Positions 1 through 30,843 of a stretch of DNA of 30,843 nt are shown in pieces. A program made the position numbers and the translations under genes. A model generated the notes under the pieces. It searched no databases. It worked only from the letters and a program-made list of their open reading frames with translations, and was not told where the DNA came from. Origin of the DNA: a virus; the IMG/VR virus record IMGVR_UViG_3300044912_000063, positions 1 to 30,843 of that record; one strand, written 5' to 3'. Every line of letters begins with the position of its first letter. Position 1 is the stretch's first letter.

Positions 1-148
1 AAGTACGCAAGTGAGCAGCAATTTAGAAGCACAACAACTAATCAACAACCAAGCGCGTCTTGGTGGCTAAAAAAATAAAACAATGAACAAAAAAATTAAA
101 GTTATTGAGTACGGCATCGACGACGCGGGATTGCTCGGAGTGTATGCT
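1..148. repeat. Left copy of terminal direct repeat
   Basis: Bases 1-148 recur at 30696-30843 with 145 of 148 identical. The repeat covers the end of the tape-measure gene and the first 22 codons of the prohead protease gene. It shows that the contig closes on itself, either as a circular map or as a terminally redundant molecule. The three mismatches (127, 130, 133) are all third-codon-position synonymous changes. Confidence 0.95.
2..70 (+). CDS. 3' end of the tape-measure gene (partial, contig join)
   Basis: The first 70 bases carry the last 22 codons and TAA stop of the tape measure protein, open at the left edge. The complete copy ends at 30765. This is the same gene cut by the contig boundary, not a second gene. 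Confidence 0.9.
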   Translation, partial: STQVSSNLEAQQLINNQARLGG

Positions 149-673
149 ATCAGCGTAGTCGAAGAACCTGCAATAGGTGTCGATTTTGTAGCGTTAAGCG
201 AACAACACAACGTGAAGTTCAAAGAAGATTTTAGAGGTCTTTTATACGGCGCTCTATTGATTCCCGACCAATTGATATACAGACGCAACGACGAAACGAA
301 CGAGGAATACTACGTTAAGTATTCAAAAGAAACAATCAGAGCTATCGCTTACAACTATTTGAAACAAGCGAATCAAAACAACGCAACGGTTGAACACGCG
401 AAAGTTGTTGACGGTGTTTCGTTGGTTGAGACGTGGATCATTGAAGGCGAGAACGACAAGAGCAAGAACTTCGGGTTTTCGCTTCCAGAAGGTACTTGGT
501 TCGGCTGTATGAAAGTCGAGAACGAAGACGTGAAAAAACAAATACAAAACAAAGAGGTTCTTGGGTTCTCAATCGAAGGAAACTTCATTGCGGAGAAAGA
601 AATGTATTTAAGCGCACACGAAGAGTTCGCTGCGATACTTGCCGAGATAGAAGAACTTTTGAAAGAGAAATAA
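83..673 (+). CDS. Prohead protease, XkdF-like (Peptidase_S78_2)
   Basis: A 196-residue protein matching the pattern of the XkdF-like putative phage serine protease family. Recognisable stretches are GALLIPDQLIYRR (about residues 54-66), the VEHAKVVDGVSLVETWIIEG region (about 102-121), the GFSLPEGTWFGCMKV region (about 131-145) and VLGFSIEGNF (about 159-168). The family is thought to mature the capsid by cleaving scaffold and capsid proteins. The place just before a scaffold and the major capsid gene fits that role. The gene follows the tape measure by 12 bases once the contig is closed. The start is an ATG after an A-rich leader, with no Shine-Dalgarno sequence. Family assignment is from remembered motifs; the catalytic residues were not pinpointed. 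Confidence 0.82.
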   Translation: MNKKIKVIEYGIDDAGLLGVYAISVVEEPAIGVDFVALSEQHNVKFKEDFRGLLYGALLIPDQLIYRRNDETNEEYYVKYSKETIRAIAYNYLKQANQNNATVEHAKVVDGVSLVETWIIEGENDKSKNFGFSLPEGTWFGCMKVENEDVKKQIQNKEVLGFSIEGNFIAEKEMYLSAHEEFAAILAEIEELLKEK

Positions 674-850
674 ATGAACATCGAAGCAGGGGGGTTTCTA
701 AAGGTCGAATTGTTCAACGACGACGCAAACCTGTTTCTAAACGCGCTCACCAAGATAACGAACGAGGGCGGTAAAATGGGGTTTAAGTCGTATGGATTGA
801 GTGAGGACGAAATGAAGATACTGAATACTATTCTTGACAATTTAGGTTAA
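674..850 (+). CDS. Small hypothetical protein between protease and scaffold (58 aa)
   Basis: A 58-codon ORF that starts on the base after the protease stop (TAAATG) and ends just before a strong hairpin. The protein begins MNIEAGGFLKVELFNDD and ends with an acidic and hydrophobic helix-like segment (LSEDEMKILNTILDNLG). Tight spacing and codon use like the neighbours support a real gene. I do not recognise the family. Its place between protease and scaffold suggests a head-assembly role, which is inference only. Confidence 0.65.
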   Translation: MNIEAGGFLKVELFNDDANLFLNALTKITNEGGKMGFKSYGLSEDEMKILNTILDNLG

Positions 851-857
851 AAAAAAA

Positions 858-879
858 CGAGGGGTAATCACTCCCCTCG
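858..879 (+). terminator. Hairpin after the protease operon segment
   Basis: Perfect 7-bp stem (cgagggg with cccctcg) and 8-base loop, 7 bases after a stop codon and preceded by an A run. There is no U tract after it on the plus strand. It may stop transcription in part, or act as an RNA processing or stability element ahead of the highly expressed scaffold and capsid genes. Confidence 0.55.
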
Positions 880-977
880 CCAAACCTAAAATCAAAAAGA
901 AACTATGAAAAGAATCAATTATGAAACAAATATACGCTCTTTTCTATTTAGTCACTAAATATTTAATTAAACATATT

Positions 978-1547
978 ATGAACTTACGAGAAAAAGTAAA
1001 CGCTCTTTTCGCGAAACACAATGTAAGCCTATCAGCCGAAGAGGTTGTTGAGGTGAAGCAAATGGTTGAAGCGATTCTTGAGGACGGAACAAGCATCTAC
1101 TCGGACAGCGACACTTGGGCAGCTGGTGTTCGTGTATTCGCAAAGGACGCAGAAGGCAACGAGGTTGCTGTAGCGGACGGCGAGTACAAGACAGCAGAAG
1201 GAATCATTGTTGTTGTTAGCGGTGGTCTTGTTGCTGAATTAAAGCCAATGGAAGAAGAAGCTCCAGAGGTTGAAGTAATCATCGAAGAAGAACAAGCAAC
1301 AGAGGTTGTTGCTGAAGAAACATTCAACGCAGAGGTTGAAGGTCTTTTGTCTTTGGTTGCAAAGTTGGAAAGCGAACTTTCTGAAATGAAGAAAGCAAAC
1401 GCAGAACTTTCATCTAACGTAGAGAAGTTGAGCGCACAACCTGCGGTTCAATCAATCAAAGAAGTTAAACAAGCGAAGCAAACACCTGCTAAATCTTACA
1501 ACAAGATGAGCGCAGAGGAACGCTTCTTATTTCATCTTAAAAAATAA
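978..1547 (+). CDS. Putative capsid scaffold protein
   Basis: About 189 residues from the chosen ATG. An in-frame ATG at 921 would add 19 hydrophobic residues, which looks less natural. The N-terminal third is a small folded-looking domain; the middle is very acidic with many Glu and Val (about residues 90-120). A coiled-coil-like helix follows (LVAKLESELSEMKKANAELS, about 127-146), then a basic C-terminal tail. This acidic and coiled-coil make-up, directly before the major capsid gene and after the protease, is typical of phage scaffolds. The call is by context and composition, not by a recognised motif. Confidence 0.6.
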   Translation: MNLREKVNALFAKHNVSLSAEEVVEVKQMVEAILEDGTSIYSDSDTWAAGVRVFAKDAEGNEVAVADGEYKTAEGIIVVVSGGLVAELKPMEEEAPEVEVIIEEEQATEVVAEETFNAEVEGLLSLVAKLESELSEMKKANAELSSNVEKLSAQPAVQSIKEVKQAKQTPAKSYNKMSAEERFLFHLKK

Positions 1548-1568
1548 TAAAAAAAACACAAATAAAAA

Positions 1569-2471
1569 ATGGCTACTACCACTTCATTAACCACTACCTA
1601 CGCAGGTCGTGAAGCAGCAGGATATATCCGCGCTGCATTCTTAAGTAACGAGTCTCTTGCAGCAGTTACTTTCAAAGAAAACATCGAGTACAAACAAGTT
1701 GTTCGCAAATTAGTTGACAACGTTACTTTCGCAAACGCGACTTGTGACTTCACTCCAACAGGAACAGTTACTTTAACTGAAAGAATCTTGACTTTGGAGA
1801 AATTCCAAGTACAGCGTCAACTTTGTAAAAATACGTTTTTATCGGATTGGGAATCTCGCTCAGAGCAGAACAACGAATTACACGCTTCATTGACTGACGC
1901 ATTAATTGCTAACGTTATGGCGGGTATTGCTGCAAACAACGAGCGTTTGATTTGGCAGGGTGTTAACGCAACCGCAGGTGAGTACGCAGGTTTCGAGACT
2001 TTGTTCTTGGCTGACGCTACTGTTCTTGACGTTGCTACTCCAGTTGCTATCGACAGCACTAACGTAATCGACGAAATGAATCGTTTGGTTTTAACACTTC
2101 CTGTTCGCGTTCGTCGTGCTACTGAAAAGCCTGTTATCGCAGTTTCTTCAAACGTTGCTGAAGCATTCAGAACTGCAATTCTTGGTCTTGGCGGCGGAAG
2201 CTACCTTTATCAAGGAGAAACTGTTAAGATGACTTGGCAGGGACAATACGACATCATCGAGTGTCCTGGTATGTCTGACGACACAATGGCTATGTATCAG
2301 AAGTCTAACTTGTGGTTCGGAACAAACCTTCTTGACCAATGGAACAACGTAGCAGTTTTGGATATGTATCAGTATGACCTTTCTGACAACGTACGTTTCG
2401 CAGCAAGTTTCTTCGCAGGTGTTCAGTACGGATTCGGTGACGAAATCGCGTTCTACCAATACACTGCATAA
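1569..2471 (+). CDS. Major capsid protein
   Basis: A 300-residue protein with features of HK97-fold capsid proteins: an N-terminal helical arm, a core with EKFQVQRQLCKNTF (about residues 77-90) and IAANNERLIWQG (about 120-131), a Gly-rich turn (ILGLGGGSYLYQG) and a C-terminal stretch ending in VQYGFGDEIAFYQYTA. It follows the scaffold by 21 bases and is followed by a strong terminator hairpin, as expected for the most abundant virion protein. The codon choice looks strongly biased (GCT, GTT, CGT), consistent with high expression. It lies downstream of the protease, but no cleavage site was identified. Confidence 0.85.
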   Translation: MATTTSLTTTYAGREAAGYIRAAFLSNESLAAVTFKENIEYKQVVRKLVDNVTFANATCDFTPTGTVTLTERILTLEKFQVQRQLCKNTFLSDWESRSEQNNELHASLTDALIANVMAGIAANNERLIWQGVNATAGEYAGFETLFLADATVLDVATPVAIDSTNVIDEMNRLVLTLPVRVRRATEKPVIAVSSNVAEAFRTAILGLGGGSYLYQGETVKMTWQGQYDIIECPGMSDDTMAMYQKSNLWFGTNLLDQWNNVAVLDMYQYDLSDNVRFAASFFAGVQYGFGDEIAFYQYTA

Positions 2472-2499
2472 TCTCAACCATTCTAACCCTTGCACGAAT

Positions 2500-2531
2500 A
2501 GAGGTGGTGGCATAAAAACCACCCCTCTTTT
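2500..2531 (+). terminator. Terminator hairpin after the major capsid gene
   Basis: Stem of 10 bp (agagg plus ggtgg against ccacc plus cctct) with one bulged T at 2505 and an 8-base loop, running straight into TTTT (2528-2531). It is 28 bases after the capsid stop. Best intrinsic terminator in the late region; partial read-through would set capsid expression above that of downstream genes. Confidence 0.8.
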
Positions 2532-2552
2532 GTGCTAATAAAACTATAAAAA

Positions 2553-3056
2553 ATGTGTGAATTAACCTCTGGCATTGAACTTCCCTGTAAAGACGGAATT
2601 GGTGGTATCAAAAAGATTATTGTTTGCGATACTGTTACTTCATTGACTTTTGACGCAAACGAAATTGTTACTGCTATTGTAGGTCCAACAGGTGCTGATT
2701 TGTACACATATGAACTGCCAACTCAAACAGGATCGTTTGAGGAAACAATTAACTTTAATCGTGACGCGGGTACTATTTTCTACACGCAAACGGTTAACAT
2801 TATGTTAAACAAATTAAGTGCTGCAAAGCGTTTGGAATTACAAGCGGTTGCACAGGCTCGTCCTATCGTTTTTGTTAACGATTCAAACGACAATTGGTGG
2901 GCTGTTGGATATGAGTACGGAGCAGACCTTTCTACTTCTACTGCGGCAACTGGAGCTACTTTGGGTGATATGAACGGATACACACTTGCATTTGTACACG
3001 AAACTCCAAAGAGAGCGTACAAGTTGAGCGGTACTCCTTTGTCAATCCTTGACTAA
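2553..3056 (+). CDS. Putative major tail tube protein
   Basis: A 167-residue protein starting MCELTSGIELPCKDGIGGIK. It has two N-terminal cysteines, alternating beta-strand pattern, the segment ETINFNRDAGTIFYTQTVNI (about residues 65-84), and a C-terminal GYTLAFVHETPKRAYKL region. This resembles tail-tube-like proteins that I recall in Bacteroidota siphophages, where the gene also sits next to the capsid gene. It is flanked on both sides by terminator-like hairpins, as for an abundant structural protein. The function rests on resemblance and place; a head decoration protein is the main alternative. Confidence 0.6.
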   Translation: MCELTSGIELPCKDGIGGIKKIIVCDTVTSLTFDANEIVTAIVGPTGADLYTYELPTQTGSFEETINFNRDAGTIFYTQTVNIMLNKLSAAKRLELQAVAQARPIVFVNDSNDNWWAVGYEYGADLSTSTAATGATLGDMNGYTLAFVHETPKRAYKLSGTPLSILD

Positions 3057-3075
3057 TAACTGACAAAAAACTTTT

Positions 3076-3106
3076 ACACATAGAGGGGCAAAGCGTCCCT
3101 CTGTGT
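3076..3106 (+). terminator. Hairpin after the putative tail tube gene
   Basis: Stem of 10 bp (acac plus agaggg against ccctct plus gtgt) with a 2-base bulge (at, 3080-3081), followed by TGTAATTT. It belongs to the same gaggg/ccctc hairpin type as those at 858-879, 2500-2531 and 15259-15282. Confidence 0.65.
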
Positions 3107-3137
3107 TGTAATTTCAACGAACAAATAAAGAGATAGA

Positions 3138-3521
3138 ATGGTTTATTTGAATACAAACACTGCGAATCAAGATGCGTGGCTTTCGTTAGACGAAGGTCGC
3201 CAATACTTCAACGTTGCGTTCACAAACTATCTTTTAATTCTTACTTACGAAATGACAGGCGAACAACTCGCGCAAGTCGTTACCGTAATAAACGAAAACG
3301 AACGTGTTACTAAAATACGTTTAACAACAGTTGGTCTAACTGACGCTGGAAAATACAAGTACGATGTGTACGGACAAAACAGCAACAGCAATTTAGATCC
3401 AACAGATGCTTCCGTTGTAGGATTAGTTGAACGCGGTTCAATGATACTATCAAACGGAACAATTTACTTTGACGTTTCAACGCCTACGATTCCCGTAGAC
3501 GTAATATATACAGGCGCATAA
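3138..3521 (+). CDS. Conserved phage structural protein of unknown function (127 aa)
   Basis: A 127-residue protein of mainly beta character. Noted segments are WLSLDEGRQYFNVAFTNYLL (about residues 14-33), TKIRLTTVGLTDAGKYKYDVYG (about 54-75) and a C-terminal beta-rich end. The middle looks like an Ig-like beta sandwich strand pattern (DAGKYKYDVYG). I recall similar unnamed proteins between capsid and portal genes in Bacteroidota phages. The stop overlaps the portal start as TAATG, so translation is probably coupled. Likely a head decoration or connector-region protein, but this is inferred from position. Confidence 0.6.
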   Translation: MVYLNTNTANQDAWLSLDEGRQYFNVAFTNYLLILTYEMTGEQLAQVVTVINENERVTKIRLTTVGLTDAGKYKYDVYGQNSNSNLDPTDASVVGLVERGSMILSNGTIYFDVSTPTIPVDVIYTGA

Positions 3522-5464
3522 TGAGCAACATTCAGCAAATATCTTTAAGCCGTTACATTCCTACCGAAGCAATCGAGAAAGAAAATCGTAGCGGTTGGAT
3601 TGATTACGGAAACGACAATTTATATCCACAATACTTAATCAACCTTTACTACAATTCACCAATTCACAACGCGTTGACTAACTCAATTGCGTTCATGATT
3701 GAGGGACAAGGAACAGGAACGATTCTCGATAGTGCTTTGCAAGGTATTGCGTTCGACTTAAAATTGCAAGGTGCTTTTGTTGCTGAAGTTATTTGGTCAA
3801 TGGACTTCACACGCGTTGTTAAAATCAACCATTTACCATTCGAGAACTGTCGTTTAGCTTACGACAAAGAAGAGGAAGAGATAACAGGTGTTTGGTATTC
3901 GAAAGACTGGAAAAATTCACGAAGCAAGAAAGGTAAACCCGAATTTATCCCTGCGTTCAATCCTTCACAGGCGCAAGAACAACCGAGACAAGTTATTTAC
4001 GCACACGGCATGATGGCTGGTTCTTCATACTATCCAAAGCCCGACTATTTTGGTGCGTTGAATTATATCGAATTGTCGCATCAAATGGGAATGTATCACG
4101 TTAATAATATCTTAAACGGATTATTCCCTTCATTCATCATTAACTTCTTAAACGGCATACCACAAAAAGAAGAACGCGAAGCTATTCGTCGTGAATGGGA
4201 AGAAAGATTGAGCGGTGCAAGTAACGCGGGTAAGTTCTTGATGACTTTCAACGAAGATCCTGCACGAACTCCCGAAATTAAAGACTTTCCTCTTTCAGAT
4301 GCTGACAAACAATATCAGTTCTTATCAGAAGAAACAGCGAAGCAAATAATGGTTGGACACCGCGTTGTGTCACCATTGATTCACGGAATTAGAGAATCGA
4401 ACGGCTTCGGTTCGAACAAAGATGAAATGTTGGTTGGTTTAGAGATTTTCAATAACCAAGTTATTAAGCCGTACCAACGTATAATCGAGGACGTATTCAC
4501 ACCGATTTTAGGCGACGTTGAAATAAAAATGAATAGCGTGTTCGACGAAGAACAAGTTATTGATGTAACACCAACGGACACAACCATAACAACCATAGAC
4601 ACAACAGACCCGAACGCGTCAGCTGAAAAGGTTTCAGACGTAACGTACAACGGAGCGCAAATTGCAAGTGCTTTAGAGATTGTTGCAGCGGTTGGACTTG
4701 GAACATTGACACAAGAACAAGCAATTGTATTCTTAGTTCAATTCTTGGGGCTTGACGTGGACGTTGCGAAATCTATGTTTCAAACAGGCGGGGATGCGGT
4801 GGCTAAATTGTCCGCTCAAAAAAAAAAAGTTGTAACGAAGAAGGCGAAGTCTGCGGATGTTAAGATAAGCAAGGAACAAGGCGACGCTTGGTTGGCGCAC
4901 TTACGCGAAAAGGCGGAGTACATCAACGAAGAAGAGTGGCAATTGCTTTCGGACGAAGAGGTAACTGCTCCAGACGACGAAGAAAAGTTCCGTTCTGAAT
5001 TTATGAGCGTTCGCGGTTACGCAAAACCTAACGAAAAGAGCGAAGAAAAAGATACAGGTCTTTACAAAGTTCGTTACTACTATTCAAAAAACTACACTTG
5101 GAAAGAAGGCGAAATGGTAACACGCGATTTTTGTCAAGAAATGGTTGCGCTTTCTAAACTTGGCGCGTTGTTCAAGTACGAAGATATTATTCAAATGGGT
5201 AAGGACGGAGTGAATGATGCTTTCGCACCAAGTGGTTCAAACACTTACTCTATTTGGACGTATAAAGGCGGTGTTTATTGCCGCCACGCGTGGTTTAGAA
5301 AGGTATTTTTCCGCAAAAGAAAAGACGGAAAGTTCCTTCCAAACGACGGATTGAAAAACGACACCGTTGTAACAGGAAAAGTAGCAAACGAATTATTTCC
5401 AAAAGGCGAAGAAGCGGTACGTCCTAACGATATGCCGAACAGAGCATCATTAAAATACTCATAA
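3521..5464 (+). CDS. Portal protein with a C-terminal extension
   Basis: A 647-residue protein. Residues 1 to about 345 show a portal fold of the HK97/PBSX type: an opening with SGWIDYGNDNLYP, NALTNSIAFMIEG, a central GALNYIELSHQMGMYHVNN segment and MVGHRVVSPLIHGIRES ahead of the clip and crown helices. The portal is the dodecameric ring at one capsid vertex through which DNA is packaged. A linker rich in Thr and Asp follows, then a helix (about 375-425). After an A11 run at 4818-4828 comes a roughly 210-residue domain of unknown function containing RDFCQEMVALSKLG and a Cys/His pair (YCRHAW). That domain resembles sequences found on other head proteins of these phages. Both neighbours are tightly spaced. 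Slippage at the A11 run could yield a portal of about 440 residues. Confidence 0.82.
   Translation: MSNIQQISLSRYIPTEAIEKENRSGWIDYGNDNLYPQYLINLYYNSPIHNALTNSIAFMIEGQGTGTILDSALQGIAFDLKLQGAFVAEVIWSMDFTRVVKINHLPFENCRLAYDKEEEEITGVWYSKDWKNSRSKKGKPEFIPAFNPSQAQEQPRQVIYAHGMMAGSSYYPKPDYFGALNYIELSHQMGMYHVNNILNGLFPSFIINFLNGIPQKEEREAIRREWEERLSGASNAGKFLMTFNEDPARTPEIKDFPLSDADKQYQFLSEETAKQIMVGHRVVSPLIHGIRESNGFGSNKDEMLVGLEIFNNQVIKPYQRIIEDVFTPILGDVEIKMNSVFDEEQVIDVTPTDTTITTIDTTDPNASAEKVSDVTYNGAQIASALEIVAAVGLGTLTQEQAIVFLVQFLGLDVDVAKSMFQTGGDAVAKLSAQKKKVVTKKAKSADVKISKEQGDAWLAHLREKAEYINEEEWQLLSDEEVTAPDDEEKFRSEFMSVRGYAKPNEKSEEKDTGLYKVRYYYSKNYTWKEGEMVTRDFCQEMVALSKLGALFKYEDIIQMGKDGVNDAFAPSGSNTYSIWTYKGGVYCRHAWFRKVFFRKRKDGKFLPNDGLKNDTVVTGKVANELFPKGEEAVRPNDMPNRASLKYS
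4818..4828 (+). other. A11 homopolymer, possible transcriptional or ribosomal slippage site
   Basis: Eleven consecutive A residues within codons 433-436 of the portal gene (CAA AAA AAA AAA GTT). It lies exactly between the portal-type region and the C-terminal extension. Both alternative frames stop soon: the +1 frame at TAA 4833-4835, the -1 frame about 11 codons later. Slippage would therefore release a standard-sized portal. This is a possibility only; Lys codons can make A runs by chance. Confidence 0.35.
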
Positions 5465-5474
5465 AAAAAACATA

Positions 5475-6047
5475 ATGGCACTACAACCCGAAGTTCTACT
5501 CATTGACGAGAATTACATCAAGAAATATAGTTGGATTAACGGAAGCGTTGACCCGCTTTTGATGTACCCTGCTATCTATTTAGCGCAAGACGAATACGCT
5601 CAATTGTATTTGGGAACTGACTTGTACAATAAGATAAAAGAAGACGTTGTGAACGACGATATTACAGGCGCATACGAGGAACTTTTAGACACTTACTTGC
5701 GTCGAATGATAATGTGGTGGTCTTTGTACGAAATGCTTCCTCATTTGTACGTTAAAACCGACAACGGAAGTTTAGTAATTCGTACAAGCGAAGACACTAC
5801 ACCTATCACGCAAACGGACTTGCAAAACTACCGCGATCAATCGCGTTCGAAAGCAATGTTCTACACGCAAAGAATGGTTGACTTCTTGTGTTTCAATCAA
5901 TCAGACTTTCCAGAGTACACAACGAACGACACGCAGCAGATATGGTCGCAAACAAATGTTTATCCGTCGAACGCTTTTGAGATTAGCGACGGACGCGACA
6001 CGAAGCCGTATTTGTACAAACGTCAAGGTCTTGGATGGATTAGATAA
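5475..6047 (+). CDS. Putative head-tail connector (DUF6712-like)
   Basis: A 190-residue, largely helical protein. The N-terminal half contains YPAIYLAQDEYAQLYLGTDL (about residues 31-50) and the Trp-rich helix RRMIMWWSLYEMLPHLYVK (about 76-94). A C-terminal helix carries YRDQSRSKAMFYTQRMVDFL (about 119-138), and the protein ends in GLGWIR. This pattern matches gp6-like adaptor proteins that I recall as DUF6712 in Bacteroidota phages. Such adaptors attach beneath the portal. The gene is 10 bases after the portal stop, which supports the role. Confidence 0.65.
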   Translation: MALQPEVLLIDENYIKKYSWINGSVDPLLMYPAIYLAQDEYAQLYLGTDLYNKIKEDVVNDDITGAYEELLDTYLRRMIMWWSLYEMLPHLYVKTDNGSLVIRTSEDTTPITQTDLQNYRDQSRSKAMFYTQRMVDFLCFNQSDFPEYTTNDTQQIWSQTNVYPSNAFEISDGRDTKPYLYKRQGLGWIR

Positions 6048-6061
6048 CTAAAACAAAAAAC

Positions 6062-6178
6062 ATGGCTAAAGCAGGGCGCAAAAAGGATATGGTTAAGCAG
6101 AAGGTGTACGAGGAGAAATTCCGTCGCTACCTTTTGAAAAAAGAGAAACAAATAAAACGATTGGTGAATGAAAGTTAA
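6062..6178 (+). CDS. Very basic 38-aa peptide ahead of the endolysin
   Basis: A 38-codon ORF starting 14 bases after the connector stop and overlapping the endolysin start by 11 bases. About 14 of 38 residues are Lys or Arg (MAKAGRKKDMVKQKVYEEKF at the start). No hydrophobic segment. The overlap and spacing argue that it is translated. Function unknown; a charged, DNA- or RNA-binding helix is the most that can be said. Confidence 0.5.
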   Translation: MAKAGRKKDMVKQKVYEEKFRRYLLKKEKQIKRLVNES

Positions 6179-6611
6179 CGCGGACGGTTACGCTCTATTG
6201 AAGCGTTTTGAAGGTTGTCGATTGAAGGCTTATTTGTGTCCTGCAAACGTGTGGACAATTGGTTACGGAAACACTTTCTACGAAGACGGAACGAAGGTTA
6301 AGCAAGGCGACATAATAACACAAGCGAGAGCGGAGCAGTTAGCGAAAAACGTTGTAGACAAATTCGCCGTTTCAGTCCGTGCCTTAATAACACAAACGCT
6401 CAACGAAAATCAATTCAGCGCGTGTGTTTCACTTGCGTACAACATTGGTGTGGGTGGTTTCAAGAAGTCGTCCGTATTAAAAAAATTAAATGTAAACCCA
6501 CAAGACCCAACGATTGCTGATTCATTCCGTAAGTGGAACAAAGGCGGTGGTGTTGTGTTGAAGGGTTTAGTAAATAGACGCGAAGCAGAAATACAACTTT
6601 ACTTCAAGTGA
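6168..6611 (+). CDS. Endolysin, GH24 lysozyme (T4/P21 type)
   Basis: A 147-residue muramidase that cleaves the beta-1,4 bond between N-acetylmuramic acid and N-acetylglucosamine. The catalytic triad follows the E-8aa-C-5aa-T form: Glu15 (RFEG), Cys24 (AYLCP) and Thr30 (WTIGYGNT). The Asp-to-Cys variant is known from P21-like endolysins. Later conserved parts are NENQFSACVSLAYNIGVGGF and the Arg-containing VNRREAEIQLYF end. The length is normal for a single-domain GH24 enzyme. There is no N-terminal signal or SAR segment, so release should need a holin; two small membrane proteins follow directly. The stop overlaps the next start by one base (TGATG). Confidence 0.92.
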   Translation: MKVNADGYALLKRFEGCRLKAYLCPANVWTIGYGNTFYEDGTKVKQGDIITQARAEQLAKNVVDKFAVSVRALITQTLNENQFSACVSLAYNIGVGGFKKSSVLKKLNVNPQDPTIADSFRKWNKGGGVVLKGLVNRREAEIQLYFK

Positions 6612-6859
6612 TGAACACCGAAAAAGAAATAGCATTGATACACGAGGAACTCCAAGAGTTGAATAAGAAGATTGACCGCATCTATCACGTCCTAATTGGC
6701 GACGATGAAATGAAGATTGAAGGTCTTGTGAGTAAGGTTCAGAAGCACGACAAGTATATTCAGAACCAAAGGTTGCAGGTCGCTCGTTTGGGTGGTATTG
6801 CAACCGCTGCTGGTGTCGTTGGTGGCTTAATCGTTCAGTTCATATTGAAATTTTTATGA
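6611..6859 (+). CDS. XhlA-like lysis membrane protein (holin-associated)
   Basis: An 82-residue protein: a charged amphipathic or coiled-coil N-terminus (EKEIALIHEELQELNKKIDR), a middle helix, and one C-terminal membrane helix (GGIATAAGVVGGLIVQFILKFL). This layout is that of XhlA-type proteins, which assist holins. It starts at an ATG sharing one base with the endolysin stop; an upstream GTG at 6608 would add one residue. It overlaps the next gene by 4 bases (ATGA). It probably helps form the membrane lesion that frees the endolysin. Assignment is by topology and neighbours. Confidence 0.65.
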   Translation: MNTEKEIALIHEELQELNKKIDRIYHVLIGDDEMKIEGLVSKVQKHDKYIQNQRLQVARLGGIATAAGVVGGLIVQFILKFL

Positions 6860-7122
6860 AGGATAAATTGAAGGAATGGTTGAATCAATTGTTAAGCAAT
6901 TCAACTAAAGTTTCTTCAAAGAGATTTATATCTATATTTGTTGTAACAAACCTAATAATAATTTGTTACATAGCCACCTTCACTATCTATCAATGCCCTA
7001 TCGAAATGTTCGACACGTTGGCAATTTTAGCAGGTAGTTTGTTCGGTGGTACTGTGATTGAAAAGTTTTCAAAACAACAAAAGAATGGCAACACCGAAAA
7101 CAGCAGCGAGGACAATAGCTGA
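6856..7122 (+). CDS. Putative holin
   Basis: An 88-residue protein with two predicted membrane helices: FISIFVVTNLIIICYIATFT (about residues 24-43) and DTLAILAGSLFGGTVIEKF (about 53-71). The two are joined by a short loop with Cys-Pro, and a hydrophilic C-terminal tail rich in Asn, Glu and Ser follows. Two-helix proteins of this size beside an endolysin are usually holins, which time lysis by making holes in the inner membrane. The start overlaps the upstream stop (ATGA); the 3' end overlaps the phosphoesterase gene by 38 bases. Confidence 0.65.
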   Translation: MKDKLKEWLNQLLSNSTKVSSKRFISIFVVTNLIIICYIATFTIYQCPIEMFDTLAILAGSLFGGTVIEKFSKQQKNGNTENSSEDNS

Positions 7123-8086
7123 AGAAGTATGTTCAAAGTTCAAAGACACTCCGTCTTTGACACTATCAAAAAAGTTATTAGCCGAGTATCCAGAAGTATA
7201 TAAAGACGTTGAACACGCGAGAACATTCGTTCGAATAATTCGCGGTCAGAAAGGAAAGCAAGACAGAAAGAATACTGCTGACAAATCTCTTTATGATGCA
7301 AAGCCTCGACCATTGAACCCATTTGCACTACCGAAGTCGTATGCGAAGAAACGCAAACACGTTGAATTGAAGGGAACAAAGTTCTTAATCCTGTCAGACA
7401 TTCATATCCCTTACCAAGACAACGACGCTTTGAGCGTTGCAATCAACGAAGGTATCCGTCAAGGGTGCGACGCGGTGATTCTAAATGGTGACGCTCTCGA
7501 CTGTCATATGATTTCCGACTTCGTCAAAGATCCACGCAAAAGAAAATTCAAAGACGAACTATACGCGATGCGTCAATTCGTTGACACGTTACGCGGTCAG
7601 TTTCCAACCGCTCACATTTATTATAAGGAAGGAAACCACGAAGAAAGGTATTGGAGATATATGCGAATTAAAGCACCAGAATTATTCGACATTGACGCTT
7701 TCGACTTTTCTTCTTTGTGTCATCTTGATAAACACAATATTACTTGGATAGACGGAAAGAGCAAACTGAATATCGGTAAACTTTCAATCTTTCACGGACA
7801 CGAGTTCGGAAAGCAATTCCTTCCTTCAGTAAACGTGGCGCGTGGCTTGTTCTTGAAGACGAAGGTTTCTTCTTTGTGCGGTCATCACCACCAAACCGCA
7901 GAACACAACGAGCGCGACGCGAATGGAAAGTTTATAACGTGTTGGGGTGTTGGTTGCTTATCTGAATTATCTCCCGACTACAACCCTTATTCGAAGTACA
8001 ATCACGGCTTCGCGATCGTTGAGAAAGGAACGAATGGACAATTCAGCGTCAAGAATTTAAGAATACACGAAGGGCAAATCTTATGA
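7085..8086 (+). CDS. Calcineurin-like metallophosphoesterase
   Basis: About 333 residues from the ATG at 7085; a TTG at 7058 could add 9. The five metal-binding blocks are all present in order: SDIH (Asp105, His107), NGDALD (Asp136), GNHEER (Asn184, His185), FHGHEF (His237, His239) and GHHH (about 267-269). These bind two metal ions in the active site. About 95 residues precede the domain and look helical and basic, possibly nucleic-acid binding (TLSKKLLAEYPEVYKD, RTFVRIIRGQKGK). Known family members act on nucleic acids, nucleotides or phosphoproteins; the substrate cannot be told here. It sits between the holin and a membrane protein and overlaps the latter by ATGA. Confidence 0.85.
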   Translation: MATPKTAARTIAEEVCSKFKDTPSLTLSKKLLAEYPEVYKDVEHARTFVRIIRGQKGKQDRKNTADKSLYDAKPRPLNPFALPKSYAKKRKHVELKGTKFLILSDIHIPYQDNDALSVAINEGIRQGCDAVILNGDALDCHMISDFVKDPRKRKFKDELYAMRQFVDTLRGQFPTAHIYYKEGNHEERYWRYMRIKAPELFDIDAFDFSSLCHLDKHNITWIDGKSKLNIGKLSIFHGHEFGKQFLPSVNVARGLFLKTKVSSLCGHHHQTAEHNERDANGKFITCWGVGCLSELSPDYNPYSKYNHGFAIVEKGTNGQFSVKNLRIHEGQIL

Positions 8087-8658
8087 GAAAGAATATAATT
8101 GCAATTGCTTTGTTGCTCGTTGGGACAACTGCTATTTGGACTGTTGTTTGTTATTATTGGTTTGGAAAGAAAGACGCAAAATATGTACACGTTGAAGTAC
8201 AAAAGCAAGATAGCATCATAAACTACAACGCGGGTGAATACCAGATGCTTCTCGAAGAAACACTTGAACTAAAAGAACAACTTGCATATTATGAAAACGC
8301 TCAACTTAAAGCCAAAACCACCTATCAAAGAACTCGTGATATTGTTATTGTTCGAGATACTATTAATCGCATTGATGTTATACGTTTGGTGAACTCCTGC
8401 GATAGCGTTATTGCTTCCGATTCGCTCGTGATTAACAACTTGAAGGAACAATTGAACATTGAGGAAAGAAAGATAAACAACTTACAAGAAACGGTCGGTG
8501 CTTATGAACAAAAGACCGATGTGTTACAGGGCGAAATCAACAGTCTAACTGCTGATAAAAAGAAATTGGAGAAACAAAAAAAGCGCAGAAACCGCGCTTT
8601 AGTCGTAACGTCGTCCGTCGCTATTTTGTCGACATTTGTTCTGAGTGTTTTACTTTAG
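8083..8658 (+). CDS. Coiled-coil membrane protein at the end of the lysis segment (spanin candidate)
   Basis: A 191-residue protein with a membrane helix at each end: IIAIALLLVGTTAIWTVVCY (about residues 5-24) and ALVVTSSVAILSTFVLSVLL (about 172-191). Between them lie about 130 residues of charged heptad-like helix with many Glu, Lys and Leu, including EETLELKEQLAYYENAQLK. The first membrane segment could be a signal anchor. Last gene of the rightward arm, after the endolysin and holin genes. The topology would suit a periplasm-spanning unimolecular spanin, but there is no lipobox and the second helix may be anchoring in the inner membrane. Its 3' end overlaps the opposing gene by 38 bases. 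Confidence 0.55.
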   Translation: MRKNIIAIALLLVGTTAIWTVVCYYWFGKKDAKYVHVEVQKQDSIINYNAGEYQMLLEETLELKEQLAYYENAQLKAKTTYQRTRDIVIVRDTINRIDVIRLVNSCDSVIASDSLVINNLKEQLNIEERKINNLQETVGAYEQKTDVLQGEINSLTADKKKLEKQKKRRNRALVVTSSVAILSTFVLSVLL

Positions 8659-8815
8659 ATTCTGGAACGTAAAACTTTATTGAAAACTTTATCGCTTCGC
8701 TTAAAAAAGTGTTGCGACTATTCTCACCTCGTTTCTCGTCTATCTCGTTCCACAGGTCTTTGTGTAAGTAAACACATATTCCTTTTTTAGTCTTGCTTTC
8801 TGGCATCTTCTTCAA
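8621..8815 (-). CDS. Small ribbon-helix-helix-like protein (64 aa)
   Basis: A 64-residue basic protein. Residues 11-50 (KKGICVYLHKDLWNEIDEKR and SRNTFLSEAIKFSI) match the pattern of a ribbon-helix-helix DNA-binding domain: a short beta strand, then two helices. It may start at Met1 or at Met4 (MPESK). Last gene of the leftward arm, overlapping the upstream gene by 29 bases and the opposing plus-strand gene by 38. A role as a small transcription regulator is inferred from the fold pattern only. Confidence 0.55.
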   Translation of the reverse strand: MKKMPESKTKKGICVYLHKDLWNEIDEKRGENSRNTFLSEAIKFSIKFYVPESKVKHSEQMSTK

Positions 8816-8990
8816 TTTTAAGTTTCTTCAAATACAACGCAAGGTCTAACGCTTCCTCGTACGCGTGTTGTAGCCATTGTGAGCGCGTTAAATCAGTTCG
8901 GTCGAGTGTTGTTCCGTACGTCTCAATTCCCTTCGCTTCACGCGTCTTTAAATCGGTAATTACTTTGTCTAATAGCACGCTCGTTTTCAT
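8787..8990 (-). CDS. MazG-like / all-alpha NTP pyrophosphohydrolase-like protein (67 aa)
   Basis: A 67-residue helical protein. The segment GIETYGTTLDRTDLTRSQWL followed by HAYEEALDLALYLKKL carries an EExxD-type helix (Glu45, Glu46, Asp49) as seen in MazG-like and dUTPase-like all-alpha hydrolases. Such small proteins are frequent in phages and may hydrolyse nucleotides to clean the pool. It is shorter than full MazG, so activity is uncertain. It overlaps the upstream gene by 53 bases, the largest such overlap among these small genes. Confidence 0.5.
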   Translation of the reverse strand: MKTSVLLDKVITDLKTREAKGIETYGTTLDRTDLTRSQWLQHAYEEALDLALYLKKLKIEEDARKQD

Positions 8991-9252
8991 AGTTTTCTAA
9001 TAATTCTTTATACTCTTGAATTGTTAAAATTTTAGAAGGTTTAGGATTCTTTTCTTCTTCTTCAATTTCAATTGAAATAGACGGTGGACAATCATTAGTG
9101 CAAACGTAATAATCATTTGTACTTCGCATTAAATTAAATTTGTCAGCGTAATCTTTCAAGATGTTTTTTGCTTTTGTTTTAGAGTTAAAACGTTCGTAAT
9201 GCGTAAGTACATTATTCGACCGATATATTACTTTATAAATTACATTACTCAT
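8938..9252 (-). CDS. Hypothetical early protein (104 aa)
   Basis: A 104-residue protein with an N-terminal alpha/beta part (VIYKVIYRSNNVLTHYERFN, then SKTKAKNILKDYADKFNLM) that looks like a small nucleic-acid or protein-binding fold. An acidic linker (EIEEEEKNPKP) and a C-terminal helix follow. The start overlaps the upstream stop by ATGA, so translation is probably coupled. I do not recognise a family. Confidence 0.6.
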   Translation of the reverse strand: MSNVIYKVIYRSNNVLTHYERFNSKTKAKNILKDYADKFNLMRSTNDYYVCTNDCPPSISIEIEEEEKNPKPSKILTIQEYKELLENYENERAIRQSNYRFKDA

Positions 9253-9461
9253 TTTTCTTCATTCGGTTTACTCATCATTGAACCAATCATAAGCGCGAGA
9301 TAAACTTTCTCCTTTGCGTTCATGTCTTTTCTTTGTGAAAGTTCAAGGAGAATATCGCCAAGAACTTTGCCTTGTTGGAAGTACGTCGCCATTGAGTTGA
9401 CAATTTCGCGTTCTCTTTCCTGTGTCATTTTTAATGACTCGTATAGTGGTGTTTGTTTCAT
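9249..9461 (-). CDS. Hypothetical helical early protein (70 aa)
   Basis: A 70-residue, mainly helical protein (REREIVNSMATYFQQGKVLG, EKVYLALMIGSMM). It overlaps both neighbours by 4 bases (ATGA), so the three genes form a coupled cluster. No recognised family and no membrane helix of convincing length. Confidence 0.6.
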   Translation of the reverse strand: MKQTPLYESLKMTQEREREIVNSMATYFQQGKVLGDILLELSQRKDMNAKEKVYLALMIGSMMSKPNEEK

Positions 9462-9673
9462 TCTTGTTCTGTTTTTATTTCTTCGGGTTCACGCAAATAA
9501 TTCTCCGCAGTTAACGACAGTACAAACAATAGTATCCACCAATCCACATCTATAATTTTAGACATTTCAGTTCCTGTAATGGCTGAATATCCAAGTAAGA
9601 TATAAAGAGTAATTGCAATTGCAACATCAAATAACTTCAAAAATATGCTTATTATTTGTTTAATTTTTTTCAT
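9458..9673 (-). CDS. Small membrane protein with two helices (71 aa)
   Basis: A 71-residue protein with two hydrophobic segments: IISIFLKLFDVAIAITLYIL (about residues 8-27) and DWWILLFVLSLTA (about 44-56), and an acidic C-terminal tail. It lies 37 bases after the terminase gene in the early arm, away from the lysis genes. It could be a second holin-like or superinfection-exclusion protein, but nothing in the sequence decides this. Confidence 0.6.
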   Translation of the reverse strand: MKKIKQIISIFLKLFDVAIAITLYILLGYSAITGTEMSKIIDVDWWILLFVLSLTAENYLREPEEIKTEQE

Positions 9674-9710
9674 TTGTTTATTTTATTTTGGCTAATGTAA
9701 TTAATTTATG

Positions 9711-11009
9711 CTAACCTACAACATACTGTCCATAAGAAGGATTGAGTTCGAAATACATTCGCATCATTATTGCGTCGGCAACGTCGGGCGAAATACCTTC
9801 GCGGTTCTTGATTACGTCTTTCGGTGTTACTTGCAACTTTCCATCTACGTCTGCGCGATGTCGCTTAATCATTTCCAGCTCACGAATAATTTGCTCCTTG
9901 CGTGTGTTCGATAAGATTGTTATCTTGTTTTCTTCGACGTACTGAGCAAGTTTGTAGTAACATTCGCTTTTCAAATTTTGATATTGCGGGTGTTTGGGTT
10001 TTGATCCATTGACGAATCCGCGACACTTAAGAAAATCAACCACTCCGCCACCAACACCGTCTTCATCACACAAGACATCCTGTAACAAAATGTTATGTTC
10101 TTTTGTTACGACGCGAATCTTGTTCACGACTTCATCCAAAGCCGCACGATTGAGTTCAATTATATCAATGATAGTTAGACCTTCCCAAACAATTATAATC
10201 GTTCTATCCTTCCCAAAACGCGCTATATCGGCTGTGATATATTTCTTTCCTTCATTGATTACTTCGTTGCGGAACATTCGAAGAAGATTCTCCGTGTTGA
10301 ACAACTTATCGCTGTCGTCGTCAAACTCCCAGTTCCCTTCTAAAAGTCTTTTGCGGTCGTACTCTGGAAGTTTCTGCAAATTCTCTAAATAAGTCTGCGA
10401 GATATATGGGTTGTCGGTTGGTAACGCTTGGACAAATGCTCGGTCATTTCTCAATTCACCTTTCAAATTAGCGTAGTAAAAGTCATTATACAACCAACCC
10501 TTTGAAGGGTTACAAGTCATCAATCCCTTCGGTCTATCGTTAATCAATTTGTAACGTACACGCGATTGCAAAATGTCAATACAACGCTTCGAAACTTCCG
10601 CTACCTCGTCAACGAAGTAGTCCGTGATTTCAATAGAACCAAATCTTTGAAAGTCGGGGTCTGAAGGCATATCCGCCAAGTCCATAAGTATTGTTTGGCT
10701 TCCGTTGTACCACTTAATAACGTGGTCTTGTCCGTTGTATGTGTAGTGAACGTTAGGTTTTAATCCGTGTAAGGTGCAAAGTTCAAAGAAGGTTTGCATT
10801 GTTGACAAGCGCAACTTCTTCAATTCAGCACGACCAATTAAACCCTTCGTCCCTGGGTATTTTAGTCTTCGTTTTATCTGCCAATCGCAACCGAGAAAAG
10901 ACTTTCCACTAAACACACCGCCACCATACAATACCTGCGCAATAGGACTTTCATAAGAAAGAAGTTCCAACGCGTATTTCTGTTTGTCGTGGTAAATTAT
11001 TTCGGGCAT
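9711..11009 (-). CDS. Terminase large subunit
   Basis: A 432-residue packaging motor. The ATPase part has a Walker A-like loop GGGVFSGKS (29-37), a Walker B TDYFVDEVAE with Asp134-Glu135, and a coupling motif TCNPSKG (165-171). The nuclease part has TADIARFGKDRT (Asp261), CDEDGVGGG (Asp315/Asp317) and SPDVADAIM (Asp409, Asp412), the usual acidic residues for metal binding. It cuts concatemeric DNA and pumps it through the portal. Length is normal. Oddly, it lies on the leftward arm with replication genes, apart from the portal and capsid. The start overlaps the upstream stop as TAATG. Confidence 0.95.
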   Translation of the reverse strand: MPEIIYHDKQKYALELLSYESPIAQVLYGGGVFSGKSFLGCDWQIKRRLKYPGTKGLIGRAELKKLRLSTMQTFFELCTLHGLKPNVHYTYNGQDHVIKWYNGSQTILMDLADMPSDPDFQRFGSIEITDYFVDEVAEVSKRCIDILQSRVRYKLINDRPKGLMTCNPSKGWLYNDFYYANLKGELRNDRAFVQALPTDNPYISQTYLENLQKLPEYDRKRLLEGNWEFDDDSDKLFNTENLLRMFRNEVINEGKKYITADIARFGKDRTIIIVWEGLTIIDIIELNRAALDEVVNKIRVVTKEHNILLQDVLCDEDGVGGGVVDFLKCRGFVNGSKPKHPQYQNLKSECYYKLAQYVEENKITILSNTRKEQIIRELEMIKRHRADVDGKLQVTPKDVIKNREGISPDVADAIMMRMYFELNPSYGQYVVG

Positions 11010-11800
11010 TAGAATAAATTCAGTTGTTTAAATGTTGTATATCCAGCAAAAACTTTTTCAGTATTCGCATCTATTATATCTGCAAATTCTATCTCGCAAA
11101 AAGTTCCACAATCTGGAACAATAGGCGGTTCGTGTTTTCCTTCGTTTGGTTTTAATTCGTCAAGGAATTTTTCTTTAATGCACGAATGACCTGCTATTCT
11201 TTCGGCTTTAGCCATTCTTTCAAAGTGTTCTGGAAAATGTTTTCGTATATGGTTCCAATAACCCTTGCCACCTTTAATACAACCAATGCAATTATTGTTG
11301 TGGAAACCTAATTCGTACATTTTAGGCAACTTAATTCCATTAAACAATAGCAATTCAGCGCATTGCTGCTTTGTCATTTTGCGGTCAATCAATGGAGTTA
11401 ATGGTTTTGCTTGTGGGTATTGTTGTGCAAAACGAATTGCTCTATTGATTTCTTTTTTATCGTATTCAAAACCAAAGATTTGACCTTCATATTCAAATTC
11501 TTTTTCGATTGCTTTGCGAACGTCTTTTTTTAGAACTTTTGTACACATTGCGCCTGTTGGAGAATTAACATATTTTGCTATCTCAACAACTTCAAATTGG
11601 TCTTTATATTTTTTACAACGCCTACGTTCTACTTTGACACCCAACCACTTCTCACAATCTAAAATAAATCGTTCATTATCTTCGTGCGCGCTATCTATTT
11701 CAATGTAAAATAAGCGTACATTTTCTTTTCCATGTTCTTCGATTGCTAACTTACAAGCAACAGCCGAAGTAACACCACAACTAAACCAGCCTATTATCAT
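11009..11800 (-). CDS. PAPS-reductase-like / adenine nucleotide alpha-hydrolase family enzyme
   Basis: A 263-residue protein with the PP-loop-like N-terminus WFSCGVTSAVA (residues 5-15), where the usual SGGxDS is SCGVTS. Further conserved parts are IEIDSAHEDNERF, IFGFEYDKKEINRAIRF, a Cys pair NNCIGCIKGGKGYW, and late cysteines (SCI, PDCGTFC). This is the phage branch of the phosphoadenosine-phosphosulfate reductase / N-type ATP pyrophosphatase superfamily. Members activate a substrate by adenylation, or reduce PAPS. The clustered cysteines suggest a metal or iron-sulfur site. It lies directly after the cytosine methyltransferase and before the terminase (1-base overlap), so a role in DNA modification or sulfur metabolism is possible. 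The substrate is unknown. Confidence 0.8.
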   Translation of the reverse strand: MIIGWFSCGVTSAVACKLAIEEHGKENVRLFYIEIDSAHEDNERFILDCEKWLGVKVERRRCKKYKDQFEVVEIAKYVNSPTGAMCTKVLKKDVRKAIEKEFEYEGQIFGFEYDKKEINRAIRFAQQYPQAKPLTPLIDRKMTKQQCAELLLFNGIKLPKMYELGFHNNNCIGCIKGGKGYWNHIRKHFPEHFERMAKAERIAGHSCIKEKFLDELKPNEGKHEPPIVPDCGTFCEIEFADIIDANTEKVFAGYTTFKQLNLF

Positions 11801-11803
11801 GTT

Positions 11804-12847
11804 TTAAAATAATTTTAATTGTAATTTTTCTAATCTATCCATTTCAGCAATTACTTTGAAAATCTCATAAGCAACTTGCGGAACAATCGCATTTCCATAA
11901 CCCTTTATTGATTCTTGTCTCCACTTTGGAAAGGTAATTCCGTCCAGTTCGGTGGGAAGCCCATCATCTCCGCCACAAATCGGGGATTGAGTTGGGAACA
12001 TTTCGAAGTTTGCTCTATAAAATTCATTGCGTCTTTCAGGCTGTTCGTTAATGGATTGTGATTTGCTCTTGGTTGATTCCCTCTCCTTCCAGCATTCATA
12101 TCTGAAACCGTCGGCGTTGGTAACATTCCCTTGTCCATCATTCTCGTTAATGTCATGCTGTGCATTGATCCCTCTTTGACTTGCGAACTCTTCATTGTCG
12201 CACTCGCGTTCGTGCTGTCGAATACTGTTGGTGTTGGTAGCAGTCCCCGAATTGCCATTTGATCTAACGGCATCGTAAATTCCTTGTGTCCTTTCAGTTT
12301 CATTCTCTCCATTCTCGCATCGTATGCTTCCGTATTTTTCTGTTCGAAACATTGAGCCATTGGAGTAGGCAACAAACCAAACTCTATCTCTTCGGTGTGG
12401 CGCACCGACGGCACAAGCTGGCAATAATATCGGTTGTACGGTGTACCCTTGAGCTTCCAAATCAGTACACACTTCTTCGAAGACCATTCCCCCGTTCCAA
12501 TTAGTAAGTCCACGAACGTTTTCGCCCACGACGTAGGTTGGTTTAACTTCTGAAATGACTCTGAGCATATGCGGCCAGAGGTGTCGCTCGTCCTCTTTCC
12601 CAAGTCGCTTACCTGCGCTTGAGTATGGTTGACAAGGAAACCCTCCTGTGAGGATGTCAATTGTTCCTCTGTGAATAGAGAAGTCTGTCTTTGTAATGTC
12701 TTCATAACTTTTAGAATTAGGCCAATAATGATTTAAAACTTTTCTTGGGAAAGGCATCCATTCGCAATGAAATTCGTTGTGCCATCCCATCCATTCAGCG
12801 GCTAAATCAAAGCCACCTATTCCGCTAAACAACGATCCGTGATTCAT
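11804..12847 (-). CDS. DNA (cytosine-5) methyltransferase
   Basis: A 347-residue C5-MTase. Motif I for AdoMet is SLFSGIGGFD (5-14). Motif IV is GGFPCQPYSSAG with catalytic Cys72. Motif VI is GENVRG (ENV 109-111). Motif VIII is HRRDRVWF (151-158), and motif X is GYGNAIVPQ (317-325). Residues about 161-285, where the target-recognition region should be, are hydrophilic and rich in Asn, Glu and Ser, with TATNTNS and NENDGQGNVTN stretches. That region coincides with a long second reading frame (11905-12705), which may explain its composition. The enzyme probably protects phage DNA from host restriction. It overlaps the upstream gene by 4 bases (ATGA). Confidence 0.92.
   Translation of the reverse strand: MNHGSLFSGIGGFDLAAEWMGWHNEFHCEWMPFPRKVLNHYWPNSKSYEDITKTDFSIHRGTIDILTGGFPCQPYSSAGKRLGKEDERHLWPHMLRVISEVKPTYVVGENVRGLTNWNGGMVFEEVCTDLEAQGYTVQPILLPACAVGAPHRRDRVWFVAYSNGSMFRTEKYGSIRCENGENETERTQGIYDAVRSNGNSGTATNTNSIRQHERECDNEEFASQRGINAQHDINENDGQGNVTNADGFRYECWKERESTKSKSQSINEQPERRNEFYRANFEMFPTQSPICGGDDGLPTELDGITFPKWRQESIKGYGNAIVPQVAYEIFKVIAEMDRLEKLQLKLF
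11905..12705 (-). CDS. Nested +1-frame ORF inside the cytosine methyltransferase gene (266 aa)
   Basis: A 266-residue ORF on the same strand, entirely inside the methyltransferase gene in the +1 frame. It does not look like a chance frame. It has a Trp-rich segment (SWAKTFVDLLIGTGEWSSKK), a KGTPYNRYYCQL segment, and three LLPTP or MLPTP repeats at about residues 112, 155 and 193. It ends with LNPRFVAEMMGFPPNWTELP. I recall proteins of this type linked to phage cytosine methyltransferases. A chance frame of this length without stops and with repeated motifs is improbable. Function unknown; it may act with the methyltransferase. It starts at an ATG opposite codon 48 of the outer gene. Confidence 0.6.
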   Translation of the reverse strand: MKTLQRQTSLFTEEQLTSSQEGFLVNHTQAQVSDLGKRTSDTSGRICSESFQKLNQPTSWAKTFVDLLIGTGEWSSKKCVLIWKLKGTPYNRYYCQLVPSVRHTEEIEFGLLPTPMAQCFEQKNTEAYDARMERMKLKGHKEFTMPLDQMAIRGLLPTPTVFDSTNASATMKSSQVKEGSMHSMTLTRMMDKGMLPTPTVSDMNAGRRGNQPRANHNPLTNSLKDAMNFIEQTSKCSQLNPRFVAEMMGFPPNWTELPFQSGDKNQ

Positions 12848-13599
12848 TGCTTACTCAAATAAAGTTTATACAACTCACGCAACCCTTCAAACTGGATTGA
12901 TTCCTTCACGAGTTGACGTTTGCGGTCACTCATTCGCTCAACCATTCCTTTGCTCAATTGTTGTTCGTTGAAGACCGTCTTTCTCGCCTTCGCTTTACAA
13001 AGGTTGTATTCATCGTCTGTGAACGTTTCAGCCGTTATACGTTTGCTTTCTTCGAGCCAACGCATCATTGACACACCTCGCAGTTCTAACGTCGTGTATT
13101 TGCTTTGTTTAAAGCTCTCAACGTCCTCTGCTAACATCCTTCTCCAACTATCATCGTTTACCGCCATTTCGTTTTCCTTTATTTGTTGTGATTTTTCTTC
13201 AATTGCTTCCGCGATTTCTCTCTGAATTTGTAGGTTCGCTTTGTCGCGGTGTGGTTTGTAGCACGTCAACACGTCGCCTATAAACGAAACGCTCAACGCT
13301 CCGAAGTGTTCGCATTTCTTTGACAGTTCGTTAGCCGCGTTCATTTCAAACGCAAGGTTGAAGTGTTCGAAAGTAACCCAACGAAAGTGCTTCGTGATAA
13401 ACTCGTGAAGCATTTGAAGTAACTGCGCTTCTGGAAGTGCTATTCCGTACATCGCGCACACCTTTGAGCATAACTTAACGAACGTTGGTAGGTCGTAGTC
13501 GGCTACAAATGCGCTTTCGCGTTCTGCACGATCAACCCTTTGTGTAATGCTGAGCGTCGTTGTAGATGCGTTGCGCAGCGTCTGAATCGAATTTTCCAT
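12844..13599 (-). CDS. Hypothetical replication-module protein (251 aa)
   Basis: A 251-residue helical and charged protein. The N-terminal 130 residues contain LPTFVKLCSKVCAMYGIALP and FITKHFRWVTFEHFNLAFEM, which look like a folded helical domain. The rest is a long charged helical region with Lys, Glu and Arg. It lies between two putative replication proteins and the methyltransferase. I recall similar unnamed proteins in Bacteroidota phage replication modules, but know no activity. The start overlaps the upstream gene by 68 bases; no better in-frame ATG exists before residue 50, so this start is kept. Confidence 0.65.
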   Translation of the reverse strand: MENSIQTLRNASTTTLSITQRVDRAERESAFVADYDLPTFVKLCSKVCAMYGIALPEAQLLQMLHEFITKHFRWVTFEHFNLAFEMNAANELSKKCEHFGALSVSFIGDVLTCYKPHRDKANLQIQREIAEAIEEKSQQIKENEMAVNDDSWRRMLAEDVESFKQSKYTTLELRGVSMMRWLEESKRITAETFTDDEYNLCKAKARKTVFNEQQLSKGMVERMSDRKRQLVKESIQFEGLRELYKLYLSKQ

Positions 13600-13960
13600 T
13601 TTTGATTTTTGTTTGTTGGTTTGTAGTTACAAAGGTAGACAAGTCCCATTTACGAACGGCAGCCTTCCAATCTTTCATCGCGTTCCTTCCCACCTTCCAA
13701 CCGTTCGCCTCGTAGTGTGCGTGAAATTTCTCGGTAAAGGCAAGAGCGTCTTCTTTGCTTAATTTCTCACACGCGTAGTCGAAGATTTCAACGACTGTTG
13801 GTTTCTTGAACGATTGTTTCTTTTCTTTCGGTGTAGCAAGTGTAGGAAGTGTACTTTGTAAAACAAACTTATTTAGAAGGTCGTTTATCTTCTGGTCTTG
13901 TTCGTTTACCTTCGCTTCGAGAATCTCGATTCGTTTTTTGAGTTGTAGTATTAGCATCAT
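13532..13960 (-). CDS. Putative replication-associated DNA-binding protein (142 aa)
   Basis: A 142-residue protein. An N-terminal coiled coil (LKKRIEILEAKVNEQDQKIN, about 7-26) could allow oligomerisation. A helical domain follows: PTVVEIFDYACEKLSKEDAL, FTEKFHAHYEANGWKVGR and KDWKAAVRKWDL (about 54-107). The block NGWKVGR with a following KDWKAAVRKW is a repeated feature of phage replication proteins of the replisome-organiser or DnaT-like kind that I recall. Placed next to the DnaA-like gene, a role in replication start is likely but inferred. Confidence 0.6.
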   Translation of the reverse strand: MMLILQLKKRIEILEAKVNEQDQKINDLLNKFVLQSTLPTLATPKEKKQSFKKPTVVEIFDYACEKLSKEDALAFTEKFHAHYEANGWKVGRNAMKDWKAAVRKWDLSTFVTTNQQTKIKNGKFDSDAAQRIYNDAQHYTKG

Positions 13961-13972
13961 ATTCTTTTTAAG

Positions 13973-14167
13973 TTAGTCCCAACCTTCGCCTTTGTAGTCG
14001 TCCGCGTCTTGTTCTTTATGACATTCGTAACAAAGACCGATTTCGTCTTCGATTTCATCTTGAACTTCTGAATCGGAAAGACCTTCGTACTTTGGATTCA
14101 ATCGTTTTAAATCTGCAATGCGTTCTTTGATTGCATCCTCTTCGCAATAACGGCAGTAGTCGCTCAT
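13973..14167 (-). CDS. Small acidic zinc-ribbon-like protein (64 aa)
   Basis: A 64-residue acidic protein with two CxxC pairs: YCRYC at residues 4-8 and CYEC at about 46-49. Together these could bind one zinc ion. The middle is a helix and acidic stretch (DSEVQDEIEDEIGL). It lies between the DnaA-like gene and another replication gene with gaps of about 12 bases. Function unknown; zinc binding is inferred from the cysteine pairs. Confidence 0.65.
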   Translation of the reverse strand: MSDYCRYCEEDAIKERIADLKRLNPKYEGLSDSEVQDEIEDEIGLCYECHKEQDADDYKGEGWD

Positions 14168-14179
14168 AGTTGTTTGATT

Positions 14180-14716
14180 TTATAGGTTTAGTTTCGCTCT
14201 TCTTTTCACTTCGAGTTCACGTTGGTGTTCGAGGTGTTCGACAAATTTAGTAAAAAACTTAATAGGTTTAGCATAACCCATTTCGTTCATAAGAAAACAA
14301 ATGCGTTCAACGGTTGCGCGGTACGTCCTGTCCATCTCAATCTGCCACGTCGCCTGTTTGATGCCGTGCATAACGGTCGCGTGGTCTTTGCCGTAGTGCT
14401 TCCCTATTGAATCGTAAGACTGAAAGTAACAAGGACGAATCAAAAAGAAAATCATTTGCCTTGCGGTTACAATCTCGCGTCGTCTTGTCGCTTGATAAAG
14501 CGTTTGCGATTGAAGTCCTAACACGCTGCACGTTACATCTTCGAGTGCGCTCCAGAACGCTTCACGTTCGTTTTCAAGTTCCTGTTGAATCTTTATTTGT
14601 TCGGTCGATAGACGCTCGTATTTCGGCGTTAACATCGTCCATAGTGTCTCGAATCTTTCCATATGTGCAAATGGAATCATATCCACTATCTGCTGTCTTA
14701 TTTGTTCGTTAGTCAT
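14180..14716 (-). CDS. DnaA domain IV-like DNA-binding protein
   Basis: A 178-residue protein. The C-terminal half matches the DNA-binding domain IV of the bacterial initiator DnaA: RRREIVTARQ (78-87), SIGKHYG (103-109) and GKDHATVMHGIKQ (109-121), the last being close to the DnaA signature for DnaA-box binding. No AAA+ ATPase domain is present. The N-terminal part is helical and charged. It could bind DnaA-box-like sites in the phage origin, or divert the host initiator. It overlaps the upstream gene by 8 bases within the replication cluster. Confidence 0.78.
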   Translation of the reverse strand: MTNEQIRQQIVDMIPFAHMERFETLWTMLTPKYERLSTEQIKIQQELENEREAFWSALEDVTCSVLGLQSQTLYQATRRREIVTARQMIFFLIRPCYFQSYDSIGKHYGKDHATVMHGIKQATWQIEMDRTYRATVERICFLMNEMGYAKPIKFFTKFVEHLEHQRELEVKRRAKLNL

Positions 14717-14948
14717 TTTCTTCGTTTATTAATTTGGTTGGTGTGAATGTGCTGAATACGTCCTCGCGTGAAAGTCCTGTATGAAGACAAATGTTGTTGA
14801 AGTCTTTGATTCTCATTCTTTCGGGGTGTGCGACGTAAAGACGTGCCGTTGGATCGCTTATGCGTAACGCTGTTTTAAAGTTCGTCAACGTCTTGAAATT
14901 AATCTTGACTAAGCGACCGAATGGGGTTGAATACAATTGTTTGTTCAT
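14709..14948 (-). CDS. Hypothetical helical early protein (79 aa)
   Basis: A 79-residue basic protein. The C-terminal part, RIKDFNNICLHTGLSREDVF, has the look of a helix-turn-helix (DFNNICLHTGLSREDVFS). It overlaps the upstream gene by 4 bases and the DnaA-like gene by 8. DNA binding is plausible but not proven. Confidence 0.55.
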   Translation of the reverse strand: MNKQLYSTPFGRLVKINFKTLTNFKTALRISDPTARLYVAHPERMRIKDFNNICLHTGLSREDVFSTFTPTKLINEEND

Positions 14949-15238
14949 TTCTTTAATAGTGGTTTAATTAACTGCTCTTTCTTCTTGTTGTCAGCGTAAT
15001 TCGTTCCGCGTAACTCTGGGTTGTGTTCTTTAACAAGTCGCGCTATGCGTGTGATGTTGTCCGCGCTGACGTACTTTCCGCTTTCGTACATAGCGAAGAA
15101 GTTGCTTGTGATGTCTTTGCGTTCGTCAAACTGTTGTTCCCAAACGCGCACACAAAGTGCTTTGTTGTTGTTGCGAAGCGTCTTGTACTTTTTAAGTAGA
15201 TTCTCAACGCGCTTTTCAAGTGAAATAAGTTTCTTCAT
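14945..15238 (-). CDS. Hypothetical basic early protein (97 aa)
   Basis: A 97-residue, Lys- and Arg-rich helical protein (EKRVENLLKKYKTLRNNNKA at the start). The middle ITSNFFAMYESGKYVSADNI and RIARLVKEHNPELRG looks like a helical DNA-binding unit: the S-A-D-N-I-T-R-I-A-R-L helix recurs in similar phage proteins that I remember. It is the first gene after a hairpin that follows the SSB-like gene. Function unknown, probably nucleic-acid binding. Confidence 0.6.
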   Translation of the reverse strand: MKKLISLEKRVENLLKKYKTLRNNNKALCVRVWEQQFDERKDITSNFFAMYESGKYVSADNITRIARLVKEHNPELRGTNYADNKKKEQLIKPLLKK

Positions 15239-15258
15239 TGTTTTAGATTTAAGATTAA

Positions 15259-15282
15259 GAGAGGGTATATTTCAACCCTCTC
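15259..15282 (-). terminator. Hairpin between the SSB-like gene and the next early gene
   Basis: Perfect 8-bp stem (gagagggt with accctctc) and 8-base loop, 8 bases beyond the stop of the SSB-like gene on the minus strand. A U-rich stretch follows on that strand. The stem is of the same gaggg/ccctc type as the late-arm hairpins. It may attenuate transcription between the abundant SSB-like protein and the replication genes. Confidence 0.6.
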
Positions 15283-15289
15283 GTATTAT

Positions 15290-16084
15290 TTAGAATGGCA
15301 ATTCATCTTCGTCAGTTGGTTGAACCAAACCGCTTTTCTCGAGCATCTGCTTCGCCTTGTTCATTTGATCCGCAGCCTTATCCAATCGGTCGCTAAATTC
15401 TTTCGAACTGCTCACTTTGTTTTGCAACCACTCTGGAAGCATCTTGAAACGCAAGTCGAAATCTTCGCTGTCGTAGTCTAAAAGAAACGCGCTGTTTACT
15501 AACGGTGGGCAAGTCATTCCCTTAACAAGTGGCGAAGCACCTTTGATGTCTGCGTACGTTCTTCCTGTGTTCGCGGTGCGGTGCATTACGTTTAACATTC
15601 CTTCCTTTCCAAGAAGCGTAGCAATGTCGAATTTGTTAGCTTCTGCGTCGCTCATAGACTTCCCTAACCAACCTTGAACGAAGGCTCTTAAACCGCTCTT
15701 TTCGTGCATAGACAAAGTAAAGTCGCGACCAATTGAAAACGGTTGTTCACCTTTACCGAAGTCAGCGGTTTCCATTGGTAGTTCGAACACTAAGCGAACT
15801 TTGTTTACAAGCTTCTCTTCGCCTTGATAGGTGTCGAGAATCGTTCCGATGTGAATGATTTGGTAGCAACGTGCTACATGTGTACCTGCAGGGACTGTCT
15901 GTCCGCCGCCGTTGTTGTTTGTTGGTTGTGCAATGATGCTCATGTTGTTGTTGTTTATTTTGTTGTTATTAAATGAATTTAGATATTGTTCGAACTTTAC
16001 TGCTAGTTCCGCGTCGGCTTCAACGTGTCGCCAGTTACTCTCGCTCATTTGTTCCTGTTCGCTTACTCGCTTATAGTATCCCAT
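15290..16084 (-). CDS. Putative single-stranded DNA-binding protein, with an N-terminal extension
   Basis: A 264-residue ORF. From Met48 (ATG at 15943) it has a compact domain: VPAGTHVARCYQIIHIGTI, VRLVFELP, FTLSMHEKSGLRAFVQGWLG and MTCPPLVNSAF. I recall this as a conserved replication-cluster protein in Bacteroidota phages. The C-terminal end is acidic with a final Pro-Phe (DEDELPF), like the tip that SSB proteins use to recruit partners. This supports an ssDNA-binding role. The first 47 residues (MGYYKRVSEQEQ...) look like a separate small protein joined in frame through an Asn-rich linker. Met48 itself sits behind a typical A-rich leader, so both starts may be used. The long form begins right after the upstream stop. 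Confidence 0.65.
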   Translation of the reverse strand: MGYYKRVSEQEQMSESNWRHVEADAELAVKFEQYLNSFNNNKINNNNMSIIAQPTNNNGGGQTVPAGTHVARCYQIIHIGTILDTYQGEEKLVNKVRLVFELPMETADFGKGEQPFSIGRDFTLSMHEKSGLRAFVQGWLGKSMSDAEANKFDIATLLGKEGMLNVMHRTANTGRTYADIKGASPLVKGMTCPPLVNSAFLLDYDSEDFDLRFKMLPEWLQNKVSSSKEFSDRLDKAADQMNKAKQMLEKSGLVQPTDEDELPF

Positions 16085-16369
16085 TTAGATTTTGTCTTCA
16101 AAGATTCGGTAGTCAAACTCGAAAGTGATTCCGTCTTTCTTCAATCGGATATAGTGGAGATCGTATTCGGGTTCATCTCTGCGGAAGAAGCGACCGAGAA
16201 TGTCTATCTCGAAAGTCATTCCGTTTTCGTCAACGAAATTCATTCCTTCCTTTTCTTGAAACCATCCAGTGTCTTCTTCGTGAAAGTTTTCTGCGATGCC
16301 TTTGATTTCTTCGTTGAGACGTTTGATGTCGTCCATCGAAAAGTAATAAGTGATTTTAGGGTTGTACAT
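16085..16369 (-). CDS. Hypothetical early protein (94 aa)
   Basis: About 94 residues from the ATG at 16369; the ORF is open 8 codons further upstream (to 16393), but this ATG has the usual A-rich leader. The protein is acidic, with an amphipathic helix (MDDIKRLNEEIKGIAENFHE) and then beta-like segments (FEIDILGRFFRR, YDLHYIRLKKDGITFEFDYR). No family recognised. It abuts the SSB-like ORF (TAAATG). Confidence 0.6.
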   Translation of the reverse strand: MYNPKITYYFSMDDIKRLNEEIKGIAENFHEEDTGWFQEKEGMNFVDENGMTFEIDILGRFFRRDEPEYDLHYIRLKKDGITFEFDYRIFEDKI

Positions 16370-16380
16370 TGATTTTGATT

Positions 16381-16516
16381 TTAGTGATTGCAAATGTATT
16401 CAATTAATTGGTCGTTCCAACGCGCTTCCGAAAGTTTTTGATGTTTCTCTATGTTGGCTGATATCTCGTTGTGCGTTAGGTTGTACGCTGACGCTGAAGA
16501 TGAAACACAAATAAAG
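16381..16516 (-). other. Stretch that looks coding in one frame but lacks a start codon
   Basis: After the 76-aa gene stops, the +1 frame remains open for 45 more codons to TAA at 16381-16383. Codon choice there is like real genes of this genome (AAC, CAC, GAG, TAC). The product would end SEARWNDQLIEYICNH. The same frame is open upstream to an ATG at 16740, but there the 76-aa frame looks more natural. A separate small gene with an odd start, or a +1 frameshift from the 76-aa gene, are both possible. Confidence 0.35.
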
Positions 16517-16747
16517 TTAGATTTCTTTTGTTGGCTCTGGTAGTTCCTTCCAATGCGACGTATTAAGTTTGAGGAATACTCGTTCAAGTTCTTCAATTCG
16601 GGCGTTGCAAAATGTATCCCTGCTACTTGTGCCATTCTTTTGCTCACCGTAGTAATTTTGTGCGGTAATGATTCCGTTAACAAGAATTTGTACTTCGTCT
16701 TCAAAGAGAAAAAGTGATTTGTAAAAATTTGATTTTTCATTGTTCAT
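16517..16747 (-). CDS. Hypothetical early protein (76 aa)
   Basis: A 76-residue, mainly helical protein. The central part, FEDEVQILVNGIITAQNYYG followed by GTSSRDTFCNARIEEL, is a pattern I recall in small early proteins of Bacteroidota phages. A 119-aa ORF overlaps in another frame (16381-16740); this frame is preferred because its start is close to the upstream gene and the sequence looks protein-like. Function unknown. Confidence 0.6.
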   Translation of the reverse strand: MNNEKSNFYKSLFLFEDEVQILVNGIITAQNYYGEQKNGTSSRDTFCNARIEELERVFLKLNTSHWKELPEPTKEI

Positions 16748-16768
16748 TTGATTTTAGTTTATAAGGTT

Positions 16769-17017
16769 TTAGATTTCTTTTGATTCAATTACTTCTTCGC
16801 GTGGTGTTGCTGACTTCATTCGGTCGTATGCCAGTTTCGCTTCGTCGAAGTTATTGTAAGACATATGGAAGTCTCCGTTTACTTTGATGACGTAGTACAT
16901 ATCTGTCAGCGTCGTCTTTTGAATTAGTTCTACTTTCATTTTTGGTTCTGTGTTAATGGTTAAAAAATTGTCGTTGATGCTTTCAAGTTCGTTAAAAAAT
17001 TCTTCGGTGTTTATCAT
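16769..17017 (-). CDS. Hypothetical early protein (82 aa)
   Basis: An 82-residue acidic protein with a helix at each end and a central beta-like part (MKVELIQKTTLTDMYYVIKV, then GDFHMSYNNFDEAKLAYDRM). The start shares ATGA with the stop of the 37-aa peptide gene upstream, so translation is probably coupled. The repeated pattern of a beta hairpin and then a helix suggests a small binding domain. No family recognised. Confidence 0.6.
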   Translation of the reverse strand: MINTEEFFNELESINDNFLTINTEPKMKVELIQKTTLTDMYYVIKVNGDFHMSYNNFDEAKLAYDRMKSATPREEVIESKEI

Positions 17018-17127
17018 TTTGATATGTGATTTGGTTGTTGTTCTAATTGTCTTGTTGATTCGTCAATCGTTCCTGCGATTAACATTGCTCCGAAAAGAAG
17101 CGCGATGTAGAGTAGTTGTTTTTTCAT
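17014..17127 (-). CDS. Short membrane peptide, first gene of the leftward arm (37 aa)
   Basis: A 37-codon ORF starting MKKQLLYIALLFGAMLIAGT, with a Lys-rich start, one hydrophobic segment (residues 5-19) and a polar tail. The layout is that of a signal peptide or a single-pass membrane peptide. It is the first ORF behind the strongest promoter in the window and ends in an ATGA overlap with the next gene. It may be an early host-takeover or superinfection protein, but this is inferred from position. Confidence 0.55.
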   Translation of the reverse strand: MKKQLLYIALLFGAMLIAGTIDESTRQLEQQPNHISK

Positions 17128-17244
17128 AGTTGTTTTTGTTTATCTTTGATGTTGTTGTTAATTGTTTGACAAATATATGCTAAACTTTTGAATACACAAC
17201 AAAAAAATGAAAATAAATTGAAAATAATTTATAACTAATTGAAA
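17128..17244. promoter_or_regulatory. Divergent intergenic region between the two arms
   Basis: 117 bp, very rich in A and T, separating the first gene of each arm. It holds the minus-strand promoter at 17170-17203. On the plus strand the best candidate, near 17181-17190 (TAAACTTTTG), has two extra bases and no well-spaced -33 box, so the plus-arm promoter is not pinned down. The region is also a reasonable place to look for an origin or operator, but no repeated iterons are seen. Confidence 0.55.
17170..17203 (-). promoter_or_regulatory. Bacteroidota-type promoter for the leftward early arm
   Basis: On the minus strand, TATATTTG (17177-17170) is an exact match to the Bacteroidota -7 box TAnnTTTG. 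A -33 type TTTG lies 22 bases upstream (17203-17200), and another TTG lies 19 bases upstream. Transcription should begin near 17163-17165, about 35 bases before the first ORF. This supports a Bacteroidota host. Confidence 0.75.
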
Positions 17245-17649
17245 ATGAATATCAAGACATATAAAAAAAGTTACAAAAAAAGTGTTGTAAAGCGTAAAAT
17301 TGCACCCGAAAGCGAAGCGAACCAACAAGAGATCGTGATAAAATACCTTCGTTTAGCATATCCAAACGCGCTTTATTGCGCTTCGGCAGGTGGAATGAGG
17401 ACAAGTTATCTTCAAGCAATCAAGATGAAGCGCACGGGTTACGTCAAAGGTTTTCCCGACCTATTTATTTACGAACCAAATCAAGACTATCACGGATTAG
17501 CAATTGAAATGAAGAAAGAAAAAGGGGGTGTTGCGTCGCCAGAACAAAAGTGGTGGCAGGAACAATTAAGAAACAGAGGCTATGCGTCTTATATTTGTAA
17601 GGGAAACGAAGAAGCTATCAAAGTAATAGATGAATACTTCAACACTTGA
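17245..17649 (+). CDS. VRR-NUC domain nuclease
   Basis: 134 residues from the ATG at 17245; an in-frame TTG at 17239 would add two. A basic N-terminal tail is followed by a VRR-NUC fold of the PD-(D/E)xK type. Visible blocks are a Glu-rich SEANQQEIVIKYL helix, GFPDLFI (the metal-binding Asp), LAIEMKKEKGG (E-x-K) and SPEQKWWQEQL with the conserved Gln. Family members are structure-specific nucleases; phage copies probably act in recombination, repair or Holliday-junction cutting. It is the first gene of the rightward arm, and its stop overlaps the next TTG start. Confidence 0.85.
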   Translation: MNIKTYKKSYKKSVVKRKIAPESEANQQEIVIKYLRLAYPNALYCASAGGMRTSYLQAIKMKRTGYVKGFPDLFIYEPNQDYHGLAIEMKKEKGGVASPEQKWWQEQLRNRGYASYICKGNEEAIKVIDEYFNT

Positions 17650-18149
17650 CACTTGACCACTACATAGAAGGAAGGTACAAACACTTTAAAGAGTTAGCGT
17701 ACAACATCGCTCGGAAAGAACCCTTTTACGAGGATCTTTTGCACGATTCTTTGCTTTCTATGTTCGGTTCAAAGCACATCGAGAACTTAATTGATACAGG
17801 CGACTTTGAATTTTATCTTATTCGCGTAATGTATTTGTCGGTGAACAGTCCTACGTCGCCATTCTACAAACAAACGATAGCCTGGAACAGAAATAGACGC
17901 GACTTCAAAGACTACGCGCATGAAGTCGACAAGACGTGGTTAGGCGCACGAATGACAAACGAACAACTTGACATTCTTATCAGTAGGTTGAGCGAGTTTG
18001 AACGTCTTATCTTTCAAGAATACATATTAGAAGACTTCACCTATCGTGCGCTTTCCAAAGAGACAGGAATACCGATGCCATTCTTGTATCGCACCATTGA
18101 TTCAATTAAACAAAAAATAAGAGCAAATGTTATTCGTAAAACACAATGA
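17646..18149 (+). CDS. Phage sigma-factor-like transcription regulator
   Basis: A 167-residue protein resembling a minimal sigma-70-family factor. Residues about 17-65 have a region 2-like helix set (FYEDLLHDSLLSMF and DFEFYLIRVMYLSV). Residues about 107-160 look like region 4 with a helix-turn-helix (LSEFERLIFQEYILEDFTYR, ALSKETGIPMPFLYRTIDSI). The start is TTG at 17646, inside the upstream stop as TTGA; the next Met is residue 39, which would cut region 2. The size suits ECF-like or phage late-promoter sigma proteins. As the second gene of the late arm, it may direct host polymerase to late promoters. This is inferred. Confidence 0.65.
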   Translation: MTLDHYIEGRYKHFKELAYNIARKEPFYEDLLHDSLLSMFGSKHIENLIDTGDFEFYLIRVMYLSVNSPTSPFYKQTIAWNRNRRDFKDYAHEVDKTWLGARMTNEQLDILISRLSEFERLIFQEYILEDFTYRALSKETGIPMPFLYRTIDSIKQKIRANVIRKTQ

Positions 18150-18567
18150 GTACAAACGACGTTTGGATATATGCCGAACGTGTAAATTCTTCGAAGCAAC
18201 AACGCAATCTTGCGGACCACTTATCGTAGGAGCAGACGAAGAAATAGAAGTAAAGTTCAAACGCAAGACAATTAAGTTATGCGGTTGCGTTATGCCAGTC
18301 AAGGCTAAACTTGCGTTCGCATCTTGTCCTGCATCAAAGTGGGAAGGTGTGCTTTCACTTGACGAACAGATAGAGTTCAAACGCTTTCTTCTTGACGCTC
18401 AAAAGAAGGGCAGGATTGACGCGATTGACCTCAGCAAGTTCTATCAGTTCAAAGACAAAGCAACAGGCGCTTACAACGAGCGTTCGACGTGTGGCGCGTG
18501 TGTTAAGAAAGACATCAAGACGTTTCTTGAATCGATGTTAGACGTCGATGTTGATTTGAACAATTAA
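18127..18567 (+). CDS. Cysteine-rich putative zinc-binding protein (146 aa)
   Basis: A 146-residue protein with many cysteines. They fall in an N-terminal cluster CRTC (residues 16-19) and SCG, then LCGC and SCP, and a distal CGAC (about 126-129). The N-terminal set, about residues 16-68, looks like a zinc ribbon with the sequence order C..C..C..CGC..C seen in unnamed phage proteins that I recall. The C-terminal part is helical and acidic, ending in DVDVDLNN. It overlaps the sigma-like gene by 23 bases. It may be a nucleic-acid-binding regulator. The 452-bp gene-free region follows it. Confidence 0.65.
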   Translation: MLFVKHNEYKRRLDICRTCKFFEATTQSCGPLIVGADEEIEVKFKRKTIKLCGCVMPVKAKLAFASCPASKWEGVLSLDEQIEFKRFLLDAQKKGRIDAIDLSKFYQFKDKATGAYNERSTCGACVKKDIKTFLESMLDVDVDLNN

Positions 18568-18607
18568 GTTCTTAAAACTATTTAGGCAACCTTTGGTTAT
18601 ACCAACG

Positions 18608-18615
18608 TATATTTG
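18608..18615 (+). promoter_or_regulatory. Candidate -7 box for the structured RNA
   Basis: TATATTTG on the plus strand, an exact match to TAnnTTTG and identical to the -7 box of the minus-arm promoter. No good -33 box at the usual distance. The expected start lies at about 18619-18622, at the first base of the first pseudoknot helix. Confidence 0.45.
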
Positions 18616-18954
18616 TATAGCCAAGCAATATGTTACTACCCTCTTTTGTTTCTGCTTGGCGGCTAAAACAATTGAGGGTATATTTTTTATCGTCGGAAGC
18701 AACTTAACGACAGGGTAAAAGACGAACAAGGGCAACTGTGGGATTGTGTTATTAGCCCAATGGTATGACAAAGGAATAAGCCATACGACACACGGAGAGG
18801 CAATTCTTCGAAAGATAGATTCCAGACTAACGGACATTGCTGTTCACGTTAGGACACGACAGCGAGAGACTCATTCGACGGAGTAATTATCGCAAAGTGA
18901 GCGTCCAACACATTAAGAAATTAGTGTGCTTGGATATTTCTATCTCTCACTTAG

Positions 18955-19001
18955 CTCCAGATCTAATCTCGGGAGTAATTATATACCGACTGTTTTTTTT
19001 T
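18955..19001 (+). terminator. Hairpin and T9 tract ending the structured RNA region
   Basis: A bulged hairpin (ctcc, agat, loop cta, atct, ggag) is followed at a distance by nine Ts at 18993-19001. An alternative short stem (tcgg 18969-18972 with ccga 18986-18989) lies closer to the T tract. Neither is a textbook terminator, but the T tract and the fact that the next gene starts 18 bases later favour RNA 3'-end formation here. Confidence 0.4.
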
Positions 19002-19019
19002 GAATTTAAGAATGACACT

Positions 19020-19238
19020 ATGTTTAAAGTAAACTACATTGACTTTGTTACGTCTCAATATGGACACAACGCTTTTATGTTAAAGTCAAAGGACGAAAGA
19101 AAGTTCAACAACAAAATTGTGTACAAAGTGGAATATCAAAACCTTTCCAACGAAGAAACAATTGAATTTTACACCTACGACAAAAACAAGATTGTCACAG
19201 GTGGCACAATTGATACTTTAAACGCTAACTACAAATGA
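19020..19238 (+). CDS. Hypothetical protein after the structured RNA region (72 aa)
   Basis: 72 residues from the ATG at 19020. The frame is open further upstream (to 18837), but that part lies in the structured region and looks non-coding. The protein is beta-rich: FKVNYIDFVTSQYGHNAFML, KIVYKVEYQNLSNEETIEFY and DKNKIVTGGTIDTL. It overlaps the next gene by ATGA. No family recognised. Confidence 0.6.
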   Translation: MFKVNYIDFVTSQYGHNAFMLKSKDERKFNNKIVYKVEYQNLSNEETIEFYTYDKNKIVTGGTIDTLNANYK

Positions 19239-19588
19239 TACTTATCCCCGCCCAACTCGAAGCCGTTACTACGCGAAAGGACAAAACGTTAAAGTTGACC
19301 TTTGGAACGAATGAGTTAACACCTAACCAAGCGAGTGAACTATTCACAATTGCTAATCAATTTGGTTACCTCGCGTTCAAAGATGAGACATTTAAGCGCG
19401 AAGAACTCGAAGTAGTAGAAAGCCTTAAGTCAGAGTTAGAAGATACGTTAAAGAAACCCTCACAACGTTTAAGAGGTGTTATGTTTCGTTGCTTCGAGTT
19501 GGACAACGAAGGGTTCAACACGTTCTCGAAATACTACGATTCGAAAATGGAACAAGTTATTAACCACTTCAAAAGTAAATTGACTTAA
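19235..19588 (+). CDS. Conserved phage protein of unknown function (117 aa)
   Basis: A 117-residue protein starting MILIPAQLEAVTTRKDKTLK, followed by LTFGTNELTPNQASELFTIA and QFGYLAF. I recall this N-terminal block in many Bacteroidota phages as an unnamed family. The C-terminal half is helical and ends in a basic stretch (YDSKMEQVINHFKSKLT). The start overlaps the previous stop by 4 bases, and a terminator-like hairpin follows. No activity known to me. Confidence 0.65.
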   Translation: MILIPAQLEAVTTRKDKTLKLTFGTNELTPNQASELFTIANQFGYLAFKDETFKREELEVVESLKSELEDTLKKPSQRLRGVMFRCFELDNEGFNTFSKYYDSKMEQVINHFKSKLT

Positions 19589-19591
19589 TTT

Positions 19592-19618
19592 TTACCTTCG
19601 AAGAGTAAACGAGGGTAA
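19592..19618 (+). terminator. Hairpin after the 117-aa gene
   Basis: 9-bp stem with one G-T wobble (ttaccttcg with cgagggtaa), 9-base loop, then a T-rich stretch (GTTTTATATTTATCTTTT). It separates this gene from the small-terminase-like gene 70 bases further on. The T-rich stretch also has near matches to a -7 box (TATATTTA), so termination and restart are both possible here. Confidence 0.6.
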
Positions 19619-19661
19619 GTTTTATATTTATCTTTTAGTAAACATCAAAAGTTTAGAAAAA

Positions 19662-19931
19662 ATGGGGTTACCAAAAGGCAAAACAAATAATCCAAAAGGC
19701 AGACCTGTTGGTTCACAAAACGAACGAACAATAATGTGGCAACAACTTGGCGACTATGTAGTAACGCAAGGAGCGGAACGCGCAATGACTGTGCTTCACG
19801 CAATGGACGATGAAGATTACCTTCACTACTATTTGACAATGCTCGAATACTTCAAACCTAAACAGGCGAGAACGGTTCACGCAGGTGATAGCGAAGCGCC
19901 AGTGCAAATAATAATCAACGACAAGTTATGA
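19662..19931 (+). CDS. Possible small terminase / DUF5681-like protein
   Basis: An 89-residue protein starting MGLPKGKTNNPKGRPVGSQN. This Lys-, Gly- and Pro-rich entry is typical of DUF5681-like proteins and of putative small terminase subunits in phages. A helical middle follows (WQQLGDYVVTQGAERAMTVL), then LEYFKPKQARTVHAG, which also recurs in small terminase candidates. If so, it would bind phage DNA and hand it to the large subunit, encoded far away at 9711-11009. The stop overlaps the next start (ATGA). The family is uncertain. Confidence 0.5.
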   Translation: MGLPKGKTNNPKGRPVGSQNERTIMWQQLGDYVVTQGAERAMTVLHAMDDEDYLHYYLTMLEYFKPKQARTVHAGDSEAPVQIIINDKL

Positions 19932-20173
19932 GTACCGCAACATTGACATTTGACCTTTCCGACGGAGACGATCGTTATGAGTTCAACCGCATAACGAAGG
20001 CGCGAGATATGGCTTTAATGCTTTGGGAACTCGATATGAACGGATACAGGAAGTTCACGAAGTACAACGAACGACAAGAAGCCGCGTATCAAGAAGGGAT
20101 TGAAGAAGTCTTTAAATACATTCGTGAACTACTTGACGAACATCAAATCAACGTTGAAGATTTAATAGTATAA
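19928..20173 (+). CDS. Conserved small phage protein (81 aa)
   Basis: An 81-residue acidic protein. The entry MSTATLTFDLSDGDDRYEFN with a following KARDMALMLWELDMNGYRKF is a pattern I recall in many phages beside terminase or structural genes. The C-terminus is helical (EGIEEVFKYIRELLDEHQIN). It starts within the stop of the previous gene and is followed after 3 bases by the next ORF. No function known. Confidence 0.6.
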   Translation: MSTATLTFDLSDGDDRYEFNRITKARDMALMLWELDMNGYRKFTKYNERQEAAYQEGIEEVFKYIRELLDEHQINVEDLIV

Positions 20174-20176
20174 CAA

Positions 20177-20332
20177 ATGAGCGACAACAAATTAAACTTT
20201 TTGAAATCACAAATCACCGCCTTTCATCCAGAGTGGACGAAAGAGCAGGTTGAGATGGAAGCAATCAGAATATACAACGAGGCAAACACTATCGACGACG
20301 ACGACGAAGGTTGCCTTTATTGTGGATCGTAA
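20177..20332 (+). CDS. Small acidic protein with a C-terminal CxxC (51 aa)
   Basis: A 51-codon ORF starting 3 bases after the previous stop. A helical N-terminal part (NFLKSQITAFHPEWTKEQVE) is followed by an acidic run and the end DDDDEGCLYCGS with one CxxC. Codon use and spacing match the neighbours. The CxxC could bind a metal as a dimer or act in redox. No family recognised. Confidence 0.55.
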   Translation: MSDNKLNFLKSQITAFHPEWTKEQVEMEAIRIYNEANTIDDDDEGCLYCGS

Positions 20333-20504
20333 AATAACTGTACCTGCCTAAAAAGTAGAGTCCCTTGCAGATGGTCGCGACATTATTGCAAGTAGCTGTG
20401 ATAGACCTCGCAAAGGATGCTACCACATAACACCAAGCTAAAGTCGGGTGTATTTTCAACAAAAGAATTGATATTGTAGATATTAATCGAATAAATACGA
20501 ATAA
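20333..20504 (+). ncRNA. Gene-free stretch, candidate small structured RNA
   Basis: 172 bp without a supported ORF. Helix 20355-20363 with 20415-20423 (8 of 9 positions pair, one wobble) encloses a perfect 6-bp hairpin, 20364-20369 with 20387-20392. The hairpin loop (ggtc, 20373-20376) can pair with gacc at 20404-20407, forming a pseudoknot. A 5-bp hairpin with a U-rich tail follows at 20430-20456. No promoter box of the TAnnTTTG type is seen in front, so it may be processed from the operon transcript or act as a leader of the tail chaperone gene. No known RNA family recognised. Confidence 0.45.
20430..20456 (+). terminator. Terminator-like hairpin before the tail module
   Basis: 5-bp stem acacc (20430-20434) with ggtgt (20447-20451), 12-base loop, then TATTTTC. 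Weak stem but T-rich tail; it lies between the small structured region and the tail chaperone gene. Confidence 0.4.
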
Positions 20505-21086
20505 ATGAGTATCAAAGTAAGTATACCTGCTGACTACGCATCGATAAGCGTAAAGCAATACGTTGACTACCACGCGGCGAAGAACGACATTGAGCGTCTT
20601 GCGTCAATATCTAACTTGAGCAAAGAACAAGCGGAGCAGATTCCCTTCCAACACTTGCCTACTTTGTTGGGTGCGTTCGAAGATACTTTGGCGAACGAAA
20701 GCGCGAAGTTCTTTGAAACGATAACTATCAAAGACAAAGACTTTGGTTTCATTCCTGACCTGTATTCAATCTCAATGGGTGAATATGCTGATATTTCAAC
20801 GTGGGCATCCGACGTGAACGCGAACATCGTGAAGATAATGGGAACGCTTTACAGACCTATCGACAAGCGCGTGGGTTCGAAGTACACAATCGTGCCTCAT
20901 AGCAAACAAAACAGAGAGTTGGTTGAATCGTATGTTGAACAAATGACACTCGAACAATTCAACGGTGCGATGCTTTTTTTTTCGACTTTGCTCAACGAAC
21001 TAAACAACACTTCGCTCGATTATTTGGAGAACGAGGTGAAGAAGTTGACGAAGGAGATGCAGGAATTGACGACCGAGAAGGACTAA
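20505..21086 (+). CDS. Tail assembly chaperone (gpG-like)
   Basis: A 193-residue acidic, helical protein: VKQYVDYHAAKNDIERLASI (about 17-36), LPTLLGAFEDTLANES, a Tyr- and Trp-containing middle (YSISMGEYADISTWASDVN) and a charged C-terminal helix. It is the first gene of the tail module, upstream of the tail terminator and tape measure, as for the lambda gpG protein, which chaperones the tape measure during tail assembly. A run of nine Ts at 20974-20982 (codons 157-160) lies in the overlap with an open -1 frame, which would give the longer gpGT-like form. Function rests on place, size and this frameshift layout. Confidence 0.65.
   Translation: MSIKVSIPADYASISVKQYVDYHAAKNDIERLASISNLSKEQAEQIPFQHLPTLLGAFEDTLANESAKFFETITIKDKDFGFIPDLYSISMGEYADISTWASDVNANIVKIMGTLYRPIDKRVGSKYTIVPHSKQNRELVESYVEQMTLEQFNGAMLFFSTLLNELNNTSLDYLENEVKKLTKEMQELTTEKD
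20974..20982 (+). other. T9 slippery sequence for -1 frameshift
   Basis: Nine Ts after a C, read as CTT TTT TTT TCG in the 0 frame. The heptamer T TTT TTT fits the X XXY YYZ rule for -1 slippage, and transcriptional slippage on T9 is also possible. The -1 frame is open from before this site to 21262. Confidence 0.6.
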
Positions 21087-21262
21087 ACCAAGTACTCGGA
21101 AGGTACGGTTGGTATCATCTTTTTATGGAAGCGTGTGGGCGCGACATAACAAAACTTGACGCAATTACGGAAAAAAGTGCGTGGGAGATATTTACTTATA
21201 TGACTTACTTAATAGACTACAATTATGTCGAACGTACAAAGCTACAACGCGCTCATAGATAG
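20981..21262 (+). CDS. -1 frameshift extension of the tail chaperone (gpGT-like)
   Basis: If ribosomes slip by -1 on T TTT TTT (20975-20981) after codon 159, translation continues for 93 codons to TAG at 21260-21262. The product would be about 252 residues. The extension contains GLNQVLGRYGWYHLFMEACG, RDITKLDAITEKSAWEIFTY and LIDYNYVERTKL, which look clearly protein-like; I recall similar WY-type sequences as chaperone extensions in these phages. The first 106 bases of the frame overlap the 0 frame; the rest would otherwise be a 138-bp non-coding gap. It overlaps the fibre gene by 38 bases. A separate start at ATG 21125 (45 aa) is the alternative. Confidence 0.65.
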   Translation, partial: FDFAQRTKQHFARLFGERGEEVDEGDAGIDDREGLNQVLGRYGWYHLFMEACGRDITKLDAITEKSAWEIFTYMTYLIDYNYVERTKLQRAHR

Positions 21263-23687
21263 GTTCAAAGCATTTGCTTCTGGACACTTTATACTCAAGA
21301 CCTTTTCACACGGTCAGATTGACACGGCAGACCTTGAAAAGTTTACCGAATATCCTTTTATGCACGTCGTGCCTTCGAACGTTACTTACGCGAAAGGTAC
21401 GAAGACGTTTTCTTTTCAGATTGTCCTTGCGGATCTTCCGCGTGACAAAGACGACAAGGTTGAGTTTCAACGTGAGGTTCTTTCCGACCTTCAAAGAATA
21501 GCTGAAGACTTGATTGCTGAAATAACAAACCACCGCGTTTTGTTCGGCGACTTAATCACAGTACAAAATGTAAGTCTTGAACCCTTCTTAGAAGAATTTC
21601 ACAACACGCTAACAGGTTGGACGATTAGTCTTGACTTGCTTGTCCCTTACTATTGGGACGCTTGTAGCATTCCTGCTGAGTGGAACGACTTCTTCGAAAG
21701 TTCAACAGGTGGCACGGGTTCAATCTTAACGTTTATCGATTCAATAGTTCGCGACGAATACGGCAACGTTTCTTTAGTAAACGACGAAGCGACCCCTTCG
21801 CCTAATTATTACTACGGCACAAACGACGAAGGGGTGCGCGGTTGGTATTTGTTGAGCGACGAAGTAGGGTTGACGTGTGAAACGATTGGAGATTGTCAAA
21901 CGATAATAGACATTGAAGCAGCCATTGACGCTCTCGAAGAAGAAATTCTTTTGAAGGCTGACATCACGAGCATCAGCGCGGTTGGTTTCTCGAATGATTA
22001 CAACGACTTAGACAACAAGCCAACGATACCAGACGTGAGCGGCTTTGTTCCTTACACAGGAGCGACTACCGATGTTGACTTGGGAACGTACAATTTAACC
22101 GCCGACCATTTAGCGTTAAACGTTAGCCCTTCGGGAGCAGGTTACGTCGTAGGTGCAACGCAATGGAACAACACAATAGGAAGCAGCGAAACACTTTTAA
22201 AAGGCGGTAGCGTTTCTTTGAAAAATGGAGTTGACCTTGTAGCGCGAGTAGTAAACAAAGTAGTTCCAAACACAACGCTAACGAAGGCGGCTTATCAAGC
22301 AGTACGCGTAAGCGGTGCGCAAGGTCAAAGGTTAGCTGTTGAACTTGCACAGGCAAACAACGATAACAACTCAGCCGACACAATAGGCATAGTTTGCGAA
22401 ACAATAGCGACAAACCAAGAAGGCTTTATTCAGACGGTAGGGCAACTTGAAAGCATTAACACAACAGGAAGTCTGCAAGGTGAAACGTGGGCAGATGGAG
22501 ATGTGCTTTACCTTTCACCAACAACGGCAGGAGCGCTTACGAATATCAAACCAACAGGCGCAACAGGACATATTGTGGTTATCGGATACGTTGAATACGC
22601 TCACGCTAACAACGGAAAGATTTATGTGAAGATAATGAACGGTTGGGAGTTAGATGAACTGCACAACGTGTACATCACTTCACCTGCAAACAACGAGGTT
22701 TTGACTTACGAAAGTTCAACAAGTCTTTGGAAAAACAAGACTGTTGAAACGGCTTTGGGTTACACTCCTGTTCCAACAACGCGAACGCTCACGATCAACG
22801 GCACAACGCAAGATTTAAGCGCCAACAGAACATTCACGATAGCGACAGGCTTAACAGTAGGCACTACACCAATAACAGGTGGAACGGTAGGCAGATTGTT
22901 GTTCGAAGGGACGGGCAATGTATTGCAGGAAAGTGCTAACTTATTTTGGGACAATACTAATTCAAGGTTGGGGGTTGGAAGTGCTGCTCCTGTTTCAAGA
23001 ATTTCGGTAGTAGATTCAACAAGCACTGTAGCCAGTCTTACGGCAAATGCTGCATCTCACTTTAACATTTCAAGAGGTGTAAGTGGAGTTACAAATTTAG
23101 TATTTACTATTTCGGGGGTTTCGCCAAATACAGCAGCAATCCAGCACAGACATTCTAACATTGACGGCATAGGTTATCCTATTGCTATTAATCCATTAGG
23201 CGGTAATGTTCAAATCGGCACGTTTACTGACGCAGGTTTTAGGTTGGATGTGAATGGAACGGCGAGGGTTCAGGGAAATACTACAACACAAAATATACTT
23301 GTTCAAACAGGCGCAACTTATGATATAGGAGTTTCCGCAACAAGATTTAGAGATGGTTGGTTTAGCAGAAATGTTCAATGTGGTTCAGTTTGGACAGCTA
23401 ACATAGCAATTGCTGCAACAAACTTAACATTTTATAACAATTCGGTTTCTGTTCTTGGTACTTTATTTAGTACAGGTAATTTACTTCTTTCAACAGGAAC
23501 ACAAACAGATGTCGCTTCTGCTAAATTAATTATCAATTCTACAACTCAAGGCTTCTTACCTCCGAGAATGACTAACGCGCAAAGATTAGCAATAGCATCT
23601 CCTGCGGTTGGTTTAATAGTTTATTGCACCGATTTAGTAGAAGGCTTGTATGTAAACAAATCGACAGGATGGACTTTCGTAATATAA
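21225..23687 (+). CDS. Tail terminator-like domain fused to a tail fibre
   Basis: An 820-residue protein. Residues 1 to about 160 resemble a tail-terminator or tail-completion domain: FKAFASGHFILKTFSHGQID, the YPFMHVVPSNVTYAKG region, TFSFQIVLADLPRDK and LTGWTISLDLLVPYYWDAC. The rest looks like a fibre: an acidic linker, a short coiled coil (IDIEAAIDALEEEILLK), repeats such as GYTPVPTTRTLTINGTTQDL, and a C-terminal RMTNAQRLAIASPAVGLIVY segment that I recall at the ends of Bacteroidota fibres and adhesins. From about 22,920 on the base use becomes more A/T-rich and less like the neighbours, hinting that the distal part was acquired. It probably binds the host surface. Confidence 0.65.
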   Translation: MSNVQSYNALIDRFKAFASGHFILKTFSHGQIDTADLEKFTEYPFMHVVPSNVTYAKGTKTFSFQIVLADLPRDKDDKVEFQREVLSDLQRIAEDLIAEITNHRVLFGDLITVQNVSLEPFLEEFHNTLTGWTISLDLLVPYYWDACSIPAEWNDFFESSTGGTGSILTFIDSIVRDEYGNVSLVNDEATPSPNYYYGTNDEGVRGWYLLSDEVGLTCETIGDCQTIIDIEAAIDALEEEILLKADITSISAVGFSNDYNDLDNKPTIPDVSGFVPYTGATTDVDLGTYNLTADHLALNVSPSGAGYVVGATQWNNTIGSSETLLKGGSVSLKNGVDLVARVVNKVVPNTTLTKAAYQAVRVSGAQGQRLAVELAQANNDNNSADTIGIVCETIATNQEGFIQTVGQLESINTTGSLQGETWADGDVLYLSPTTAGALTNIKPTGATGHIVVIGYVEYAHANNGKIYVKIMNGWELDELHNVYITSPANNEVLTYESSTSLWKNKTVETALGYTPVPTTRTLTINGTTQDLSANRTFTIATGLTVGTTPITGGTVGRLLFEGTGNVLQESANLFWDNTNSRLGVGSAAPVSRISVVDSTSTVASLTANAASHFNISRGVSGVTNLVFTISGVSPNTAAIQHRHSNIDGIGYPIAINPLGGNVQIGTFTDAGFRLDVNGTARVQGNTTTQNILVQTGATYDIGVSATRFRDGWFSRNVQCGSVWTANIAIAATNLTFYNNSVSVLGTLFSTGNLLLSTGTQTDVASAKLIINSTTQGFLPPRMTNAQRLAIASPAVGLIVYCTDLVEGLYVNKSTGWTFVI

Positions 23688-23706
23688 TAACAAACAATAT
23701 AAAACA

Positions 23707-23961
23707 ATGGCTAAAATACAACCTATCAAATTTCCTCTTAACGCAGGAACGGCAACGGAATTAACAGTCCTAATTTTAGGCTTTCAAACAGACGCAACTA
23801 CTTGCACTACCTATTACGAATTAAAGACCGACGAAGGCGCTGTTCTAACGAATGGCAATTACACTTTAACCGAGCAAGAGTTCGCAGCGTGGGGTGAGGA
23901 TAACACTTGGGTAGAACAATGCGTAGCGAACGCAATAGGAGTAACAATTTTATCTTTCTAA
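23707..23961 (+). CDS. Small tail-module protein (84 aa)
   Basis: An 84-residue beta-rich protein: MAKIQPIKFPLNAGTATELT, YYELKTDEGAVLTNGNYTLT, then an acidic and Trp-containing end (EFAAWGEDNTWVEQC). It follows the fibre by 19 bases. It may be a fibre-associated or tail-tip protein; similar short proteins occur after fibre genes in related phages as I recall. No domain recognised. Confidence 0.6.
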   Translation: MAKIQPIKFPLNAGTATELTVLILGFQTDATTCTTYYELKTDEGAVLTNGNYTLTEQEFAAWGEDNTWVEQCVANAIGVTILSF

Positions 23962-23962
23962 T

Positions 23963-24091
23963 ATGAACTTAACAGAGGAACACTTAAAGCAACTTGACGC
24001 TTTCATTCAAGAGATGCCAGTCAAATTTGGCTTACCATTGATTCAATTCTTCAACAAGATAAAAGAGGAAAGCGAGAAAGACAATGGCTAA
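23963..24091 (+). CDS. Small helical tail-module protein (42 aa)
   Basis: A 42-codon ORF starting one base after the previous stop and overlapping the next gene by 8 bases. The product MNLTEEHLKQLDAFIQEMPV continues with FGLPLIQFFNKIKEE, an amphipathic helix pair. Spacing and overlap support translation. No family recognised. Confidence 0.5.
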   Translation: MNLTEEHLKQLDAFIQEMPVKFGLPLIQFFNKIKEESEKDNG

Positions 24092-24689
24092 CGAACAGAG
24101 CGCACCAAACTTCTTCGCTGTCGTAAACGATATGGCTAAACGCTTTGTCGAATTGATGGCTTCCGACTATCGTATGAAACGAAAGGTTGGACGCAATTAC
24201 ACGAACGCGGTTGCAAGTGGAACGCTCGAGAAGTCGTTGGCTTATCGGTTGAAGATTAAGGGCAAGTCGATTGATATTTCAATCTATGCAAAGGGTAAAG
24301 CGTCGAAGTATTTCTTATTCCGCGAGAACGGTGTGAATGGAACGCAGAAGTCGCAAGGTGCGCCCTACTCATTCAAACGAGGTAGCGGAAGCAAACCCGC
24401 AAAAGGTCAAATGTCGCCAATGCAAAAAGCAATTTACGACTGGATGTCGATAAAGGGCATACGTCTACGCGATAAGTCAAGTGGTAAGTTCAAGAAGTCG
24501 ACTGAAGAACTAAAACAACAGGTTGCAAAACTGATAATGTTCAAAGTTCGTCGCGACGGAATCAAGGGTTGGAAAGCGTTCGACTACGCAATGGAAAACA
24601 TTTGGGACGAATACGAAGCGAAGGTAGTGGAAGCATACGGAAAAGACTTTTCAGCAACAATAGAGAATCAATTTAACGACATACAATAA
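24084..24689 (+). CDS. Putative tail-completion / HK97 gp10-like protein
   Basis: A 201-residue basic protein. A helical start (FFAVVNDMAKRFVELMASDY) leads to a beta region (KSLAYRLKIKGKSIDISIYA) and a Gly/Lys-rich loop (GAPYSFKRGSGSKPAKGQMS). A helical C-terminus carries IKGWKAFDYAMENIWDEYEA. The order helix, beta hairpins, basic loop, helix is like HK97 gp10 head-tail joining proteins. It lies in the tail module, which supports a connector role but not a precise one. Confidence 0.5.
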   Translation: MANEQSAPNFFAVVNDMAKRFVELMASDYRMKRKVGRNYTNAVASGTLEKSLAYRLKIKGKSIDISIYAKGKASKYFLFRENGVNGTQKSQGAPYSFKRGSGSKPAKGQMSPMQKAIYDWMSIKGIRLRDKSSGKFKKSTEELKQQVAKLIMFKVRRDGIKGWKAFDYAMENIWDEYEAKVVEAYGKDFSATIENQFNDIQ

Positions 24690-25930
24690 TGGCAATTACA
24701 ATAAACGAACAACCATACCAATACACACCGATAGGTCAGCGTCTGATGATCGTGGCGACAAGCGACAACGTAAGCAACGCAGGGTTTCGCTATGTGTTCG
24801 ACTTCGGTTCTTTCCAAGTGAACGTTCAACCTAACGCTGCGGACAAAGGTATTCTTGACCTTGCGCCTATCTTCAGAGAGAAACTACAACACGACGCAGG
24901 AACGGCAAGCGAATCGAATATAGCTATTGAATACACCAGCGTCGCGTTTATATCGTGTACAATAAAAGAAGGTTGGCTCGTTGACGGAGTATTCACAGTA
25001 AGCGGTAGCGGAATGTCTGACATTGACGACGTGTACGCTTTCCTCGCAGAGTACCAAGTGGCTGACGGCTATCGTCCCGACCCAAACACACGCTATGCGT
25101 TAGACGGAACTGACAAATACTTATTGAGCGAGAGAACGAAGGACACGCACAAATGGATTGAAGCACCTTCACGCGGACTGTCGGACGAATGGGTTTACAT
25201 ACCAACGCGTTTAGCTGACTTTGGACAGTTGTATTCAATAAGCAATAACGGACTTTTAGTTGATAACGTAGCGAATAATTTGTATTTAACAACTTACGAC
25301 AACAACGATGAGATAATCGACGCTATAAATTACACAATTCCAAACGAAGACTTGAACAGTGTTTCGCGTTTAGGTGCTTACCCTGCAAATTTAATTAATG
25401 ACGAAGTAGATTTTACGAATGTTAAATACTATACAATACAAGCGGGTGAAGAAATTGAATTCCCTATTTACACACCTGCTTCACGCGTGTATTGTTTTTA
25501 CCTTGTCGCTGATGATTGTCGCTTTGACAATGTGCGTCTTGGTTGGACGAATACTTGCGGCGGTGTGGATTACTTTAACTTCACGAAGAAGAGCGAATTG
25601 TCTTTCAATTACGATCGTAAGCAATACCAAAAAGTGATAGGTGACTACAACAGTTCAACGTTTGGTTTCAACACCTACGACAGAGGTGTAACCGACCGCT
25701 ACGTTACAACGACGAAAGGACTGCAAATAAACAGCGACTGGGTAAGTGTTGGAGAGTTCAACCTACTACAAACGCTTTGCCGTTCTAACGACGTGTTTAT
25801 AATTAACGACGACGGAAGCGAAACGCCTGTTCTTGTGGACACTCAAAACTTTGTTATCAAGGACGAAAGATATTCGAAACTTTACAATGTTACTTTGAAT
25901 CTTAAATACTCTCAACCTGTAGGCTTATGA
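24689..25930 (+). CDS. Putative distal tail / minor tail protein
   Basis: A 413-residue beta-rich protein. The N-terminal 120 residues (IGQRLMIVATSDNVSNAGFR, then QVNVQPNAADKGILDLAPIF) look like a beta sandwich. The middle has SLSD-type loops, two close Cys (WTNTCGG), and the end NFVIKDERYSKLYNVTLNLK. Proteins of this kind lie just upstream of the hub protein in Bacteroidota siphophages, as I recall. A distal tail or adaptor role is inferred from place. Both ends overlap neighbouring genes (TAATG, ATGA). Confidence 0.5.
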   Translation: MAITINEQPYQYTPIGQRLMIVATSDNVSNAGFRYVFDFGSFQVNVQPNAADKGILDLAPIFREKLQHDAGTASESNIAIEYTSVAFISCTIKEGWLVDGVFTVSGSGMSDIDDVYAFLAEYQVADGYRPDPNTRYALDGTDKYLLSERTKDTHKWIEAPSRGLSDEWVYIPTRLADFGQLYSISNNGLLVDNVANNLYLTTYDNNDEIIDAINYTIPNEDLNSVSRLGAYPANLINDEVDFTNVKYYTIQAGEEIEFPIYTPASRVYCFYLVADDCRFDNVRLGWTNTCGGVDYFNFTKKSELSFNYDRKQYQKVIGDYNSSTFGFNTYDRGVTDRYVTTTKGLQINSDWVSVGEFNLLQTLCRSNDVFIINDDGSETPVLVDTQNFVIKDERYSKLYNVTLNLKYSQPVGL

Positions 25931-28566
25931 TGAACGAAGTAATACTAACGCTTACCGATTTCGACGGCAACGCAGCAACAATCGACTTGTACGAAAACGA
26001 GAAGATGCACCTCAACTACAAGTTCACCGACTTAACAGATTTTTCTTCTGTTGGTAACTACTCGCGTGAGTTTCGTATTCCTGCAAGTAAGACTAACGTC
26101 GATTTCTTTGGTGCTATCTTCAACGTGAATTTCGACGGTTGGTTTGACTTTCGCAAGAAGGTTGAAGCGACGCTAACGGTTAACACGATACCTATCGCAA
26201 GTGGTCACGTTCAAGTTAAAAAACTATACTGGCAAAGCGGTAAGTTGTTCGAATTTGAGGTTGTATTTTTTGGTGAAGTACCGAACCTTGCAAGACTTTT
26301 GAATGAGAAAAAACTACGCGATATTGAATCGATTGTCAACGGTGACTTGGACTACGACTTGCTTCACGCTAACGTTGAAACACCACCGAACGACAACACT
26401 ATTTTGACGTTGTGCGACAAGTGGAACTTGACAGCAACCAATCCTGTTGGACAACCTGTATATTCTAATCCTGTTCCAGTACCACCGTTATACAAACCTT
26501 TGTACGTTGGTCATTTAACTCCTGCGGTTAAAGCGCAATACTTGTTTGACCAAATAATGCAGGATGCAGGCATTCAATACGCGAGTGATAACTTAAGCGG
26601 TTGTCTTGAAAACGTGTACGTTCCTTTTGTCAATGGTCAATACTTGAACGCAACACTTGGACTAAACGATAACGCTTCGAATTTGGCTTTAGCTTCAGAC
26701 GTTAACGGATTGACATTTGCACCTTCAAACAGCATTTATAATTTATACAGTTCACTAACTGAATACGAAGATGCTGGAGCGAATTGGACAGGCGGTGTTT
26801 TTACCGTTCCTTATTCGGCACAATACTCTTTTCGTCTTGCGGTTCACGGAGTAGTTAACACTTTAAACGGACAAGACTTCGGAAACTATCCGTTGCGCGT
26901 TATGGTTTATGTTGACGATGTGTTTACTTACGAATACGAATTGCTTCAATCAAGCTATTTGTTTTATATGAATAGCGTTCAAACTTTTGATTTCAATCAA
27001 GGGCAAGAAGTAAAGTTTAAATTACAAATACTTCCGCAAGATTCAACCGCAGGAACATTCACTTGGGACGTTGATTTGTACGGAACAGGCGCAGTAGATT
27101 CTTTCGGGACAGGTGTTGAACTTGTAAGCGTTAGCACCTCACTTGTTGGTGACACTTGCGTAATGGAGTTCAACGCTCCAGATATGAAGCAAATAGATTT
27201 TATAACGTCAATTCAAAAGATGTTTAATCTTGCCTTCGTTCCCGATAGAACACTTCCAAACACGCTACGCATTGAACCACTTGTTGAGTATATCGGAAGC
27301 GGAAACACGCTTGATTGGACTTCGAAACTTGACTTATCGAAAGATATCGCGTATTATCCAACGGTCGATATGCAGAAGGCGAAGTTCACGTTCACTTATA
27401 CCGAAGATGGAGACTTTTATAATTCAGTATACAAAGACAACGGACGCATCTACGGAAGGTACGAAGTAACGGAGAACGACTTCGAAGTGATTAACGAGTT
27501 CGCAACAGGCGAAGAAAAGGTTGAGTTAGCGTTTGCGTCTACACCTTCAGCACCTGTTCAAGGTACAGATGTAGTTGTTCCGAAGTTCATCAATGCAGAA
27601 GGACAATTTGTACAACCTAAACCGCGCATCTTATATTACTTCGCTGACTTCTTTGTGAATATGTACGACGAGGTTTCAGATAGCGTGGTTCAAACGGCGG
27701 TTAAGTGTCTTAACAATTACTCTACGATGAACGCAACGGTTACAGATTCAGACTTAAACTTTGCGCCCGAAATTCCTATTCACACAATCATTGCGCCACC
27801 TTATGACAACTTATACAACCGTTGGTGGCGAAACTACTACCGCGAACTTTACGACGGACAAGCGCGAATTATGGAAGGGATGTTTGCTCTTACCTTGAAC
27901 GACATCTTTACTTTTCAATGGAGTGATAAAATATGGATTGTCGATAGTTGGTGGCGCGTGTTGGACATCGAAGGTTATGTGGTAGGTCAACAAGACGTAA
28001 CTAAAGTGAAACTTATTCGCCTACTCGATATAGACAACGACTGCGACATTGTTCCTGTTTCGGCTAACTTGAATCAAACGTTGAACTGGGAAACACCGAA
28101 CGGTGATCCTGCGACAGTAACTGAAGATTGTTGTCGTCGTTTTGGATACTATTGGAACAGCGCGAAGAACAATTGCTTTTCTATTCCAAACATCGGAACG
28201 CGTTCTTTCATTACACAACAAGCGCCTTCACTTGCACCAACGCGATTCGGTGCGCCTGTTACATTTAGCGCGGGTGTTAGTCAACCAGTTAAGACGATAA
28301 CGACGGACTACGTTATAACCAACTTTGACCGCGTCTTGTTTGTTGACACGACGGCAGGAAGCGTAACGATTTATTTACCTTCAGCAACGACGACGGCAGG
28401 ACGTGAATTTATCATTCAAAAGTCGGTAGCGGCTAACGGAGTAACGGTACAAGCGTACACAGGCGAAACGGTTGAAGGAAGCGGAAGCGTGACGTTCACA
28501 GGAATGGGAGATACAATAACAATTATAAGCAATGGAAGCGACTTCAAAAGTACATCTACAAAATAA
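25927..28566 (+). CDS. Putative tail hub / baseplate protein with a carbohydrate-binding-like end
   Basis: An 879-residue protein. Residues 1 to about 115 (MHLNYKFTDLTDFSSVGNYS, REFRIPASKTNVDFFG, then AIFNVNFDGW) form a distinct entry domain that recurs in these phages as I recall. A long central region includes a beta-sandwich-like block (TVPYSAQYSFRLAVHGVV) and a hub-like part (IDFITSIQKMFNLAFVPDRT, YPTVDMQKAKFTFTYTEDGD). The C-terminal 90 residues (DYVITNFDRVLFVDTTAGSV, TIYLPSATTTAGREFIIQKS) resemble virion-attached binding domains. It probably forms the tail tip and contacts the host surface. It lies directly before the tape measure gene's small membrane neighbour. Confidence 0.6.
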   Translation: MMNEVILTLTDFDGNAATIDLYENEKMHLNYKFTDLTDFSSVGNYSREFRIPASKTNVDFFGAIFNVNFDGWFDFRKKVEATLTVNTIPIASGHVQVKKLYWQSGKLFEFEVVFFGEVPNLARLLNEKKLRDIESIVNGDLDYDLLHANVETPPNDNTILTLCDKWNLTATNPVGQPVYSNPVPVPPLYKPLYVGHLTPAVKAQYLFDQIMQDAGIQYASDNLSGCLENVYVPFVNGQYLNATLGLNDNASNLALASDVNGLTFAPSNSIYNLYSSLTEYEDAGANWTGGVFTVPYSAQYSFRLAVHGVVNTLNGQDFGNYPLRVMVYVDDVFTYEYELLQSSYLFYMNSVQTFDFNQGQEVKFKLQILPQDSTAGTFTWDVDLYGTGAVDSFGTGVELVSVSTSLVGDTCVMEFNAPDMKQIDFITSIQKMFNLAFVPDRTLPNTLRIEPLVEYIGSGNTLDWTSKLDLSKDIAYYPTVDMQKAKFTFTYTEDGDFYNSVYKDNGRIYGRYEVTENDFEVINEFATGEEKVELAFASTPSAPVQGTDVVVPKFINAEGQFVQPKPRILYYFADFFVNMYDEVSDSVVQTAVKCLNNYSTMNATVTDSDLNFAPEIPIHTIIAPPYDNLYNRWWRNYYRELYDGQARIMEGMFALTLNDIFTFQWSDKIWIVDSWWRVLDIEGYVVGQQDVTKVKLIRLLDIDNDCDIVPVSANLNQTLNWETPNGDPATVTEDCCRRFGYYWNSAKNNCFSIPNIGTRSFITQQAPSLAPTRFGAPVTFSAGVSQPVKTITTDYVITNFDRVLFVDTTAGSVTIYLPSATTTAGREFIIQKSVAANGVTVQAYTGETVEGSGSVTFTGMGDTITIISNGSDFKSTSTK

Positions 28567-28576
28567 AGCGCACGAA

Positions 28577-28750
28577 ATGGTCGCTTGTTTAGAGTTTATT
28601 AAGTTGAACATAAAGACCGACGGCGAGAGTGGAAAAATGGCTAACGGAAAGCGTAAGTTGAAATTGTGGAAGCACTACGCGTGGAAAGTTACTCGCATTT
28701 CGTTAAATCTTGCGTTCTGGATATTTATCTTTTATAACATCTTCTTCTAA
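28577..28750 (+). CDS. Small protein with a C-terminal membrane helix (57 aa)
   Basis: 57 residues from the ATG at 28577, 10 bases after the hub stop; an in-frame ATG at 28532 would add 15 residues but overlap the hub gene by 35 bases. A basic middle (KMANGKRKLKLWKHYAWKVT) is followed by one hydrophobic segment (ISLNLAFWIFIFYNIFF). It is coupled to the tape measure gene by TAATG. It may be a membrane-active peptide or tail assembly factor. No family recognised. Confidence 0.5.
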   Translation: MVACLEFIKLNIKTDGESGKMANGKRKLKLWKHYAWKVTRISLNLAFWIFIFYNIFF

Positions 28751-30765
28751 TGGCAAACACGATAGATTTTAATGTAGGCACGAACGCGACGCAAGTTCTT
28801 AATCAGACGGCTGACGCGGCAGAAAATGCAGCGAAAGGTTTTACCTCTGCGAAAGCGGAACTTCGTGCGCTGAATCAGCAATTGTTGACAATGGATTCTT
28901 CAAGTGAAGAGTTCAAGAAAGCATCCGCTCGTGCTGCTGAATTGAAAGACAACATAAGCGACCTTTCCGCAGAGATTAACGCAAACGCAGGTAATGCTTT
29001 TGAAGGTCTTTCGAATAACATTGGTTTGTTTGGTTCGCGTCTTATGGACTTGGACTTGAAAGGTGCAGGACAAGCGTTAACAGCAATGGGTGGCGCAGTT
29101 GGTCGAATAAATTTTAAGACTGTAAAAGATGAATTAGGCGGTCTTGCAAAAGGATTAAAAGATTTAGGAACTGCTGTTCTTACTAATCCTTTCTTTTTAA
29201 CTGTTGGTGTTTTAGCCGCCATTGCTTACAACTACAAAGACATTGCAAAGTGGGCAAGTCAAACATCTATTGAGCAACAAAACCTGGCTAAAGTTACAGA
29301 CGACCTAAACAAAGCAACAGAACAGGAACTTCTAAAAGGGGCGCAAAAAATAACACAAGTTGAAATTTTAACCGATAGAGTTAAAGACAACAACTTAACC
29401 GAGAAAGAAAGACAACAAGCATTAAAAGATTTAGAGACGATGTACCCAGCGTACTTCTCAAATCTTAATGGAGATATAAACGACACCGAAGCGTTAAACG
29501 CGGCTAAAGAAAAGTTAATTACAAACATCAAAGCAGAAGCGAAAGCAAATGCTGCAAAGTCTTTACTTGAAGCGGAGTACGCAAAAAAAATAGCGTTAGA
29601 ACAAGAACTTGCGTCTAAAAAAGGAAAGTTATCTTTAGAAGAATTTAACGCTGCGGTTGAAGCGGCTAAGTTTAACCAACAAACATATTTCAAAGACGCG
29701 AATCAGAACTTATCTGATTGGTGGAATGGAACAGAGGGAGTTGGTAAGGCTGCAATTGATTTAGAAGAAAGCATTCAACGAATTGCATATCTTGAAGCAG
29801 AGGCAACATCTGCTGTTCTTGCTAACGTTCAAACGGAAGTAAAAGCAATTCACGAAAAAACAAAAGCCGCAACAAGCGCAGCGCAAACGGAAGCGGAAAA
29901 AAAAGAAGCGGAACGTCAAAAAGAACTTGAAGCAAACGCGGTTAAGGCGGCAAAAGAATTAAAACAAGAGCAAGACCTTGCAGCGCAAAAACTAAAAGTA
30001 AGACAAGATTACATTCGTGCAAATCAAAGCGCACAAGCAAACGAACTTTATGAATTAGAACTAAAGAAAGAACAAGAACTTCAAACGTGGGAAGGTGCTG
30101 AAGAAGATAAAGTTTTTATCGTTGAAAAATATCGTCTTTTAGAGTTAGAAATTGAAAAGAAATACGACGATTTAGCACTTCAACAACAAATAGAGGCGCA
30201 AGATAAAGCAAAAGCTGAGAAAGATAAAGCAGATGAAGAAGCAAAGAAAAAACAAGAGGATCAATTGGCGGCAGAACAACAAGCATTTAACGCTCGTTTG
30301 TCTATTGTTTCAAGTGGATTAGATGCTTTGGTTGCCTTAAACGACGCGTTTACAAAGAAGGGACAACAACAATCGAGAAAGCAATTTCAAATTCAAAAAG
30401 CGTTGAACCTTGCGTCTGCGGTTGTTGACACTTATGGTGGTATCAACAGAGCGTTGAACGACAAGACAATGCCTTCCACAACAGCGCGTATAATACAAGC
30501 GTCTATCGTTGGCGCAATGGGTTTGGCTAACGTGTTAAAAATTAGCAAGACGGAATACGGCAACGCTTCAACTCCTTCTGGAACAAATATGAGTTCGGCA
30601 GGTGGTGGCGAAGGAACAACAGCGCCTTCACCCGCTAACTTCGCCTTCCTTCAAAACCAACCCAACCAACAACCACCACTACAAGCATACGTCGTAAGTA
30701 CGCAAGTGAGCAGCAATTTAGAAGCACAACAACTAATCAACAACCAAGCGCGTCTTGGTGGCTAA
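28750..30765 (+). CDS. Tape measure protein
   Basis: A 671-residue, highly helical protein. An N-terminal coiled coil (TADAAENAAKGFTSAKAELR, LRALNQQLLTMDSSSEEFKK) is followed by a hydrophobic segment with LTNPFFLTVGVLAAIAYNYK (about residues 144-163), which may cross the host membrane. A long Ala-, Glu-, Lys- and Gln-rich helical region comes next (about 190-520). A second domain has IQKALNLASAVVDTYGG and ASIVGAMGLANVLKI, and the tail ends in Gly/Pro/Gln-rich sequence. The tape measure sets tail length and enters the host during injection. By the usual rule of about 0.15 nm per residue it would give a tail near 100 nm. It is the last tail gene, 12 bases before the protease across the join. 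Confidence 0.85.
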   Translation: MANTIDFNVGTNATQVLNQTADAAENAAKGFTSAKAELRALNQQLLTMDSSSEEFKKASARAAELKDNISDLSAEINANAGNAFEGLSNNIGLFGSRLMDLDLKGAGQALTAMGGAVGRINFKTVKDELGGLAKGLKDLGTAVLTNPFFLTVGVLAAIAYNYKDIAKWASQTSIEQQNLAKVTDDLNKATEQELLKGAQKITQVEILTDRVKDNNLTEKERQQALKDLETMYPAYFSNLNGDINDTEALNAAKEKLITNIKAEAKANAAKSLLEAEYAKKIALEQELASKKGKLSLEEFNAAVEAAKFNQQTYFKDANQNLSDWWNGTEGVGKAAIDLEESIQRIAYLEAEATSAVLANVQTEVKAIHEKTKAATSAAQTEAEKKEAERQKELEANAVKAAKELKQEQDLAAQKLKVRQDYIRANQSAQANELYELELKKEQELQTWEGAEEDKVFIVEKYRLLELEIEKKYDDLALQQQIEAQDKAKAEKDKADEEAKKKQEDQLAAEQQAFNARLSIVSSGLDALVALNDAFTKKGQQQSRKQFQIQKALNLASAVVDTYGGINRALNDKTMPSTTARIIQASIVGAMGLANVLKISKTEYGNASTPSGTNMSSAGGGEGTTAPSPANFAFLQNQPNQQPPLQAYVVSTQVSSNLEAQQLINNQARLGG

Positions 30766-30843
30766 AAAAATAAAACAATGAACAAAAAAATTAAAGTTAT
30801 TGAGTACGGCATCGACGACGCAGGTTTACTCGGAGTGTATGCT
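30696..30843. repeat. Right copy of terminal direct repeat
   Basis: Second copy of bases 1-148. It differs only at 30822, 30825 and 30828, which correspond to 127, 130 and 133. In the protease frame these change GCG/GCA, GGA/GGT and TTG/TTA, so the protein is the same. Unique genome length is therefore about 30,695 bp. Confidence 0.95.
30778..30843 (+). CDS. 5' end of the prohead protease gene (partial duplicate at contig end)
   Basis: First 22 codons of the XkdF-like protease, identical in protein sequence to the complete copy at 83-673 but with three synonymous base differences. Open at the right edge. It is the wrap-around of the same gene. Confidence 0.9.
   Translation, partial: MNKKIKVIEYGIDDAGLLGVYA

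Follow-up and report, generated by a model that had tools for sequence, protein, structure and literature searches.

Here, we show that a phage whose uncultured host is of Bacteroidota type carries in its genome, at 18608-19003, a non-coding and strongly conserved structured RNA of about 370 bases. Coordinates refer to the window, that is, the whole stretch of 30,843 nucleotides that was analysed (IMG/VR record IMGVR_UViG_3300044912_000063). The RNA is almost certainly a distant branch of a widespread class of phage RNAs, an extended Betaproteobacteria-1, which is present in about 100 uncultivated phages. Identical words at two fixed places in these RNAs hint that they may work by pairing with DNA.

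A structured RNA without a protein product

A sequence-only reading had described 18568-19019 as gene-free and as encoding a phage RNA with serial pseudoknots that is neither tmRNA, RNase P nor an intron, and both covariation and Rfam searches agree with this description. In the window RNA, Rfam finds no family at gathering score and no tmRNA, and ARAGORN finds neither tRNA nor tmRNA; gathering-level matches to group I or II introns, RNase P, GOLLD, ROOL and OLE are absent from the window and from class members alike. Weak Rfam matches to mir-96, aspC and SNORD58, in the window and its homologues, were attributed to chance, as were candidates H6 and H7 on inspection. BLAST of the window RNA against phage and plasmid records returned no relative. 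The whole RNA recurs in about 30 related IMG/VR loci at 83-99% identity, with indels of 1-2 nt and no common reading frame. Among 23 homologues, which also differ by 1-2-nt indels, the longest open stretch shifts frame and stop codons change place, and a coding reading is excluded. A conserved protein frame in relatives, named beforehand as evidence against an RNA, is not seen in these 23; covariation, whose lack had been named likewise, is found at PK1, P7 and P9. Because the folding energy is weakly unusual (z of -1.7 on the plus strand and -2.4 on the minus strand), the evidence for the RNA is comparative, not energetic.

In the window, the RNA is preceded by genes for a VRR-NUC nuclease and for a sigma-factor-like protein, with a DnaA-like protein farther upstream. 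The short gene just downstream (Table 1) is missing in three relatives (L154, L107 and L016), in which the next gene directly follows the RNA. The same phage has another gene-poor stretch, of about 330 bp, at 20174-20504.

The TAnnTTTG box of the earlier reading is present and places the start of the RNA at about 18619-18621. We infer that this box is used as a promoter and that the 3' end lies near the second copy of the repeated word or near the T9 tract. These ends are plausible, judging from the placement of the box, which is of the Bacteroidota promoter type, directly before the first helix and from conservation, which stops near 19003. The T9 tract is there as described, but its length is not conserved, relatives having TTTTTT or ATTCAA at this position.

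Of the two H-type pseudoknots proposed earlier, PK1 stands. Across 39 distinct homologues, 98.8% of its cells are paired and seven pairs have changed on both sides, giving 63 double-change cells, a count that none of 500 shuffles equalled. S1 occurs as GCCAAGCA, GUCAAACG, GUCAAGUG or GUCAAGUA, each with a matching partner, and in S2 a G-C pair is replaced by A-U. The other, PK2, does not survive in full: its second helix (18837-18843/18859-18865) is broken in 10 of 23 homologues, P6 fits better, and two other pseudoknots take its place. PK1 S2 (from 18638) together with U6 at 18683-18688 resembles an intrinsic terminator, and could end a 65-nt RNA or attenuate the long one.

For the RNA as a whole (23 full-length sequences, 66 pairs, 500 shuffles), 97.8% of cells are paired and 28 are doubly changed, with 0 of 500 shuffles as high. 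On comparative grounds, compensatory changes prove PK1 and the helices of P7 and P9. In P7, two pairs are doubly changed in 7 of the 23 homologues (CUCAAG/CUUGAG). P9 is the 19-bp interrupted hairpin that had been noticed from the sequence, and what had been taken for a weaker third pseudoknot (18730-18792) corresponds to P2 plus P3; of the pseudoknots, P3 has the strongest support in the class at large.

Table 1. Features of the RNA locus and its adjoining genes, in window coordinates.
Feature	Position	Strand	Elements	Observation
Upstream neighbour gene	18127-18567	+	146 aa, weakly DUF6171-like	Conserved in relatives
TAnnTTTG promoter-like box	18608-18615	+	TATATTTG	Invariant but for one position, 39 homologues
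PK1, H-type pseudoknot	18620-18679	+	S1, GCCAAGCA 18620-18627 / TGCTTGGC 18653-18660; S2, ACCCTCTTTTGTTT 18638-18651 / AAACAATTGAGGGT 18666-18679, two U-U mismatches	Covariation
P1	18683-18722	+	18683-18691/18714-18722; closes conserved loop, (C)GUCGG 18691-18696 ... ACGACAG 18707-18713	100% paired in 23 homologues
P2	18730-18758	+	GGGC 18730-18733 / GCCC 18755-18758; loop motif ACUGUGGGA 18735-18743	
P3 pseudoknot	18745-18792	+	P2-loop UGUGU 18745-18749 / ACACA 18788-18792	
P4 hairpin	18763-18786	+	GUAUG/CAUAC, loop ACAAAGGAAUAAG	Invariant, 23 homologues
P5 pseudoknot	18773-18823	+	GGAAU 18773-18777 / AUUCC 18819-18823	Invariant, close homologues
P6 pseudoknot	18800-18840	+	GCAAU 18800-18804 / AUUGC 18836-18840	113/115 cells paired
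P7 hairpin	18827-18852	+	CUAACG/CGUUAG	Double changes
Word copy 1	18880-18890	+	GGAGTAATTAT	11-nt exact direct repeat
P9 interrupted hairpin	18896-18951	+	Between the two words	Four pairs with double changes
Word copy 2	18972-18982	+	GGAGTAATTAT	Near RNA 3' end
T9 tract	18993-19001	+		Possible transcript end
Downstream gene	19020-19238	+	72 aa	
Second downstream gene	19235-19588	+	117 aa	Conserved in relatives

Searches with two flanking genes yielded 157 IMG/VR loci. In the window's phage group, 22 of 60 distinct loci have type A, the RNA of the window, in the slot between these genes, 24 have type B and 14 have type C. The first 128 nt alone (promoter box and PK1) are found in about 45 loci, followed by a different, non-coding type B sequence. 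Type B (L119:5644-6001, L153:5631-6001; about 24 loci) has the same box and PK1 and then a different conserved non-coding stretch, which begins ATGAAACAAACTGGATAAG, contains an GCCCTTTTAAGGGC hairpin, whose counterpart in L118 is GCTCTTTTAAGAGC, and has a pyrimidine-rich end. One contig carries, at L112:3007-3094 on the minus strand, an inverted second PK1 with the type B start, about 1.9 kb from the first. Type C lies on the opposite strand, in loci where the two flanking genes are 761-764 nt apart (L090, L009, L157 and others). It has a TATATTTG box, at once a pseudoknot (TACTCGNTT/..CGAGTA with GCCCC/GGGGC), and then a T-run; compensatory changes in this pseudoknot are visible by eye (TACTCGATT/AATCGAGTA and TACTCGTTAA/TTAACGAGTA). 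Type C may be an RNA in its own right, whose 5' end is built in the same manner. A slot that swaps three different RNAs offers a natural comparison set within the window's phage group.

A wider class of phage RNAs

With RF02932, the Rfam model of Betaproteobacteria-1 RNA, the window RNA scores 26.3 bits and its homologues 28-32 bits, against a gathering cut-off of 49.4 bits. This sub-threshold match led to pattern searches for distant relatives, which returned a contig from a metagenome-assembled genome (MAG), L159, followed by sets of 31 and of 119 viral contigs. L159 and the viral contigs share the element order GGUCGG, ACGGCAGC, ACUGUGGGA; a few of the contigs matched by chance, inside coding DNA (for example, L172, L207, L216 and L236). 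One further pattern, GGCTCC at 75-105 nt past CTGTGGGA, had an ill-chosen spacing and gave four uninformative matches. BLAST gives no alignment between L159 and the window RNA. Six of 18 tested class members match RF02932 strongly (85-102 bits), and in the others of the 18 the RNA has no Rfam match of any kind.

Pairing is well supported across the class. P1 forms at least 7 of 8 pairs in 60 of 67 members, versus 5.7% in controls that combine arms of different members; its 56 different arms include 17% G-U pairs, which suit RNA better than single-stranded DNA. P2 forms 5 Watson-Crick pairs in 46 of 67 (5% swapped), and the P3 pseudoknot forms at least 6 bp at the same offset in 27 of 53 (4.5% swapped). 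The window has the P3 pairing too, between the P2 loop and a stretch about 38-50 nt downstream. Later elements have counterparts by eye: P4 in L159, L166 and L174; other complementary words in the place of P5 in L159 (GAAGA/UCUUC) and L174 (GGGAA/UUCCC); and equivalents of P6 in L159 (AUUGAC/GUCAAU) and L174 (GAAUGAG/CUCAUUC). L159 also has a similar promoter-like box, a few tens of nucleotides ahead of the core.

A covariance model, R1, was built on 42 diverse RNAs of viral contigs and MAGs, with the window group left out. R1 finds 18684-18770 as the sole match in the window (38.8 bits, E=2.4e-10). It also matches the type A relatives, and it gives no match on type B. From the R1 match and the class-wide pairing, we place the window RNA, as a remote branch with a 5' pseudoknot of its own, in a large class that is represented in Rfam by a fragment. 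The earlier suggestion that the RNA is new is thus right only in part, its core being remotely related to RF02932. What was a 120-nt database motif becomes a full-length class, with a pseudoknotted core of about 250-310 nt and a putative 3' end.

Among 395 Bacteroidota genomes, that of L159 alone has a convincing match, a few weak matches having been inspected; in 39 phage records, nearly every one has a single strong match. One contig with a class member also holds a Type II hammerhead ribozyme (L165:1144-1211, plus strand; 57 bits, RF02276). A literature search of papers available without subscription returned no paper on Betaproteobacteria-1.

A variable word at two fixed places

The two copies of GGAGTAATTAT form a direct repeat absent from the list of the sequence-only reading; an equally long repeat arises in 15 of 1000 shuffles. 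In 14 homologues the two copies start with G and in 9 with A, and they never differ from each other at this base (23 of 23). In the wider class, a variable word of 6-12 nt stands past GCUCC, usually with one G between, and again 48-97 nt later past CACC, usually with one A between. The exact run is at least 7 nt in 33 of the 47 members that have both motifs, versus 1.6% with words swapped between members. In a held-out set of six members with both motifs, the run is at least 5 nt in five and at least 7 nt in two. The window copies lie at the expected places, flanked by UUCGAC and AUCUCG, not by GCUCC and CACC; the pair is likely homologous to that of the class, going by position, with different flanking motifs. 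This strict rule is described in none of the sources searched, and it renders the function of the RNA directly testable.

Reverse complements of the word within the RNA, contiguous or bulged, are no more frequent than in swapped controls, and third copies show no excess over expectation nearby or, for longer words, in most of 11 whole contigs. Since there is neither an internal complement nor an excess of third copies, the partner of the word is most simply the opposite DNA strand at the same place. In length, the word is close to the RNA:DNA hybrid inside RNA polymerase.

The neighbours of the class, identified by sequence inspection at 67 loci, are mostly replication and recombination genes, such as SF2 helicase, YqaJ nuclease, ERF and SSB; in L182, L200 and L245 the RNA is directly followed by a primase-like gene. 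Across these 67 loci, no protein partner or gene is constant. In 16 of 35 contigs the RNA lies near the GC-skew minimum (within 10% of the length), versus 7.8 expected; for the mean distance, p=0.010 against random genes and 0.038 against gap-matched genes, and the second batch, taken by itself, does not reach significance (p=0.16). AT-rich DNA is seen past copy 2 in 28 of 29 members.

Candidate functions and known systems

How might the word act? We tentatively favour a mechanism in which it directs RNA:DNA pairing, as an R-loop or primer, at the RNA's own 3' end. The RNA would be transcribed independently from its own promoter, and its knotted core would fold so as to keep copy 1 of the word exposed. 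Once the polymerase had passed the second word, copy 1 (or the RNA 3' end) would pair with the template strand there, and pairing at copy 2 would give a stable RNA:DNA hybrid at the RNA's 3' end. By opening the duplex, this hybrid could be used in phage replication or recombination as a primer or as a loading site, in a manner comparable to ColE1 RNA II. We infer the exposure of copy 1, the hybrid and the role in replication alike. Possible, though doubtful, is the general statement that the class is a protein-free phage RNA machine, in which a core word equals the RNA's own 3'-end word, of 8-12 nt, and an addressed hybrid starts replication or recombination, the copies changing together and varying freely between phages. 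The word repeat and the mainly replication and recombination neighbours count in favour of the hybrid mechanism, with which the GC-skew position and the AT-richness after copy 2 agree weakly. Against it, the GC-skew signal is weak, and the AT-richness may simply come from ribosome binding ahead of the following gene. Moreover, three arrangements in one slot would be odd for an essential origin, unless they do the same job.

The main rival, itself possible at best, is an accessory, host-directed RNA whose core binds, blocks or redirects a host factor, such as a defence system, nuclease, RNA polymerase or ribosome, and which the slot swaps as phages swap counter-defence genes. This would fit the finding that, in one phage group, RNAs of three unrelated kinds occupy the slot, all of them preceded by a promoter box and a 5' pseudoknot, as well as the very strong conservation of the loops and the lack of a phage protein partner in our searches. 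It leaves unexplained why a word that is free to vary stays identical at two places in each RNA, and the class-wide neighbours are replication genes, not counter-defence islands.

It is less likely that the RNA is a cis-acting leader, a 5' region controlling transcription or translation of the downstream gene with PK1 and the U-run as attenuator. In many class members, a start codon does lie a short way beyond copy 2, and the second helix of PK1 with U6-7 is intrinsic-terminator-like; nevertheless, the downstream genes vary between class members, different genes follow the RNA even in the window group, and its size and knotting exceed those of ordinary leaders. It is improbable that the RNA is catalytic and cleaves or ligates itself at the words or close to them, with circularisation or loss of the hairpin between them. 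The large knotted core and conserved loops recall known ribozymes, and equal words could mark two reaction sites, yet the word has no internal complement to act as guide and the class matches no Rfam ribozyme. Still more improbable is RNA-guided DNA targeting by a host or distant phage nuclease, with copy 1 as guide, copy 2 as target and CACC as recognition motif. GCUCC before copy 1 and CACC before copy 2 would place that motif at copy 2 only, but no nuclease or recombinase is constantly linked, the window group lacks CACC, and the target would be the phage itself. Least probable of all is a template for reverse transcription, on which cDNA would anneal anew through the words and be extended further, in the manner of the DRT2 and DRT10 RNAs, given that a motif scan (YxDD context, not a profile search) of 635 neighbouring ORFs at the 67 loci found no plausible reverse transcriptase motif.

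The likeness to DRT2 and DRT10 is that their structured RNAs, too, contain a direct repeat, which can vary between systems; DRT10 non-coding RNAs require an A-B-A' repeat whose sequence varies freely (PMC12632851). The class RNAs differ in lacking a nearby reverse transcriptase by motif scan, and in their repeats, which are 6-12 nt long and 48-97 nt apart, whereas in DRT10 2-4 nt flank a short unit. GOLLD, ROOL and OLE are likewise large knotted RNAs; GOLLD and ROOL are phage-borne, ROOL without a known protein partner (PMC12286853). The window and class RNAs are shorter and have no Rfam match to these three, and the window lacks tRNA.

RF02932 and the window RNA agree in the order, and roughly in the spacing, of two elements, a P1 that closes GGUCGG...ACGGCAGC and then a P2 that has ACUGUGGGA. 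In the window, the P1 loop is CGUCGG/ACGACAG(G), C-G having replaced the closing G-C, and ACUGUGGGA is identical. RF02932 models the first 120 nt only, leaving the later pseudoknots, the word pair and PK1 outside, and the host group of the window differs.

Finally, in ColE1 RNA II, a stretch of RNA forms with the template DNA a persistent hybrid that primes replication, with rG in the RNA and dC in the template (PMC4412123). No sequence relation of the class RNAs to RNA II was noticed, and their word is longer and varies freely; a primer role here is a candidate by analogy. The likeness is that of a structured RNA with an internal stretch that matches DNA further down. If the word does address DNA, it would amount to protein-independent marking of a site on the phage's own genome.
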